From assembly GCF_028693135.1 (NCBI RefSeq), contig NZ_JAQUVZ010000008.1:1-64000 (forward strand): a stretch of DNA of 64,000 bases, in the 5' to 3' direction. Positions 1-64,000 of this stretch are shown here, piece after piece (within the stretch, counting starts at the first letter, position 1; every line of letters starts with the position of its first letter). Under the pieces are notes generated by a model. It was not told where the DNA came from and ran no database searches. It saw nothing but the letters and a program-made list of their open reading frames with translations. This DNA comes from Methanosarcina sp. (GTDB taxonomy: Archaea > Halobacteriota > Methanosarcinia > Methanosarcinales > Methanosarcinaceae). The position numbers and the translations under genes are program-made.

Positions 1-1
1 T

Positions 2-445
2 GTAACGGAGCCTGATACTAATGTAACGGGACCTGAAACCAATGTAATGGGACCTGAAACCAATGTAACGGAGCCTGATACTAACGTAACGGGACCTGAA
101 ACCAATGTAACGGGACCTGAAACCAATGTAACGGAGCCTGATACTAACGTAACGGGACCTGAAACCAACGTAACGGGACCTGAAACCAATGTAACGGGAC
201 CTGAAACCAATGTAACGGGACCTGAAACCAATGTAACGGGACCTGAAACCAATGTAACGGGACCTGAAACCAACGTAACGGAGCCTGATACTAACGTAAC
301 GGGACCTGAAACCAACGTAACGGAACCCGAAACTAACGTAACAGAACTCGAAGCTAACTTAACAGAACTCGAAGCTAACTTAACAGAACTCGAAGCTAAC
401 TTAACGTTACCAGAAATCAACTTTACAGAACCAGAAACTAACGAG
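2..445 (+). repeat. 21-bp coding tandem repeat (heptad stalk)
   Basis: About 22 copies of a 21-bp unit (aatgtaacgggacctgaaac plus one base) code for the sequon heptads. Two versions alternate, GPET and EPDT, and the last five copies drift to ELEA, LPEI and EPET. The near-identical central copies point to recent slippage or unequal recombination. Confidence 0.95.
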
Positions 446-1579
446 ACTATACCGGTTACCCTGGTACCGCCAACAATAGGAACCAGTAGCGAGATCGCTG
501 TACTTAATGAATCCACAAACACTACAACCAGGGTGGATGTAGGTCCCGATGCTGGAGGATTTGCGGTAAATCCTGCGGGAACAAACGTGTATGTGACGAA
601 TGTTAACAACAACACTGTTTCTGTAATTGATGCAGCTACAAACGATGTTACAGCCACAGTTGATGTTGGGGATCACCCTTCCGGAGTTGCCGTGAACCCG
701 GCTGGGACATACGTGTATGTGACAAATATTATCAGTAATACTGTGTCTGTAATCAACGTAGCTACAAACACCGTTGTATCCACGGTTAATGTTGGGAATC
801 ATCCTTCCGGAATTGCAGTGCACCCTGATGGGACATATGTGTATGTGACGAATATCAACAGCAATACTGTGTCTGTAATCAACGCAGCTACAAACACTGT
901 TGCAGCCACAGTTAATGTTGGCAAGTATCCTTCAGGAATTGCACTTCACCCTGATGGGACATACGTGTATGTGACGAATATTATCAGTAATACTGTGTCT
1001 GTAATCAACGTAGCTACAAACACCGTTGTATCCACGGTTAATGTTGGGGATTATCCTGCTGGAATTGCAATGCACCCTGATGGAACATACGTGTATGTGA
1101 CGAATATTATCAGTAATACTGTCACCATAATCAACGTAGCTACAAACACCGTTGTATCCACGGTTAATGTTGGCAGGTATCCTGCTGGAATTTCAGTCGT
1201 GGGAACATACGTGTATGTGACGAATATTATCAGTAATACTGTCACCATAATTGACACAACCACAAACATTGTAACATCCACGGTGCCTGTGGGAAAAACT
1301 CCTGTCCCAGTTGGGAAATGCGTTTGTCCTGTTCCAATAATTAAACCACGCCCTGTTGCAAACTTTGTCAGCAAGGTCATCTATACGGTGCAGTTCACAG
1401 ACCGCTCGAAATATGCAACTAAATGGTCCTGGAACTTTGGAGACGGAACATATTCAACAAAGCAGAACCCTCTGCACATATACAAAAAAGCAGGAAACTA
1501 CACTGTTAAACTAAAAGTAACCAACAAATTCGGTACAAGTTCAAAAACTTATATAGTCAGGGTATGTACCGGCAGGTGA
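2..1579 (+). CDS. Surface YVTN beta-propeller/PKD protein, 5'-partial
   Basis: The frame is open from the left edge, so the true start and any signal peptide lie outside the window. From N to C: about 22 heptads of the form NVTGPET/NVTEPDT, a linker, about seven roughly 42-residue repeats carrying the YVTN signature (TYVYVTNI..NTVSVI), then a C-terminal PKD domain with the WSWNFGDG motif. These are known extracellular domain types of Methanosarcina surface proteins; the propeller probably binds a ligand or packs in the cell envelope. Most heptads hold an N-x-T sequon, so the stalk is probably heavily N-glycosylated. No C-terminal membrane anchor is visible, so attachment must be N-terminal or non-covalent. 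Function beyond a cell-surface role is not known. Confidence 0.9.
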   Translation, partial: VTEPDTNVTGPETNVMGPETNVTEPDTNVTGPETNVTGPETNVTEPDTNVTGPETNVTGPETNVTGPETNVTGPETNVTGPETNVTGPETNVTEPDTNVTGPETNVTEPETNVTELEANLTELEANLTELEANLTLPEINFTEPETNETIPVTLVPPTIGTSSEIAVLNESTNTTTRVDVGPDAGGFAVNPAGTNVYVTNVNNNTVSVIDAATNDVTATVDVGDHPSGVAVNPAGTYVYVTNIISNTVSVINVATNTVVSTVNVGNHPSGIAVHPDGTYVYVTNINSNTVSVINAATNTVAATVNVGKYPSGIALHPDGTYVYVTNIISNTVSVINVATNTVVSTVNVGDYPAGIAMHPDGTYVYVTNIISNTVTIINVATNTVVSTVNVGRYPAGISVVGTYVYVTNIISNTVTIIDTTTNIVTSTVPVGKTPVPVGKCVCPVPIIKPRPVANFVSKVIYTVQFTDRSKYATKWSWNFGDGTYSTKQNPLHIYKKAGNYTVKLKVTNKFGTSSKTYIVRVCTGR

Positions 1580-1798
1580 TGGAACAACACTATTTAGCAG
1601 AACCAGAAAACCAGTATAAAAGTAACGTTTAAGGGACACTAAACTTATTTTTTGTTACTGCCCCTGGAGTGTGGAGGAGCACAAATACCCTGACCTGTAT
1701 GTCGGGGATTGAGTGCCCTCTCACCCTGTTGTCTTTTTTAAACCTCCAGATCATCGCTTTTTTTCAAAATGAGTCTTCTTTTTGGCATATCGAATTAA

Positions 1799-1927
1799 GC
1801 AGGCTATAACAGGACCTTTACTAACGCCGTCGAAAACAACTTGGAACTTTCAGGCTCTTTTGATCCTAGCAGGGAACTATACTTAAACGACCCTGCTGAA
1901 GTCCCGGAAGAAGAGTTGATGACATAA
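1799..1927 (+). pseudogene. Possible 3' remnant of an unidentified gene
   Basis: The 403-bp gap between the surface protein and the next gene holds a short open frame without a start. It ends in residues LNDPAEVPEEELMT and TAA at 1925-1927, and its composition looks coding (Glu/Asp-rich, AGG for Arg). I do not recognise the family. It may be the tail of a lost gene or chance; the rest of the gap shows nothing else. Confidence 0.25.
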
Positions 1928-1982
1928 TTCAATTCCTTGGGAAAAAATTCAAGCCTGTAAAGAGCACAGGTTGCTGAGACTT

Positions 1983-2840
1983 TTATCTTTTTTTCTCAAG
2001 AAACACGACAGTATTGTAAACAGGAGGTTCCGGCTGGATTCTCTCATGTTCCTCAAAGCCCTCCGGCAAATCAAGCAGGCAGTTCCTGTTCAACAGTTTC
2101 ATTAACCCTTTTTCGTAAATCCTGCACGAGATTCTGCTCCCGACGGGCATTACCTTTAAAAGATGTTCAAGGATTTCTTTTTTGGGCTCGGCCTGAGCTG
2201 CTATCATCAGGGCTTTAATCCCTGTATCCGGATTCAGTGCAAAGCCCTCTCCATTCAGTGAAAAATGGTTTCCGTTGATTATTGTGACAGCTTCGGAAAG
2301 CCCGAGTTTTTCCAGCACTTTTTTTGACAGGTTTGCCCGGCCGGAGTCCTGTTCTATCCCCATGCTTTTCACCCCATGCTGCCTGAAAAAGACTATCAGG
2401 GTAAGGGGGAGCGGGCCACTCCCAAGGAAGGCAACCCTGTCCCCGGGAGAAAGCCCGAGCCCTCCGGATTCCGTGTGGACCAGCTTGAGATAATTTCCGT
2501 AAAAGGGAAATTTTTCCAGAGTAGCCCAGGGGGAATCACTCTCAAGGATTTCATTTGCATGCTCAGTTTCAAGCCTTACGGTGTACAGACTTCTAAACCT
2601 GCTCAAATCAGCAAAAACCGGGTCCAGTTCCTTTTTTTGCAAAAGTTTGAGGGCTGAATCCTCTTCAATGTCCATAGTGATTAAAGAATCCAGCTTCCGG
2701 AAAAGTTTCCCTGGTCGGTCCAACGGCCCGTAAAGTATTTCGTCATTGGACAGTACCCTTATATCCCGGTGCAAAGCAAGAATGTCTTCGAGAACAATCT
2801 CAGGTGAAAGCTCCACGCTTTCGTCAACTTCAATAGCCAT
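1983..2840 (-). CDS. Nicotianamine synthase-like aminopropyl/methyltransferase-fold protein
   Basis: 285 residues. The centre (about 135-150) reads VAFLGSGPLPLT, the SAM-binding signature of nicotianamine synthases, in a Rossmann-type methyltransferase fold; the N-terminal helical half also fits that family. Known archaeal members use the aminocarboxypropyl group of SAM to build thermonicotianamine, a metal chelator; a metallophore or nickel/iron handling role here is inferred. The start is ATG with a GGAATTGG stretch upstream. An ArsR-type regulator and a small membrane protein follow upstream on the same strand, which would suit a metal-responsive group, but the spacings (181 and 70 bp) do not prove an operon. 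No dehydrogenase partner (as in staphylopine synthesis) is seen nearby. Confidence 0.8.
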   Translation of the reverse strand: MAIEVDESVELSPEIVLEDILALHRDIRVLSNDEILYGPLDRPGKLFRKLDSLITMDIEEDSALKLLQKKELDPVFADLSRFRSLYTVRLETEHANEILESDSPWATLEKFPFYGNYLKLVHTESGGLGLSPGDRVAFLGSGPLPLTLIVFFRQHGVKSMGIEQDSGRANLSKKVLEKLGLSEAVTIINGNHFSLNGEGFALNPDTGIKALMIAAQAEPKKEILEHLLKVMPVGSRISCRIYEKGLMKLLNRNCLLDLPEGFEEHERIQPEPPVYNTVVFLEKKR

Positions 2841-3021
2841 TCCAATTCCCTGAAGAATATTATGATGTCATGGGATATATGCATATTGAAGATTCCCTCA
2901 AGCTTGAGATACCCTTGCTTTTGGCTCTGGAAACTGTAAAAGACCAAACAATTTTAAAAAAAAACCTTTGGAAAGACATGAAGATTGAAAAAAAACTGAC
3001 AATTGGAAAAAGACCTGGCGG

Positions 3022-3315
3022 TTATTCAAAAATCTTTTTCAGGTCCTCCATAGAAAGGGAGACCTCAAACTCTTTCAACTTAAAAAATTTCTTGGCTCGC
3101 ATATCGTCATCTTCGAGCCTGAGGTCACTTTCAACAAATCCTGCTTTTTCCAGGCGCTTCAAATGCAGGTTTACTACCTGCCTTGAGAGGTCCAGATCCT
3201 TGGCAAGCTCATACACATACCTCTCCCTTTCAGCCAGCAGATAAAGAAGCTTTAATCGGAGCGGGTGGGAGAGGGCCTCGCCTATATCCACAATTTGTTG
3301 AAGTGATTTTGTCAT
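3022..3315 (-). CDS. ArsR-type winged-helix regulator
   Basis: 97 residues, the usual size for a single-domain ArsR protein. The helix-turn-helix reads ALSHPLRLKLLYLL..YVYELAKDLDLSRQVVNLHLKRLEKAGFV, followed by the wing with acidic DDD. No Cys pair typical of metal-sensing ArsR members is present, so the inducer is unclear. It starts with ATG. It lies between the nicotianamine synthase-like gene and a small membrane protein, both on the same strand, and may control one or both. Confidence 0.85.
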   Translation of the reverse strand: MTKSLQQIVDIGEALSHPLRLKLLYLLAERERYVYELAKDLDLSRQVVNLHLKRLEKAGFVESDLRLEDDDMRAKKFFKLKEFEVSLSMEDLKKIFE

Positions 3316-3385
3316 CCGGAATACCTTCGAATTTTCTGATTAAGGATCTGAAACATTCCTTAAACTTCTCTTCCCGTATTAAAGT

Positions 3386-3601
3386 TTAGATTTCTTCCAG
3401 CTTTGACTTTATTTCTTCCACTGTTTTTTTGATATCTTCAATGTCTTTTTCGATCTTCACAAGCTTTTCATTACTTGCAGGTGCCTGGTACCCTGACCTG
3501 TTCAGAAGCACCACTACTGCACCCACAATGAGAAGGATAATAAGAATGTTCAGGAAAAAGCCCCAGAAAGAGCCATACATGCCGTACCCCATACCGTTCA
3601 A
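3386..3601 (-). CDS. Small membrane protein with C-terminal coiled coil
   Basis: About 71 residues: one hydrophobic helix (FLNILIILLIVGAVVVLL) and then a charged heptad-like tail (IEKDIEDIKKTVEEIKSKLEEI). A GAGGTGA ribosome binding site sits five bases before TTG at 3601-3599, so TTG is preferred; the in-frame GTG at 3610 overlaps that site, and an ATG lies three codons inside. Such SHOCT-like short anchors often pair with another membrane protein, but no partner is evident. It precedes the ArsR-type gene by 70 bp on the same strand and could be co-transcribed. Function unknown. Confidence 0.75.
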   Translation of the reverse strand: MNGMGYGMYGSFWGFFLNILIILLIVGAVVVLLNRSGYQAPASNEKLVKIEKDIEDIKKTVEEIKSKLEEI

Positions 3602-3821
3602 AATGTTCACCTCGAGAAAACCAGCTTTTTTTGTTTTATCCGTTTTTTATCCGTTTTGTCATCTTTGTTTTCCTTATTCTATCTATTCTTCCTCATTATA
3701 CTGATTTCAATTATAAATATAAAAAATACCCGGTAGAGGGGGTCTAATATCAAAATAAAAACCTGAATAATTAACCCGAGGAATTGAAACAAATAAAAAA
3801 AGGATGGTTTATGGTCGGAAT

Positions 3822-4304
3822 TTAGTTGCCATATCCCATGCAGTATCCGTGTCCGTGTCCGCGAGCGTATCCGGAACCACGGGCAAACCTTCCACAGGTC
3901 TGAGCTCCTGCAGGAACATCGTATCCGGTAAACACATCACCAGTTACTGCGTCGATTCTTGCCTGCGTGTAGACTCCGTCTTTGTCCTCATAGGAGACAA
4001 TCCACCAGCGGTTCATCTGATATATGTTGTCTTTGGAGATGTCGGCATCAATCTCATCCTCTGCGATTTCAAAAGCCTCATCTACTGTCTTGACTTGGAG
4101 TTCTACGGGTCCATCTGCATTGTAGTAAGGGCAAGCAGCGAAGTTGTCTGCACCAGAGTCTGTAGATCTGGCAGCCCATCTTTGCATGAACCCGGGGCCG
4201 TAGTTTGCTCTTGTATCATCTGAAGCTACTGCACTGACAACTGCTGCTCCGAATGTACCTATCAGCAGTGTGGCCAGGAGAATTGCTATTATACTTTTCT
4301 TCAT
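3822..4304 (-). CDS. Secreted PepSY-like protein
   Basis: 160 residues. A clear signal peptide (KKSIIAILLATLLIGTFGAAVVSAVA) is followed by a region with a PepSY-like pattern: VDEAFEIAEDEI, then WWIVSYEDKDGVYTQARIDAVTGDVF. The tail is rich in Gly, Tyr and His (GYARGHGHGYCMGYGN) and holds a Cys, which could bind metal. The start is ATG with AAGGTGA upstream. A 26-bp perfect palindrome lies about 60 bp ahead, so the gene is probably regulated. PepSY proteins usually inhibit peptidases or bind envelope partners; the real role here is unknown. Confidence 0.8.
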   Translation of the reverse strand: MKKSIIAILLATLLIGTFGAAVVSAVASDDTRANYGPGFMQRWAARSTDSGADNFAACPYYNADGPVELQVKTVDEAFEIAEDEIDADISKDNIYQMNRWWIVSYEDKDGVYTQARIDAVTGDVFTGYDVPAGAQTCGRFARGSGYARGHGHGYCMGYGN

Positions 4305-4365
4305 TTTATTTCACCTTCAATTTTTACTTTTTGTTTATATTTGCTTTAAAGATGGTCATTTACAC

Positions 4366-4391
4366 CATATGTAGTGGTTATACTACATATG
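4366..4391 (-). promoter_or_regulatory. 26-bp palindrome, probable operator of the PepSY-like gene
   Basis: The arms CATATGTAGT and ACTACATATG are perfect inverted copies around a 6-bp centre. A TATA-like stretch (AAATATAAAC on the minus strand, near 4331-4342) lies between it and the gene start at 4304. A site upstream of the TATA box suits an activator rather than a repressor. Confidence 0.5.
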
Positions 4392-4445
4392 TATCCATAA
4401 AATAATAAATAGCTTTTGGTCACTACTGCTGTTTTTTCCAGAAAT

Positions 4446-4760
4446 TTAGCGGTACTTCTCATTTAGCCATCCTACAAGCGGTGGGATCCAGCAGAGATTT
4501 GCAGCAATTGTCTCAAGGGCGGTATAGGTCTGAGTTGTCGGGCTGAAACCCATAACTCTTACTCCGAGCAGTCCGATAGGAACAATTATGATTACAAAAA
4601 GACTTGCCAGCATGACCGGATGGTGGACATATCTGGAAAAACCGGCTTTTCACGACCCTTCAGTACGTTTGAGGAAGAGCATGCCTGAAATGTTGGCCCC
4701 TATCTGATCACTGAGGGCATAGAAGTAGGGGATGTAAAATATCCCATGAAAACCGTTAAA
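4446..4760 (-). pseudogene. Remnant of a polytopic membrane protein
   Basis: Reading the minus strand gives a coding-like stretch: GIFYIPYFYALSDQ, ANISGMLFLKRTEGS, then an in-frame stop, then [38 protein letters not shown] and the final NEKYR before TAA at 4446-4448. No start is present upstream. The two hydrophobic segments suggest the C-terminal part of a membrane protein. I do not recognise the family. The interior stop and missing 5' part mark it as decayed. Confidence 0.5.
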
Positions 4761-4834
4761 AGGTAAATTACAGGGAGATGAAAAAATCCCTGTTTCAAAC
4801 TTTGTTAGTAATCAAAACCGTAAGACAGCCTTGA

Positions 4835-4899
4835 TTTTATTTCTCATTCAATTTTATTTCTCATTCAATTTTATTTCTCATTCAATTTTATTTCTCATA
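4835..4899. repeat. 18-bp tandem repeat at the 3' end of the S16 peptidase gene
   Basis: Just over three copies of an 18-bp unit (tttatttctcattcaatt on the plus strand). The first copy covers the stop codon region of the peptidase gene, so the repeat grew from the end of the gene. Confidence 0.85.
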
Positions 4900-5805
4900 C
4901 TTCAGCACGTCATCAATAGTATTCACATACTCGATGTCGATTCCGACATTTTCTTCGAGATATTCTTCGGCATCCACGACTTCCTCTACTCTTTGGATGA
5001 CGGTAAAGCCTCCATATTTTCGTTCTACGAACCTGTAAATTACAAGTTCACTGTTTTCCTCGGGAAGAAGGAAGAGGGTTTTACCTCCGGTTTTTGAGGC
5101 TCTGGCTTTTTCGAGGACACCACTGATAGGCCCAACGTTACCTTTCTGGTCAATGGTGCCTGTAAGGGTTATACTGTCATTAAGTTCGGTGCCTGAGAGA
5201 GCAGAAATCATCAGAAGGGTCATGAGGGCACCTGCACTGGGTCCGTCGACGCCGGGAATTTCATCTTTCGCAGTAATGCTGAAGATAGTGTCACTGCCCG
5301 AGAGGGGGATTCCTGTCTTGTTCTGGGCAACGAAAACCGCGGTATTTGCGGCATCCTGGAAGACTATACCCATGAGGGGAGTTGTCTGGACAAGCACACG
5401 GCCTTTTCCAGGCTGGATCTCAGCCGAGATGTTGATAAGGGTGCCTTCTTCGGAGATTGATTCCCGGACAAGGGGGCCTGTTTGCTCGGTTTCGATTTTC
5501 TGGAAGACAGCAGGGCCCTGAAGAGTGGCAAAACCTTCCCTGCCGGCGGGGCACGCCTGAAGATCAGATTCTAGTTTAAAAACTTTTTCACGATAGAACT
5601 CTATCTGAGAAGCATAAGACTGCAGGGAACCGGTATCCTGAAGAGTTTGGGCTTTAAGCTTTTCATTTTCCCTCTCAAGGGAATTTATACTGGCCTGCAT
5701 TTCCTGGATCTGCTCGCTCCCGGGAGGCGTGGGCTGGAACCAGACAAAATAAGCGTTTGCAACAAGAGAAAGGACCAGGAGAAAAGTAAGGAGTTTGGAT
5801 TTCAT
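4888..5805 (-). CDS. Membrane-anchored Lon-type (S16) serine peptidase
   Basis: 305 residues. An N-terminal signal/anchor (LLTFLLVLSLVANAYFVWF) is followed by a coiled coil (about 30-80) and an S16 proteolytic domain. The catalytic Ser is in DGPSAGALM and the Lys in GPISGVLEKARA, the Ser-Lys pair of Lon; the preceding TGTIDQKGNVG fits the fold. There is no AAA+ domain, so it is a stand-alone extracytoplasmic archaeal member of the family. The start is ATG at 5805. The target is unknown; the coiled coil may recruit substrate or form the oligomer. Confidence 0.9.
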   Translation of the reverse strand: MKSKLLTFLLVLSLVANAYFVWFQPTPPGSEQIQEMQASINSLERENEKLKAQTLQDTGSLQSYASQIEFYREKVFKLESDLQACPAGREGFATLQGPAVFQKIETEQTGPLVRESISEEGTLINISAEIQPGKGRVLVQTTPLMGIVFQDAANTAVFVAQNKTGIPLSGSDTIFSITAKDEIPGVDGPSAGALMTLLMISALSGTELNDSITLTGTIDQKGNVGPISGVLEKARASKTGGKTLFLLPEENSELVIYRFVERKYGGFTVIQRVEEVVDAEEYLEENVGIDIEYVNTIDDVLKYEK

Positions 5806-6213
5806 ATAACGAATTATTTTGCCTCGGCTGGTACTTATTTCTTCCTTAAGACCGAAACTTATCAGGAAAGTTATCCAGAACCGGTTTTTGGCTCGTATGG
5901 CTGGTCTACCAGGAGTATAACCCTTGTTTCACATCACATTCTTCCACATATTGTTCCTTGCCTTGCTTTATATTTACCCGCTGTCTTTCCCGTCGTGCTT
6001 CCACATCAGTGTTACTTTCAGATCTGTTTCCTTTACGACCCAGATAGAGTGAGAATAAGATATATAAAATAGTAAATAATTAGATAAATAATTAATTATA
6101 TAAATCAGATGTTGCTATCTTCCGTAGTTTGTCTCTTGTCCGAGATTGGAGATAAAACAATTAAAAACAGAGAAACGTTGTATTTTAGATATTCATTTTT
6201 TAAAAAAGAGAGA

Positions 6214-6249
6214 GCAGTAATTACCCTGTTTTTGAAGGGCATTTACTGC
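6214..6249 (-). terminator. Stem-loop terminator after the 41-residue zinc protein
   Basis: Arms GCAGTAATTACCCT and AGGGCATTTACTGC pair at 12 of 14 positions. On the minus strand the stem is followed by CTCTCTTTTTTA. It lies 60 bp past the stop of the small gene at 6310. The remaining sequence from 5806 to 6213 shows no gene that I can support. Confidence 0.55.
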
Positions 6250-6309
6250 CGTAAATCTTTTTTTTGAGTGGTGTGTATTTATTTAAATGGTATTCTTACC
6301 ATTCATTTC

Positions 6310-6435
6310 TCACTGTTTCTTCTTTTCCTGTTCTTCTGCAAGAGCAACCTTTTTACCGCAGAGGTCGCAGTTTCCTTCTTCAGTTATACAGGGCTGTTTA
6401 GGGGCTTCCCCTCCACAAATTCCACACTTTACCAT
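6310..6435 (-). CDS. 41-residue zinc-ribbon-like protein
   Basis: A short gene with two CxxC pairs, KCGICGG near the start and CDLCGKK at 23-29, plus one further Cys, and a Lys/Glu-rich tail (ALAEEQEKKKQ). The layout fits one four-Cys zinc site. The start ATG at 6435 is preceded by GGGAGGTGAG, a strong ribosome binding site, and a stem-loop terminator lies downstream. Small zinc proteins of this kind are common in Methanosarcina, often with unknown function; binding to nucleic acid or protein is possible. Confidence 0.8.
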   Translation of the reverse strand: MVKCGICGGEAPKQPCITEEGNCDLCGKKVALAEEQEKKKQ

Positions 6436-6624
6436 ATTTCACTCACCTCCCACTTCCAATCCTTGGCATTTATGCCATTAATAATAAGCCAGTCATTCAT
6501 TTATACTTAATCTGCATCAAAATATACTAAATGCACTCCAGTGCCCTGAAAGAGTTCATATAGCCCTATGACCTTCAGAGTCTTAACAGAAACTTTTTAA
6601 ATAAAGCCAGAATATATAAATAAT

Positions 6625-7476
6625 ATGAAAGATAGCGGCAGGAAAAAAGAAACCTTCCCTGAAAGCCTGAAAGCCCCGGAAGATTCTGAAATGACGGAAA
6701 TAAAGGCTATCAGAGACAAGCTTAGTGATATGCATAACGATATCAAGAAAGTTATGGAATATTCGAACAGGCTGCGCTTTGAAACTGCTATGGAATGCTC
6801 AAGGCAGGAATACTCAAATGCAATTCTCAGCCACCTCTATGAAGATATCAATAGCGGACTTGAAAGAAATATGGTAAAAAAATGCCCCGAAAAAGAAAAC
6901 TGCAGGTCTTCCTTTACGGCTCTTCTTCAGAAGAACGCAGGGCTTGTAAAACAGGGCAAAGTGGATGATCCACTCCTTTCGGGGAACAGGGAAAAGCTCG
7001 AAGAACTGAGATCTGGAGCCCCTTACAGCAAATGTGAGCAGTGTTTTTCCGAAGTATCCAGCCTTTTCACAAAACAGGTCAACCTCATGCGCTCAATGAG
7101 GATTTATGCCGGCAATCAGGAACAGAAGCCTGATATTTCAGCCCTTGAGACCGGCGCACTTATAAGAGATGTCCTTGAACCGGTATCCAATCCCCAGCGC
7201 CTGGAAATCCTGAGGGCTGTGGCTTTTGAGACAAAAAGCTTCTCAGCCTTTTCCGAAATCACAGGCCTTAGAGGCGGAAACCTGCTTTTCCACCTGCAGA
7301 AGCTTATGGACAGCGGACTGATCCTGCAGCAGCACGAAAGAGGGGACTATATGATTACGGAAAAAGGGTTCAAAATTCTGCAGAGCTTAAACGAATTATA
7401 TTCCTCACTTCAATATTCCCCACTGCAGATCTCTGCCGAAAAAACACCCGGGGAAAAAGAAGAAATTCAGATTTGA
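6625..7476 (+). CDS. Winged-helix transcriptional regulator with Cys-rich N-terminal half
   Basis: 283 residues. The C-terminal part (about 190-265) is an ArsR-like winged helix: NPQRLEILRAVAF..FSAFSEITGLRGGNLLFHLQKLMDSGLI, with wing GDYMITEKG. The N-terminal half is helical with Cys residues (KKCPEKENC and SKCEQCF) that may form a metal or redox site. No ribosome binding site precedes the ATG; a TATA-like TTTTTAAATAAAG lies about 25-35 bp upstream, so the mRNA is probably leaderless. Its signal and targets cannot be read from the sequence; the divergent small zinc protein gene is a candidate target. Confidence 0.8.
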   Translation: MKDSGRKKETFPESLKAPEDSEMTEIKAIRDKLSDMHNDIKKVMEYSNRLRFETAMECSRQEYSNAILSHLYEDINSGLERNMVKKCPEKENCRSSFTALLQKNAGLVKQGKVDDPLLSGNREKLEELRSGAPYSKCEQCFSEVSSLFTKQVNLMRSMRIYAGNQEQKPDISALETGALIRDVLEPVSNPQRLEILRAVAFETKSFSAFSEITGLRGGNLLFHLQKLMDSGLILQQHERGDYMITEKGFKILQSLNELYSSLQYSPLQISAEKTPGEKEEIQI

Positions 7477-7584
7477 CTCTTTTCCCGGAGCCGAACAGGA
7501 AAGTAAAAAAGCAAAGTATTCAGGGATGTAGGCTATTCCCGGTTTATTCATAATACGTTCAAACCCTTTCATCCCTGTGCTTTT

Positions 7585-7759
7585 TCTTTCAATTCCTATG
7601 CATTTCCTTTCAATACCTATGCATTTCCTTTCAATTCCTATGCATTTCCTTTCAATTCCTATGAATTTCCTTTCAATTCCTATGCATTTTAACTCTCTTC
7701 AGCTTTCTTTACGTTCGAATCCCTATGCATTTTAACTCTCTTCGGCTTTCTTTACGTTC
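7585..7759. repeat. 21-bp tandem repeat plus 39-bp duplication of the cysS 3' end
   Basis: About five copies of a 21-bp unit (ctttcaattcctatgcattt) run into two copies of a 39-bp segment, 7678-7716 and 7721-7759, that differ at one base. The second copy includes the cysS stop codon, so the end of cysS has been copied downstream of itself. Confidence 0.85.
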
Positions 7760-9153
7760 GGCCCTTCTTTTTTGTCCTGTATGACATAACCCAGTGCCTT
7801 TATTTTCTCCCTGAGGGCATCGGAAGTTTCCCAGTCTTTATTTTTTCGGGCAGCCTCGCGTTCCTCCACAAGTCTAACAACTTCTTCCGGGATTTCCTCT
7901 TTGCCTGCATTTGTAAAAAGGCCCAGGACATCCGAAAACTGCCTGTAGAAGGAGTAAACTTTTTTCAGAACTTCCCTGTTTTTTCCGGCTTCAAGGTATA
8001 AGTTGGATATGCGTGAAAGTTCCCTGAAAACGGTCAGGGCTTTAGGGGTGTTGAAATCGTCTTCAAGGGCTTGCCTGAACTGAGTTTCAAGTTCCGGAAG
8101 GGACTCAAGGGTCTCTAAATCACCGGGTGATGACTCATCTCCCGCATTCTTCAGAGCGAATTCGAGGTTATCGAGGGCCTCTTTAAGCCTCATATAATTG
8201 TTTTTTGCATTTTCGGCAAAGGCTCCGGAATAGTCCAGCTTTTTCCGGTAGTGCACTGAAAGAAACATGAAACGTACAACCTCACCCCCGTACTTCTCAA
8301 CTACCTCGGGCAAGGTGAAAACGTTTCCCAGGGACTTGCTCATCTTCGCCCCTTCAACTATAAGGTGCTCTCCATGAACCCAGGTGCATACGAAGGGCTT
8401 TCCGGTTGCACCTTCGGACTGGGCGATCTCGTTTTCATGGTGGGGGAAGATCAGGTCCACGCCTCCGGTATGGATGTCCAGGGTCGGACCGAAACTGTTC
8501 ATTGCCATTACCGAGCATTCAATATGCCAGCCAGGACGGATTTTTCCCCAGGGGCTTTCATAACAGATCCCCCTTTCGATTTCCTCAGGTGTTGAGGCTT
8601 TCAGGAGAGCAAAATCCCTTGGGTTGTCTTTATCATACTCGTCCACATCCACAGACGCACCAATCATGATATTATCAAAATCGATCTTTGAAAGCTTGCC
8701 GTAATCTGGAAATCCCGAAATCCTGTAATAGACCGAACCGTCTTTTTCATAAGCCAGCCCTTTTTCGATCAGTTTCCGTGCAAGTTCGATCATGCCGTCA
8801 ACGTTTTCCGTAGCCCTTGGATATGCAAAAGCCCGCTTTATGTTCAGCATATCAAGGCCTTTGAAGAATTCTGCCGTGTATTTATCCGTAAAGTCCTTAA
8901 GAGATATACCTGCTGCTTTTGAGTCCCTTATAGTTTTGTCATCGATGTCCGTAATGTTCATTACGAGTTTTACCCTATACCCGAGGTATTCGAGGGTCCG
9001 CACGATATTGTCCGTCATCAGAAAGGTCCGATAGTTTCCTATGTGGGGCATATTGTAGACCGTAGGCCCGCAGGCATAAATCGAAACCTCACCTTCCTTT
9101 ACAGGTTTGAAGATCTCTTTTTCTCTTGTCAGGGTATTGTAGACTTGCAGCAT
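7732..9153 (-). CDS. cysS: Cysteinyl-tRNA synthetase
   Basis: 473 residues, normal for a class I CysRS. The HIGH motif is PHIGN (residues 36-40), the KMSKS loop is [10 protein letters not shown] (about 265), and the zinc ligands fit C28 (YACGPTVYN), the Cys in WHIECS and the HHENE stretch. It charges tRNA-Cys with cysteine in the cytoplasm. Many methanogens make Cys-tRNA by SepRS/SepCysS, and Methanosarcina is known to carry both routes. The start is ATG. The 3' end of the gene is duplicated in tandem just beyond the stop. Confidence 0.97.
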
Positions 9154-9311
9154 TCGGAACGCCTCTGGTTATTTAAGTGCCTCAGAGCATATGTTAAAAA
9201 TACGGTTCAACACTTGGTTCAACACATTTTATTTCCTGTTAATAAGTCATATCACTCACTTCTTAGTAAATTTATTACTCACTTCTTAGTAAATTATTAC
9301 TCATTTCTCAG

Positions 9312-9425
9312 TTAATCAGCCCTATCTGTTACTATTACTTCTAATTGCTTTATTACTTTTGCAGCTACTGGCACATCCCCCTGAATAATAGAGCCTGAAT
9401 CTCCGAGCAGGAAAGAAGAGTCAGG
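9312..9425 (-). pseudogene. Possible C-terminal gene remnant overlapping maf
   Basis: Just past maf, in another frame, the minus strand reads FLLGDSGSIIQGDVPVAAKV then IKQLEVIVTDRAD and stops. The composition looks coding, but there is no start or ribosome binding site and the frame runs back into maf. It could be the tail of a lost gene fused by deletion to the maf 3' end. I do not recognise it. Confidence 0.25.
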
Positions 9426-10014
9426 AAAAGCCTTCTTCAAACACCGACACCCCAAGCCTTTCCAGAATTTTTCCCAGCCGAAAAAGAGGAAGCCCAACCG
9501 CATTAAAAAAATCACCTTCCACTTTTTCCACCAGCACCGCCCCTTTTCCCTGAGCTGCAAAAGCCCCTGCTTTATCCAGTGGCTCTCCTGTCCTGACATA
9601 AGCTGAAATCTGTTCTTTGCCTATTTTAGCCATCCAGACATTTGTTGATTCAGATTCACTGATTTCCTGCGCGCTGTCAAGGTCCAGGACCGTGAGTCCG
9701 GTTATAACCTGAATCTTCCTCCCGCTTAACTTTTTCAGCATTTCTTCAGCTTTTTCCGGCAGGTGCGGTTTTCCCAGAATTTCTCCATTATAGAGCACCG
9801 ACGTATCAGCAGAGATTACAATCCCGGAATCGAAGTGTTTTGCCACATCCCTGGCTTTCTCGACAGAGTGCTTCAGAAGCAGCTCTTCAGGGTTCAGCCC
9901 CGGATGAGGAGGTTCTTCATAAGAACTTGGGAAAACAACAAAATTGTCTCCTATCAGCTGTTTAAGCAGTTCTTTTCTCCTTGGGGATGCAGACGCGAGA
10001 ATTATCCTGCGCAT
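9421..10014 (-). CDS. maf: Maf-type nucleotide pyrophosphatase
   Basis: 197 residues from the ATG at 10014; an upstream in-frame extension lacks Maf homology and is not used. The N-terminus [15 protein letters not shown] is the Maf signature, and [15 protein letters not shown] and [31 protein letters not shown] carry the conserved catalytic and binding residues. The family hydrolyses the alpha-beta bond of dTTP, UTP or modified NTPs, a house-cleaning role. It is between cysS and the Kef-type antiporter on the same strand, 100 bp from the latter. Confidence 0.93.
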
Positions 10015-10114
10015 GGGGAAAAGTCTGGATGGATACGATATATTTGTATGTATGGAAAAAGAAAAATTAGATGGAAATTGCAGGGGAAAAAGTAAAATAA
10101 TAGGAGAGTGCCGG

Positions 10115-12133
10115 TTATTCCCGGACACTTTCAAAGAATTTTCTTACGTCATACAGTTCCTCTGGTTTTCCCAGGAGGATACAGGCATCATTTGCCTGAA
10201 GAAGGAAGTCCCCATTCGGAGTATAGAACATATCCGAGCTCCTGCGGACCGAGATTACGGTTACTCCATGCTTTTTCCGGAATTCCAGATCTGCAAGGGT
10301 TTTTTCATCGAAATCAGAACCTTTGCCTACTTTGAGGACCTGAATATCGATTCCCGGAAGCCCGTCCTTTATGCTGAACCCGCTGTCAATGCCAGGATCA
10401 ACGACCGGTTTTCGCAGTCTCCTGTAACCGTGAGCTCGCACATCATTTACCATTTTTTCAATATCTTCCCTCGGGACAAGATACTTTTCAAGCAGGCGGA
10501 CAAAGATCTCTACTGAGGTTTCGTATTCTTCAGGGATTATTTCGTCCGCCCCCAGGGCATTGAGCCGTTTCATTTCCTGCAGGTCGTGGACCTTTGCAAT
10601 GACGCAGATGTTGGGGTTCAGCTCCTTTGCCTTCTCTACAATTTTCATTGTAACAGCTGCGTCAGATATGCCAATTACCAGGACTCTTGCATTCTTTATT
10701 CCCGTATGTTCCAGGACAGCCCCGAAGGTTGCGTCTCCATACTGTATTTTTTCCCCTTTTGTTTTCTCCTGTTTCACGGTTTCAGGGTTCATTTCAATAA
10801 TAATATAGGGAATACCTGCGGCTTTTGCAGCCTTCGAGACTGTCTTTCCGGAAAAGCCAAACCCTACTATTATAAGGTGGTCTGTTAGCTGAGGATCGGC
10901 CTGTTCTTCAGCATCAAGGGGCTCCGAATAAATGCCCTGTACCAGTTTCATACCAAAAGCCGTGCTTGAAGCCGTTTTGACAATGAACTCAGCAGGTCTG
11001 TAAGAAGCATTGATCACAAAGGGTGTAACTCCCATAGTAATGATGGAGACTGCCAGAAACGCCTGATAGGTTTCCTTTGTCAGGAGAGAATATTCAAGTC
11101 CCAGCCTGGAAAGGACAAAAGAGAATTCTCCTACCTGAGACAGTGCAAGCCCGGTAAGTATAGTTGTGCGGAGAGGAGACCCAAGAAGGAAAGTTACACC
11201 CGCTCCGGCTATTAATTTTATGACAATGAGAGTGATCGTTGCAAGAATAAGAAGAGGAAGGTGATCAAGCAGATAACCGATATCAAGAAGCGTGCCTATA
11301 GACACGAAAAAAAAGCTCATAAACATGTCTTTCAAAGGCAGGATATTACCCATTGCTTGATGGCTGTATTGAGATCCTGAGATTACAATCCCGGCTAAAA
11401 AGGCTCCAAGAGCTAGAGACAACCCTATGCTTGAGGTAAAGATAGATGCTGATAAGCAGATAAAAACAACACTGACGAAGAAAAGTTGTTTGCTGCCTGT
11501 CTTACCTACATGGTAAAATATATAGGGGACAAGAAACTTGGCACTCAGGATAAAAACTAGAATAATCAGGGAGCCTTTGAAGAAAATATTCGGAAGTGCC
11601 CCCTCAAAACTCACAGAACTTCCTGCAAGCATAGGAGTTATCAGAATAAGAGGTACGATAGCGAGGTCTTGAAATATCAGAATTGCAAGTGAGGTTTTTC
11701 CATGTGGAGTATAGACTTCATTTCTATCCTGAAGGACTTTAAGCACTATTGCGGTACTGCTAAGCGAGATCAGGAACCCTATAAAAACAGATGTAGCAGG
11801 ACTAAACCCCAGTCCTGTGCAGACAATGAGGGCAAGAGCTGTTGTAAAGAGAATCTGGAGAAATCCTCCTGCCATTACGGCCGTTTTCATCTTCCAGAGT
11901 TCTTTTAAGGAAAGGTCGACTCCGATAGTAAAAAGCAGGAAAATGATGCCAAGTTCGGCATTCAACTCCATGTTCTGCCCGCCGCTCAGAATATCAAGCC
12001 CATACGGCCCTATCAGCATTCCGGTTACAAAAAAGCCCAGTACAGAAGGGACTTCAAATTTGTAAAATATGGTAAGGATGAAGATAGCAAAGCCAAGAAT
12101 GACGTCAACATTTGCCAGTACAGAGAATTCCAT
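10115..12133 (-). CDS. Kef-type cation/proton antiporter with RCK domains
   Basis: 672 residues from ATG at 12133, which follows a GGGGG element; an in-frame TTG ten codons upstream is less likely. The first about 380 residues hold about 12 membrane helices of the CPA2 (Na+/H+ exchanger) fold. Then comes a TrkA-N (RCK) domain with the nucleotide-binding [22 protein letters not shown], and a TrkA-C domain at the C-terminus ([21 protein letters not shown]). Known relatives exchange K+ or Na+ for protons under ligand control by NAD(H) or other nucleotides. Ion specificity is not decided here. Confidence 0.93.
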
Positions 12134-12919
12134 TTCGTTTTGTGCCCCCGGAAATAAGAACAAAGATATTTAAAACGTCCTACTTATTAAAGTTTTTAGA
12201 ATTTTAAATGAGTTTGGAATCTTAAATGAGAGCAGATAGCCCAGGAATATATGAAATGCTTATCCCCTACCGCCTCAAATAGATCTCTCTAAAGGATCAA
12301 ATATTTATCAAGAGATATAGTAGTTTCGGTGGAACCTGGGAGATCTAAAATAGATATGATTATCTTATTGGCAGACGAAATTAAAAAAGAAAATGTGTAG
12401 CAATCAAGTTTAAATAAAGAGAATATAAGCCAATTAATTAGAGCTGTTTGGGCACAGAAAAAATATAAAGGTCTGTGTTTGAGCTTATTATAATTTGGTC
12501 ACCCTGTTGTCACTTCATGGTAAAATATCGTATCAATTCGGTTACCACTATTCAGAATCATTAATCCTTGAGGATCAACGCGATGCTATCTACAAGGTTT
12601 ATATATGTTATAGATGGACTTGATTTTTATAAAGTAGCTCTTTTGAATCAATAAAGATGAAAGAGGCATTGAATGTAAAAATACACCTGCGAAAGAATGC
12701 GGGATTACAGATTCAAAGTGGACACTACGAGACCTTCTAACATTGAAGTGTTTCAAAATATCAATTGGATAACGACGAACGACCGAAAGCAAAAAAAGAA
12801 ATAAGGAATTTGAAAGGAATAAGGAATTAATTTTAATTTTTTAAATCGGATACGCTTTCACAGAATAAAGGGCTTTTATCTTTTACTCCATTTCTGTCCC
12901 AGGAAATCGGTTAGTTTCC
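12134..12919. other. 786-bp intergenic stretch
   Basis: AT-rich. I see no convincing gene. Short open frames in 12586-12792 on either strand lack ribosome binding sites and recognisable motifs. Confidence 0.5.
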
Positions 12920-13141
12920 TTATTTTTCCTCCATCAGCTCTTTAAGTCTTTTTTTCTCCGCAATCTGCCGGGCAATTCTTTCGGCTTCGGCTTTATCTCT
13001 TTCTTCACGCATTTTTTTTGTGACTTTCTTTGTAGAAATAAAAATCAACAGTAGAGCAACAAATGAAATCAGCAAAAAAATGAGTATCGTGTTCATCATG
13101 GGATCATAAGCGCTGTAAGGAATCTCAGGTTCGACGGTCAT
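12920..13141 (-). CDS. Small membrane protein with charged cytoplasmic tail
   Basis: 73 residues: a short N-terminus, one membrane helix (TILIFLLISFVALLLIFI) and a highly charged helical tail (KKMREERDKAEAERIARQIAEKKRLKELMEEK), probably a coiled coil. The ATG at 13141 follows GGTGATC. It is 104 bp downstream of a TM2-like gene on the same strand and may share its transcript. No family recognised; a scaffold or partner-protein role is possible. Confidence 0.75.
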   Translation of the reverse strand: MTVEPEIPYSAYDPMMNTILIFLLISFVALLLIFISTKKVTKKMREERDKAEAERIARQIAEKKRLKELMEEK

Positions 13142-13245
13142 TCCCGATCACCATTAATAAGTTGGTGAGAGTTCTATTTGTCAGTTTCTGAGAAATGGAA
13201 GAAAATCGTCTTCCTGAAAGTTTATTTCAGTAATATCCTCTATAC

Positions 13246-13491
13246 TTAATAGTATCCACCATATCTCTCATTAATTTCCCTGGCAGTATTGTAGGCATCA
13301 TAAAGGTTGTAGATCCAGAACAGCGGATAGAGGATGTACCCGATTAAAACTACTGTCAGGAAGCCGAAAACCGAGGCAAGAATGATAAAGCTAATCCCTT
13401 TCATGATCTGACCGTTATAGATCTGCCCGAGGCCTGGGATGAAGAATGACAATACTGCAGCAATACCTGGGTTTTTCCCTGGTTGAGGCAT
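13246..13491 (-). CDS. TM2-like two-helix membrane protein
   Basis: 81 residues. The N-terminal part (NPGIAAVLSFFIPGLGQIYNGQIMKG) is the typical TM2/DUF5683 start, with two hydrophobic segments and an acidic/Tyr-rich tail (YDAYNTAREINERYGGYY). The start is ATG after GGAGCGTGA. Function of the family is unknown. It is followed by another small membrane protein on the same strand. Confidence 0.85.
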   Translation of the reverse strand: MPQPGKNPGIAAVLSFFIPGLGQIYNGQIMKGISFIILASVFGFLTVVLIGYILYPLFWIYNLYDAYNTAREINERYGGYY

Positions 13492-13599
13492 TTTTCACGC
13501 TCCTTTACCTGTTTTTGTTTGGTTTTTTGGCTGGGTGATATTTTGGTAGGATAATATTCTTGCCGGTTGATAGAGTCTGTGGTTAACTGTTAAACTTGA

Positions 13600-13971
13600 C
13601 TAAACATAATAAGCTACATAGAAGCGGTAAGCAACCTTAACTTCGTCTATTTCCCCTGGTTGCAGTCCAAAATCAGGCTGGTCGGTTTTATAGACCTTTC
13701 CCCCGAAGTCTTTAAAGGTGACTTCACATTTTATATTTTCGGGAAGCTGGGCCTCAAAACTGTCGCATTTCCCGCAGATTTCGCGGATAAGAGTTTCTGT
13801 TTCTGCCGGGCTGAAAATTTTTTTGTTTTCAGGCCTGTAATTTACCTCAACCGTCAGTTCTTCTTTGCTGAGCAGATCTGCCCAGAATCCGGAAAGTTCT
13901 GTTTCTTTTATCCAGTAGTCCTGAAGTTCGAAACTCTTTGTTATCGTGTTCTTAATCTTGCCCTCTTCCAT
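13600..13971 (-). CDS. Hypothetical protein, 123 residues
   Basis: A soluble, acidic protein with no recognised family. It has one CxxC-like spacing (EICGKCDSF) and beta-rich C-terminal half (KCEVTFKDFGGKVYKTDQPDF). The start is ATG at 13971. Codon use resembles the neighbours, so it is probably a real gene. It stands alone between a TM2-like gene and a long gap. Confidence 0.65.
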   Translation of the reverse strand: MEEGKIKNTITKSFELQDYWIKETELSGFWADLLSKEELTVEVNYRPENKKIFSPAETETLIREICGKCDSFEAQLPENIKCEVTFKDFGGKVYKTDQPDFGLQPGEIDEVKVAYRFYVAYYV

Positions 13972-14119
13972 AGATTTAGTTTAGAAAGTGGATATATATA
14001 AACTATTTCTATAAACCGGTAGTTCCAAATAACCCAGGTTCCGAACTCTGAATTCAGAACATCAATAAATATTTTAAATAACCCGAAAAAAAGTTCAAAT
14101 AGATCATGGAATTCATTTT

Positions 14120-14195
14120 TAACCTGGGGGAGTGCGGAGGCACAGTGAAAAGTCCCCTTCCTCGAAGCGAAGAGACAGGTGGGGGTAGTTCACAA
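14120..14195 (+). mobile_element. Right-end-like relic of an IS200/IS605 (TnpB-type) element
   Basis: The stretch ending AGACAGGTGGGGGTAGTTCAC resembles other copies in this window that end in GGTAGTTCAC or GGTAGTTGAC after a short hairpin. In TnpB elements such an end carries the guide-RNA scaffold and right end. No transposase is next to it. Apart from this and the short frame at 14578-14733, the gap from 13972 to 15035 shows nothing else. Confidence 0.4.
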
Positions 14196-14577
14196 CCCAA
14201 AATTATATTTCGACACGGGTAAACAGACCTGAAGTAAAAAAGCCAAAGTAAAGAAATTGGAATAAGAAAAACAGAAATAAGTAAGCTAATCGGACAAAAT
14301 GATTTGAAAAGCAAAGGAATCGCAGTAAGGTTTCCCTCAAAACCGTACCGCAGATCCTTTTATGGAGGTTTTATGCTTTTTGGACTATTTTGTCACTCTA
14401 CCTTTTTCAGGCTTTTTGCCATTAAGTTTTGCCATTTTATGTATTCCGTATTCGTGAGTCTTGAAGGTAATGTGCCCGTTTTCCTGAAACCCGCTTTAGC
14501 TTCAGATATGGTCGGCTAGCGCCCAAATTGGGGGAGCTATTTTTCTGTTGGGGTTCGTGAAGGGTTCATGACAGAGC

Positions 14578-14733
14578 ATGCGGGTTCACAGTGTTCTCCA
14601 GCCAATTGTTTTTGTTGGTGGTGGAGTTCATCTGGCTGGTAGGGCCGCACCACAAACACGGATTACGGAATCTTACTACCGTATATGTATTATAAATACT
14701 TTTCTATTATGCTTTAAAAATGAATACGGATAG
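14578..14733 (+). pseudogene. Possible 51-codon remnant
   Basis: An ATG-started frame reading MRVHSVLQPIVFVGGGVHLA, then GRAAPQTRITESYYR, ending in TAG at 14731-14733. The first 35 residues look like part of a protein; the last 15 look non-coding. No ribosome binding site is evident. Not recognised; listed as a likely fragment. Confidence 0.25.
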
Positions 14734-15035
14734 CTTAGACAGTTTTGAGAGAAACCGGAGATTTATTGGGAAATAGTTTTCGGCTCTATAGAATGCAACT
14801 TAACTGGTACAAAAAATTCATGGATCAAAAAAACTGATATTCAATAAAAACATTATTATATAAAAGAAATCGAACCGAAAATTACAGGCAAACCTGTCGA
14901 CAGCAAATATACAAACCGGAAAATTCGCACACAGACGAATTTGAGATCCGGCATATCTCCAGTTATCTCCAGTTTTCAAAACATTATCCAGGAAAAAACT
15001 ATCGAAAATATTCCTGTGCAGGCGGTTAAAAGAAA

Positions 15036-16802
15036 ATGGACAGCGAGACTTCAAAAAACGGAGAAGAACTAAACACTTATCCCCATGTAGTAGATGCTGC
15101 GGATGGCGAAAGGGGACAAGCTCTCTACGCAGCTCTGGAAAGAGAAGAAGCCCTGAAAACTATAATCAATAACAGTCAGGTAGTGGCATTTCTCTGGAAA
15201 AACGAAGAAAAATGGCCTGCAGAGTTTGTTTCCGAAAATGTGGTGAACTTTGGATATACAGTAGAAGATTTCATCTCGGGCAGGGTACTGTACGGGGACA
15301 TTATACACCCTGAAGATTTTAAAACAGTTGAGGGGGAACTTGATAAAAGGATAAAGAGCGGAGCTCCGGATTTCAATATGGAATACAGGATTTATACAAA
15401 AGACGGGGACCTGCACTGGGTAAACGAAAGGACCTTCATCCAGAGAGACTCGGAAGGAGGGGTGACCCACTTTCAGGGAGTGGTTCTCGACATCACCGAG
15501 CGGAAGAGCAATGAAGAAAAACTGGAAAAAGTTCTTAAGATGCAGAAGGTGCTGACCACAGTAATCAACAACAGCCCTGCAGTAGTCTTTCTGTGGAGGG
15601 ATAAAAAATACTGGCCTGCAGCTTTTGTCTCGGATAATGTTGTACAGTTTGGATATACAGTTGACGATTTTATATCACAGAAAATCCTGTACGGTAAGAT
15701 AATACATCCCGATGACCTGAAAAAGGTTGAAGAAGAACTCGAGAGACGCATCCAGAAAGGGGAAGTAAGCTTCAATTCGGAATACAGGATTTTTACAAAA
15801 GCCGGAGACCTGCGCTGGGTAAACGAAAGGACCTTTATCCAGAGAGAGGAAGATGGGAACGTGAACTGCTTTCAGGGGATAGTGCTGGACATAACCTCCC
15901 GGAAAAAAGTTGAAAACGCCCTGATAAAATCTCTCGAAATGCAGAAACTACTGAAATCGATAATCAAGAAAAGCTCTGCAGTAGCTTTCCTGTGGAAAAA
16001 TATGGAAAACTGGCCTGTAGAGTTCGTTTCAGAAAATGTAATGCAGTTTGGATATACTGTAGAAGACTTCACTTCAGGTAGAATCCTTTACGGAGACATA
16101 ATTCATAAAGAGGACATCAATTTGGTCTCTGAAAGCCTTGCACGCTCAATTCGAGAAGGTTATGACTCTTTTGAGATGGAGTATAGAATTTTCACAGCAG
16201 ATGGCAATATTCGCTGGGTTGAGGAGAGGACGTATATCCCGCGAGATAGTGACGGTATTCCGGCTTACTTTCAAGGAATAATTGTTGATGTTACCGACCG
16301 AAAAAAAGCACAGGAAATGCTCGAGATCCAGCGAGAACTCGGGATATCCCTGAGCACCACCCGGAACCTTCAGACCATGCTTTCTCATGTCCTTGATTCC
16401 TGCCTGCAAATAACAGAGATAGATGCCGGAGGTGTATACTTAAAAGACGAGCTTATGGACCAGATTAACCTGGTGGCACACAGGGGGCTTTCCTCCGAAT
16501 TTGTGAAAAGTGTTTCTGCACACAGGGCAGACTCTCCGGAAGCAAAGCAGGTCTGGACTGAGAAACCCATTTACAAACTGGATTTTTATGCTGAAGAGAT
16601 GGCAGATCTGCTCAGGAAAGAAAAGATCACTGCAGTTGCAGTAATCCCTATGAAGCACAGGGGAGAGATAATAGGCAGCCTGAACTTTGCTTCCCACACT
16701 GTGGACAGGATTCCCCTGGAAGTCCGCGATTTCCTCGAGAGCGTCGCCCTCCAGGTAGTTACCCATATAGCCCCAATTCGTATAGAGGCAGACCTGATAT
16801 AA
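15036..16802 (+). CDS. PAS-PAS-PAS-GAF sensory protein without kinase domain
   Basis: 588 residues. Three PAS/PAC units (about 45-155, 170-280 and 295-405) share strongly similar sequence (VAFLWKN..WPAEFVSENV..FGYTVEDFISGRVLYGDIIHPED) and each ends in a PAC-type FQGVVLDIT. A GAF domain follows (about 415-580). There is no HisKA, HATPase or GGDEF domain, and the gene ends in TAA right after the GAF fold. It may work as a sensor subunit with a separate kinase or as the remnant of a longer kinase. No membrane helix is present, so it is cytoplasmic. Confidence 0.9.
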   Translation: MDSETSKNGEELNTYPHVVDAADGERGQALYAALEREEALKTIINNSQVVAFLWKNEEKWPAEFVSENVVNFGYTVEDFISGRVLYGDIIHPEDFKTVEGELDKRIKSGAPDFNMEYRIYTKDGDLHWVNERTFIQRDSEGGVTHFQGVVLDITERKSNEEKLEKVLKMQKVLTTVINNSPAVVFLWRDKKYWPAAFVSDNVVQFGYTVDDFISQKILYGKIIHPDDLKKVEEELERRIQKGEVSFNSEYRIFTKAGDLRWVNERTFIQREEDGNVNCFQGIVLDITSRKKVENALIKSLEMQKLLKSIIKKSSAVAFLWKNMENWPVEFVSENVMQFGYTVEDFTSGRILYGDIIHKEDINLVSESLARSIREGYDSFEMEYRIFTADGNIRWVEERTYIPRDSDGIPAYFQGIIVDVTDRKKAQEMLEIQRELGISLSTTRNLQTMLSHVLDSCLQITEIDAGGVYLKDELMDQINLVAHRGLSSEFVKSVSAHRADSPEAKQVWTEKPIYKLDFYAEEMADLLRKEKITAVAVIPMKHRGEIIGSLNFASHTVDRIPLEVRDFLESVALQVVTHIAPIRIEADLI

Positions 16803-17020
16803 AATGGGCTGTCTGAAGTTCGAACTATGCCAGGACAACGAAACCCTTATTTAAAATAATTTTTATAAATAATACTGAATTGGGGAGCGAGGAAAGCCCC
16901 AGGGTTACGCCTTCAAGCTCTGAGCTTTAGATACGCAACTGCCGGTTTTTGCTCTCCTTTTTCCGGGATTTGCATTATCAAAATTTATCATAATTAATTA
17001 TATCGTTAGGGGGATACAGG

Positions 17021-17470
17021 TTGAAAGCAATAGTAGTCTATCTCAGTACCTCAGGGAATACAAAGGATATGGCCGAAGCAATAGGGAAAGGGATTGAGTC
17101 AAAGAACGTGGATGTAAAGGTTGTCAGTTTCTATGATGTAAAGCCCGAAGAACTCAATGAAGCAGCAGCAATTGCAGTTGGCTCTTCGACTTTTTACTAC
17201 AAAATGCTACTGCCCATGGAAAAGTTCATGAATGAAACTCTTGTTTCCGCAAACCCACAGGGTAAGATAGGGGCTGCTTTCGGGTCTTACGGGTGGAGCG
17301 GAGAAGCCCCCATATTGATAGCTGAAAAAATGAGGGAAGTGGGAATGAGCGTGGTGGACCCCGTACTCCGGATCCTTCACAAGCCCACGGACAAGGACTT
17401 GCAGGAATGCAAGCGGCTCGGCATAGATATTGCAGAAAAACTTAAACATAAAAGCAAAAAGGCAGAGTAA
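17021..17470 (+). CDS. Flavodoxin
   Basis: 149 residues, the size of a short-chain flavodoxin. The FMN phosphate loop is YLSTSGNTKDMA (about 7-18), and the later GSSTFYYKMLLP and FGSYGWSGEAP loops fit the isoalloxazine site. The start is TTG at 17021, preceded by TAGGGGGA at good spacing; no ATG is available before the FMN loop. It is likely to act as a low-potential one-electron carrier. Its C-terminal half resembles the flavodoxin domain of the FprA-like protein at 38576. Confidence 0.92.
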   Translation: MKAIVVYLSTSGNTKDMAEAIGKGIESKNVDVKVVSFYDVKPEELNEAAAIAVGSSTFYYKMLLPMEKFMNETLVSANPQGKIGAAFGSYGWSGEAPILIAEKMREVGMSVVDPVLRILHKPTDKDLQECKRLGIDIAEKLKHKSKKAE

Positions 17471-17565
17471 CAAAAGCAGCAATAACGTAAAGGCCGCGAT
17501 AAAGCAAGAACTTTTGAATTTCAAAAGTAAACCGGTCTGGACTGTTTAAAAATTAGTGGCCCGAA

Positions 17566-18039
17566 TTATTTAAGGGCCATTTCCACTCTTTTCTTGAATT
17601 CATCAGGGTTTTCAGAAACCAGGACAACGGTCCTGAAAAAACCCTTTCCTTTCCTGATTGCTACAGCTTTTGCGTGTTTTCCCGCGAAAATTAGCTTGCG
17701 GCCCCAGGTTCTGACGCCCCACCCCATATACCACGGAAATTCGTCCATGATCTCTACCGAGCTGATGTCGGAAAAGGGAATGCTGTACCTGAATGGGGGA
17801 AAAACTGCAACCACGCTGTCGGAAGTTATCTGGAATCTCATGCCAAAAAAGCTCCACATTGCAGCAAGATAAATGAGGAGGACAAGAGGCAGAGCGTACT
17901 TTTCCTCAGGATCGGTACCAAAGCCGAAAAGCCCTGTAAGAGAAAAGATGTAAAATACCAGGATAAGCAGCAGACCTGCAAACATAAGCAATCTTATTTG
18001 TTTACCATAAGCCGCCTTCTGTTCGTAAAAACCTATTAT
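17566..18039 (-). CDS. PH-domain-like membrane protein, apparent AUA start
   Basis: About 158 residues: two membrane helices (LLMFAGLLLILVFYIFSLTG and ALPLVLLIYLAAMWSFFG) and a bacterial-PH-like beta domain (RFQITSDSVVAVFPPFRYSIPFSDISSVEI..FRTVVLVSENPDEFKKRVEMAL). A perfect AGGAGGT (18052-18046) sits six bases before ATA at 18039, with no ATG, GTG or TTG near it. The only in-frame ATG upstream (18180) would add a repetitive, non-conserved stretch (KYLLLYKYLLQK) and has no ribosome binding site. Two related proteins are encoded at 23436-23900 and 24328-24882. Function unknown; such proteins are often membrane stress sensors. Confidence 0.8.
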   Translation of the reverse strand: MIGFYEQKAAYGKQIRLLMFAGLLLILVFYIFSLTGLFGFGTDPEEKYALPLVLLIYLAAMWSFFGMRFQITSDSVVAVFPPFRYSIPFSDISSVEIMDEFPWYMGWGVRTWGRKLIFAGKHAKAVAIRKGKGFFRTVVLVSENPDEFKKRVEMALK

Positions 18040-18198
18040 GATACTACCTCCTGTTTGAGAAGATTTACAATTTTTCGATGCCAAGTTTTTCTGTAAAAGA
18101 TATTTGTATAGTAGAAGGTATTTGTATGGTATAAGGTATTTGAATAAGTCGTTGTATAAGTAGTCCTGTACAGTGTACATTTATGGCCAGAGTTGAGC

Positions 18199-18996
18199 TC
18201 ATTCCTGAGGTATTTCGGTAACCAGGGTTGAATCCAGCAGTAATTCGTTGAAAAATTCGGTGCCCAGTTGTCGGGCAGAGGGTTCGTAGCATATAAGGTT
18301 CTCTCTGTCAAAGTGCCTCTGATTTTTCGGGAAAAGGGATATCAGGAAAAACTTATCACTAACAGCAAGATTTGCAATCTTCAGTTCTCCAGAATACCGG
18401 AAAAATCTCACATTATCAAGAGACATCATAATTCTGAAGTCCTCCATATAGTCAGTATAGTACCGCTGAAGAACAGACTCGGGCATTATAAAGGATAATT
18501 CAACTCCCTTTTTTGCAAGCTCCTGGCAGAAAGAAATCATGGGCTGATGAAAGTAGGCTATGGCTTCAAAAACATGGGTGGAGTTAGACAGATTTTTCAC
18601 AACTTCCTGGTCGAGTTCGAACATACGGTCCAGGTCAGGCTGGATCAATTTACATTTTCCAAGTTCTCCCAGATTCTTCCGAAAAGAAGGAGAGAAACCT
18701 TGAAGGTCCTTTTCCGACCAGTAATCAAAGTTATCTTCAAAAAGTTCTATAGTGCTGATAAGGGGCTGCATTTTTTCAACTAGAACGTTTCCTATAAGAG
18801 AAAGACTATAGGTTTTGTCCTCCTGAACGACCAGGGACATATCCTTTAATTTTTTAATCTGGGGAAGGATTGAAGTGGAAGTTGCCTGAAGAGCTTCCGT
18901 AATTTCACCCATATTTTTGGGCCCGCTTTTCAGAAAAAGCAATAACTGTTTTCGCTTGTCGGAAAGAAAAATCAGCTCTATAAGTTCCAGTTTCAC
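18199..18996 (-). CDS. Msr-like winged-helix regulator with DUF1724
   Basis: 265 residues. N-terminal winged helix (IELIFLSDKRKQLLLFLKSG..EITEALQATSTSILPQIKKLKDMSLV) and a C-terminal DUF1724-type domain (about 130-255, with LSFIMPESVLQRYYTDYMEDF and RQLGTEFFNELL). This matches the regulators that in Methanosarcina acetivorans control methylotrophic genes (Msr proteins) and many paralogues of unknown target. The start is ATG. No methyltransferase gene lies nearby, so the target is elsewhere or unknown. The downstream PH-like gene begins about 150 bp after its stop. Confidence 0.88.
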   Translation of the reverse strand: MKLELIELIFLSDKRKQLLLFLKSGPKNMGEITEALQATSTSILPQIKKLKDMSLVVQEDKTYSLSLIGNVLVEKMQPLISTIELFEDNFDYWSEKDLQGFSPSFRKNLGELGKCKLIQPDLDRMFELDQEVVKNLSNSTHVFEAIAYFHQPMISFCQELAKKGVELSFIMPESVLQRYYTDYMEDFRIMMSLDNVRFFRYSGELKIANLAVSDKFFLISLFPKNQRHFDRENLICYEPSARQLGTEFFNELLLDSTLVTEIPQE

Positions 18997-19265
18997 CCTT
19001 CAGTCTCCTCTCAGTTATAATGCTAAAAAAATTACAGGAAAGAGTAAAAAGATTACAGCCGCCTAAAATATATAAGTTATTACCTTCCCTCGCCCCCTCT
19101 TACCTGAAGAAAAAGCAGAGTCTTTTAATAAGTCCGGATTAATTAGATCAAATATTAGCAACAAGTCTAAACTTGATATGTCCAATAAAATTTTAAAAGT
19201 TGAAAACGTTGATAAGTTGAATATTTGCAGAAAAAAAATGATGGAATCTCCCTGGAGTTTCCCTG

Positions 19266-19318
19266 ACCTGCTAGTTCCCGCTACCTGCTAGTTCCCACTA
19301 CCTGCTAGTTCCCGCTAG
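19266..19318. repeat. 17-bp tandem repeat
   Basis: Three copies of ctagttcccgctacctg, the last partial, directly before the IS200/IS605-like relic. Confidence 0.8.
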
Positions 19319-19319
19319 A

Positions 19320-19672
19320 TAGAGGTTCACATGTGACAGGCAGGAAGCCCTGTTGCTTTAGCGCAGGGAGGAATGCCGTCAACTTTCTGGCATTCCTTTC
19401 CACGTTTGGATTTCTCCACTCTGCTTTGGAATCGAATTTCCGTAGCAGGTAACACGGTTTTGGAAAACCGTTTCCCCTCGCCAATGTTGGATATGCTTGT
19501 CAGGTGTAGCACACCACCCCTACCTCTCAGGACTTTTAATGCTACACGATAGAGCTACAAACTGAGGAAGCATTCGTAGGTATCATGACATTTCCAACGT
19601 AGTCAATTAAGACTCAGGCTGGTCAACCAGGGCTTTTGCAAGCCACAATGCTTTAGCATGGGGTAGTTGACT
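19320..19672 (+). mobile_element. Decayed IS200/IS605 (TnpB-type) end region
   Basis: Two right-end-like segments lie on the plus strand: GCAGGAAGCCCTGTTGCTTT with AGCGCAGGGAGG (19340-19368), and AAGCCACAATGCTTTAGCAT followed by GGGGTAGTTGAC (19640-19671). Both match the end at 44139-44190, where TnpB C-terminal codons are still readable. No tnpA or intact tnpB is present. The rest of the gap 18997-19838 is AT-rich and shows no gene. Confidence 0.5.
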
Positions 19673-19838
19673 ATTATCTCAGGTCAGGGTACCTTCCAGA
19701 ATCCTTAAACTTAAAGTTTTAAGCTGGAGATTGTATAACAAATAAGGGTTCTTGAAAGATTGTGAATCTTTCAACATTATCTTATCTGCATTGAAAATAC
19801 GACAATCCATAGGAAAATATGTCCGGCCCTATAAGATT

Positions 19839-20246
19839 TCAGGCAAGAGCTTCCTTGGTCAGAATGTAAGCAATCATTTCAGGGTTCAGCTTGCTTTCCC
19901 TTGCAACCTTTTCTTCGATTCTCTCAGCAGGTGTACCCTCCATCTTCAGTTCTCTGATCTTCTCAATCACTGAAGATGGAATACTATAATATTCATTAAT
20001 ATCTTTCCTGTGGCCCCAGACATCTCCTTCGATAAGCTGGATTCTCTGCATCTCAAGGAACATTTCTATGGACTTTGAGACCGTGCGCCTGTATGATTTT
20101 GGTAACTGAATTACCTCAATTTTCGGGCAGGTTTCCACCAGTGCAAAGATGTCCTTGTTCGAAGGCCTGAAGGCCAGATGAACAACACGCTCATTAGGGT
20201 TAAGAGTAAATATCTCTTCCCTGGAACTAACTACTCTAATTTTCAT
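19839..20246 (-). CDS. DUF1699 family protein
   Basis: 135 residues from ATG at 20246, which has GGGGGAAG upstream; a GTG five codons earlier overlaps that site. The sequence (KIRVVSSREEIFTLNPNERV..LAFRPSNKDIFALVETCPKIEVIQLPKSYRRTVSKSIEMFLEMQ) fits the DUF1699 family, known almost only from Methanosarcinales and present there in several paralogues. The C-terminal half (IPSSVIEKIRELKMEG..AERIEEKV) looks like a helical, possibly DNA-binding region. Function unknown. Confidence 0.85.
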   Translation of the reverse strand: MKIRVVSSREEIFTLNPNERVVHLAFRPSNKDIFALVETCPKIEVIQLPKSYRRTVSKSIEMFLEMQRIQLIEGDVWGHRKDINEYYSIPSSVIEKIRELKMEGTPAERIEEKVARESKLNPEMIAYILTKEALA

Positions 20247-20841
20247 TATGTCTTCCCCCACTATAAAGTTCTTTTATGTTTTTACCTCATTATAAAGTAC
20301 TTATACTTATTATAAATATTTATCTACCACACCCGTTAATGTTTAGACAGTTTTCGGCATTTTCCGCCCCCTTTTATAATTTTAAAAGTGACAGAGAATT
20401 CTCGGAAAGGGAAGAAAAACAGGACTCAAGTATTCAGAATCAAGATATCATTAGCCTTTCTAGTGAGCCTCCTGATAAGAGGAATAAAACAAGAAAAAAC
20501 GCAATTGATAGAATTAAAACCACCCGGTTAAATCTTGAGTCCATAATCTACTATTTTCAGGAGCTTGCCCTTTAAATTGTGATACAGTTCAACAGATGCC
20601 CTGCCCTCAAAAATTACAGGATCCTCGGCAGGGAATTCTCTGGAAGTTTTTTATAAGCCGATCAAATGACCCGGTACAATTCTCGGAGTCTTCTGCCTGT
20701 GCAGAGTATATTCCCCTATGTTACAACTGAAGATGTGCATGGGGTCTGAAAACGTTAAAAGGGAAACTGGCTAAAACGGGCCAGCAAGCACTGTTGCCGT
20801 AAAGGAAGATGCGCTTAATAATGGAACTAATATTCATATCT
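20247..20841. other. 595-bp intergenic stretch
   Basis: Holds the upstream region of the DUF1699 gene. A plus-strand frame at 20336-20575 (charged, no ribosome binding site) and a fragment near 20740-20850 look at most like degraded coding sequence. Nothing is supported firmly. Confidence 0.4.
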
Positions 20842-22287
20842 TCATTTCACTTTCCGGGCGACCTCTGCCTCTTTCCTACCTGCTTTTCCAGCCCAGGAAA
20901 GAGCGCACATCGGGCACTCTGGTCCGAAACCCGCAGCATTGTATCCGGTCATTCCGCCTGAAGCGTTATTCACCCTGGAAAATCTGTGTTTTTTGAGAAT
21001 ACTGCACCCCATACTTGACCTGTGCCCTGTGCTGCAAATTACTGCATACTCAGCTTCAGGATCAAGTTCCCTGTACCTTTCCCTCAATTCCTGGACCGAA
21101 ATATTTACTGCATGTTCTATATGGAAACTCTCATACTCGGAAGGAGCCCGAACATCTAAAATTACAGGAGGATTTTTACTTCGGGCCCATTCATAGAGTT
21201 CAGGAATCGATATCTGTGTCACATGGGCAGCCCTGAGTCCGGCAGTTACCCAGGCAAACATTTCTCCTTTCAGAAAACCTACAATACTGTCAAGCCCCAC
21301 CCTGCGCAGCCAGACCGCAGATTTCCTTGCATCTTCCTCATCGTCTGAGACGAGCAGGATCTGCTTATCCGGAGGCAGGAGCCAGCCTGCGTAGGTAGCA
21401 AAGTTACCCCGAAGATCGATACACCAGGAGCCTGAGACATGTTCTCCTCCAAAACTATCATAATGGCGGTTGTCAAGAACTGCTGTATCGTCCCTTCCGG
21501 CGAATTTGAAAAAATCCTTCGGAGGGATCTCCCTTAGTGGCGGAATTTCTTTGAGTTTTGTGGGCCCTTTCCTGTTGATTTCGGTGCAGCGGCTAAAATG
21601 GTCAGGTGCCGGAGGCATATTTGTTGTGAGATCCTCTATGAACCCCTCCCGATCAGGGATCTGGAGAGCATAGTTGTATTTGCGTTCATATCCGATTGTG
21701 CTCGAACGTTTGGCTCCCATAGCCCTTCCGCAGAGGGAGCCTTCCCCGTGTGCAGGATAGACCTCGCAGGAGTCAGGAAGAGAAAGCAGTTTTTTGTGCA
21801 GGCTGTCGTAAAGCATGGAAGCCAGTTCTCTGGCTTTTCCGGGAAAAAGGTCTGGTCTGCCAACGTCCCCGACAAAAAGTGTATCCCCACAAAAAACAGC
21901 AGCCGGATCAGGACCTCTGGAGGTATCCGAAACCACATAGCAGATATGTTCAGGGGTGTGCCCTGGAGTTTCCAGGATCCTTACACTCATGTCCTCGATT
22001 TCGAACTTATCCCCTTCAACGAGCCCTACATGTTCAAACTCACAGCTAGCAGTTTGAGGGGCATAGACTGTTGCTCCCGTAAGTTCAGCAAGATCCATAT
22101 GCCCGGAGACAAAATCTGCATGCAGATGAGTCTCCAGGACATGAGTAATTTTCAGGCCCCTGGATTTTGCCTCTTTGATATAGATATCTACATCCCTTTG
22201 CGGGTCAATGACCGCACAGCTTTGCTTTCCGGCAAGAATATATGAACTGTGTGCTATTCCTCTCACAAAAAATGGAGTTATTTGCAT
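20842..22287 (-). CDS. MBL-fold protein with two rhodanese domains (persulfide dioxygenase-like)
   Basis: 481 residues from ATG at 22287 (GGGGGAA upstream). The metallo-beta-lactamase domain (1-240) has ETHLHADFVSGH, TPGHTPEH, FCGDTLFVGDVGRPDL and PAHGEGSLCG, the mononuclear-iron pattern of persulfide dioxygenases. The first rhodanese-like domain (about 260-350) lacks a catalytic Cys; the second (about 365-470) has it in VICSTGHRSSMG. Family knowledge suggests oxidation of a persulfide with sulfur transfer, that is sulfide detoxification or sulfur mobilisation in the cytoplasm. An anaerobe would see O2 only transiently, so thiosulfate or persulfide transfer may matter more. The Phe in HADF replaces the usual His. 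Confidence 0.92.
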   Translation of the reverse strand: MQITPFFVRGIAHSSYILAGKQSCAVIDPQRDVDIYIKEAKSRGLKITHVLETHLHADFVSGHMDLAELTGATVYAPQTASCEFEHVGLVEGDKFEIEDMSVRILETPGHTPEHICYVVSDTSRGPDPAAVFCGDTLFVGDVGRPDLFPGKARELASMLYDSLHKKLLSLPDSCEVYPAHGEGSLCGRAMGAKRSSTIGYERKYNYALQIPDREGFIEDLTTNMPPAPDHFSRCTEINRKGPTKLKEIPPLREIPPKDFFKFAGRDDTAVLDNRHYDSFGGEHVSGSWCIDLRGNFATYAGWLLPPDKQILLVSDDEEDARKSAVWLRRVGLDSIVGFLKGEMFAWVTAGLRAAHVTQISIPELYEWARSKNPPVILDVRAPSEYESFHIEHAVNISVQELRERYRELDPEAEYAVICSTGHRSSMGCSILKKHRFSRVNNASGGMTGYNAAGFGPECPMCALSWAGKAGRKEAEVARKVK

Positions 22288-22482
22288 ACTATTTTCCCCC
22301 GATAGACAGGTCGGCAAAGTACCGAAAGTTCCATAAAATATGATTCTCTCTAATGATTCTCTCTATATTGTGAACTGCCCCTCCCGAAAATCTTTGTCTA
22401 GCGGCTTAGATTTTTGGGAAAGGAACTTCCAGCTTCATAACACCTCAGCAGGAAACCCGTTAAATCTTTACATTTAGAGGGT

Positions 22483-22612
22483 AGTTGACTTTCCGGAGTA
22501 ACCTCCACAAAGCCACAGGCTCTACCCCGTGTTCCACGGGTGTTCCTGGATTAAGTTTCAAGTGCAAACTTTTTGATATTGATAGCGGCTTTAATGTCTC
22601 GAGTTTTTGATT
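22483..22612 (-). pseudogene. Remnant of a tnpB C-terminus
   Basis: The minus strand reads TRDIKAAINIKKFALET, a stop, then SRNTRGTRGRACGFVEVTPE. This is the end of the TnpB RuvC-like domain (D-x-NAAxNI) and the Arg/Gly-rich tail of TnpB proteins. Upstream parts are lost. On the opposite strand AGGGTAGTTGAC (22487-22498), a right-end-like motif, overlaps it. The remaining sequence between 22288 and 22846 shows nothing else. Confidence 0.65.
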
Positions 22613-22846
22613 AATCTTCAGGAGATATCCGGTACACCCCCTTTTCATGAAACATATTATTGTTTTAAAATAATATAAAAAAATCCTCATATAATTTGAA
22701 GGACGTTATTTTATTGTTTTTTCGGGAAGTAAACTGCTTTTTTCCCCTCTCTGCTGTTTCCGGGAAAGCCGGAACTTTCGAGGAAAAGGATTCCCGCCTG
22801 CAAAGACAAACCTTAGATGTACTAAAGAAATATGTAGAGAGCTAAA

Positions 22847-23287
22847 ATGCCAGTGATAGAAATGAGCAAGGAAAAGAAATTCACACAAATGTGGAGTAAT
22901 CAGACAAATTTAGGAAAAAAATTTGGATTATCTGCTATTGCAGTCGGTAAGTTGCTTGTAGGAGAAGGATTGAAAGATCCAACAACTAAATTAGCAACTA
23001 AGAAAGCACTTGAAGAAGGATATGCAAAGTCAACGCCATTGAAAGACGGCACTCCGTATTTCATGTGGAGTATCAACAAAATACGTCCCTTGATAGAAAA
23101 AGACCATCAGCCTTTGAGCAAAGTTGACTATTGGGTAAAGGAAGTTATGGGTATTTTAAAAGAAGCACAAGCACTTGATGATGCGGGCAATGACAAGCCT
23201 GGACGTATTATGTGGGAATGTGCTTATGAGGATGTGCCAAAAAATATTCAGGAAGAAGTCAAAGCAAGAGTCGAAAAGAAGGAATAA
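22847..23287 (+). CDS. Hypothetical protein, possibly transferred
   Basis: 146 residues, or 141 if the second ATG is used. The N-terminal part (WSNQTNLGKKFGLSAIAVGKLLVGEGL) has the look of a helix-turn-helix; the rest is helical and charged with several Trp. Its AT-rich codons differ from the GC-ending codons of neighbours, and a tnpB remnant lies just upstream, so horizontal transfer is likely. No domain is identified and no partner gene is adjacent. Function unknown. Confidence 0.65.
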   Translation: MPVIEMSKEKKFTQMWSNQTNLGKKFGLSAIAVGKLLVGEGLKDPTTKLATKKALEEGYAKSTPLKDGTPYFMWSINKIRPLIEKDHQPLSKVDYWVKEVMGILKEAQALDDAGNDKPGRIMWECAYEDVPKNIQEEVKARVEKKE

Positions 23288-23435
23288 AATGCAATTAGCG
23301 AAGAAAAAGGATGTAGAGTCAATGATATTTTTCAGAACTTTTGGTAAGCTGCCTTTTTTTATGTAAACGAGTTCCATTATAATTCCGCGGTCCTTTAGGC
23401 TTTGGTCAAGAAGGCTTTGGTCAAGAAGGCTTTGG

Positions 23436-23900
23436 TCAAAAACTGGTCACAGCAGACATAATTGCCTTATGGAGTTCTTCTGGATTCTTGGAGCTGATTA
23501 CTACTCTTTTCCCTGTGATGAGTTTTAGGATTACAACAAAATTTACTCTCTTAGAAAGGGTCGTATCTTTGTGGGTTGTATCTTTGTAATCCTTTCCTGT
23601 AAAAGGGTCATATGCCTGGATACTGCACTCCTCAACCACATAAATAGGGATTTTCTTAAATGAGGGGTTCAGAGGGATTAAACGGGTATAGATCCCATCC
23701 CTTCTGACCTCTGTGATATATTTTGTACAGTAAAATAGAAGAGGGAAGAATATACCGAAGACAAACCAGAGCGCAAATAAGTAGAGTTCAGGAACATTCA
23801 GAATCCCGGCAGGTTTTCCGAAGACCAGGCTGTAGATCTCAACGTACCAGAGCAGAAGGGCAGGATAAAGGACAGAAACCAGAAAAACTTTATTGTGCAT
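23436..23900 (-). CDS. PH-domain-like membrane protein
   Basis: 154 residues from ATG at 23900. Two membrane helices (FLVSVLYPALLLWYVEIYSL and LYLFALWFVFGIFFPLLFY) and a PH-like beta domain (TEVRRDGIYTRLIPLNPSFKKIPIYVVEECS..VVISSKNPEELHKAIMSAV). It is a paralogue of the next protein. In-frame sequence upstream of the ATG reads LIFREVQD, which matches LFREVQK in the paralogue, so translation may begin further upstream, but no ATG, GTG or TTG is in frame there before a stop. Function unknown. Confidence 0.8.
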   Translation of the reverse strand: MHNKVFLVSVLYPALLLWYVEIYSLVFGKPAGILNVPELYLFALWFVFGIFFPLLFYCTKYITEVRRDGIYTRLIPLNPSFKKIPIYVVEECSIQAYDPFTGKDYKDTTHKDTTLSKRVNFVVILKLITGKRVVISSKNPEELHKAIMSAVTSF

Positions 23901-24327
23901 ATCCTGTACTTCTCGAAAAATTAAACCTGTTTCCGGGTGTTCCGTAACAACCCCTCCCTTCCTTTATATGATGACCTGACCACACATGCCCTGATCATCA
24001 TATCCCTTACATTATTGATCAGTGAATAAATTTTATACTGTAAGAATCCATTGATTCAAAATCCTTATATTTTTCTCTACTAAAACAGAGTAAATAAACC
24101 TTCCGAAAAAAATAGAAATTTTATATCCAATCTAATTTAAAAATATAGTTAATGATCAAAATTAACTCTAGTGATAAAATACTTAAAGAAAATCTGAGAA
24201 AAGATCTATAAGGAAGAAACATTATAGAAAAAATTATGTAGTAATAAACTAAAATATTCTTGGCGTTACAGGAACTTTTTAAATAAGAGGATTTCTCAAA
24301 TAAAAAACACTTCTGTAAATCACCGGA
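23901..24327. other. 427-bp AT-rich intergenic stretch
   Basis: I see no gene, repeat or clear regulatory motif in it. It separates two paralogous PH-like genes. Confidence 0.5.
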
Positions 24328-24882
24328 TTATCCTGAAGTCTGCGATATTATTGCCCTGCGGACAGCTTCGGAAAGTCTTTCCGGGATCTGAGAGCCAATC
24401 ATCAACTTTTTTACATTGTGCCCTTCCGCAAATTCCAAAAGAACGCCCCTGTTACCCTTTACATTATATGCAGTCCCTTTTAACCCGTAGCGTATGCCCC
24501 AACCTCCGTAATCCCTGATTGGGTTGTAGGTTATGACTTCGTAACTCTGGATAGTCTCGAAAAGAAAGGATCTGAAAGAAAAATGAAAAGGATAAAAGCG
24601 GACGTACATACCATCTTTCCTGATTTCGGTGATCATTTTGAGGGAATAGAATAAAAGAGGGAAAAAAACCCCAAAAACCAGCAATAAGACAAGCATCATC
24701 CAGTCAGGAGCAGGATTGTTCCCGAAAGGTTTCCCGAGAAAGAGCTGCTGGTAGGCACCATACCAGAAAATAAATACCGGAATACCAACAACGAGCCTGA
24801 TCCACACCTGATCCATCTTCTGGACTTCTCTAAAGAGAACTGGATTACGTATCCTGCTCATTCCTTCAGTTGTGCAGTACAT
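24328..24882 (-). CDS. PH-domain-like membrane protein (paralogue)
   Basis: 184 residues from ATG at 24882; a second ATG seven codons in (MSRIRNP) is also possible. Two membrane helices (IRLVVGIPVFIFWYGAYQQL and MLVLLLVFGVFFPLLFYSL) are followed by a PH-like domain (TEIRKDGMYVRFYPFHFSFRSF..ETIQSYEVITYNPIRDYGGWGIR) and IGSQIPERLSEAVRRAI at the end. The pattern DYGGWGIR matches WGVRTWG in the homologue at 17566-18039. Tandem paralogues suggest local duplication. Function unknown. Confidence 0.82.
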   Translation of the reverse strand: MYCTTEGMSRIRNPVLFREVQKMDQVWIRLVVGIPVFIFWYGAYQQLFLGKPFGNNPAPDWMMLVLLLVFGVFFPLLFYSLKMITEIRKDGMYVRFYPFHFSFRSFLFETIQSYEVITYNPIRDYGGWGIRYGLKGTAYNVKGNRGVLLEFAEGHNVKKLMIGSQIPERLSEAVRRAIISQTSG

Positions 24883-25118
24883 TTTTTGCCGGTCTCCGAA
24901 TATGTTATCAATATTTTATGGAATATATAGGAGAGTTTTATGAAATTTGATCGAAAATTTAGATAAAGTATTCTGAGAGTGAAATATTGTATAACCCCAT
25001 GAGAATAAACCTGCATAAGAATTATAATAACTAAAACGACAAACTGATTTAAAAAGGATTCTAAAAAAGTAGAGAAATAAAAAAGTAGAGAAATAAAAAA
25101 GTAGAGAAAACTGGCTAT

Positions 25119-25478
25119 TTAATAGCCCAGTCTCTCCATTTCCTTCAGTACAGCTGCACTGAAATCCGTGAAATTTTGAATCCCGCCAGTCCAGGCAGCC
25201 ATCATCATAGTATCTGAAATTTCGGCTCGTGTGGCTCCGAATTTATGAAGCCTTTCCAGGATCTTGACCGCGCTTTCTGTGTTGTTGTTGGAACAGGCGA
25301 TAGCAAAGACCATCAGATGCTTCTGTTTCATGGAAAGCCCGCCTTCCCTCTCAGCCCAGACAGCTTTATAAAAACCTGCAAGCCCTTCGCCAAAATCCTC
25401 ATTTATCTTTTCAGCGTAAACAACAGACCTGGGTAAAAAGCCCTTTACTTCTTTGATTTCTTGGATGTTCTGCCCCAT
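25119..25478 (-). CDS. Carboxymuconolactone decarboxylase family (AhpD-like) protein
   Basis: 119 residues. The core (KQKHLMVFAIACSNNNTESAVKILERLHKFGATRAEISDTMMMAAWTGG) is the CMD/AhpD fold, but the CxxC peroxidase pair is reduced to one Cys (ACSNNN), so a standard AhpD disulfide reaction is unlikely. The start is ATG at 25478. It is divergent from the aldo/keto reductase gene, with about 200 bp between them. Members without the Cys pair include redox sensors and lactone decarboxylases; the role here is open. Confidence 0.85.
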   Translation of the reverse strand: MGQNIQEIKEVKGFLPRSVVYAEKINEDFGEGLAGFYKAVWAEREGGLSMKQKHLMVFAIACSNNNTESAVKILERLHKFGATRAEISDTMMMAAWTGGIQNFTDFSAAVLKEMERLGY

Positions 25479-25674
25479 AATAATCGATATGTTATAGGCA
25501 AGGATCGGATATAACAGTATCTCTTAACCGTATCTCTTATTATTTTCCATATCCACTTACAAAACATTGAAAGATTCTATATAAAACAAAGAATAATAAA
25601 TGACGAAACCTTGATTTGCTTTTTAAAGCTATTACTTCTATACTGCTGGATAGACACAATCACAGGGACTAAAA

Positions 25675-26811
25675 ATGTTATACCGCAAATTAGGAAACAC
25701 GGGCGAAAAGGTTTCGATTCTCGGATACGGCTGTATGAGGCTTCCTGTTCTCGACGGAGTGCCCGACAAAATAGACGAGGCAAAGGCAACTGCCCTCCTC
25801 CGCGATGCAATTGACCACGGGGTAAATTACGTTGACGCTGCCTATTCCTACCACGGGGGGATGGGCGAAGTTTTCCTGGGAAAAGCCCTTGCCGAAGGCT
25901 ACCGGGAAAAAGTCCATCTGGCAACCAAGCTCTCCTGCAAGCGCGTAAACTGCAAAGAGGACATGGACCGTTTCTTAAACGAGCAGCTTGAAAAGCTCCA
26001 GACGGACTGCATTGACTTCTACCTCCTGCACGCCGTAAAGAAAAGCTACTGGGAAAAACTGAAGAGATTTGGGGTTACAGAATTCCTGGAAAGAGCTCGA
26101 GCAGCCGGGAAAATCAAATATACAGGTTTTTCCTTCCACGACGAGCTGGACGTTTTCAAGGAAGTTGTGGACGCCTACCCCTGGGACCTCTGCCAGATCC
26201 AGTTAAATTACCTGGACGAAGACTTTCAGGCAGGAATCGAAGGCCTGAAATACGCGGCTGAAAAGGGGCTTGCAGTCGTGGTCATGGAACCCCTGCGCGG
26301 TGGAAACCTGGCTTCAAAGGTTCCGGAAGAAGCCCGGATGGTCTGGGACCGTGCCCGAATCAAAAGAAGCCCCGCAGAATGGGCTTTCCGCTACCTCTGG
26401 GACTATCCCGAAGTCAGTGTTGTCCTTAGCGGGATGTCGGAACCAGAGCACCTGAAAGAAAACCTGAGAATTGCGGAAGAAGGGCATTCCAGTTCCCTTT
26501 CAGCCGAAGAAAAAAGCCTGATCAGAGAAGTTAAGGAGATCTACAGAGCCCGGATCAAAGTCAACTGCACGGCCTGTAAATACTGCATGCCCTGCCCCTC
26601 AGGAGTGAATATCCCGCGGAACCTCAGCTACCTTAACGACGTTTTTATGCTTGATGATGTGGCAAATGCCAGGTTCCAGTATGGAGTTCTTCTGTCCCCT
26701 GAGGAAAAGGCCGGGAACTGCGTTGAGTGCGGGGAGTGTGAGGAGGTCTGTCCGCAGAATATTAAGATACGGGAGATGTTGAAGGAAGTTAAGGAGTTTA
26801 TGGAGGATTGA
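25675..26811 (+). CDS. Aldo/keto reductase with C-terminal ferredoxin domain
   Basis: 378 residues. The first about 280 are an aldo/keto reductase barrel with VDAAYSYHGG (catalytic Asp and Tyr), KLSCKRVN (Lys) and YLLHAVKKSYW. The C-terminal part carries CTACKYCMPCPSGVNIP and, after a gap, CVECGECEEVCPQ, which can bind two [4Fe-4S] clusters. The start is ATG with CAGGGA upstream. Such proteins are common in anaerobes; ferredoxin-coupled reduction of a carbonyl is likely, the substrate unknown. Confidence 0.93.
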   Translation: MLYRKLGNTGEKVSILGYGCMRLPVLDGVPDKIDEAKATALLRDAIDHGVNYVDAAYSYHGGMGEVFLGKALAEGYREKVHLATKLSCKRVNCKEDMDRFLNEQLEKLQTDCIDFYLLHAVKKSYWEKLKRFGVTEFLERARAAGKIKYTGFSFHDELDVFKEVVDAYPWDLCQIQLNYLDEDFQAGIEGLKYAAEKGLAVVVMEPLRGGNLASKVPEEARMVWDRARIKRSPAEWAFRYLWDYPEVSVVLSGMSEPEHLKENLRIAEEGHSSSLSAEEKSLIREVKEIYRARIKVNCTACKYCMPCPSGVNIPRNLSYLNDVFMLDDVANARFQYGVLLSPEEKAGNCVECGECEEVCPQNIKIREMLKEVKEFMED

Positions 26812-26939
26812 AGAGAATTGGAGTTTTCTGTATCCTTAATGCTTTATGCTCGTGCTGTCGCAAACGATATATTCTGTAATTGCAGAATTAAGCCCATATA
26901 GCTTGTGCAAATGAGGTAAATACTCGAAGGAAACTCCTT

Positions 26940-26977
26940 CCTCGACAGCCAGAGGCTTGCAGGGAGGGGGAGTTCAC
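26940..26977 (+). mobile_element. Right-end-like relic of a TnpB-type element
   Basis: The sequence AGGCTTGCAGGGAGGGGGAG then TTCAC resembles the TnpB-type ends elsewhere in the window. It lies just upstream of the anfO-like gene and could affect its promoter. Confidence 0.3.
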
Positions 26978-27025
26978 TCACAGCCCGAGAACATTATAAA
27001 ATTTAACACTAAAGGAGGATGCGCC

Positions 27026-27655
27026 TTGAAAATTGCAGTTGTGGAAAACGAAAACCAGCAAACGAGTTCTATATTTGAACCGGGATTCATTGCAACATAT
27101 GAGAAAAACGGTGGGGAATGGAAAGCCTTCAACCGTTTTGAAAATAAAGTTTTCAATGCGAAAGGAATGGCAGCGGTCCGAATGGCTGTGGCGGATACCA
27201 TAAAGCAGCTTGGTGATGTAAAAGTAGTGGTTGCAAGTGAAATCCCGGGTATCGCATCCGGCACTTTTCAGGCAGCGGGCTTTGACATCTTCCTTGTGGA
27301 AAGCAATGTGCCGGATGTCCTTGATTCGGTCAAAAAAGACATGCTTGAGACAATTGAGAAGCGGCAGGAAGAGCCCCGTAAATTCGATATCAACGAATTT
27401 CTGGAACCCGGTGTGAATAAAGGTGATTTTTCGATTAATATAGAAAAAATCATGTTTAAAAATCCGGAGTTGACTTCAAAGAAAATTCTGATTCCCTATC
27501 TGAAAAATGGAGAATTTAACAGTCTGGATGTCGTTTGCAGTCATATTCCTAAGTGGTTTATCACAGATTTAGGCGGCTTGGGGTTTGAATACGAAACTGT
27601 AAATGAATTGCTGAATAGGAATACCTTCAGGATAGTACGTGTGCAAACCACGTAA
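27026..27655 (+). CDS. anfO: AnfO-like protein of Fe-only nitrogenase systems
   Basis: 209 residues from TTG at 27026, which follows AAAGGAGG; the longer frame from 26957 reads through a relic sequence and is not used. The sequence (LKIAVVENENQQTSSIFEPGF..YEKNGGEWKAF..FNAKGMAAVRMAVADTIKQLGDVKVVVASEIPGI) fits AnfO, an accessory protein normally encoded with the Fe-only nitrogenase. No nitrogenase structural or cofactor gene is in the window, so this is an orphan copy. In archaea AnfO-like proteins may serve other metal or FeS roles. Confidence 0.75.
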   Translation: MKIAVVENENQQTSSIFEPGFIATYEKNGGEWKAFNRFENKVFNAKGMAAVRMAVADTIKQLGDVKVVVASEIPGIASGTFQAAGFDIFLVESNVPDVLDSVKKDMLETIEKRQEEPRKFDINEFLEPGVNKGDFSINIEKIMFKNPELTSKKILIPYLKNGEFNSLDVVCSHIPKWFITDLGGLGFEYETVNELLNRNTFRIVRVQTT

Positions 27656-27744
27656 AATTGGTGATTTTGAGGACACTTGAAATTTCTACCAGTTACTTTT
27701 TTACAGGCAGCCCATGAAGGTAAAAGGCTTTTTTTGCAAAAAGC

Positions 27745-28320
27745 CTAAATCTCTACCTCCTGTCCGCCAATCAATAAGCTCTTAATCACGGCATTTCCAT
27801 ATTTGTCAACAACAACCTTTACATCGACTCCTTCTTCGCCGGTCCACTGTTGGCTTTCTATTTCTATCCCCCTGCCTTCGGGAACAAAATAGCTCTCAAT
27901 ACCGTACTCGACCCTGAGTTCTTTAATGTGAGGTTCTTCTGTTATAATGCCATCTTCATCTTCGCCCCAGTCGTAGATCAGTTCTTTTACCGTACCTTTG
28001 AGATAAAGTTCATCGCCGGGAGGATTCCTGTATACTTTTTTGGGCACCCCGTACCCGTCTTCCAGTTCAATTGCCAGGTATATCCGGTCATTATGGTTAA
28101 AATAAGGATCTTCAACTGGGACCTCATCCAGGTCAAGGGTACTGATATCGTAATTGAGGATCACGTAATCTCCTCTAAAAAGATCCCTTGGGTCTACAGG
28201 TTCGGTTTTAAGTACAACTTCGGTCCCGGTTCTCAGGGTATATTCTTTGTACAGGATAAAACCTGAAAAGAGCATGAGCCAGAAGACTATCGTGAGATAA
28301 AAGATCTTCTTTTGATTCAT
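27745..28320 (-). CDS. GDYXXLXY-type membrane protein
   Basis: 191 residues: an N-terminal membrane helix (IFYLTIVFWLMLFSGFILY) and a soluble beta-rich domain with the family motif GDYVILNY after DPRDLFR. The start is ATG with GGGAGGTTC upstream. The next gene upstream on the same strand is a DUF2157 membrane protein. GDYXXLXY and DUF2157 proteins are typically encoded side by side in bacteria and archaea, so they probably form one complex. Function of the pair is unknown. Confidence 0.9.
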   Translation of the reverse strand: MNQKKIFYLTIVFWLMLFSGFILYKEYTLRTGTEVVLKTEPVDPRDLFRGDYVILNYDISTLDLDEVPVEDPYFNHNDRIYLAIELEDGYGVPKKVYRNPPGDELYLKGTVKELIYDWGEDEDGIITEEPHIKELRVEYGIESYFVPEGRGIEIESQQWTGEEGVDVKVVVDKYGNAVIKSLLIGGQEVEI

Positions 28321-28383
28321 CCCCGGAACCTCCCTTTTCCCGAAAGAGCCATTGCTTCATAACCCCTAAATCTCAAACAGCTG

Positions 28384-28434
28384 CTTTTCATTGTCCCTTT
28401 CATTGTTCCTTTCATTGTCCCTTTCATTGTTCCC
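28384..28434. repeat. 12-bp tandem repeat covering the DUF2157 stop codon
   Basis: Four copies of ttcattgtccct or ttcattgttcct. On the gene strand the unit is CAATGAAAGGGA, so each copy carries a TGA; the true stop is in the first. Confidence 0.85.
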
Positions 28435-29575
28435 CTCCGGAAAATTGGACCTTTAATTCCCGTCTTTTTCTTTCAAGAACAACACTTATAACCAGCAGGA
28501 CAAGCCCTCCAAGCATGAAAAAGAGTGACCTTGGAAGCATTTCCCAGAAAAAGTCAAAATATCTTGCAAAAATGAGGATGACAAACCAGAACATTGTGGT
28601 ATTTACTATCCCCATATCTTCGGTGCTGTACCCGGCATAGAGGAGCAGGGTTAAAAGTCCGAGGAAGATGACATTGAAAAGAATCATGTAAGTTTTTTCC
28701 GATGCCGGGCTGTATATTGTTGTGAGAGTGATCCCTGCCATTAACAATGCAACTATGGATATGCTCACATCTGCCTGAAAACTTTTAAGCCTTTCTCGGA
28801 GTGATTTTGGAAGCAGGACTGCCAGGAAAAGGACTCCTGAGATGGCGTAAATAACAGGAACGATTTTTTCAACCTGATATTTCCCAAGCTCGAAGGTGTG
28901 TACAAATAATGCAAAGAGCACAGCCTGCAGCCCCATAAACTTAAACGGGGTTTCAGCATGTTTTACTTTTTCTGCCAGCCCATGCAAAATCCCTATAAAA
29001 TAGATCGAAATGCCTGAGATGAGGAAGAGGTCCCAGATATTAATCAATTTATTAAGATCAGTCCTCTCCCCGTACAGAAGACTAATCCAGAGATAAAAGA
29101 GCAGGGAGCAGAGCCCGGCGATTGGAGCAGACCGGTAGCCGTAGACCAGGGGAAAAATTCCAAGGCCCCAGATCAGGACAAGGGTACTGTTGTTGGCGTT
29201 GATATTGTAGATCTGGGCAATTAAAAAGAAACTGGCTCCAAAGAGCAGGGCTGAGAGTAAAATCAGGGCAGAACCCAGCCGGAGGTATTTTTGTTTCTCG
29301 TATTTCAAACGATAACCCGCATAATGTATGCCCACTGTACTTCCAACAAGCAGCAAAACCCTGGCAATATCCCCGATTTTCTCCCAGTTAGAAGCCACAA
29401 ACAGAATGGCACCGATCCCGATTAAAATAGCCCCTATGGTCGAAAAGGCAATAATTTGTTTTTTTGACCTGCGTTCCCTTTTATATTCCGCAAGATCTCC
29501 CCTCATCTTTTCTGCCTGAGCGTGATCAATAGTGCCTTCATCCAGCCATTTCAGGATAAGGTCTTCATCGAACAT
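28424..29575 (-). CDS. DUF2157 multi-pass membrane protein
   Basis: 383 residues. A cytoplasmic N-terminus (DLILKWLDEGTIDHAQAEKMRGDLAEYKRERRSKK) is followed by about ten hydrophobic segments, the DUF2157 arrangement. The start is ATG at 29575. The partner GDYXXLXY gene lies 104 bp downstream. The 3' end shows a 12-bp tandem repeat over the stop codon. Function unknown; membrane-located. Confidence 0.9.
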   Translation of the reverse strand: MFDEDLILKWLDEGTIDHAQAEKMRGDLAEYKRERRSKKQIIAFSTIGAILIGIGAILFVASNWEKIGDIARVLLLVGSTVGIHYAGYRLKYEKQKYLRLGSALILLSALLFGASFFLIAQIYNINANNSTLVLIWGLGIFPLVYGYRSAPIAGLCSLLFYLWISLLYGERTDLNKLINIWDLFLISGISIYFIGILHGLAEKVKHAETPFKFMGLQAVLFALFVHTFELGKYQVEKIVPVIYAISGVLFLAVLLPKSLRERLKSFQADVSISIVALLMAGITLTTIYSPASEKTYMILFNVIFLGLLTLLLYAGYSTEDMGIVNTTMFWFVILIFARYFDFFWEMLPRSLFFMLGGLVLLVISVVLERKRRELKVQFSGGEQ

Positions 29576-29718
29576 ATGTAAATTACATCAATATGTTCTA
29601 TATACTTCTTTTCAGGCACATAAACTCCCGCTTCCTTTCCTTATTTAAAAACATGCCAAATCTGTTGTATCCTGTTTTTATCCAGATTCCTGTTTTTATC
29701 CAGATTCCTGTTCTCAGA

Positions 29719-29787
29719 TAGTTTCATCCGAAACTATTATATGCATCAAAAACCTTGAGGGCACCATATTAGTTTCATATGAAACTA
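29719..29787 (+). promoter_or_regulatory. Two palindromic operators of the MarR-MATE operon
   Basis: TAGTTTCATCCGAAACTA (29719-29736) and the perfect palindrome TAGTTTCATATGAAACTA (29770-29787), 51 bp apart centre to centre. Between them a TATA-like TTATATGC follows the first site. The placement just upstream of a marR-type gene indicates autorepression by the MarR protein. Confidence 0.7.
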
Positions 29788-29861
29788 TATTCCAAATAGC
29801 CTTGATCTCAAAACAAGCTTCTCAGCTTCGGAAAAAGGGAGAATAAAAGGGAGGATAAAAT

Positions 29862-30329
29862 ATGGAAGACCCAGGAGAAATCTGCGGCCCTATCGCTCAC
29901 ATCTACCGGAGCCACCTGGCATACATGGCAAAGGAACTTGAAGCTTACCGGATCGGAAGCGGACAATTTGATTTTTTAATGGTTTTATACAATAGAGACG
30001 GCATCTCTCAGGAAAACCTTGCAAAGGCTCTGAAAGTAAGCAAAGCAACAAGCACTCGAGCGATCCAGAGCCTGGAAAAAGAAGGGTACGTGTACAGGCT
30101 AAGGGACAAAGATGACCTCCGGGCTTACAAGGTTTACCTGACTGAAAAAGGAAAGGAAATAAGAGGGGTTGTCCTTAAAAAACTGATTTCATTTGTCGAT
30201 ACTCTCCTTTCGGATTTCACCCCGGAAGAAAAAGAAATTTTCAGGCAACTGGTCCAGAAGGCTGCATTTAAACTTCTTGAACCGGGATCTGAACCTCCTC
30301 GTCCTGACAGGCCGGGGTACATGAAGTAA
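29862..30329 (+). CDS. MarR-family regulator
   Basis: 155 residues. The winged helix (YNRDGISQENLAKALKVSKATSTRAIQSLEKEGYVYRLRDKDDLRAYKVYLTEKGKEI) is a clear MarR domain with the DxRxxxxxLT-type wing; flanking helices form the dimer. The ATG follows GGGAGGATAAAAT. Two copies of an 18-bp palindrome lie 75-145 bp upstream, probably its own operators. The MATE transporter gene begins 22 bp after its stop, so the regulator most likely controls this drug-efflux operon and is released by a transported ligand. Confidence 0.93.
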   Translation: MEDPGEICGPIAHIYRSHLAYMAKELEAYRIGSGQFDFLMVLYNRDGISQENLAKALKVSKATSTRAIQSLEKEGYVYRLRDKDDLRAYKVYLTEKGKEIRGVVLKKLISFVDTLLSDFTPEEKEIFRQLVQKAAFKLLEPGSEPPRPDRPGYMK

Positions 30330-30351
30330 AAACGACAGGGAAGAATAAAAT

Positions 30352-31758
30352 ATGGATGAAAAAAGTGAATTTCTGGGAACAGAGAGTATCAGAAAACTCC
30401 TGTTTAAACTTTCAACTCCTGTGATCATCGGAATGCTGGTGCAGGCTCTCTATAATGTAGTGGATACCCTTTTTGTAGGATGGGCTTATGGAGCGGAGAG
30501 TGTTCAGGCCATAGGTGGGCTTTCCATAGCCTTCCCGGTTCAGATGATAATTATGGCTTTTGGAATTATTCTTGGGACAGGGGGCTCTTCCATTATCTCG
30601 CGTGCCCTCGGGGCACGAGAAACCGAAAGAGCTGAGAAAGTCCTTGGAAATGTTTTTTCCCTGAGCCTGATCCTCAGTGTGCTTATTGCAATTCCCTGCC
30701 TTCTTTACCTTGATCCTATTCTGAAAGCCTTCGGTTCGACTCCCGGAATCCTTCCCTACGCCAGAGATTATCTTGAAATTATAATTGCAGGAGGGATTGT
30801 TTTTGTCTTTGGAATCTCGGTTCAGAATATCGTCAGAGCCGAAGGGAATGCCCGCCTTGCGATGAACGCTATGCTGATAGGAGGCGGCCTTAATATTCTC
30901 CTTGACCCGCTTTTTATCTTCGGCTTCGGGATGGGGGTGCAGGGAGCTGCAATTGCAACCGTGCTGTCCCAGTCAGTGGGTTCGGCCTGGCTCCTGCAAT
31001 ACTGCCTTAAAGGAAAAGGAGCTGTGCGTTTCAAAGCAGAAACATTGAAACTGTCCCCGGGCATTATTAAGGAAATCGGAGCTATTGGGCTTGGGTCTTT
31101 TGTAATGGAGGCATCAGGCAGTGTTATGATGATTTTTGTGTACAATGCCCTTGCAAGCTACGGAGGAGATGTCGCAATTGCCGTTTTTGGTATAACAATG
31201 AAGATTAATTCCTTCATCTTCCTTCCCCTCCTGGGTATGTCCTTTGGCCTGCAGCCGATTGTAGGGTTCAACTACGGAGCAAAACAGTTCGGAAGGATAG
31301 TAGAAGCTGTGAAATTGTCTCTTGCAGCGACAACGGCTTTCGGGCTCCTTGGCCTCCTTGTCATCTCCCTCTTTCCGGAGCAACTCCTCGGGCTTTTCAG
31401 TGCCGATCCGGAATATCTGACAGTTGGAAAAAGCGCTGTGGTGATTATGGTCCTCGGGCTGCCTTTGATAGGCTGCAATGTTGTCACAACAACCTTATTT
31501 CAGGCCCTGGGACAGGCAAAACCCTCTTTCCTGCTCTCTATTAGCCGGCAGCTCCTCTTCCTGATCCCTCTTGTGATCATCCTCCCCCGTTTGTATGGGC
31601 TGGCTGGAGTCTGGGCGGCTTTTCCGGCTTCGGACCTTCTGTCGTTTCTTCTTTCCGGACTGATGCTTCTCAGAGTATACAGGAGTTTTAAAAAACGTAC
31701 AGGTGTTTCAAAAATCGGGATCGGGGCAGAAATGGCAATTTCAAGCAGGTTAGAATGA
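30352..31758 (+). CDS. MATE-family multidrug efflux transporter
   Basis: 468 residues with about 12 membrane helices in two MatE repeats (MLVQALYNVVDTLFVG..GAESVQAIGGLSIAFPVQMI in the first, PLLGMSFGLQPIVGFNYGAKQ in the second). It starts with ATG after AGGGA, 22 bp behind the MarR-type gene, so both form one operon. The family exports cationic or aromatic compounds in exchange for Na+ or protons. Substrate not predictable from the sequence. Confidence 0.93.
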   Translation: MDEKSEFLGTESIRKLLFKLSTPVIIGMLVQALYNVVDTLFVGWAYGAESVQAIGGLSIAFPVQMIIMAFGIILGTGGSSIISRALGARETERAEKVLGNVFSLSLILSVLIAIPCLLYLDPILKAFGSTPGILPYARDYLEIIIAGGIVFVFGISVQNIVRAEGNARLAMNAMLIGGGLNILLDPLFIFGFGMGVQGAAIATVLSQSVGSAWLLQYCLKGKGAVRFKAETLKLSPGIIKEIGAIGLGSFVMEASGSVMMIFVYNALASYGGDVAIAVFGITMKINSFIFLPLLGMSFGLQPIVGFNYGAKQFGRIVEAVKLSLAATTAFGLLGLLVISLFPEQLLGLFSADPEYLTVGKSAVVIMVLGLPLIGCNVVTTTLFQALGQAKPSFLLSISRQLLFLIPLVIILPRLYGLAGVWAAFPASDLLSFLLSGLMLLRVYRSFKKRTGVSKIGIGAEMAISSRLE

Positions 31759-31937
31759 GGTCTGGCAAACTGAAATGAAGACAGAAGTTCGACTTCTGCT
31801 CCTCCCTCTTTTTTCCTTCGATTCAGGTTCATAAAAGATTCTCAGTTTTATATAACAATCTTCAGAATCATTGTTTCAAAAACCGTTTGAACTCAAATTA
31901 CATACTTTTTCTATCAAGCGAATTGAGGTAACATGAA

Positions 31938-32099
31938 ATGAACTGCGGCGAATTGAAGGAAGGCCAGATTCTTGTTTGTGAAGAGTGCGGGTTCGAGCTT
32001 AAAGTAGTAAACGAATGTGGAGAAGCCTGCTGCACGACTGACACTTGCTGTACCGGCAACATAACTTGTTGTGGAGAACCGATGAAATTAAAAAAATAA
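31938..32099 (+). CDS. 53-residue Cys-rich metal-binding protein
   Basis: Ten Cys in 53 residues. The first pair, VCEECGFEL, resembles the short N-terminal desulforedoxin-like zinc/iron knuckle of desulfoferrodoxins, and is followed by ECGEACC, DTCC and a final ITCCGEPMK. The ATG at 31938 lies 10 bp after GAGGTAAC. The C-terminal CCGEPM also recalls desulforedoxin ends. Binding of iron or zinc is likely; a redox role is an inference. No oxygen-stress gene is adjacent. Confidence 0.78.
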   Translation: MNCGELKEGQILVCEECGFELKVVNECGEACCTTDTCCTGNITCCGEPMKLKK

Positions 32100-32112
32100 G
32101 CAAGAAAAATTT

Positions 32113-32493
32113 TTACTGTCTTTTTTCTTTTCTTTTTTCCAGCAAGCCCTGCATCAGCATAATTGCTGCATAAGAACTAACAAACCAGAATACAAGGGCG
32201 ATTCCAAGAGACAGTCCCCACTTCCCAAGGTGCTGCATGCAAAAGGTAGCCGTGAGCACGCAGATGGTACAGCCCAGCATCCCTGCACTAGCTCCAAGGG
32301 CGATATCGGCAGCCTGCTCGGAGTTTCCGAAATGTCCGGCCATAATAACAGCTGCAGCCATTACCGCAGGAAAAGCAGCAAAAATCCCTGCAAAGGATTT
32401 TGAAGGCACGAGCTGGAGCACAACATAACAGGCAGCAACAGCCAGGCCCCCGAAAATGAACCTCAGGCCCAGGTCGCGGATATCGAGTTTCAT
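32113..32493 (-). CDS. DUF3147 membrane protein
   Basis: 126 residues with four hydrophobic helices and the family core FGGLAVAACYVVLQLVPSKSFAGIFAAFPAVMAAA. It starts with ATG at 32493. The next gene upstream on the same strand is a paralogue, 176 bp away, so the two DUF3147 proteins may form a heteromeric membrane complex. Function of the family unknown. Confidence 0.85.
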   Translation of the reverse strand: MKLDIRDLGLRFIFGGLAVAACYVVLQLVPSKSFAGIFAAFPAVMAAAVIMAGHFGNSEQAADIALGASAGMLGCTICVLTATFCMQHLGKWGLSLGIALVFWFVSSYAAIMLMQGLLEKRKEKRQ

Positions 32494-32534
32494 TAGCTGC
32501 CTCGTGATTCAGGACTTTTTTTGATTTCCATTGG

Positions 32535-32668
32535 TTTAGTCCCCGATTGATTTTTGTTCTCTTGATTTGCTTTTCCCTTATTTGTTCTCTTGATTTGGTT
32601 TTCCCTTATTTGTTCCCTTGAATCGGTTTTCTCTTGAATTGGTTTTCCCTTGATTTGGTTTTCCCTTC
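32535..32668. repeat. Imperfect tandem repeat between the DUF3147 genes
   Basis: About seven imperfect copies of units such as ttgatttggttttccctt and ttgttctcttgatttg, starting directly at the stop of the upstream DUF3147 gene. The gene strand is purine-rich. Confidence 0.75.
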
Positions 32669-33031
32669 TCAAAACCCGAACCACATAAGGTAAATCATCG
32701 GAGCAAGCACCGCCCAGAGGAGAAGGGCAAGTCCAAGGCCTGTTTTCCATCCGTACCTGAGAATAAAGTAGCTGGCAGCAAGTGCACAGCAGATATCTGC
32801 TGCCATTCCCACCAATGCCCCTTTCGAAAGCTGTTCGGTCACAGACAGCAGTTCCCCGCCTTCATATTCCAGGCTCAAGCCCATGACTGCTGCCAGGTAC
32901 ACTGCCGGAAAAGCAGCAAAGATTCCTCCGAGCTTGCCCCCGAAAGTCCGGGCGATCAGAGTGGAAGCTAAAACCGCACTTCCTCCGAACAGGAAGCGGA
33001 GGAATAAAGAAAAAGGATCAATGTCAAACAT
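32669..33031 (-). CDS. DUF3147 membrane protein (paralogue)
   Basis: 120 residues, four helices; the shared core FGGSAVLASTLIARTFGGKLGGIFAAFPAVYLAA matches the neighbour. A charged loop (LEYEGGELLSVTEQLSK) separates helices 2 and 3. ATG start at 33031. It precedes the other DUF3147 gene on the same strand. Function unknown. Confidence 0.85.
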   Translation of the reverse strand: MFDIDPFSLFLRFLFGGSAVLASTLIARTFGGKLGGIFAAFPAVYLAAVMGLSLEYEGGELLSVTEQLSKGALVGMAADICCALAASYFILRYGWKTGLGLALLLWAVLAPMIYLMWFGF

Positions 33032-33111
33032 GATGTTTCTGCCCCGAGTGCCTGAATGACCTTTATAGGCATTGGAATAACCCTGGATACTGGGCTGCCA
33101 TGCAATGAACT

Positions 33112-34008
33112 TTATTCTTCCTTGCCGTACTTTTCTCTGATCTCAGACTCTTTTAAGACTTTTAGCCCAAGCTTTTCCAGAATTTCGGAAATCCTTTTTT
33201 TGTCTTCACTTTTCATGGATTTCCGGTCAAAATAGGCAAATTCAGCATTTGATTTCTCGACCGCCTGCCTGATAAGAGCCTCATCCACGAATTCGAGCTG
33301 GTATTTCGGAAAGTTGTGGCCGAAAGAGATGGCGGTTTCCAGCAGCAGGCCTGTCTGGCGCATGGCATAGTGCCCGCCCCCGAAGCCAACTGCAGTGGGA
33401 ACTTTTTCAAGGGATACTGCAAGGATGGCCTGAGCGACTACTTCACCGGGGACCGGTTCTTCCCACTGGCCTTCAGTGCTCCCGATTTCGGCGTAAATGG
33501 AGGGCACAGTTAGTTCGGTTGGCCCGTGGTGGGTTACTTCCAGGGTTACGTCGTAGTCCAGCCCTTTTACTTTGGCAAGCCTTTTCATCTCCAGCAGGAT
33601 GGATTTCATGGCTGCCGGGGAAGAGACCGCAAGCTCTCTCGGGTGTCCTCCGAGCCTGGCTTCATCCGAGGAGTTCCCTGTGCAGTGCACAGTCAGGGAC
33701 TTCACTTCCTCTTTGCTCCTGTGCTTGGAGGCAAAGATAATCAGGGAGGCTGGCAGCCCTGCAGTTTCCAGTTTCTTGTCAAGTCCATCCTGAAAAACAT
33801 GGATTTCTTCAATATCTACAAGCCTGAATTTTCCATCCGTGGATTCTCTAGCTGCTGAAAATTCGGAGTCTGGCGGGAGTTTGAGGTTTTTCCATTCTCT
33901 CAGGTTCAAGAGATGAGTTTTGATGTTCTGGCTGGCAAGGTCAGGGGCAGAACAGATGATGGTGATTTTTGAATTATTCATATTCTCTGGATTACTTATA
34001 TCAGTCAT
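33112..34008 (-). CDS. dtdA: D-aminoacyl-tRNA deacylase, archaeal type
   Basis: 298 residues, the length of archaeal/plant DTD2 (GEK1) proteins. Motifs include TVHCTGNSSDEARLGGHPRELAVSSP, EVTHHGPTELTVPSIYAEIGSTEGQW and VGFGGGHYAMRQT, with His residues of the probable zinc site. It frees D-amino acids from tRNA to protect translation. ATG at 34008 is used; a second ATG nine codons in is equally possible from context. It stands alone. Confidence 0.93.
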   Translation of the reverse strand: MTDISNPENMNNSKITIICSAPDLASQNIKTHLLNLREWKNLKLPPDSEFSAARESTDGKFRLVDIEEIHVFQDGLDKKLETAGLPASLIIFASKHRSKEEVKSLTVHCTGNSSDEARLGGHPRELAVSSPAAMKSILLEMKRLAKVKGLDYDVTLEVTHHGPTELTVPSIYAEIGSTEGQWEEPVPGEVVAQAILAVSLEKVPTAVGFGGGHYAMRQTGLLLETAISFGHNFPKYQLEFVDEALIRQAVEKSNAEFAYFDRKSMKSEDKKRISEILEKLGLKVLKESEIREKYGKEE

Positions 34009-34412
34009 TGGCGGATCAGTCCGGTTTTCTTCTGAATTTATCCTGAATTTATCCTGAATCTATTCTGGACTTTCGTTCAGAAACAATTGCCTTTAGAATT
34101 CGTAAAGATAGATAAAACCAACCCCGCAATTCCGGCTTAAATCAAAAAATTGCTGTTTTGTCCTTTTTGAGTTTCAGGATAAATCCCTGCTTCCCAGTTC
34201 TGTAGAATTCTCATTTCATGCAAAAAAACCGTTTTGTCCTGAGAAGATATCGAAAGCCTCCACCAGCTTTTCTGGCGGCCCACTCCTAAAAGAAAAAGAG
34301 TGATTAAATGTGATATGAGCGTGGACTTTTTTTAAACATTAATATATTTTTTTTGTTCAGACATCCGCTTTTATGCTGTCTTTTTCATTTTTCACTGATC
34401 TTTTTTCGTTGT

Positions 34413-34491
34413 ATTTTGGAAAAGCCGGACTTACGTCCGGGAAAAAAACGACTCAATAAAGCTAATTCCGGTTGATTCGGCTTGAGTTCGG
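34413..34491 (+). repeat. Direct repeat copy A flanking the channel region
   Basis: About 80 bp similar to copy B at 36143-36220, in the same orientation. Both share CAATAAAGCTAATTCCG and a GGAAAAnCCGGACT start. Copy A has an intact hairpin, CCGGAC-TTAC-GTCCGG; in B the second arm has decayed. The similarity trails off on either side. Confidence 0.6.
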
Positions 34492-34543
34492 GATTTCTTC
34501 AATTCTACGGATGGTTTCCCCTTCTTTTCAAAATTGGAATTGA

Positions 34544-34732
34544 GGGTCCGGTTTTCTGATACAAAAAAGGCACATTCCTACCTGGACATCATTTCTGCCT
34601 GATGATATTCTTGACTCGTCGATCCTTTCCCCTGGACTCGAAAAGCTCTTTGAGCCAGGGAAGTCTTCATTCTCTTCGCAAGAAGTATGGAACAAGATTC
34701 TGGAAACAAATGGCTCAACCGGTCAAATATGA
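34544..34732 (+). pseudogene. Possible C-terminal gene remnant
   Basis: A 62-codon open frame without a start; it contains FLPDDILDSSILSPGLEKLF and EVWNKILETNGSTGQI before TGA. The composition is protein-like. No family recognised. Apart from this and repeat copy A, the 727-bp gap from 34009 shows nothing. Confidence 0.3.
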
Positions 34733-34735
34733 GGC

Positions 34736-35191
34736 TTATAATTCTGCCCCACAACGCTCACGGAATTTAGCATCGCTGTCATGCCCCTCAAAAATGCAAT
34801 TTTGACACATCTGTCCTTTAATGTTTTTGCCTGCAAAGGTGATCTCGGATGTGACAATACCTGTTGGAACCTCTATGATGCTGTAGCCTATTATCATGAT
34901 AACTGATGCCAGTGCCTGTCCGAGATTAGTCTCAGGGACTAGGTCTCCGTATCCTGCGATTGTAAGGGTTATGATCGTCCAGTAGATGCTCCGGAGTATG
35001 CTGGTAAACCCGCTCTCTGCCCCTTCAATTACGTACATAAGGGAGCCCAGTATCACCACCAGAGTCAAAACAGTAAATTGGAACAGGATTATTTTTCGCC
35101 GGCTTGCACGTAAAGCTCTCATCAATAAATCAGCTTCACCAGGACGCTGGATGAGTTTGAGTACCCTGAAAACCCTGAGTAACCGTAGATT
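34736..35191 (-). pseudogene. 5'-truncated voltage-gated-type K+ channel
   Basis: From 35191 the frame reads NLRLLRVFRVLKLIQRPGEA, which is an S4 voltage-sensor-like Arg ladder, then S5 (IILFQFTVLTLVVILGSLMYVIE), the pore with selectivity filter TIAGYGD, S6, and a zinc-ribbon-like tail (CQNC..RERCGAEL) that looks complete. A TGA stands directly before the S4 part and S1-S3 are absent, so the gene has lost its 5' end. A start inside (TTG at 35125) would leave a two-helix channel of 129 residues; expression in that form is possible but unproven. Confidence 0.7.
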
Positions 35192-35445
35192 TCAGATCAC
35201 CACCAATATTTCACAAATTATTAAGTATTTTCATACAGTGGTTTAATATTAGGCGTGAACTACCAGGTTTTTGACCTATTCTCATAATATTGGAATGATT
35301 CGAATAATCATTTTCGTAGAGGTTGCATTAGATACAACATATCCTTAATATAAAGAAAGTGATATAGTGTATCCTGTAATTATATCATTTCTCAAACAAT
35401 CTGGTTTCTGTGATGATTTCCAATTTTGTTTGAAGAGGTGTTCTT

Positions 35446-35667
35446 ATGAACAGCAACACAGCAGTTAGAAATCTTGGCATAGGACTGACAGTAATGGGCT
35501 TCCTCTCGCTGCTGGGATATGCCCTTTATAATTTTTTGACCATAGAGTCCAGCCTGATACTTAAAATGTCTATTGGGGCAATTGTAGCAGGTATAGGGCT
35601 GGTTTTATTGATCCTGATAAAGGAAAAAATGAGTGTTGAGGATAAGGAAACTGAAAGAAGATACTAG
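35446..35667 (+). CDS. Small two-helix membrane protein
   Basis: 73 residues with two hydrophobic helices (GIGLTVMGFLSLLGYALYNFL and MSIGAIVAGIGLVLLILI) and a short charged tail. ATG follows AGAGGTG. The YbjQ-like gene begins 8 bp after its stop, so the two form an operon; YbjQ-type genes often have such a membrane partner. Function unknown. Confidence 0.85.
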   Translation: MNSNTAVRNLGIGLTVMGFLSLLGYALYNFLTIESSLILKMSIGAIVAGIGLVLLILIKEKMSVEDKETERRY

Positions 35668-35675
35668 GTGAGAAC

Positions 35676-35999
35676 ATGATAATCGCAACCACAGATACAA
35701 TAGCAGGAAAGGAAATCACACATACCCTTGGAATGGCCCGTGGTAGTACCATTCAGGCCAAGCATATTGGCAAGGACATCATTTCAGGTCTGCGCACCAT
35801 CGTAGGGGGTGAACTGAAAGAATACTCAGAGATGCTTGAAGAGGCAAGGGAAAAGGCGATCAACCGCATGGTGGAAGATGCCGAAAAAATGGGGGCTGAT
35901 GCCGTGGTAAATGTCAGGTTCATGACCTCCATGGTAATGGCAGGGGCGGCCGAGATACTTGCATACGGAACAGCTGTTAAGCTAAGGGACAGGGAATAA
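35676..35999 (+). CDS. YbjQ/UPF0145 family protein
   Basis: 107 residues, the full length of the family. Motifs TTDTIAGKEITHTLGMARG, GGELKEYSEMLEEAREKAINRM and GADAVVNVRF are typical. ATG follows AGGTGA, 8 bp after the small membrane protein gene. Members assemble into pentamers; function uncertain, with proposals of metal or small-ligand binding. Confidence 0.92.
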   Translation: MIIATTDTIAGKEITHTLGMARGSTIQAKHIGKDIISGLRTIVGGELKEYSEMLEEAREKAINRMVEDAEKMGADAVVNVRFMTSMVMAGAAEILAYGTAVKLRDRE

Positions 36000-36142
36000 T
36001 CATTGTTCCTTAAATAATAACCCAATTTAGTGAAGTAAAGGACTCCGAGACTGCTTCCGTTTTAAAATATTAATACCTATTTTCGCAGTATCATGGCAGT
36101 TTATCTGTCGCTTTTACTTTCTACTCATCTTTTTAATTTTCA

Positions 36143-36220
36143 TTTTGGGAAAACCGGACTGCGTTTGGGACAAAAACGATTCAATAAAGCTAATTCCGTT
36201 TTATCTGGATTTAGTTCAGA
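36143..36220 (+). repeat. Direct repeat copy B
   Basis: Partner of the repeat at 34413-34491. Together they frame the truncated channel and the two-gene UPF0145 operon. No other feature is seen between 36000 and 36492. Confidence 0.6.
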
Positions 36221-36492
36221 AACGGTTTGAGAAGCTATTTAATGTTGTTCCGGTCTAAGCTTGGGAATTTTCAATCCAGCGGTTGTGTTCTTTTAGTCAA
36301 CAAACCGTCTGATCTCTTTTTGTGTCCCGGGCAGAACCTCAAACACCATCAGCGCGTCAGAAAAATTGTAAAAACTAAGGACAAAAAATGTTATTTACAG
36401 GGCCCTGCTCCCTGGAGAGACTGAGCCCCGCTTTTTTCCGGTAGGAAAAAAGAAAAAAGAAAAAAAGGTTGTTTAAATTACTTCAATCAGGC

Positions 36493-38013
36493 TTAGCCAA
36501 TGTGGAAGTAAGCGTCCACAAGTTTCCTGATTTCGTCGTTCTTGCCGTAGAGCCTCTCGCTGAGCTGGTCGTCATTAAGGGCTTCAAGTTCTTTTGCGGC
36601 GTCATTGATCATGCCTTCGGTGAAGACATCGTATTCCATGAAAATGTCTTTCTGTTTCTTCAGGGCCTGAGCGGACTCGTAGCAAGAAGCAGGCAGGTGT
36701 TCAAGCTGAGCAAGCCTTTCCTTATGTTCGTCCTTGAAGATGTTCACGCTGATATAGAGCTTCTTTGCAACCTCAAGGGCGTTTTCCATCTCAAACCCGT
36801 GGCGGATACCTACAGCGAAAGCTGCAAAGAGGAGGTAAAGGTCAGCTGAAGGATCTGCAGCACGGAATTCAAAGGTCGACTTGTAGCTGTGGTCTCTGAA
36901 ATCCTCGTTGTAGTTCGGATTGGCGAGGGCTACCATCGAGTTGGACCCTTCGGAGAACCATCCAAGGGGCACACGGACCAGAGCAGAGCGGTTCCTGTCT
37001 CCCCAGCAGATGTTGGTAGGAGCTTCCTGGTGAGGAACAAGGCGCAGGTAGGATGTAGGAATTCTGTTCCCAAAGGCAGTGATTCCTGCAGCGATGTCAA
37101 GAATGCCTGCCATTGCACGCTTTGCAACGTCGCTAACATTCCCGTTCTCGACCATGACACTCTTTCCGTCTTTCAGGAGCTTCATATGGACGTGCAGTCC
37201 GCTTCCGGCTTTTCCGACAGTGATCTTCGGGGCAAAACTGACTCTTACACCATACTGGTCGGCGAGCATCCTGAGCATCCATTTTGCAATAAGCAGGCTG
37301 TCGGCACTGTTTTCAAGTGAGTCAGTCTCGAATTCGATTTCGTTCTGCTCGTAGTAGTACTTGTCATCAGTGAAGTTCCCTACTTCAGAGTGCCCGTACT
37401 TGATTTTTCCGCCAGCTTCGGAAATGTACAACATTGCTTCTTTCCTGAGCTGATCGAATTTGGTGAAGGGATTCGATTCGTGATATCCTCTCTGGTCAAC
37501 AGCCGGGAAATTCATGTTGACTTCATCTTTGTTGGCAATGATATAGTATTCAAGTTCGCCCATTGCCTGAAGTTCATAGCCTGTCTTCTCGGTCAGGGTC
37601 TGACTAGCCTTCTTCATGACGGTTTCAGAAGCGCTTTTGAGGGGGGTCCCTTCCTTGTCGAAATAGGAACAGAGAATGTCCAGAGTGGGAATTTCTTCAA
37701 AAGGATTTAAGAAAGCAGTCCTGTATTTAGGGACTACATAGAGGTCACTTGAGTCTGCCTCAATGTATGAAAAAATACTTGATCCATCTACTCTCTCACC
37801 GGCGGAAAGTAAGTTGTCAAGGTGCTCTTCGTCTCTGATCACGAAGGCGAGGGCTTTAAGTCTCCCATCCCCGCCAACATAACGGAAAGTAAGCATCTTA
37901 ATGCCGTTTTCCTTGACGAACTTTATAATGTCTTCTTTGGTGAATTCGCTAGCTGGTTTATTGAGGTACTGTACCAGTTTGTTCGGATTAAGTTCTACTG
38001 ATGATGTTTTCAT
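36493..38013 (-). CDS. Glutamine synthetase-family protein
   Basis: 506 residues from ATG at 38013 (GAGGGA upstream); an extension of 16 codons is not supported. N-terminal beta-grasp (FRYVGGDGRLKALAFVI) and catalytic domain with GELEYYII, EVGNFTDDKYYYEQNEIEFET, KAGSGLHVHMKL, APTNICWGDRNRSALVRVP and EFRAADPSADLYL. It lacks the adenylation Tyr motif. It is longer than and distinct from the usual about 447-residue GlnA1 of methanogens, so it is probably the second GS (GlnA2 type) or a gamma-glutamyl ligase for another amine. No nitrogen-regulator operator was seen upstream. Confidence 0.88.
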   Translation of the reverse strand: MKTSSVELNPNKLVQYLNKPASEFTKEDIIKFVKENGIKMLTFRYVGGDGRLKALAFVIRDEEHLDNLLSAGERVDGSSIFSYIEADSSDLYVVPKYRTAFLNPFEEIPTLDILCSYFDKEGTPLKSASETVMKKASQTLTEKTGYELQAMGELEYYIIANKDEVNMNFPAVDQRGYHESNPFTKFDQLRKEAMLYISEAGGKIKYGHSEVGNFTDDKYYYEQNEIEFETDSLENSADSLLIAKWMLRMLADQYGVRVSFAPKITVGKAGSGLHVHMKLLKDGKSVMVENGNVSDVAKRAMAGILDIAAGITAFGNRIPTSYLRLVPHQEAPTNICWGDRNRSALVRVPLGWFSEGSNSMVALANPNYNEDFRDHSYKSTFEFRAADPSADLYLLFAAFAVGIRHGFEMENALEVAKKLYISVNIFKDEHKERLAQLEHLPASCYESAQALKKQKDIFMEYDVFTEGMINDAAKELEALNDDQLSERLYGKNDEIRKLVDAYFHIG

Positions 38014-38172
38014 AATTATCCCTCTTTTTTGATTGGAATATTGGAATATTCGAGTATTCAAGTATTCAAAGCCTCATTTCAATACCGAATATTTTTCAGA
38101 CTTAATGATTGCCGTATCAATCATAATTTTGTAAATTTATGTCTGAACAGGAAAGAGATAACTTACTGCTGT

Positions 38173-38223
38173 CTATATAAAGTTTTCTTTTTTTTATTTT
38201 TTAAAGAAAATATAAAGAGGTGA
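38173..38223 (+). promoter_or_regulatory. Promoter and ribosome binding site of the 26-codon gene
   Basis: TATA-like CTATATAAAG at 38173-38182 and AGAGGTGA at 38216-38223, nine bases before an ATG. The spacing would give a 5' leader of about 25-30 nt. Confidence 0.5.
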
Positions 38224-38232
38224 AAGATTATC

Positions 38233-38313
38233 ATGGACATGTACCACATAATTCGATTTTTCGGACAGCACGAGCAGGTGAAAAAGAGGGTTTTGTCTAA
38301 CAAATATATTTGA
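38233..38313 (+). CDS. Candidate 26-residue small protein
   Basis: A short frame beginning MDMYHIIRFFGQHEQV and ending VLSNKYI before TGA. It is basic and amphipathic. A TATA box and a strong ribosome binding site are correctly placed, which is the main support. It is divergent from the glutamine synthetase-like gene and upstream of fprA. In Methanosarcina mazei small proteins of 23-61 residues are known to bind glutamine synthetase and the ammonium transporter/GlnK; a link here is an inference. Confidence 0.5.
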   Translation: MDMYHIIRFFGQHEQVKKRVLSNKYI

Positions 38314-38575
38314 GGAATACAATATATACATATTTAATAAATAAAACTATAAAAATACAATATAGATATTTATATATATTTAATAAATCCCGCTGTAATA
38401 AAAACACAATAACGATATTTAATAAACACAACTCTTTTAATAATGTAATAAAGACATCTAATAAATATGGTTATAACAAATATAGTTATAAAATTGGTTG
38501 GAACAGCCAGAAATTTCGGTATATTTTCTATTGGTATATTTTCTATTATTCCATAAGGAAGAATGGGGGAAAAGT

Positions 38576-39757
38576 ATGGAAACTTATAATATTCCAGAGA
38601 TTGCAAGGAATGTTTTCAGCGTCGGGTCAAAAGACTGGAACCTCAGGATGTTCGATTCATTAATTCCTCTGCCAGAGGGCACCAGCTACAATTCTTTTCT
38701 TGTAAAAGGCGAGAAGAAAACAGCCCTTATAGATACTGTAAATCCGGGTTTTGAAGAGGAATTTGAGGTAAAAATCAATATGGTCTCAGACCTGGAAAAA
38801 CTTGATTACCTGATAATGAACCATGCCGAGCCGGATCATTCCAATGCTATTAGCTTTATCCTTGAAAAAGCTCCTAATGCCTTATTTGTAACAACTGAGA
38901 AAGGAGTGAAGATGGCAAAGCTCTACCATGAGCTACCTGAAGACAGGATCAAAATCATTGCTGAAGGAGATAGCCTCGATCTGGGAGGAAAGACCCTTCG
39001 TTTCATAGAAGCTCCCTGGCTTCACTGGCCTGAAACCATGTTCACATACCTGCCTGAAGACAAAGTTCTTTTTACATGCGACTTTTTCGGAGCTCATACA
39101 GCCCAGGGTATCTATGATGAAGATATAGAGGATCTCATTCCTTTCGCAAAACGCTACTACGGCGAAATTATGATGCCTTTCGGGAAAATGGGGGCAAAGG
39201 CTCTTGAAAAAATAAAGGATCTCGACATAAAAATTATTGCCCCGAGCCACGGACCTATCTACAAAGATCCCGGGAGAATTATAGGTCCATATACGAAATG
39301 GACTGCAGGAAAAACAGAGAATAAAGCCCTTATTGTCTATGTGAGTATGTGGGGATCCACCAGGGAGATGGTCCGGACAATTGCAGAAACTCTATTACAA
39401 GAAGGCGTAGATGTTAGAATGTATGATCTTACAGTCTCGGATATAGGGGATGTTGCAAGAGAACTGGTTGATTCCCGGGCTATTGTCCTTGGATCGCCGA
39501 CCGTTCTGGGAGGTATGCACCCGATTGCCCTTTACGGCGCTTCTCTGGTAAAAGCTCTAAACCCACCGGCAAAGTATGGGGTTGCACTCGGGTCCTTTGG
39601 CTGGGGTGGAGGGGCACTGAAGCAGGCAGGTGAAATCCTGGCTCCTTTGAAAATGGAGATTGTGGGAACCCACCAGGTGAAAGGCAGAGCTAAAAAAGAA
39701 GACTTAAAAAAAGTTGAGGAAATCGGCCGAGAACTGGCTCAAAAAATGAAAGCATGA
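38576..39757 (+). CDS. fprA: F420H2 oxidase-type flavodiiron protein
   Basis: 393 residues from ATG at 38576 with GGGGGA upstream; longer in-frame starts lie in AT-rich non-coding sequence. The MBL domain has the diiron ligands NHAEPDHSNAI, CDFFGAH and the LHWPET loop; the flavodoxin domain (about 255-390) begins ALIVYVSMWGSTREM with the FMN loop. Methanogen members oxidise F420H2 and reduce O2 to water, protecting the cell from oxygen. It is monocistronic with its own AT-rich promoter region. Confidence 0.93.
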   Translation: METYNIPEIARNVFSVGSKDWNLRMFDSLIPLPEGTSYNSFLVKGEKKTALIDTVNPGFEEEFEVKINMVSDLEKLDYLIMNHAEPDHSNAISFILEKAPNALFVTTEKGVKMAKLYHELPEDRIKIIAEGDSLDLGGKTLRFIEAPWLHWPETMFTYLPEDKVLFTCDFFGAHTAQGIYDEDIEDLIPFAKRYYGEIMMPFGKMGAKALEKIKDLDIKIIAPSHGPIYKDPGRIIGPYTKWTAGKTENKALIVYVSMWGSTREMVRTIAETLLQEGVDVRMYDLTVSDIGDVARELVDSRAIVLGSPTVLGGMHPIALYGASLVKALNPPAKYGVALGSFGWGGGALKQAGEILAPLKMEIVGTHQVKGRAKKEDLKKVEEIGRELAQKMKA

Positions 39758-39769
39758 CTCAGTGAATCG

Positions 39770-39812
39770 CAGGAGGAAGAGGTTTGCAGGAGGAAGAGGT
39801 TTGCAGGAGGAA
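39770..39812. repeat. Purine-rich tandem repeat after fprA
   Basis: About two and a half copies of an 18-bp unit (gcaggaggaagaggttt) 13 bp past the fprA stop. Its GGAGG cores resemble ribosome binding sites but no gene starts after them. Confidence 0.8.
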
Positions 39813-39891
39813 TCCTCTCAGGCATACATATCAGGCTCCTCCACGTCAGGCTACACCACGTCAGCACTATACTGTTATCTGACTGATGCGG

Positions 39892-40767
39892 TTAATCTGA
39901 TTGAGAAGACTTATGTAATCTTTTCAGTAGCATGCGTAAATATCCGTAAAGGGAAATGCCTAAAATGGCTCCCCACAAAGGCATGAGGCTTTCGGCTCCT
40001 GCCCATCCCCTTAGAGCTGTCAACAAGCCTGCACTCAGCAGAGCTGTCAGTTGAGCTGCCTGCACTCGAAGAGGATTTAAAGGAATTCCTGTCATGTCCC
40101 CTCCTGATTTTATTTTTTGGGAGCTAAGGATAATAGGAATGAAAAGTAGAGCTGCTATTAACATTAGTAAGCCTGATTGCAGATCCAGAAAAGTGGTTTC
40201 TATATCCAGAAAAGTGTTTTCTTGTCCTGCAGCCTTTAAGAAAGCAAGTACTGAAACGATAAAGGCTGCTCCTCCAAAGATACGGTTGTGACGATTGGGT
40301 ACAGGAAGGAAAGAGTCCAGATAAAATGCAAGTGAAGTAAATAAGCCAAAAGTCCAGTTTGCTTGCAGCGAAATCCAGCCTGAAAGCAGAAGTACCGCAA
40401 GAGAATCGGAAGTTTTTGAAGGCATCCCGGTACTTCTGTTAACTATGCGAATAAGCAGAAGTTCCAGGAAGAGAGCAAGCAAAAAAGGAGCAGGGAAAAA
40501 CAGAAAGCCTGTGCAGCCCAAAAAAGCTGCAAAAAAAGCAGAGAGTTCGTTGTCCGGGTCAAGCTCCCTTGCAAACGCCCAGGCAAAAAATACCGATGTT
40601 CCTGCTCTTAAGCCTGAGTAAAAAGCCGCAGAAATATCCATTCCAAGGAAAAGTTGAAAGCCTGAGATTCCAAAGAGGAAAAGCAGGGAAATTATCACAA
40701 TTGCCCTGTTTGTGGGATAATCAAGGTCTATTGAGCGAGTAAGTGAACTTAGCCTTTCAACCTTCAT
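39892..40767 (-). CDS. Multi-pass membrane protein, unknown family
   Basis: 291 residues with about eight hydrophobic segments. Notable parts are a paired-helix core (FFAWAFARELDPDNELSAFFAAFLGC) and a soluble loop with VPNRHNRIFG. ATG at 40767 follows AGAGGT. It is divergent from an amino acid permease gene. No family is recognised; a carrier or biogenesis factor is possible. Confidence 0.8.
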   Translation of the reverse strand: MKVERLSSLTRSIDLDYPTNRAIVIISLLFLFGISGFQLFLGMDISAAFYSGLRAGTSVFFAWAFARELDPDNELSAFFAAFLGCTGFLFFPAPFLLALFLELLLIRIVNRSTGMPSKTSDSLAVLLLSGWISLQANWTFGLFTSLAFYLDSFLPVPNRHNRIFGGAAFIVSVLAFLKAAGQENTFLDIETTFLDLQSGLLMLIAALLFIPIILSSQKIKSGGDMTGIPLNPLRVQAAQLTALLSAGLLTALRGWAGAESLMPLWGAILGISLYGYLRMLLKRLHKSSQSD

Positions 40768-40958
40768 TCTTACCTCTGCGAGCTGAACATGTTTAACTTT
40801 TGTGTTTATTATTCGGAATTCAGAAATAGAATATCATCTGGTATAGAATTCTTAAAGTTAAACATAATTTGAGAAATTATGATTTGAACAGGCTTAAGGT
40901 TCATTTTTAAGCTGATCTTCGAGCTTGAATTTCAAGTTCCGGATGAAGAGGTTTTCTT

Positions 40959-42254
40959 ATGGAAGGGAAATCTGAACTAAAAAAGGAACTGAGTTTACTG
41001 GAAATTACTCTGGTAGGAATTGGCAATATTCTCGGAGCCGGGATCTATGTGCTTATGGGAAAAGCTGCAGGACTTGCAGGCAATATGGTCTGGCTTTCTT
41101 TTCTGTTTGCAGGATTTACTGCTGCACTTTCCGCCCTTAGTTATATGGAGCTTTCTTCTATGTATCCCAGGGCAGGGGCAGAGTATGAGTTTACAAGAAG
41201 AGCTTTTGGGGAACGTGTGGGTCTATTTGTAGGGCTTCTCGTAATCTATTATGTAGCAATTACCGGCTCTGCGGTTGCTCTCGGATTCGGAAGGTACTTC
41301 AGTAACCTTTTTGGGGGTGGAATTTTAATCGGGGCAGTAAGTCTGTTTATTGTCCTGAGTCTGATCATGGTTTACGGCATCAAGGAGTCCGCGCGGCTGG
41401 CTATTCTCATGACTTTTATAGAACTTTCGGGACTTCTGATTATTATTTACGTGGGAATTCCTCATCTTGGAACGGTAAATTATTTTGAAACTCCGAACCT
41501 CTCAGGAGTCTTTGAGGCTTCTGCCCTGATTATTTTTGCATTTCTTGGTTTTGAAGATATTGTGAGATTATCCCAGGAAACGATAGATGCAGAGAAAACA
41601 ACTCCCAAAGCTTTGCTTATTGCCATCTTCGTCACTGTGTTCCTCTATATTTGTGTGGCAGTATCTGCTGTAAGTGTGCTTGATTTTCGGGTTCTCGGAA
41701 TTTCAGAGATTCCACTTGCTGATGTTGCGGCTGTTTCTCTTGGAGATAAAGCTTTTGTCCTTCTTTCCTGGATCGCTCTTTTTTCCACAACGAACACCGT
41801 ACTTGTGGTTATGCTTGGAGGGTCGAGGATTGTCTACGGCATGGCAGAAGCAGGTTCGCTTCCGAAAATCCTCGCACGTGTACACCACTTCTTCAAGACT
41901 CCCTGGACTGCAATTTTTGGAATTGCATGCTTTTCGAGTCTGTTTCTTCTCCTCGGAGACATAACAACGGTAGCAAATATTGCGAATTTTATGATTTTTA
42001 TTGTCTTTTTTATAGTTAATATTTCCCTCATAAAGCTCCGATACACAGAGCCGGGTAGAAAACGCCCTTTTAGAGTGCCGTTCAGCATCGGCCGTTTGCC
42101 CCTGTTTCCGGTTCTTGGTGCTCTATCTGCTGTTTTTCTTTTTTCCCAGATCAGTAAAGAAGTCATGGTTTACGGGTTTTTTCTTGCAGGAATAAGCGTA
42201 ATTATAGTGCTGCTCAAAACCAGAAAAAAGTCTGTTGAGATTCTGGCTGGCTGA
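40959..42254 (+). CDS. APC-family amino acid permease
   Basis: 431 residues, 12 predicted membrane helices. Start LLEITLVGIGNILGAGIYVLMGKAAG is the APC signature (helix 1 unwound GxG), and SQETIDAEKTTPKALL is the loop found in the CAT/APC branch. ATG follows AGAGGT. It probably imports or exchanges an amino acid; a decarboxylase for ornithine/lysine-like substrates is 650 bp downstream, which would suit a supply role, but that link is weak. Confidence 0.92.
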   Translation: MEGKSELKKELSLLEITLVGIGNILGAGIYVLMGKAAGLAGNMVWLSFLFAGFTAALSALSYMELSSMYPRAGAEYEFTRRAFGERVGLFVGLLVIYYVAITGSAVALGFGRYFSNLFGGGILIGAVSLFIVLSLIMVYGIKESARLAILMTFIELSGLLIIIYVGIPHLGTVNYFETPNLSGVFEASALIIFAFLGFEDIVRLSQETIDAEKTTPKALLIAIFVTVFLYICVAVSAVSVLDFRVLGISEIPLADVAAVSLGDKAFVLLSWIALFSTTNTVLVVMLGGSRIVYGMAEAGSLPKILARVHHFFKTPWTAIFGIACFSSLFLLLGDITTVANIANFMIFIVFFIVNISLIKLRYTEPGRKRPFRVPFSIGRLPLFPVLGALSAVFLFSQISKEVMVYGFFLAGISVIIVLLKTRKKSVEILAG

Positions 42255-42903
42255 TTTTTTCTCATTATAGTTTTCTTACAGTTAATACCACAAATATCGG
42301 AAGATTATTTGTACAGTTGGATATAACAAATACATTTGAGATAATTAAAAAACCCATATAAAGAGAGATTTATCTGAATAATAGCTTAAAAAGAACTTAA
42401 TATCCATTTATTCACTCAAAAAGTATTTTTTTTCATATTTATAGATTTAAATTCCTTATTCAGGTTAAAACTGCACCTGCATATTTCCGGAACATACAGG
42501 TGTTTATGGTATGCCCGATCTATCAAAATGGGCTTTTAATGCTTTTAATTGCTTAAAAAAGCATATAGATATTTTTAATTGCTTAAAAAAGCTTAATCAG
42601 GCTTTTTTAAAACATCTGACGATTTATAGTGAATATTTTTCGATTTTAGTTATTTTTGAGTCTGTATATTCAACAAGAATTAGTTTTATATACCTAAAAT
42701 CCTATTTTACTCGTTTTATTTCAAGGATTGTCTGTATTATTAATTATAAATCTCTAAACTGAAACAAATCTGCAACATACTAAAAATTTATATACATATG
42801 CCCCCCAATATAAATGAACGGATTTTAAACAGATTCTCACTCAGACCATAATAAAGTTTCAGTTCGGCTTACAAATAATTTCAGGTTAAAAAAGGGAGTA
42901 GAT
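42255..42903. other. 649-bp intergenic stretch with short repeats and a promoter
   Basis: Contains two copies of TTTTAATTGCTTAAAAAAGC (near 42544 and 42574), including the palindrome GCTTAAAAAAGC, and a TATA-like TTTATATAC near 42787 that suits the downstream decarboxylase gene. No gene is supported in it. Confidence 0.5.
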
Positions 42904-44076
42904 ATGAGAAAAGAGCCTTATGAATTCCCATTGGAGGACTTCATTCCAAGAGAAGATTTTAATAAAATTAAGAAGTTTTCCCGGGATAAAGAAACACCAT
43001 TTCTGATCGTCAATCTTCAGAGAATAGAGCAAAGTTATGACGAACTTGTAGAGCACATGCCTTTTGCAAAAATTCACTATGCTGTAAAGGCCAATCCTAT
43101 GGATGAGGTAGTGCTCGCTCTGAAGAACAAAGGTTCCAACTTTGATGTTGCAACAGTTTACGAACTTGATCAGTTGCTAGGACTCGGGGTAGAGCCTGAG
43201 AGGATAAGTTATGGAAACACGATCAAAAAAGAAAAGGACATAGGTTACGCCTATGAAAAAGGAGTAAGGCTCTTTGTTACGGATTCTGATAGTGATTTGA
43301 AAAAGTTATCCAGAAAAGCTCCCGGCTCAAAGGTTTTTTTCAGGATCCTTACAGAAAGTGATGGTGCGGACTGGCCACTTTCTAGAAAATTCGGCTCCCA
43401 TCCTGACCTGATATACAAACTGATTATGAAAGCCGAAAAGCTTGGGCTTGAACCTTACGGACTTTCTTTCCATGTTGGTTCCCAGCAAAGAGATATCGGG
43501 CAGTGGGACAATGCAATATCCAAGTGTAAATACCTCTTTGAAGCAGTGGCCGAAAAGGGAATTCAGCTGAAAATGATCAACCTCGGTGGAGGCTTCCCCG
43601 CAAAATACCAGGCTCAGGCCCACGACCTTGAGACTTATGCCAATGAAATCCGCCGCTTTTTGCATGAAGACTTCGGAGAAGAGCTTCCCGAAATAATTAT
43701 AGAGCCTGGGCGTTCTCTGGTTGCCGATGCCGGTATAATCGTAAGTGAAGTCATAATGATCGCTCAGAAGGCCAGGTTTAACCAGTACAAGTGGGTTTAT
43801 CTTGATATAGGAAAATTCGGCGGCCTTATTGAGACCCTTGACGAATGCATAAAATACCCCATTTTCTGTGATAAAAAAGGATGTGCAGAAGAGGTCATCC
43901 TCGCAGGTCCCACCTGTGACAGCATGGACATCCTCTATGAGAACCATAAGTATTCATTCCCTCATACTATGAGAGAAGGCAACCGTGTATATATCTTCAC
44001 AACCGGAGCCTACACCCAGAGTTACAGTTCCGTGAATTTTAACGGCTTTCCACCTCTCAAAGCCTACATTCTCTAA
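42904..44076 (+). CDS. Ornithine/lysine/DAP-type PLP decarboxylase (fold type III)
   Basis: 390 residues. PLP Lys in YAVKANP (about 59), then SFHVGSQ, LGGGFPAKY and EPGRSLVADAG for the phosphate and ring sites, and GPTCDSMDIL with the Cys that completes the neighbouring active site in the dimer. The lack of the specific DAP decarboxylase loops and the eukaryotic-like CDSMD pattern favour ornithine (or lysine) decarboxylation to a polyamine precursor. ATG follows AGGGAG. Confidence 0.9.
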   Translation: MRKEPYEFPLEDFIPREDFNKIKKFSRDKETPFLIVNLQRIEQSYDELVEHMPFAKIHYAVKANPMDEVVLALKNKGSNFDVATVYELDQLLGLGVEPERISYGNTIKKEKDIGYAYEKGVRLFVTDSDSDLKKLSRKAPGSKVFFRILTESDGADWPLSRKFGSHPDLIYKLIMKAEKLGLEPYGLSFHVGSQQRDIGQWDNAISKCKYLFEAVAEKGIQLKMINLGGGFPAKYQAQAHDLETYANEIRRFLHEDFGEELPEIIIEPGRSLVADAGIIVSEVIMIAQKARFNQYKWVYLDIGKFGGLIETLDECIKYPIFCDKKGCAEEVILAGPTCDSMDILYENHKYSFPHTMREGNRVYIFTTGAYTQSYSSVNFNGFPPLKAYIL

Positions 44077-44138
44077 AGGGCAGATGCCCTTACTATTTTT
44101 CTTTTTTTATTGGCAGTGTAATCTGGCTATCAGATGGT

Positions 44139-44242
44139 GTGAACTACCATTAGCTAAAGCATCGTAGCTTCCTGCTTCATGCCTCGAACTACCGTTCATA
44201 AGCCCACAGGCTCTACCCTCTCAGGCTCTACCCTCTGTTCCA
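44139..44242 (-). mobile_element. TnpB 3' end and right-end relic
   Basis: On the minus strand the codons read GTEGRA, stop, EGRACGLMNGSSRHEAGSYD: the Arg/Gly-rich C-terminus of TnpB with the RHEAGS motif. It is followed by ATGCTTTAGCTAATGGTAGT then TCAC, the right end. A 16-bp segment (aggctctaccctctgt/c) is duplicated. The rest of the element is absent. Confidence 0.6.
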
Positions 44243-44605
44243 GAGATGAAGAAATATCAAATGAGTTCTGGTTTCCCTGGCCTGGTTATCGCTTAGGAAT
44301 TCAGCACACAGTATGGGTCTGAATAATATTTGGAGGTTAGCAGATAGTGAAAATGAAAGGAGTTGACGGATTCATTCCACGACTAAAGATCATAAGCTTT
44401 CTCCTTTGTTTCTCATAAGTGCTGTAAATCATATTTGCAAAAATACCTTTTTATTATATTTATAATAAAATGAAATTTTTACCATATGTTAGTACTATTG
44501 AAATATTAGTTATCATAATAATTTACAATGGTACTAAAAAAAGATATCATAACTGAGTTTTTGGATCGATTATGATATATATATCCACACTATTCTAAAA
44601 TAAAT

Positions 44606-44699
44606 GTAGATTGAGGGTTAAAGGGTTTTCTCTCAATCCAGGATTGGATCGCAGGTAGGGATTCCGAGAATAGGGACTCGGTCCCTACTAACTCTTTTT
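44606..44699 (+). ncRNA. Candidate structured small RNA
   Basis: A TATA-like TATGATATATATATCC (44571-44586) lies about 25 bp before a hairpin GATTGAG...CTCAATC (44609-44638). A second hairpin TAGGGAC-TCG-GTCCCTA (44671-44687) is followed by CTTTTTG. No coding frame is present. The order promoter, stem-loop, stem-loop, T-run in an otherwise empty 1.1-kb gap suggests an about 95-nt transcript. No known RNA family recognised. The remaining gap sequence shows nothing but the relic and the tandem repeat. Confidence 0.4.
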
Positions 44700-45083
44700 G
44701 AACTAATAATAATCTTTAACCGATAACCATTCCATATAATATGATCACTCTACAAGTATATTTTTAAAATGTTATCTTTTTTTATGATGTGTTTCTTTTG
44801 AATAAGTTTTATAATTGTTCCTATTTTTATTTAATTAGTAGGTGGGGACTTACTGGACAGTAATAATACTGGCTAACCTGCTCATTAGTCTATTGATGCT
44901 TTCTAGTTAACATGGTCGATATATACCGATTCCCCTCGTAGTAGATTGGAAAAATTACCCCATAATCTGCAACTATTATTTTAACTGAATCATTTTAACT
45001 GAATCTTCGAAAAATAAGAATTAGAATCTTTGAATGAAAGTACAAGGTCGAAAAGTGTGGGAAATATTAAAACTAGGTTATCA

Positions 45084-45148
45084 AACCAGCTTTCTAACCA
45101 GCTTTCTAACCAGCTTTCAAACCAGCTTTCAAACCAGCTTTCAAACCA
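45084..45148. repeat. 12-bp tandem repeat downstream of the DUF429 gene
   Basis: Five and a half copies of aaccagctttct or aaccagctttca, 28 bp past the stop codon of the minus-strand gene. Confidence 0.9.
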
Positions 45149-45175
45149 AATTTTTTACTCTGACCCTCTCAAAGT

Positions 45176-45955
45176 TCATTCTGCATTTTTATTAACTTTA
45201 AACTCCTTACATTCGTAGTAAACCATCTGAATTTTCAGCCCTTTGCCATCAGTTTCAGGTTCATTGGGCACATACTTAAACCCATACATGCCCCCCATTT
45301 TTGCAGTGAGTGCAGCTGCAAGGGAATCCAGAATGTCGTCTTTTGCAAGGTCCTTTCGCCTGTACTTTGAAAGGGCATATTCGATGACTTCATTTGCAAA
45401 TGGGCAGACATTACCCAGAGCTTCCTTTCTTTCAAGAAAACCTTCAACTTTCTTTTTGGGAGATTTCATAGGAAAGCCTGTAAAAGCCTGGAAACAGATT
45501 TCCGGCCCGACCTCCCTGACTTTTTCCCTGAGGTTTTTGTTTTCAACCAGGAAACTGTCCACGTCCCGGATTTTAGGGACTATGTTCCAGGCCTGTTTTG
45601 AGATGCGTTTTCCCGTGAGCCTTTCATTGACCTCACAGGCTTCTTTATAGGTTTCCGCATAAACCGCTTCCCTGCAGGGCACAGGAAATATACTCGATTT
45701 TCGTGTTTTCAGGAGGCTTCGGGCTCCAAGATCTGAAAGCCGCTCTCCACCCCCTGTTTTCAAGCCGATTGGAATGTCAATAAGAATAAGGGGGTCTGCC
45801 TGTCCATAATTGTTTTTCAAAAAATCAACAAGGAATGAGAACTCCGGAAAAATCTCAACTTTCCAGGTACAGTCACTCTTATTTTCTCCTTCAAGGAACA
45901 CTGCAAACCAACCTGCTCTGCAGCCATCGACCCCGACAAAGACCTTTTTGCCCAT
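45176..45955 (-). CDS. DUF429 family protein (RNase H-like fold)
   Basis: 259 residues. Start KKVFVGVDGCRAGWFAVFLEG and later LILIDIPIGL and KDDILDSLAAALTAK place acidic residues as in RNase H-like nucleases, the DUF429 pattern. The start is ATG. Biological role is unknown; nuclease activity is a fold-based guess. It stands alone, with divergent tandem repeats upstream. Confidence 0.87.
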   Translation of the reverse strand: MGKKVFVGVDGCRAGWFAVFLEGENKSDCTWKVEIFPEFSFLVDFLKNNYGQADPLILIDIPIGLKTGGGERLSDLGARSLLKTRKSSIFPVPCREAVYAETYKEACEVNERLTGKRISKQAWNIVPKIRDVDSFLVENKNLREKVREVGPEICFQAFTGFPMKSPKKKVEGFLERKEALGNVCPFANEVIEYALSKYRRKDLAKDDILDSLAAALTAKMGGMYGFKYVPNEPETDGKGLKIQMVYYECKEFKVNKNAE

Positions 45956-46106
45956 ACCTGTACCTGGGGGGCAAACTTAAAAGAGTTTTTCTTGCGGAGA
46001 CCCGGGATTGCGGGAAACAGTTAATTAACAAAAAAGATGTACGGATCTGTAGAAGCTCAAAGGTCGGAACAGGTTATCAGGATTAGCTTAAAAGTAAATA
46101 AAATAA

Positions 46107-46257
46107 CTTTAAAGGTTGCCTTGATAGATTTAAAGGTTGCCTTGATAAATTTAAAGGTTAATCAAATAGATTTAAAGGTTAATCAAATAGATTTAAAGGT
46201 TAATCAAATAGATTTAAAGGTTAATCAAATAGATCTAAAAGTTAATCAAATAGATTT
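46107..46257. repeat. 21-bp tandem repeat array 1
   Basis: About seven copies of a 21-bp unit (gatttaaaggttaatcaaata); the first two copies read ttgccttgat in place of ttaatcaaat. The unit length keeps a frame open (IDLKVNQ repeated), but no start context supports translation. Confidence 0.9.
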
Positions 46258-46268
46258 TTCTGGCTGGA

Positions 46269-46378
46269 AAAAATGTTCATACAATAAGTAAAAATGTTCA
46301 TGCAATAAGTAAAAATGTTCATGAAATAAGTAAAAATGTTCATGCAATAAGTAAAAATATTCATGCAATAAGTAAAAA
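46269..46378. repeat. 21-bp tandem repeat array 2
   Basis: Five copies of aaaaatgttcatgcaataagt, a different sequence from array 1 but the same 21-bp period, 12 bp apart from it and about 33 bp before the next gene start. Confidence 0.9.
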
Positions 46379-46411
46379 TTATCAGATTAACAATGAAATT
46401 GGAGACAGGTC

Positions 46412-47038
46412 ATGAAACTCTGGTTGCTCAAAGCCGCAGGCACTTTGGAAGACGAAGAGATAATTCAGGAGGACAGCGTGGTTACCATCGGGTGGTCCGA
46501 GTTATCCGATTTATCGAATATTAAAAATGAAGAGCAGGTACAGAAACTCATACTTGAAAAATATCCCGGCATGCGAGGAGATCGTTCCGGAACCTGGGCA
46601 GAGGACATCTGCTCTTTCATTACAAAAATAAAAAAAGGAGACCTTGTAGCAGTCCCCCTCAAGACCAGAAATGAGGTCCTGATCGGAAAGATTTCCGGGG
46701 ATTACGAATACAGGAAGCTCAGCGACTTTATCAGCCATATCAGGAGAGTCAGGTGGCTCAAAACCCTTCCAAAAGGGGCATTTGAAGAAGAATATAATGT
46801 GGAATTTAACTCCCCCGAAGCTCTCCTCCTGATAAAAGCAGACCCTGAAAAACTGGCAGATTTCATAGAAACAAAAAGCCTGGGAGCTCTCATCGAAGAA
46901 CTGGGCTTTGCCCTTGAAGACCTGGAATTCCTGAGGGAGCAGATGCTTGACATGGTCTACAGGCTGGCTGAAACCGATGAAATACCTGAAGTTAGGAGAA
47001 TTGCAGCTGAAATGGAAAAGATGCTGAGAGAAAAGTAA
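46412..47038 (+). CDS. EVE/PUA-like protein with restriction-system N-terminal type domain
   Basis: 208 residues. The first about 120 (KLWLLKAAGTLEDEEIIQEDSVVTIGWSEL..WAEDICSFITKIKKGDLVAVPLKT..LIGKISGDYEYR) resemble the EVE-like/Mrr N-terminal domain that precedes nucleases in restriction systems and reads modified bases or nucleotides. The C-terminal part is helical, with no nuclease motif. ATG follows GGAGACAGG. Two 21-bp repeat arrays lie upstream. A stand-alone reader of DNA or RNA modification is possible; assignment is tentative. Confidence 0.75.
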   Translation: MKLWLLKAAGTLEDEEIIQEDSVVTIGWSELSDLSNIKNEEQVQKLILEKYPGMRGDRSGTWAEDICSFITKIKKGDLVAVPLKTRNEVLIGKISGDYEYRKLSDFISHIRRVRWLKTLPKGAFEEEYNVEFNSPEALLLIKADPEKLADFIETKSLGALIEELGFALEDLEFLREQMLDMVYRLAETDEIPEVRRIAAEMEKMLREK

Positions 47039-47138
47039 AAAAAGAGGAGAGGAAAGTTACCTCTTAATCCTCTTAACTGAAATTTAATTTTTATATTTAT
47101 ATTTATATTTATATTTATTTTTAGTTTTATTTTTAAAT

Positions 47139-48773
47139 TTAATTTTTACCTATAAGGTCATTCAGGTCAAGCTCAAACCCTACAACAGCGTATCCGAGTG
47201 CGAAGTTGTTTATTACTTCGGGATGGAGTTCTCCAAAGACTCCGAGTTTTTTGCCGTTGACATAAACATCTGCCCGCCTGCCTTCAAGAAAAGCAGGGTC
47301 TTCGGACTCTTTTACCTCGTAGGGAAGCATCATTTCCCTCATGAGGGCGTCCACAACCTCATAGATCTCGGTGAAATTTGCCTGCGGATGGATCGAGACT
47401 GCAGCTACGTGCTGACCGGTTGTTTCGTTGCTGACGACTTCTCCGAATTCGAATATCTTCTGCGGGAGTTCCCTGTGCTGGTTTAAGGCAAGAATTTCAA
47501 GAAGGTTGGGGAGCACGGTTGTCCTGAGCATTGTCTGGTCTTCGCTGATCGGGTGAAGCACGTAGGTAACGTCATCAGTCTTTTGCCTGCGCATGTTTTC
47601 AAAGTTGACCTTTTCGCTGGTAAGCGTAAAAGGCATAACCTCATAATAGCCAAGCCCGACCATTATTTCATTTACTGGAGCCCGCATCAGGGAAATCGGG
47701 TGGGACTTGCCTGCGGTATAGGTCTCAGGGATTCTCACTTTGATATTCTCATAGCCGTACCCTTTGGCAATGTCCTCTACAAGGTCATAGTTGTGCAGGA
47801 TATCTGCCCTGTAGGCCGGCACCTTTACTTCAACGGTTTCTTTATCGAGGGCAGATGCTCCAAAGCGCATCCTCTCAAGCTGTTTTACGATCTCTTCAAC
47901 TGAGAGTTCCATGCCTATAAGGGATTTTACCTCGCCTGTGGCAAGCAGCCTTTCTTTGGGCTCAAGGTCAGGCAGGACAAGTTCTTCGCCCCCTGGACGT
48001 ATTAGCCTTACAAACTCGATCTGCCCTCCCCTTTCTGCAAGGGCTGTAACAACAATATTCAAAGCCGTGTAGACAGCTTCCCCGAGGCCTGTAACATCAA
48101 TGAACAGGTCGGTTGTGCTTTCGGTTACAGACGTAAGTGTACCGTTAATGATGGGCGGGAAGGACAGCACATTGTCATTTGCGTCCAGGATGATCGGGTA
48201 TTTGTCAAAACCCCTTACGAGATGGGCAAACCTTGTGCCTTTCGGGTGCTTATCCAGGATTTCCGTCATGCTCATCTTTTCAGTATAATCAAGAGGCACA
48301 AACTCGAATTCGGGATCTACTGCCATATAGCGAAAAGGAGCCTTCACATTTTTAAGATCATGGACCCCTATGGACACTTTTTTCCTGTTTCTCCCGAGGC
48401 CCCAGTGCAGGTCTTCCTGCAGGTCCATGAGGGATTTGATGGAAGAGGATGTAAACTTTACTCCCCTTACAACCGCACACCCGAGGAAGGGCCTGATCTT
48501 CAGGATATCCTCACTGACGGATATGGATACCTCGTAAGGCTTTATCGCATATTCGGAAAGCCCGGTCTCAAGGTCCAGAAAACCCCGCATTGCCCTGGCT
48601 GCCCCTTCAACACTGTAGAGGTCAGGCCTGTCAGGGAAGAACTCGATATCGACGTACTCATCTTCAATCCTTTCGATATCGGCCCCTATCATGGGCACCC
48701 GTTTTATGATGGTTTCCTTATCTATTCCTGTGAGTTTCTCAAGGTCTTCATAATGCAAGGTGATTACTGGCAT
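47139..48773 (-). CDS. pheT: Phenylalanyl-tRNA synthetase beta subunit
   Basis: 544 residues, the archaeal/eukaryotic form. It starts [15 protein letters not shown], has the B3/B4 editing region ([34 protein letters not shown]), the B5 fold and a catalytic-like domain with [28 protein letters not shown] and [12 protein letters not shown]. It pairs with PheS, not in the window. ATG at 48773. An AT-rich 6-bp repeat (tatatt) follows its stop. Confidence 0.96.
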
Positions 48774-49100
48774 GGGGAATTCATCTCATATGTTGCTAGC
48801 TAACTTAACCCAAAAATAAGCAACTTTAGATTTAATGCTTTTGTTTCGGGGAGTGTTAGAAAAGTTTCAGAGTAAACAGTATCTCATAATGATATATGGT
48901 TTTGCATGCAGCAAGCTAATGTTTATGACAAAAGTATATTATTCCCATATTTTGCGGGGTCACTATCAATGGCTCCCTGTTGATCACGCTGATGTACGGG
49001 AAGAAACAGACCAGGCCTCAGGAGATTTTAAGGAATATTCGGGCAGAGAGTCGGTGAAAAAACAAAAGCTTTTTTTTCAAATTGTGCATGTATGTAGAAG

Positions 49101-49823
49101 ATGAGCACCAATCCCATTTCAACTAAGAACGATAAAAGCAAAAACGACAAAGGCAAGAGTGATAAAGGCAGAGTGGTTGTTTCCTGGACCGGAGGAAAGG
49201 ACGGTTGCCTTGCATGTTACGGGGCAATCTCGGAAGGTTTTGAGGTCTCCCACCTCCTGAACTTCAGAGAAATCCAGAGGCGCGGTTCCCATGACATCAA
49301 TCCTGACCTGCTTTATGCACAGGCTGAAGCTCTTGGAATTCCCCTTCTCCATAAGGACTATATTTCATATGAACAGGAATTCAAAAAAGTGGTCCGTGAT
49401 TTAAGGGATAGCGGGGATAAAATAGACGGGGCGGTTTTCGGGCATATCGAGACGCACAAGAACCTTGTAGACAGGATATGTGGGGAACTGGGCCTCGAGT
49501 TAATAATGCCGCTCTGGCAGAGGAATTCCGAGCAGATCATAAATAGTCTCATAGATTCGGAGTTTGGGGTGATCCTGCTCAGCGTCAAAGCCGATTTGTT
49601 AGGAAAAGAGTGGCTGGGCCGAAAGATCGATGAAAATTTCATATGCGACCTGAAAAAGCACAATCCTTCAATCGACCCCTGCGGTGAAAACGGGGAGTTC
49701 CATACCTTTGTTATCGACTGCCCGCTGTTCAAAAACAGAATAAAGGTCATGGAGAGTGAAATGGTCTTGCGGGGAGACTACTGGTTCCTGGAGGTATCAA
49801 AGTTCGAGGCCGAGAAAAAATAA
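49101..49823 (+). CDS. Dph6-like N-type ATP pyrophosphatase (diphthine-ammonia ligase family)
   Basis: 240 residues. After a charged Lys/Asp/Ser-rich N-terminus comes the PP-loop SWTGGKDGCLACY; later VFGHIETHKN and GENGEFHTFVIDCPLF fit the Dph6 (DUF71) hallmark. The family adenylates diphthine for the last step of diphthamide on aEF2; a nucleotide-dependent amidation of another target is possible. The ATG at 49101 overlaps the end of an upstream open frame as ATGA, though that frame is doubtful. No strong ribosome binding site is visible. Confidence 0.87.
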   Translation: MSTNPISTKNDKSKNDKGKSDKGRVVVSWTGGKDGCLACYGAISEGFEVSHLLNFREIQRRGSHDINPDLLYAQAEALGIPLLHKDYISYEQEFKKVVRDLRDSGDKIDGAVFGHIETHKNLVDRICGELGLELIMPLWQRNSEQIINSLIDSEFGVILLSVKADLLGKEWLGRKIDENFICDLKKHNPSIDPCGENGEFHTFVIDCPLFKNRIKVMESEMVLRGDYWFLEVSKFEAEKK

Positions 49824-49947
49824 GCCTGCATTTTCGGCTTTCCTCTTTTATCATACCTATTTTACTCCGGACCCTACCTTTTTTGCTCGTGTTATGTTGC
49901 CCTCAAACCGCAAATTTCCAGCGGTTTTAGACGGTTGTAGATCATTT

Positions 49948-49979
49948 ATTTCAATCCACACACCCGAGTGGGGTGCGAC
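49948..49979 (-). CRISPR. Solitary type I-C-like CRISPR repeat
   Basis: On the minus strand a 32-nt unit begins GTCGCACCCCACTCGGGTGT and ends GTGGATTGAAAT. The GTCGCnCCCC start, GC-rich inner palindrome and GTGGATTGAAA(T/C) end are the type I-C repeat pattern. Only one copy is present, with no spacer array, leader or cas genes nearby. Five bases further the truncated rnhB begins. Confidence 0.65.
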
Positions 49980-49984
49980 AATCG

Positions 49985-50443
49985 CAGATCGACGAACTCC
50001 GGAAGATCGTGACAATGAACGAGATCATGGTGGTCTGTTTTGCAAAAGTGGTTGAACAGCTGAAGCCGGATATCGTGTATGTCGATGCTGCTGACGTAAA
50101 AGCCGAGCATTTTGGCGAAAATCTCCGCAGGCAGTATGCAAAAACCAGTCCTGCCCACGCAAAGAAAATAGAGATAATTTCCATGCACCAGGCAGATTCC
50201 ATCTATCCTGTAGTCTCGGCAGCTTCTATCATTGCAAAAGTGCGCAGGGACGAGCTTATAGAGGAGCTCAAGAAAGAATGGAACGCGGATTTCGGAAGCG
50301 GCTATCCCGCGGACCCGAAGACAAAAGAGTTCCTGTTTAAATGGGGAAAAGAACACGGCGGGAAGTTCCCGGAAATCGTCAGGCAGTCCTGGCAAACCGT
50401 AGAAAACATAAGAGAAAAACTGGAAAAAGCCGGAAAAAAGTGA
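49985..50443 (+). pseudogene. rnhB: 5'-truncated duplicate of rnhB
   Basis: Matches the intact RNase HII gene at 54371 from codon 72 (QIDELRKI) to the stop; the first 71 codons with the catalytic DEAGKG motif are missing, so it cannot be active alone. The two copies differ at about 15 residues of about 150, mostly conservative. The match starts 5 bp after the CRISPR repeat. The frame is open and ends in TGA at 50441-50443. It is probably the remnant of the original rnhB after insertion, or an imported copy. Confidence 0.9.
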
Positions 50444-50545
50444 AAAGCCGGAAGAAAAGTAAATCAAAAAGTTTAAGTCAGTTTAATTATACAACTGTGT
50501 AGATCTCTTTTTAGTAGGCTACAATAGTTGGGATAACTGATCTTC

Positions 50546-53500
50546 ATGAGTGAAACGATTACATGGTTACATATTTCAGACACTCATTTTTGCAATAAGA
50601 AAAATGGGTGGGATTCTGAAGAAATTATTGACAGTTTTTTTGACGACTTAAAAAGAATGAAGAGTGAGTACAATTTATATCCTGATTTAATATTTTTCAC
50701 CGGTGACGTAGCCTTAGGTCATTTTAATGATTCGTGTGGTCTGTCGCTAAGAGATCAGTATGAAGAAGCTAATGAATTTCTGGAAAGAATCCGAGAGATA
50801 TTTCCAAAAATACCCATCTCAAACATTTTTATTGTACCTGGCAACCATGATGTGAACCGCACTCTAGTAGGAGAAGGTCAAACTAAATGGCTCAAAAGCC
50901 TCCTAATAAATAGTCCGGAAATTGGAAGAAGACGCATCAATGAATTAATAACGGAAAATAATGTGGACTGGAAAAGGTGCATGGAACGTCTAAATGACTA
51001 TAGAGACTTTTTGAAAAATAGTGGTTATCAGCACCTTCTTCAAGATCCTGATCGTTTGACATATTCAATAATATGTGATATCAATGGTTTTAATGTGGGA
51101 ATTGCTGGGTTGAATTCTGCTTGGTCTTCATATGGTGGCGATGAAGATAAAGCAAACTTATTGCTCGGAACTTATCAAATATCGGAAGCTCGCAATAAGC
51201 TAAAAGAAACTATGCTTTCAATAGCTATTGTTCATCACCCTCCCAACTGGTTTACAAATTTTGAAGACCCAAAAATAAATCGAGAAATTGAAAGAAACTT
51301 TAATTTCCATCTTCATGGGCATGAACACCAAGACTGGGTAATGCCTATCGAAAAACATATCCGCATAGCAGCTGGAGCTCTTTACAATAGCTCCGAACAA
51401 AAAAACGGATATAATTTTATAAGGTTATATCCTTCAGAAAACAGAGGAGAAGTATTCCTACGAACATATAATAACGGCGTATGGGTACCAAATATTATTG
51501 GGAATAAGACAAACAATGACGGCATATGGAATCTAGAGAGTCTCAACATAAATATTAAGAAAAAAGAAAATATAATCAATAGTAAATCGGATGTTGGAGT
51601 GCATGAACCTGCTGAGAAGTCCACTCCTGAAATAACTGCTATTTTGGATGAAAATATACAGAAAAATGACTCTTCTTCGAAAACTCTCGCTATTACTAAA
51701 GATTTTGATTCCACGCCTGTACAAATTTTGCCTCCTCAGCCTGCTCCGGAATCAAAAGCCACAATATCAAACGTTCCTTACTCAAGGAACACTCGTTTCA
51801 CAGGGCGTGAAGATAAGTTAAAACAAATTCATGAAGCTCTTCTTTCAGATAATACAGTTGCTGTATCTCAACCCATTGCAGTGTGCGGACTCGGAGGTAT
51901 TGGGAAAACACAAACTGCGGTTGAATATACCTATCGTTATTGTGCTGAATATGAATTTATATTCTGGGTCAAAGCCGATTCTGAAGATTCGATAATTTCC
52001 GGTTATGTCGATATTGCAAAATTATTGAATTTACCGGTTAAAAACGACTCAGACCAGAACAATATTGTTTCAGCTGTATTAAACTGGTTTAGAACTCATG
52101 AGAAATGGTTACTTGTTCTCGACAATGCGGATGACACTTCTTTTGTAAAGAATTATCTTCCTCCAGAACCCAAAGGGCATATCCTCCTGACTTCAAGAGC
52201 ACAAGTTTTTGATGCACTTGAGATTACAGGGTTGGTTGAAATGGAGGAGATGTCTCCTGACGAAGCTAAGAGTTTCCTTCTGAAGCGTACAGTGCGTTCT
52301 GATCTACATCAATCTGAATTTGAAGCTCTTGAAAAGCTTGTACATGAACTTGGTTATCTTCCATTGGCTTTAGAACAAGCAGGAGCCTATATTTACGCAA
52401 ACAACTCCAGCTTTAAAGATTATCTGGTTAGCTATAATAAACGCGGCCTGAAGTTATTAGAAAAATCTCCGATTGATAAGAGCAAGTATCCAGAATCGAT
52501 ATCTACCACCTGGTTAATGAACTTCGAGGAGGTAAATAAAAAATCGGAAGTTTCAGCAGATGTTTTATTTGCAAGTGCTTATCTCAATCCCCACGAGATC
52601 CCTGCCGAAATTTTTTATAAAGGCGCGGACGAGTTAGGACCATCAATTTCTGCCGAATTTGATGAGATTGATACAGATCCCCTCGTTTTTGATGAAGTTC
52701 TCAACCCACTCTGGCAGTACTCTTTGATCAATCGTGAAACTGGTTGCCGTAATTACGATATTCACCGCCTTGTACAGGCTGTTCTTAGAGACGGAATGGA
52801 AAAAAGTGAACAGAAACTCTGGGCTGAACGTGTTGTTAAAGCTGTCAACCGTGCATTTCCTGAAGTTGAGTATAAAAATTGGGAGCTTTGTGACAAGCTT
52901 CTTCCACATGCGCAGACCTGTGCAGAATATATTGGATTGTGGGACATCGAGAATGAAGAGTCTGCAAAATTGCTAAACTCAACTGGCAGTTATCTGCATA
53001 AACGTGCACGTTTCAAGGAAAGCGAGTCGCTCTTGAAAAGTTCGTTGGAAATTCGAGAGAAAGTTCTGGAACCCGAACATTTTGATATCTCTGAGAGCCT
53101 CAACAATTTAGGTGAGCTTTGTAAAGATTTAGGCAGGTACTCGGAAGCAGAACCATTATACTTGCGTTCATTAGAGATTCGAGAAAATACTTTTAATTCA
53201 GATGATCCAGCTATAGCAGAGAGTCTTAACAATTTAGCGGAATTTTATAGAATTTTAGGCAGGTATTCTGAAGCTGAACCTTTACAAGTACGTGCATTAG
53301 AAATCCGAGAAACTGTCTTAAAGTCAGACCATCCGGCTATAGCAGAGAGTCTAAACAACCTAGGCGGAGTTTATAGCGATTTGGGCAGATATTCTGAAGC
53401 CGAACCTCTTTATACTCGTGCCCTGAAAATTACAGAAAGAGCACTTAGCCCTGAACATCCAGATGTAGCGGTCTACCTTAATAATCTAGCCTTAATTTAT

Positions 53501-54094
53501 AGAGATTTAGGCAGATATTCTGAATCCGAACCTCTTTGTATTCGTGCCTTAAAAATTACAGAAAAAGCACTGGGCCCTGAACATCCAGATGTAGGTCGTC
53601 GCCTTAACAGTCTAGCGACAGTTTATAGAGATTTGGGGAGGTATTCTGAAGCCGAACTTCTGTATACTCGTGCTTTGGAAATTACAGAAAGAGCACTGGG
53701 CCCTGAACACCCAGATGTAGGTAATCGCCTTAATAATCTAGCGACAGTTTATAGTGATTTGGGGAGGTATTCTGAAGCTGAACCTCTGTATACCCATGCC
53801 CTGGAAATTACAGAAAGAGCACTGGGCCCTGAGCATCCAGATGTAACCGCCTGTCTTAATAACTTAGCAGTGTTTTTTTATAATCAGGGGAAATATCTCA
53901 AAGCCAAGTCCCATTTTGAGCGAGCAACTGATGTTGTGGAAAAAACCAAAGGAGAAAATAGTCTTAAGCTTGCTAGCCTCTTAGAAGAGTATGCTTCTTT
54001 GTTAGAAAAGATGGGAAGGAATAGAGAAGCTACAACAAAACGTAATCGAGCTAAAAGGATACGTTCAAAAATTGAAAAAGGAAACAAAAAGTGA
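50546..54094 (+). CDS. Calcineurin-like phosphoesterase/NB-ARC/TPR protein (NLR-like STAND)
   Basis: 1182 residues in three parts. (1) Residues 1-270, metallophosphoesterase: SDTHF (D12, H14), FTGDVA (D54), PGNHD (N100, H101), VHHPP (H230) and LHGHEH (258-261), a complete two-metal site. (2) About 410-800, NB-ARC: ITGRED-like FTGREDKL, P-loop GLGGIGKTQ (448-456), Walker B LLVLDNADD (about 523-530), LTSR and a GxPLA-like GYLPLALEQ, then a winged-helix-like region. (3) About 818-1157, eight 42-residue TPRs (RYSEAEPLYTRALEITERALGPEHPDV type). Known STAND proteins sense a ligand with the C-terminus, bind ATP and oligomerise to activate the effector. Effector here would be a phosphodiesterase or nuclease. 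It is AT-rich compared with neighbours and sits alone between two rnhB copies, signs of transfer. An antiviral role is inferred. Confidence 0.88.
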   Translation: MSETITWLHISDTHFCNKKNGWDSEEIIDSFFDDLKRMKSEYNLYPDLIFFTGDVALGHFNDSCGLSLRDQYEEANEFLERIREIFPKIPISNIFIVPGNHDVNRTLVGEGQTKWLKSLLINSPEIGRRRINELITENNVDWKRCMERLNDYRDFLKNSGYQHLLQDPDRLTYSIICDINGFNVGIAGLNSAWSSYGGDEDKANLLLGTYQISEARNKLKETMLSIAIVHHPPNWFTNFEDPKINREIERNFNFHLHGHEHQDWVMPIEKHIRIAAGALYNSSEQKNGYNFIRLYPSENRGEVFLRTYNNGVWVPNIIGNKTNNDGIWNLESLNINIKKKENIINSKSDVGVHEPAEKSTPEITAILDENIQKNDSSSKTLAITKDFDSTPVQILPPQPAPESKATISNVPYSRNTRFTGREDKLKQIHEALLSDNTVAVSQPIAVCGLGGIGKTQTAVEYTYRYCAEYEFIFWVKADSEDSIISGYVDIAKLLNLPVKNDSDQNNIVSAVLNWFRTHEKWLLVLDNADDTSFVKNYLPPEPKGHILLTSRAQVFDALEITGLVEMEEMSPDEAKSFLLKRTVRSDLHQSEFEALEKLVHELGYLPLALEQAGAYIYANNSSFKDYLVSYNKRGLKLLEKSPIDKSKYPESISTTWLMNFEEVNKKSEVSADVLFASAYLNPHEIPAEIFYKGADELGPSISAEFDEIDTDPLVFDEVLNPLWQYSLINRETGCRNYDIHRLVQAVLRDGMEKSEQKLWAERVVKAVNRAFPEVEYKNWELCDKLLPHAQTCAEYIGLWDIENEESAKLLNSTGSYLHKRARFKESESLLKSSLEIREKVLEPEHFDISESLNNLGELCKDLGRYSEAEPLYLRSLEIRENTFNSDDPAIAESLNNLAEFYRILGRYSEAEPLQVRALEIRETVLKSDHPAIAESLNNLGGVYSDLGRYSEAEPLYTRALKITERALSPEHPDVAVYLNNLALIYRDLGRYSESEPLCIRALKITEKALGPEHPDVGRRLNSLATVYRDLGRYSEAELLYTRALEITERALGPEHPDVGNRLNNLATVYSDLGRYSEAEPLYTHALEITERALGPEHPDVTACLNNLAVFFYNQGKYLKAKSHFERATDVVEKTKGENSLKLASLLEEYASLLEKMGRNREATTKRNRAKRIRSKIEKGNKK

Positions 54095-54370
54095 GCTCTA
54101 TTTATCATAGTCTCTGTGTGCGGCTTGCCTGACTGGAAATGGCTTCAAAGATTATTTTATCTCAATAAACTTGCTAACTGAAGCTTAAATATAAATATGT
54201 ATATCAAAATAGAGCCTCGTTTAATACTTTGCCAATAGAGTTAAACAAAGATGTTAAAAGTAGGTATTGTTTAGAATCATTACGAATTTTTTAGTGAGAA
54301 TAAAATATACCTTTACCTATTTTTATAAAGTAAAAAGCTCTCTTATCTCAAATCAGGAGGCAACCACAAA

Positions 54371-55036
54371 ATGATGATCGCAGGAATTGATGAAGCCGGA
54401 AAAGGCCCTGTAATCGGGCCCATGTGCATAGGGGGCGTAAAGATAGATGAGTCTAAAGCCCATATCCTCAAGGTGCTGGGGGTTGCGGATTCCAAGAAGC
54501 TGACTCCAAAAAAAAGGGAGCAGCTTGCAGCCCAGATCAAAAAACACGCAGACGGTTTTTTCGTCCTTGAGATCAGCCCCTCTCAGATCGACGAACTCCG
54601 TAAGATCATGACTATGAATGAGATCATGGTGGTCTGTTTTGCAAAAGTGGTTGAACAGCTAAAGCCTGATCTGGTATATGTTGATGCTGCGGACGTGAAA
54701 GCCGAGCGTTTTGGCGAAAATATCCGCAGGCAGTATGCAAAAACCAGTCCTGATCATGCAAAGAAAATAGAGATAATTTCCATGCACCAGGCAGATGCCA
54801 CCTATCCTGTAGTCTCGGCAGCCTCGATCATTGCAAAAGTACGCAGGGACGAGCTTATAGAAGAGCTCAAGAAAGAATGGAACGCGGATTTTGGAAGCGG
54901 CTATCCTTCGGACCCGAAGACAAAAGAGTTCCTGTTGAAATGGGGAAAAGAACACCACGGAGAATTTCCCGCTATCGTCAGGCAGTCCTGGAAGACTGTG
55001 GAAAACATAAGGGAAGAACTGAAAAAAGCTGAATGA
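54371..55036 (+). CDS. rnhB: Ribonuclease HII
   Basis: 221 residues, archaeal size. Catalytic IAGIDEAGKGPVIGP (Asp, Glu), VYVDAADVK (Asp) and ISMHQADATYPVVSAASIIAKVRRDE (Asp). It cleaves RNA in RNA:DNA hybrids and removes single ribonucleotides from DNA. ATG at 54371 with CAGGAGG ten bases ahead; a second ATG follows directly. The truncated copy upstream indicates that the neighbouring segment was inserted next to this gene. A 12-bp repeat (aaaaagatttcc, twice) follows the stop. Confidence 0.96.
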   Translation: MMIAGIDEAGKGPVIGPMCIGGVKIDESKAHILKVLGVADSKKLTPKKREQLAAQIKKHADGFFVLEISPSQIDELRKIMTMNEIMVVCFAKVVEQLKPDLVYVDAADVKAERFGENIRRQYAKTSPDHAKKIEIISMHQADATYPVVSAASIIAKVRRDELIEELKKEWNADFGSGYPSDPKTKEFLLKWGKEHHGEFPAIVRQSWKTVENIREELKKAE

Positions 55037-55213
55037 AAGCCTTCCAAAAAGATTTCCAAAAAGATTTCCAGAACCGCCGGCATCTTCTTATAAATCGGAC
55101 CCAGCGTACTCACCGGTTGCGTATGCTACCGGCTTTTTCCTGGAGAAAATGAACGAAAGAGAAAAGGAAGAGAAAAGGAAGAGAAAAAGAAGAGAAAATA
55201 AAATGAAGAATAA

Positions 55214-56056
55214 TTAAAAATATTCGATCTGCAGTCCAACTCCCACTTCCTTAATCCTGCAGACCTTTGAAAGCTCTATTTTTGAATTTAAATCCGTACA
55301 GTGGCAGGCGTGAACGCAGGCAGGGTCAAGTTTTTTGAGGAATTCGAGGGTCCCGTGGATCCTTTCTTCTGAGGGTTCCAGGAGATGAAAGCCGCCTATT
55401 ATATCAAGGACCCTGCTGTCTCCGCAGACTTCTTTTGCATATTCGGTGATATTGCAGATCCCGGAATGGGAACAGCCCGTGATGATTACGAGCCCTTCTT
55501 CTGCCCTGTACACCAGGGCCGTGTCGTCCGGAAGAAGGTCGGGAATTTTGTTTCCCTTGCTGTCCTGCACGTATCCGACAGCTGCCTCTGCCTCAAAGGC
55601 GAAGTTCCGGGGGATTTCCCCAAGGAAAACGAGCCTCTCGCTCAGCCAGAGGGGAATGCTTGAGAGCTGCAACCTGAAGTGTTCTGAAAGCTTTTTAGGG
55701 GTGAGCAGGCTTCCGATTTCCCCTATCCCTTCACATTTTTTGCTTTCGAAGGCGAGGGGATGGGCAACGAGAATTGGAGACCTGCAGGGCAGTCTTTCTA
55801 TCCCTGCTTCCGTGAAGAGACGGATCAGGGGTTCAAGCCCCCAGCTGTGGTCCAGGTGCCCGTGGGAGAGGACCAGGTAATCGAGGTCCGAAAGTGAAAG
55901 TCCCATTTTCCAGGCGTTTTTGAGGAAGATATCCGAATACCCGGTATCAAAAAGGACTCTGGTGCCCGAATCCTCCAGAAGGAAGGACAAACCAGGCTCG
56001 GCAAGGAAATACCTGTCAATAAGGGTGTTATTGTCAACAAGGACCGTGAGTTTCAT
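55214..56056 (-). CDS. MBL-fold hydrolase of the DHPMBA-5'-phosphate synthase-like group
   Basis: 280 residues. Metal motif LSHGHLDHSWG, then TGCSHSGICNITEYAK, IIGGFHLL and ACHCTD. The TGCSHSG...GGxHL arrangement is that of the archaeal MBL proteins related to 7,8-dihydropterin-6-yl-methyl-4-(ribofuranosyl)aminobenzene 5'-phosphate synthase, linked to methanopterin chemistry, although many paralogues have other roles. ATG at 56056; no ribosome binding site is obvious, so a leaderless start is possible. Confidence 0.88.
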   Translation of the reverse strand: MKLTVLVDNNTLIDRYFLAEPGLSFLLEDSGTRVLFDTGYSDIFLKNAWKMGLSLSDLDYLVLSHGHLDHSWGLEPLIRLFTEAGIERLPCRSPILVAHPLAFESKKCEGIGEIGSLLTPKKLSEHFRLQLSSIPLWLSERLVFLGEIPRNFAFEAEAAVGYVQDSKGNKIPDLLPDDTALVYRAEEGLVIITGCSHSGICNITEYAKEVCGDSRVLDIIGGFHLLEPSEERIHGTLEFLKKLDPACVHACHCTDLNSKIELSKVCRIKEVGVGLQIEYF

Positions 56057-56103
56057 GAGGAGTTTATTTTGCCTGCAGCCTATAATAATATTATCAAATA
56101 CCT

Positions 56104-56125
56104 GTGAACTACCCCTGAGCTAAAG
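56104..56125 (-). mobile_element. Right-end-like relic interrupted by a MITE
   Basis: On the minus strand CTTTAGCTCAGGGGTAGTTC AC, the TnpB-type right-end motif. The MITE begins at the next base, so the MITE probably entered the relic. Confidence 0.4.
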
Positions 56126-56253
56126 AGGCTGTCCGACAATTCAATTTCAAGGCAAAAACATGTAATAAATAAGGTATCTAGAACCTTTAAATTGAAAAAA
56201 AAAGGAATTTAATTAAAACTTAATTATTACTGGCAGTAATTATCGGACAGCCT
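56126..56253. mobile_element. 128-bp MITE with 16-bp terminal inverted repeats
   Basis: Ends AGGCTGTCCGACAATT and AATTATCGGACAGCCT are inverted copies with one mismatch. TAAA flanks both sides one base out, a possible 4-bp target duplication. The inside is AT-rich and non-coding. This is a non-autonomous element mobilised by a transposase elsewhere. Confidence 0.7.
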
Positions 56254-56296
56254 GTAAAAACCCAGGGGTTTTACGCTGTTTCATATAAAAAGCGGA

Positions 56297-56995
56297 TTAG
56301 AAATTTTCAGTAATATAATCCGCCATGGACTCAAAAACCTTTCTTCCGTCAGCAGAGCCGAGGATTGATTCGGAAGCTCTTTCCGGATGGGGCATGAGGC
56401 CGAGAATGTTTCTTGAAGTGTTTACTATTCCTGCGATGTTTTCCAAAGAGCCGTTGGGGTTGGCTTCATCCGTTGCTCTTCCTTTTTCGTCTACGTAACG
56501 GAAAACAACCTGTTCGTTTTCATCAAGTTCAGCCAGGGTCGGTTCCTCAGCAAAGAACTTACCTTCCATATGGGCGATGGGCATCCTTATGACCTCGCCT
56601 TTCCTGAACTTCGAGGTAAAGGGAGTATCAGTGGTCTCAACCCTGATGTTTGTCCAGTGGCACCTGAATTTGGGGTACTCGTTTGTGGTAAGAGCCCCTT
56701 CGAGAACCCGGGCTTCAGTAAGCACCTGGAAACCGTTGCAGATCCCAAGCACAGGTTTTCCTTCGGCTGCTATTTTTTTTACGGAATCCATAATCGGAGT
56801 TCGGGCTGCAATCGCCCCTGCTCTGAGGTAATCTCCGTAGGAAAAGCCGCCCGGAACAACGACTCCGTCAAAACCGGCCAGGTTTTCATCTTTGTACCAG
56901 ACAGTTTCGGCATCCACACCAACCACGTCTTTAAGGACATGTTGGACATCCATGTCGCAGTTTGTGCCCCCGAACTGAATAATGGCAATCTTCAT
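56297..56995 (-). CDS. purQ: Phosphoribosylformylglycinamidine synthase glutaminase subunit
   Basis: 232 residues, class I glutamine amidotransferase. Start KIAIIQFGGTNCDMDV; nucleophile Cys in GICNGFQVL (about 86); His-Glu in MPHPERASES. It supplies ammonia from glutamine to PurL in the fourth purine step. The purS gene lies about 90 bp upstream on the same strand, the usual archaeal arrangement, so both are likely co-transcribed. purL is not in the window. Confidence 0.96.
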   Translation of the reverse strand: MKIAIIQFGGTNCDMDVQHVLKDVVGVDAETVWYKDENLAGFDGVVVPGGFSYGDYLRAGAIAARTPIMDSVKKIAAEGKPVLGICNGFQVLTEARVLEGALTTNEYPKFRCHWTNIRVETTDTPFTSKFRKGEVIRMPIAHMEGKFFAEEPTLAELDENEQVVFRYVDEKGRATDEANPNGSLENIAGIVNTSRNILGLMPHPERASESILGSADGRKVFESMADYITENF

Positions 56996-57082
56996 CTTTT
57001 TCCCTCAACCTTACTTTAGTAGTTTCAAAAAATTTAGTTTCTTGATTTTATTCTTCAATCCCGTTATTCCTGCAGGGAGCCC

Positions 57083-57334
57083 TCAGTTAAGTTCCCTGAG
57101 CTGTATAGTGTAGTTGTGGATGAGTGGGTTTGCAATAAGCTTCTGGCACATCTCATCAACTTTCTGCTCCGCAACTTCGGCAGATTCGGCTTCGAGCACT
57201 ATTTCGTACAGTTTTGCGGTCTTTACGCTTTCAACTGCATATCCAAGGTGTCCGAGAGCCCTTTTTGCTGTGGTGCCTTCAGGGTCAAGCATGCCTGCTT
57301 TCTGTTCAATAGTTACTGTTGCCTGGTACTGCAT
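57083..57334 (-). CDS. purS: Phosphoribosylformylglycinamidine synthase PurS subunit
   Basis: 83 residues from ATG at 57334, which follows GAGGCTT; an upstream non-ATG start five codons earlier is less likely. The sequence QATVTIEQKAGMLDPEGTTAKRALGHLGY and the end LIANPLIHNYTIQL are typical. PurS bridges PurL and PurQ in the FGAM synthase complex. It is directly upstream of purQ. Confidence 0.95.
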   Translation of the reverse strand: MQYQATVTIEQKAGMLDPEGTTAKRALGHLGYAVESVKTAKLYEIVLEAESAEVAEQKVDEMCQKLIANPLIHNYTIQLRELN

Positions 57335-57677
57335 CTTTGTAAGCCTCAATTTTGAATTTTTAAATTATCGGACTTTCACCTGCTTTTCGATAGCCTGAAT
57401 GCAACATCAGGTGAAAGATAAGGTGAAAGATAAAGTGAGCTTAAAGGTAAACAATTTCCGGTCTGCACCATAATAATTATAAGATGCTTAAAAACGTTGC
57501 GTATATTGGAGAGCACAGATAAAAAACTTCCTTCATAGCATGCAAAGTCCTTCAAAATCAAAGCATCCGTTATTGTCTGCAGCCCCACTAAGATTTATAA
57601 AATTGCTAATTATAAAATTACAGGACAGAATAGTAAAGTTTTAAATGTATATAAGACGTAATTATATATTGGGTGAG

Positions 57678-57956
57678 ATGTTGGATTTCAATGAACCGGA
57701 TAACTGGGAATGTAAACCGGATAGTATGGAATAGGACCTGCACCTGACAAGACAGCTCGTCCTCTGCAAATATGGAATCCTGAGGGGCAGCAATTGCTGC
57801 AAAGCTTACATGCCGAAAAATAACCTGTACGCTACATGCTGCTGCTGCCTTCACTGTGCGAACTCCATCTGGATAGGGGACGATAAAAGCGCAAGAAATC
57901 CCTTTGCTGCCCTGCAGGGGGACCCTGTGTTCGCTGTAAAATTGCTTAGGGAATAA
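57678..57956 (+). CDS. Small Cys-rich protein with in-frame UAG (possible pyrrolysine)
   Basis: A frame of 92 codons from ATG at 57678 to TAA-TAG at 57954, interrupted only by UAG at 57732-57734 (codon 19). It reads MLDFNEPDNWECKPDSME, UAG, DLHLTRQLVLCKYGILRG, SNCCKAYMPKNNLYATCCCC, LHCANSIWIGDDKSARNPFA and on to VKLLRE. Codons after UAG show the bias of real genes here (AGA/AGG for Arg, C/G-ending). A TATA-like TGTATATAAG about 25 bp upstream fits a leaderless mRNA starting at the ATG. Methanosarcina reads some UAG codons as pyrrolysine. Alternatives are a nonsense pseudogene or translation starting after the stop, though no good start exists there. Nine Cys suggest metal binding. Confidence 0.5.
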
Positions 57957-57971
57957 TAGCCCGAGTTGCGC

Positions 57972-57993
57972 CTCCCGAGTTTCGCTTCGGGAG
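57972..57993 (+). terminator. Stem-loop after the UAG-containing gene
   Basis: CTCCCGA and TCGGGAG pair across an 8-base loop, 16 bp past the TAA-TAG stop; a weaker hairpin GTCCT...AGGAC follows at 58000-58025. No clean T-run is next to it. The rest of the gap to 58390 shows no gene. Confidence 0.4.
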
Positions 57994-58390
57994 CACGAGG
58001 TCCTTTTCGCTGCGCTCAAGAGGACTACTTGATGGGTTTTAGCAGTGAGCTTTGCTTCAGATGACTAAATTACGATTTCTCTGAATCGCACAACCTTATT
58101 CGCGTTACCGGGTCGTTCTTGCCACGCTCGACGCAGGAGAGCGGCTTTCAGACAAAAAGAAAAGAAGAGAACAGAAAAGAGAGAAAAAGTCAACAGTAAA
58201 AAAGACTGATGCCGCCGATAAAATACTTACAGGTAGAAATTCCCGGGGAAACAGATGAGAGAACAACAAAGACGAACAAATAATAGCGACAGAAAAATCA
58301 GAATGAGCGCAACGAAAGCTGAATTAAATTCTATCTGAAGAATGATCTTTTTTGAGTCTTTTTTCTATTTTTTATTTGAGGTCTTTCTGT

Positions 58391-58526
58391 TGTTTTATGC
58401 GGTTTTATGCGGTTTTATGCGGTTTTATGCGGTTTTATGCGGTTTTATGCGGTTTTATGCGGTTTTATGCGGTTTTATGCGGTTTTATGCGGTTTTATGC
58501 GGTTTTATGCGGTTTTATGCGGTTTT
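58391..58526. repeat. 10-bp minisatellite, 12 perfect copies
   Basis: Twelve exact copies of ggttttatgc plus a variant first copy and a partial last one. The 10-bp unit matches about one helical turn. All three plus-strand frames stay open through it (FYAVLCGFMR), but neither side offers a gene context. The gap on to 58963 holds only the upstream region of asnB. Confidence 0.97.
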
Positions 58527-58963
58527 TGACGGGCCGCCAGACGACTGGCGGAGGCGCTTATATTGACTATGAATTGAATGGCTGTTTTCAGGGTAAGGGG
58601 AAGTATTTTTAGCCCGGGGTATTTTCAGAGTGTCAACTTCTCTTAATAGCAGTATTGGTTTGCAGGTTATTTTTTTCTAACCTGGCGGGCCGGTCCAGGT
58701 CTCGCGCGGCGCAGGAAGAGAAAACTGAAAGATTTGCTCCCGGATCCCGTAATAGATCAACCAGTTAATCAGGACCCATCACATTTTTTGATCAGCGTTT
58801 TTTAATCTGCATTGGAAGCACATTTTTCCAGATCGGTCTGCTTTCCGGGCAGTGCCCCGTATTCAGGCTGGTTGGAGGTGCCCTGCCGAAAGATAGCAAA
58901 ATAATAAATACAGGGTGGAGTTCGTGTATACCGGACAGAAAAAACAGAATAAAAGGTGTAACT

Positions 58964-60445
58964 ATGTGCGGAATAGCAGGTGTGGTCGGAACCCCCGATA
59001 GTAATATAGAAGTAAAGAAAATGCTTGCAGCCCTGGGACACAGAGGACCTGATGCCTGCGGGGTCTATACGGCAGGAAACCTGAGCATAGGAAATACCCT
59101 GCTTAAAATAACAGGAGATATGCCCCAGCCTCTCACAGGGATAGGAGCTCTCGTACTCAATGGGGAGATATTCAATTTTCGCGAGCTTGCAGCTGAGGTA
59201 GGGATAAAAACCGATTCTGATACCGAACTGCTTTTTTCACTTATAGAAACCGGGGTAAAGGGGGGAAGCACGCCAGTAAACTCTGTCTGCTCCGCACTTT
59301 CTAAAGTAAACGGGGACTATGCCCTTGCATATGCCTGCGGAGGAGAACTTGTACTTGCCAGGGACCCTTCAGGAGTAAAACCTCTTTTTTACTGCTCTGG
59401 GGAAGGAGCGAAAAAGCCAGAGATAGCCTTTGCCTCCGAAAAAAAAGCCCTTGCTTTTACCGGGAGAAAAGCAAAGCCTTTACCTCAGGGAGGGATTCTG
59501 GGTTTCAATGCCGAAAATGGGAAAATAACAGAAAAAACTCCGGAAGGATCCCGGAAGACAAAATCCCCTGAAAAGAGAATATACGCCGAAAAAGAGGCTT
59601 TATTTCACCTGAAGGCAGCCCTTAAAAAGGCTGTGGAACTCAGGCTTACCCCAACTGCGGGAATTGCATTTTCAGGAGGAATTGACAGCACCTTTTTAGC
59701 AGCCCTGGCAAAGCGGACTGATCCTGACATCTTCCTCTATGCAGTTGGGCTTCCGGATTCCCATGACGTTGCCCAGGCAGAGAGTGCAGCTGAGGCTATC
59801 GGTATGAAGAGAAACCTGAAAGTCCATTTCCTTTCGCCCGAAGAAATAGAAGCTGCAGTCCCTGAAGTAATTTATGCAACAGAATCTACGGACCCGATGA
59901 CGGTTGCAATAGGGCTTCCTCTTTACATAGTTGCAAAAATCGCACGAGAAGATGGAAAGCGGGTCCTTCTGACCGGGCAGGGTGCAGATGAGCTCTTTGG
60001 AGGGTACAGGAGGCATGAAGGGTTTTTCGAGCAGGGCCCTGATGTGCTTGACAGGGAGATTTACTCTGACCTTGAAAGCATCTCAACAATTAACCTTGAA
60101 AGAGATGATATGGTTACAATGGCAAATTCTGTGGAACTCAGGGTCCCCTTCCTGGATAAAGAAGTAATAAAAACCGGGCTGGCAATAATTCCGGAGCTTA
60201 AGGTCCTGAAAAAAGATGGCTTTTATACACGAAAATATATTCTCAGGAAAGCGGCAGAAGACCTGGTCCCTCCGAAAATTCTCTGGAAAGAGAAAAAAGC
60301 AATGCAGTACGGGACAGGAGTACAGAAGGTGCTCGACTTGCTTGCCAGGGATTCGGGTTTTTCTAAAAAGCAGGGGAATCATATAGAAAAATACCTAATG
60401 CAAATTGCTTCGGAAAAGAGATTCAAATTCATAAATAAGAACTGA
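58964..60445 (+). CDS. asnB: Asparagine synthetase (glutamine-hydrolysing)
   Basis: 493 residues. MCGIAGVVG gives the Cys2 nucleophile of the glutaminase domain with GHRGPDACG and NGEIFNF; the synthetase domain has the PP-loop IAFSGGIDSTFLAALA and LLTGQGADELFGGY, and ELRVPFLDKE. It converts Asp, Gln and ATP to Asn. Shorter than bacterial AsnB (about 550-600), as in archaea. The ATG is fixed by the N-terminal Cys. Confidence 0.95.
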   Translation: MCGIAGVVGTPDSNIEVKKMLAALGHRGPDACGVYTAGNLSIGNTLLKITGDMPQPLTGIGALVLNGEIFNFRELAAEVGIKTDSDTELLFSLIETGVKGGSTPVNSVCSALSKVNGDYALAYACGGELVLARDPSGVKPLFYCSGEGAKKPEIAFASEKKALAFTGRKAKPLPQGGILGFNAENGKITEKTPEGSRKTKSPEKRIYAEKEALFHLKAALKKAVELRLTPTAGIAFSGGIDSTFLAALAKRTDPDIFLYAVGLPDSHDVAQAESAAEAIGMKRNLKVHFLSPEEIEAAVPEVIYATESTDPMTVAIGLPLYIVAKIAREDGKRVLLTGQGADELFGGYRRHEGFFEQGPDVLDREIYSDLESISTINLERDDMVTMANSVELRVPFLDKEVIKTGLAIIPELKVLKKDGFYTRKYILRKAAEDLVPPKILWKEKKAMQYGTGVQKVLDLLARDSGFSKKQGNHIEKYLMQIASEKRFKFINKN

Positions 60446-60457
60446 AACAAAGGCAGT

Positions 60458-60491
60458 AATGGACGATCAATCCATTAGATAATAATTTTTG
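60458..60491 (+). terminator. Possible terminator of asnB
   Basis: AATGGA and TCCATT pair around a 7-base loop (60458-60476), followed by AATAATTTTTG. It is 13 bp after the stop. The rest of the 500-bp gap is AT-rich; a minus-strand frame at 60662-61027 overlaps the next gene and is not supported. Confidence 0.45.
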
Positions 60492-60947
60492 AAGCAATAA
60501 GGACATGACCTGAAATTTAATTTAAAGTCTCAAGAGTTGATTTGAAAACTTTTTTATATGATGGTTATCTAAACTGCAGTGTTAACTATAGAAACATAAT
60601 TGCCAATTAAAAGCAAATTTATTTTTACTCCTGTATGAGAAAAAAATCAAGTAAGCAGGAGTTACATAGTTGCACACGAAAAGATTGGGTCTAAACTCTG
60701 CTCGTATTTAGCTAGATTTAGTGATGTCTGGCAGGGAAAATCCGCCTGGACTTGTTCTATAATCGTGAATAGCATAAGAGTGGATACTGTGCAAAATTGT
60801 CTCATTTGTGTCCGGAAGAAGCTAAAAACCTCGTTAGAGTCTATCTCATGAAGCAGAGATTTTCTGGAAAAAATTGACACATACAGACTAAATTTTTGCT
60901 CAGCAAATATAGATAAAAATTTATAATATTTGATCCAGGTGAAAGAA

Positions 60948-63086
60948 ATGTTAAAGGGAAAATCAGGAATTATTTTCTTGGCAGGTTGTCTCTTTATACT
61001 CACAAACACTCCTACTGTTTTATGCATGACTTCATCATCAGGTATTTATGTTGCAGGAGATGGTAGTGGAGATTATAATTGTGACGGCACAGATGACCAC
61101 ATCCAAATTCAACAGGCTCTCGATTATGCAGCATCGAACCCCGGAACGACGGTGTATTTGAAAGGCCCGTTCACTTATAACGTTGATCCTAACAAGATGT
61201 ATGTAGGATCACATACAACGATAACCGGAGACTCTACAGCAGTTGTAAAAATAAAAAAACAAGACCCAAATTTTCCCACACCATCCTTAACCAGAGCGAT
61301 ATTTCAAGCTAATGGTGGTTCGGCCCAAGATATAACATTTCATGGTTTTGAAATTGACGGAAATATTCTTAATAGCTGGTCAGTTTCTGGTAATGACCAC
61401 GTAAATATGATACAGCTGTATGGAAGTACAGACGTTACCGTTTATAATATGTCCTTCAAGAATGGGCTAGGGGATGCCATAAAAATCAACCATGATAGCA
61501 ATGACAATTATGTCCACGAAAACACCAATATCCAAATATATAATAATAAGATTGATAAAACCGGGCATGAGGGTATATATCTATTGCGTGTTTCTAACAT
61601 CTCCATCCATGATAATTTTGTTTCGTGCAGGAATGATGCTGGAATCCGGTTATTTAATTGCAAGGACGCTTCAATTTTTAACAACGAAATTACTTCTGAG
61701 AATCACGGCGGCGCAGGAATTGAGATCCAGAAGAATAGTGCTGTAAAAATTAATAATATTGAAATTTACGAAAACAATATTCATGACATCCGCACAATGG
61801 GGATATGGATTTATGGATACGGGACATATGACAAAACAGCCGCAACAGGTGTCCACATTCATCATAACATAATTAGAGGAAATGGGCTGTATACTGATGA
61901 AGTAGGTGGCATTGTTCTTCAGGGGTTTGATGGAACTCTCATTGAAAACAATATTATTGACGGGAATTACAGATCCGGCGTAGCAATGAGGAATTCATAT
62001 GATTATGTTTCCCCGGGTTCTGGATATGTTACAACACTCCGAAATAATATAATTACAAATACGGTTCCCGATACCAGAGCCGGAGGTACAGCCTACGGAG
62101 TTTCAAATGATCTGTCCTCAACTCATTCTTTTGTAATGGAGTACAACTGTGTATATAATCCCGGCCAATCTAATTATAATAAAATTTCATCTCATCCAAC
62201 GGATATTAATGTAGATCCTCTTTTTGTTGACAATAAAGCTTACGATTACCACCTCAAATCAAAAGCAGGCCACTGGAGCGATAGTAGCTGGGTACCTGAT
62301 ACCGTAAGTTCCCCCTGTATTGATGCAGGGTCTCCATCCTCAGATTATTCAAACGAGCCAGAAGATAACGGGAACAGGATTAACATAGGAGCATTCGGAA
62401 ACACGAAGTATGCATCCCTTTCAGGAATCGCTCCTGTAACAAGATCCCAGGCTTCTGTTGCAGAATCCCAGGCTCCTGTAACAGAATCCCAGGTTCCTGT
62501 ATCCCAGAACCCCCTAATATCCAAAATGTATGATAATCGAATTCGTGAAGCCTATCCTGAAAACGTCTACTTGGACAAGCCTTACCTAGATGTGGGAAAC
62601 ATTCCCGGAGCAGGGATCTATAGAGATATAATGTGGTTTGACCTGAGCGAATACACCGATTCCGAAGAAATCAGCAGCGCAACTTTCTCTCTTTACTGGT
62701 ACTATCCAGATGTTTCAAGACCTGAAGATACAGTGATCGAGATTTACAGGCCTGCAGCTTCATGGAATCCTGAATATGTGAGCTGGAATAAAAAAGACAA
62801 CGGTGTTGCATGGAATAATGCCGGAGGAGACTGGCTGGATAAAACCGGGGTATCTCAGGGCAGCACTCCGTATGCCACAATAACCATTAAAGGCAGTGCC
62901 CTTCCTGACAACAGGTACTATGAGCTGGACGTAACAGACCTCGTAAAAGAGTATGTAAGCGGAGAATACGAAAACACAGGTTTCCTGATCAAAACTCGCT
63001 ATGAAAGTTCCGACTATGTAGCTTTCCACAGTCTCGAATGTGGAAAGGAAGACCTGGAACCAAAGCTGGATATAGTGAACAGCTAA
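60948..63086 (+). CDS. Secreted beta-helix/DNRLRE surface protein
   Basis: 712 residues from ATG at 60948 (AGGTGA upstream). Signal peptide (GIIFLAGCLFILTNTPTVLC), then a right-handed parallel beta-helix of NosD/PbH1 type (about 30-480; VAGDGSGDYNCDGTDDHIQIQQALD, then rungs such as IYNNKIDKTGHEGIYLL and HHNIIRGNGL), a short TESQAPV repeat linker, and a C-terminal DNRLRE domain (about 530-712; NRIREAYPENVYLDKPYLDVGN, WNPEYVSWNKKDNG, ELDVTDLVKEYVSG) known from disaggregatase-related proteins. A role in cell-wall polysaccharide (methanochondroitin) binding or breakdown is likely. Confidence 0.9.
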   Translation: MLKGKSGIIFLAGCLFILTNTPTVLCMTSSSGIYVAGDGSGDYNCDGTDDHIQIQQALDYAASNPGTTVYLKGPFTYNVDPNKMYVGSHTTITGDSTAVVKIKKQDPNFPTPSLTRAIFQANGGSAQDITFHGFEIDGNILNSWSVSGNDHVNMIQLYGSTDVTVYNMSFKNGLGDAIKINHDSNDNYVHENTNIQIYNNKIDKTGHEGIYLLRVSNISIHDNFVSCRNDAGIRLFNCKDASIFNNEITSENHGGAGIEIQKNSAVKINNIEIYENNIHDIRTMGIWIYGYGTYDKTAATGVHIHHNIIRGNGLYTDEVGGIVLQGFDGTLIENNIIDGNYRSGVAMRNSYDYVSPGSGYVTTLRNNIITNTVPDTRAGGTAYGVSNDLSSTHSFVMEYNCVYNPGQSNYNKISSHPTDINVDPLFVDNKAYDYHLKSKAGHWSDSSWVPDTVSSPCIDAGSPSSDYSNEPEDNGNRINIGAFGNTKYASLSGIAPVTRSQASVAESQAPVTESQVPVSQNPLISKMYDNRIREAYPENVYLDKPYLDVGNIPGAGIYRDIMWFDLSEYTDSEEISSATFSLYWYYPDVSRPEDTVIEIYRPAASWNPEYVSWNKKDNGVAWNNAGGDWLDKTGVSQGSTPYATITIKGSALPDNRYYELDVTDLVKEYVSGEYENTGFLIKTRYESSDYVAFHSLECGKEDLEPKLDIVNS

Positions 63087-63288
63087 AGCTGGCATACAGC
63101 TAAAAAAGCTTGCCTTCAGAATAGATTCCGGAGCACCGAAAAATAAATAATGAAAAAAATGAATGTCTGTGCTCCGGAGGTTTCAAAAAAGCCGGCACAA
63201 ATGAGTAAGTATAAAACAGTTTGATGGTTATATTCGAGTAGAAAATTATTACATTTGATTTATAACCAGAATTTCAGGGGGAATTCAA

Positions 63289-64000
63289 ATAAAAATAGCA
63301 ATTACCGGAAAAGGCGGCGTTGGAAAAACTACTCTCTCAGGCACTTTGGCAAGACTGTTTGCAAGAGACGGATACGAAGTCCTGGCAATAGATGCAGACC
63401 CGGATATGAACCTGGCATCTTCCCTGGGGATCGAAAATCCCCCAACGCCCCTTGTTGATTTTAAAGACCTTATTCAGGAAAGGGCAGGCACCGAAGGCGG
63501 GGCTTTTATCTATAACCCGAAAGTGGACGACATCGTAGACAAATACGGAGTAATAGGGCCTGACGGAGTCAGGATGCTTGTAATGGGTACTGTGGATAAG
63601 GGAGGAAGCGGATGCATGTGTCCGGCATCAGCCTTCCTCAGGGCTCTTCTCAGGCACCTGATGCTTAATGAAAAGAGTGCAGTTATCTTGGACATGGAAG
63701 CCGGAATCGAGCATCTGGGAAGAGGCACCACGCGCGGAATGGACCTTATGATTGTGGTGGTGGAGCCGGGAGCCCGGTCCCTTGAAACAGCCGAAAGGAT
63801 AAAAAAACTCTCTTCCGAGATCGGGATAAAACATATTGCTGCCGTAATTAACAAAGGAGGCGCTGGAAAAGTCAACGCAAGGCTCGAAGAGCTGGGCATT
63901 CCGGTACTTGGAGAAATTCCTTTTGACCAGCAGTTAATGCAGGCTGACCTGGAAAAAAGGGCACCTATTGATATCGGCGGCGAAGCTGTTAATGCCATAG
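63289..64000 (+). CDS. cooC: CooC-type CODH maturation ATPase, 3'-partial, apparent AUA start
   Basis: At least 237 residues; the gene runs off the right edge. It begins IKIAITGKGGVGKTTLSGTL, the deviant Walker A of MinD/CooC ATPases, then AIDADPDMNLASSLG, GGSGCMCPASAFLRALLRH (the CxC metal site of CooC) and ILDMEAGIEHLGRGT. It inserts nickel into CO dehydrogenase. Between an upstream TGA (63256) and the P-loop no ATG, GTG or TTG occurs; ATA at 63289, seven bases after CAGGGGG, is the best start. Known CooC function; the start codon is inferred. Confidence 0.9.
   Translation, partial: MKIAITGKGGVGKTTLSGTLARLFARDGYEVLAIDADPDMNLASSLGIENPPTPLVDFKDLIQERAGTEGGAFIYNPKVDDIVDKYGVIGPDGVRMLVMGTVDKGGSGCMCPASAFLRALLRHLMLNEKSAVILDMEAGIEHLGRGTTRGMDLMIVVVEPGARSLETAERIKKLSSEIGIKHIAAVINKGGAGKVNARLEELGIPVLGEIPFDQQLMQADLEKRAPIDIGGEAVNAI

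Follow-up and report, generated by a model that had tools for sequence, protein, structure and literature searches.

The window analysed here, a stretch of 64,000 nucleotides from a Methanosarcina species, contains one complete CRISPR repeat of the type I-C kind directly in front of a truncated copy of rnhB, and this raises the question of how a repeat comes to stand there by itself. It could be what is left of a CRISPR locus, it could have arrived with the DNA next to it, or it could be a unit with a role of its own. The features of the region are given in Table 1.

Table 1. Features around the lone repeat (positions in the window)
Feature	Position	Strand	Basis
dph6-like gene (Diphthami_syn_2), trailer-side flank of the presumed lost array	49101..49823	+	Pfam PF01902, E=1.4e-52
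3' flank of dph6, common to G011	49825..49947	+	86% identity to G011 over 117 nt
Lone type I-C repeat, probable array relic	49948..49979	- (crRNA sense GTCGCACCCCACTCGGGTGTGTGGATTGAAAT)	Comparison of the genome and its relatives
Junction, AA + 18 nt of rnhB	49980..49999	+	Same 20 nt behind the second repeat in G011
3' part of rnhB	49982..50443	+	Pfam RNase_HII match from profile position 73 only
Calcineurin-like phosphoesterase / NB-ARC / TPR gene	50546..54094	+	Pfam Metallophos, NB-ARC, TPR
Intact rnhB with its native upstream region (from about -73), leader/cas-side flank	54298..55036	+	

The sequence-only reading had recognized a full 32-nt repeat of type I-C (ATTTCAATCCACACACCCGAGTGGGGTGCGAC in plus-strand letters), and this identification holds. 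The repeat has its full length, and in the crRNA sense, i.e., as the reverse complement on the minus strand, it forms an intact hairpin with the same stem region as related repeats. A search of the whole 4.22-Mb genome with up to three mismatches returned this copy only, and it remained single when the loop was made degenerate; for the window, 100 shuffles at the same tolerance gave an expectation of 0 chance matches. No second repeat was found near it, such that the genome has one repeat where an array takes at least two. The genome's own CRISPR arrays are built on a different 37-nt repeat, GTTTCAATCCTTGTTTTAGTGGATCTTGCTCGCGAAT.

The comparison set consisted of 31 Methanosarcina genomes, one per species, in which the present genome is G000. 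Six of them (G002, G023, G025, G026, G027 and G030) have arrays whose repeats, numbering 7 to 25 or more, follow the pattern ATTTCAATCCACACACCCG[CT]GAAGGGTGCGAC. These share with the lone repeat the length of 32 nt and the stem, and the 29/32 identity to the arrays adjoining Cas8c leaves differences solely in the 5-nt hairpin loop, which reads TTCGC or TTCAC in the relatives and CACTC here. The CACTC variant is limited to this genome and G011, and in the 31 genomes it was never seen together with a leader and cas genes, that is, at the step before the loss. A search for type I-C proteins, which covered Cas8c and Cas1, found the effector Cas8c/Csd1 (PF09709) in exactly the six genomes with arrays. 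Those encoded at the loci of G030 and G002 were scored as Cas3c, Cas5c, Cas8c, Cas7c, Cas4c and Cas1c. Cas8c was found neither in the genome studied here nor in G011, G007, G008 or G028, though all of these carry repeats. The concern raised with the first reading, that no Methanosarcina might possess an I-C array or cas set with such a repeat, is thus removed by six genomes that carry both. A decayed cas1 piece with in-frame stops elsewhere in this genome (L119 308-573, G000:C19) was also considered, and it has no match to I-C cas1.

In G030, the order is pheT, array, cas7, 8c, 5, 3 and rnhB, all adjacent; in G025, 16-20 nt separate dph6 from the start of the array; and in G002, array and leader are followed by cas1, 4, 7, 8c, 5 and 3, and then by rnhB. 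Across the three loci, the array is bordered by pheT or dph6 and the cas genes by rnhB, and G009, in which dph6 adjoins rnhB, is CRISPR-free at this site. Since the repeats of the present genome and G011 also lie between dph6 and rnhB, the lone repeat sits where the array belongs, with its leader side facing rnhB. The canonical leader of the relatives ([CA]G[TC]AAATTAATTTAGAT...) is gone in both genomes, and rnhB sequence stands at the repeat edge here in its stead. Compared with the complete loci, the present one therefore lacks leader, cas genes and array. The system also moves, since the I-C locus of G023 is found at a different genomic site.

G011 (Methanosarcina sp. 2.H.T.1A.6) provides an intermediate. 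It carries two repeats identical to the one studied here around a 31-nt spacer, in the order pheT-dph6-[repeat-spacer-repeat]-rnhB, with the array beginning 140 nt after dph6, and it likewise has neither a leader nor I-C cas genes. Among the contigs of the GTDB collection, this genome was the sole one with an exact match to the repeat. Behind the last repeat, both genomes continue with the same 20 nt, AATCGCAGATCGACGAACTC. On the other side of the repeat, the 3' flank of dph6 is native to about position 49914, since some 90 nt of it match the dph6 flank of G003, which is CRISPR-free there; the remaining ~33 nt before the repeat are possibly an old spacer or trailer. Taken together, the repeat very probably represents what remains of a type I-C locus between dph6 and rnhB that had its array on the dph6 side and its leader and cas genes on the rnhB side. 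The proposal of the sequence-only reading that it is the scar of a lost array is borne out by the two-repeat version in G011 and the intact I-C loci beside the same genes. Relic and orphan CRISPR arrays are already a known phenomenon.

The junction itself shows what replaced the leader. Homology to rnhB begins at 49982, 2 nt past the repeat (TCGCAGATCGACGAACTC, as compared to TCTCAGATCGACGAACTC in the intact copy at 54581); the distance of about 5 bp given in the first reading applies to the unbroken run of identity, which starts at 49985. The truncated copy ends at a stop codon and lacks the first 210 nt of the gene (70 codons), including the start and the DEAG motif. The DEAG-containing N-terminal part is required for activity in the RNase HII family, and from its sequence, the truncated copy is thus predicted to be unable to act as an RNase HII. 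It is 90.2% identical to the intact copy in the same genome, a divergence (~10%) like that between different species. In a tree of rnhB, the two copies form one clade with that of G008, and the truncated one branches outside the pair of the full copy and G008. Relative to G008, the truncated copy has ~16 non-synonymous changes and the intact one ~6 in a dN/dS comparison, an excess that would be compatible with relaxed selection. A recent tandem duplication of rnhB was ruled out by the divergence and by this outside branching, and it is also contradicted by the 3' flank of the truncated copy, which resembles G001 (93% over 63 nt) and not the flank of the full copy. Downstream of its intact rnhB, G001 itself contains a further fragment of the gene that is strongly diverged (L075 11516-11689), with a cargo gene between the duplicates and a flanking arrangement as in the present genome.

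G011 retains just the 20 nt of the junction, which are followed by about 10-30 nt and then by its native rnhB upstream region. This stub differs at several positions from the rnhB of G011 itself and is identical to the truncated copy here, which argues that the break is common to both genomes and that the remnant was trimmed later in G011. We therefore envisage the following course of events. In the ancestor shared with G011, a DNA break close to the leader end of the array would have been joined to a point 210 nt inside a copy of rnhB, with microhomology of at most 1-2 nt and 'AA' at the join. Leader, cas genes and the first third of this rnhB copy would thereby have been lost. A direct deletion accounts for a single, truncated rnhB, so that a second event must be assumed, and the intact gene may have been a second copy or may have been regained via recombination with DNA from relatives. 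In G011, a new junction would have trimmed the rnhB remnant to 18 nt; in the present genome, the remaining spacer would have been lost, for which recombination of one repeat with its identical neighbour is a plausible route. The locus has seen other turnover, since the hydrolase gene next to rnhB is missing in G011.

The order of genes behind the repeat is truncated rnhB, the gene for a protein of 1182 amino acids with metallophosphoesterase, NB-ARC and TPR domains, and intact rnhB. The N-terminal domain of this protein matches the PADLOC candidate model PDC-S60 (E=4e-42), and the gene is a putative NLR-like defence gene, to which a further gene in this genome (contig C58, G000:C58:96644-98979) is related with 72% DNA identity. 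Since native rnhB upstream sequence resumes behind it, the NLR-like gene occupies the place of the leader and the cas operon. The tie between the accessory segment and CRISPR material that had been proposed is thus real, though of a different nature, in that the segment now stands where the leader and cas genes used to be. That the repeat was carried in with this insertion is not supported, because it lies on the native dph6 side and is present in G011, which does not have the NLR-like segment. The 56 nt at 54154-54209 have counterparts of 84-94% identity in G018, G007 and G017 and are possibly a small repeated element.

A different origin of the junction is conceivable if the rnhB stretch began as a self-targeting spacer, such that autoimmunity favoured the loss of the I-C system, with recombination between spacer and rnhB in this genome and a deletion through the spacer in G011. 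TTC is the usual PAM of type I-C systems, and a GAA, which reads TTC on the crRNA strand, is found 37 nt away from the repeat, although such a triplet is expected by chance in about 1 in 10 cases. Furthermore, the 20-nt remnant in G011 falls within the length of a spacer (30-38 nt), a coincidence if the breakpoint had been placed at random in the 460-nt fragment, and self-targeting with end-joining deletions has a precedent in Haloferax (PMC7521656). However, the match of a newly acquired spacer should extend to the very edge of the repeat, and the match here begins 2 nt off, as the two nucleotides next to the repeat do not fit any Methanosarcina rnhB. Also, when 93 spacers from related arrays were compared with 21 rnhB copies and with the whole segment, nothing beyond short chance matches came up, and none was an rnhB spacer. 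As rnhB is the adjacent gene, a rearrangement explains the junction without any spacer, and we consider this origin, which the first reading had suggested as a recombination with an rnhB spacer, to be improbable. The adaptation machinery could also have made the break. The leader-side edge of a repeat is the site of attack by Cas1-Cas2, and an aberrant half-site integration, by joining a chromosomal end to this edge of the first repeat, could have separated the array from its leader and cas genes. Both here and in G011, the junction is 2 nt away from the edge, and in G030, sequence from close to the cas7 end abuts the first repeat exactly at its leader-side edge. However, the leader-side junction of the G008 relic lies ~16 nt from the repeat, two out of three cases are too few, and ordinary end joining yields identical products. 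We thus regard half-site integration as an unlikely cause of the present junction, and there is just as little to be said for its extension to G030, according to which the machinery amputated its own leader and adaptation genes.

Could the repeat instead have a role of its own? Solitary repeats of viruses and prophages can act as RNA anti-CRISPRs (Racr), also against type I-C (PMC10651486), and the repeat studied here, being a single full-length unit with an intact hairpin and without cas genes, resembles them in form. It would then be the solitary unit of a mobile element. However, it lies between the chromosomal genes dph6 and rnhB, i.e., among housekeeping genes and not on a virus, prophage or plasmid; a search of 2.9 million viral contigs did not return the exact repeat; an I-C effector that an anti-CRISPR might inhibit is missing from the genome; and G011 has a repeat-spacer-repeat at the same site. 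It is hence most improbable that the repeat is a Racr. The relic might otherwise have been kept as a minimal regulatory array directed at cas genes, as orphan I-F arrays with spacers matching cas genes are known in E. coli (PMC8616872). As in these, cas genes are gone from a site where relatives keep a full system, and the repeats of G011 are undamaged. Unlike them, the present site consists of one repeat from which no spacer remains, and the spacer of G011 gave no evidence of being directed against cas: it matches the I-C cas loci at 20/31 positions, i.e., at chance level, since shuffled spacers reach up to 22, and that of G008 likewise does no better than shuffled ones. In the 31 genomes, the G011 spacer had no match elsewhere (up to three mismatches), and a viral origin of it was rejected, there being no match in phage records or viral contigs. 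A retained regulatory array is thus largely refuted and hardly to be expected. For the remnant of a lost I-C locus, which we favour, probably no function is to be expected today, since no I-C proteins remain to process the repeat or make use of it, and the other arrays of the genome have a different 37-nt repeat.

With the relatives included, several stages of CRISPR decay can be seen at one chromosomal site within one genus, from the intact locus of G002 via that of G030, which is without leader and adaptation genes, to the relics, namely the two repeats of G011 and finally the single repeat of the present genome with its putative NLR-like defence gene. Chromosomal solitary repeats can thus be plain fossils, and calling one an RNA anti-CRISPR requires that the locus be checked in relatives. 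I-C loci are repeatedly lost within Methanosarcina.

Other genomes of the genus show related situations. The G030 locus (L067 13777-15827) has cas3-5-8c-7 and 18 repeats, with no leader, cas4, cas1 or cas2 in place; as its first repeat directly adjoins sequence close to the cas7 end, this array should not gain spacers by itself. G008 carries an I-C repeat-spacer-repeat relic downstream of tuf/rps10 (L115 1485-1602; G008:C1:970882-970978), in place of a ~1.2-kb segment that other genomes carry downstream of rps10. G028 has one repeat and G007 has two scattered ones. One of the latter is a perfect consensus I-C repeat that stands alone in this genome without Cas8c (G007:C1:1773634-1773665; L064 9634-9665), within a run of small unknown genes that includes a RecA/UvsX-like gene, and the other is a slightly diverged inverted copy 3.2 kb away (G007:C1:1776826-1776857). 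This region resembles a mobile element, and its repeat could be a solitary repeat unit and a candidate RNA anti-CRISPR. Within the window, upstream of dph6, units of 21 nt and 12 nt are repeated in tandem and in phase at and between gene ends (46067-46400 and 45069-45164), and runs of this kind are also seen close to other genes of the genus.
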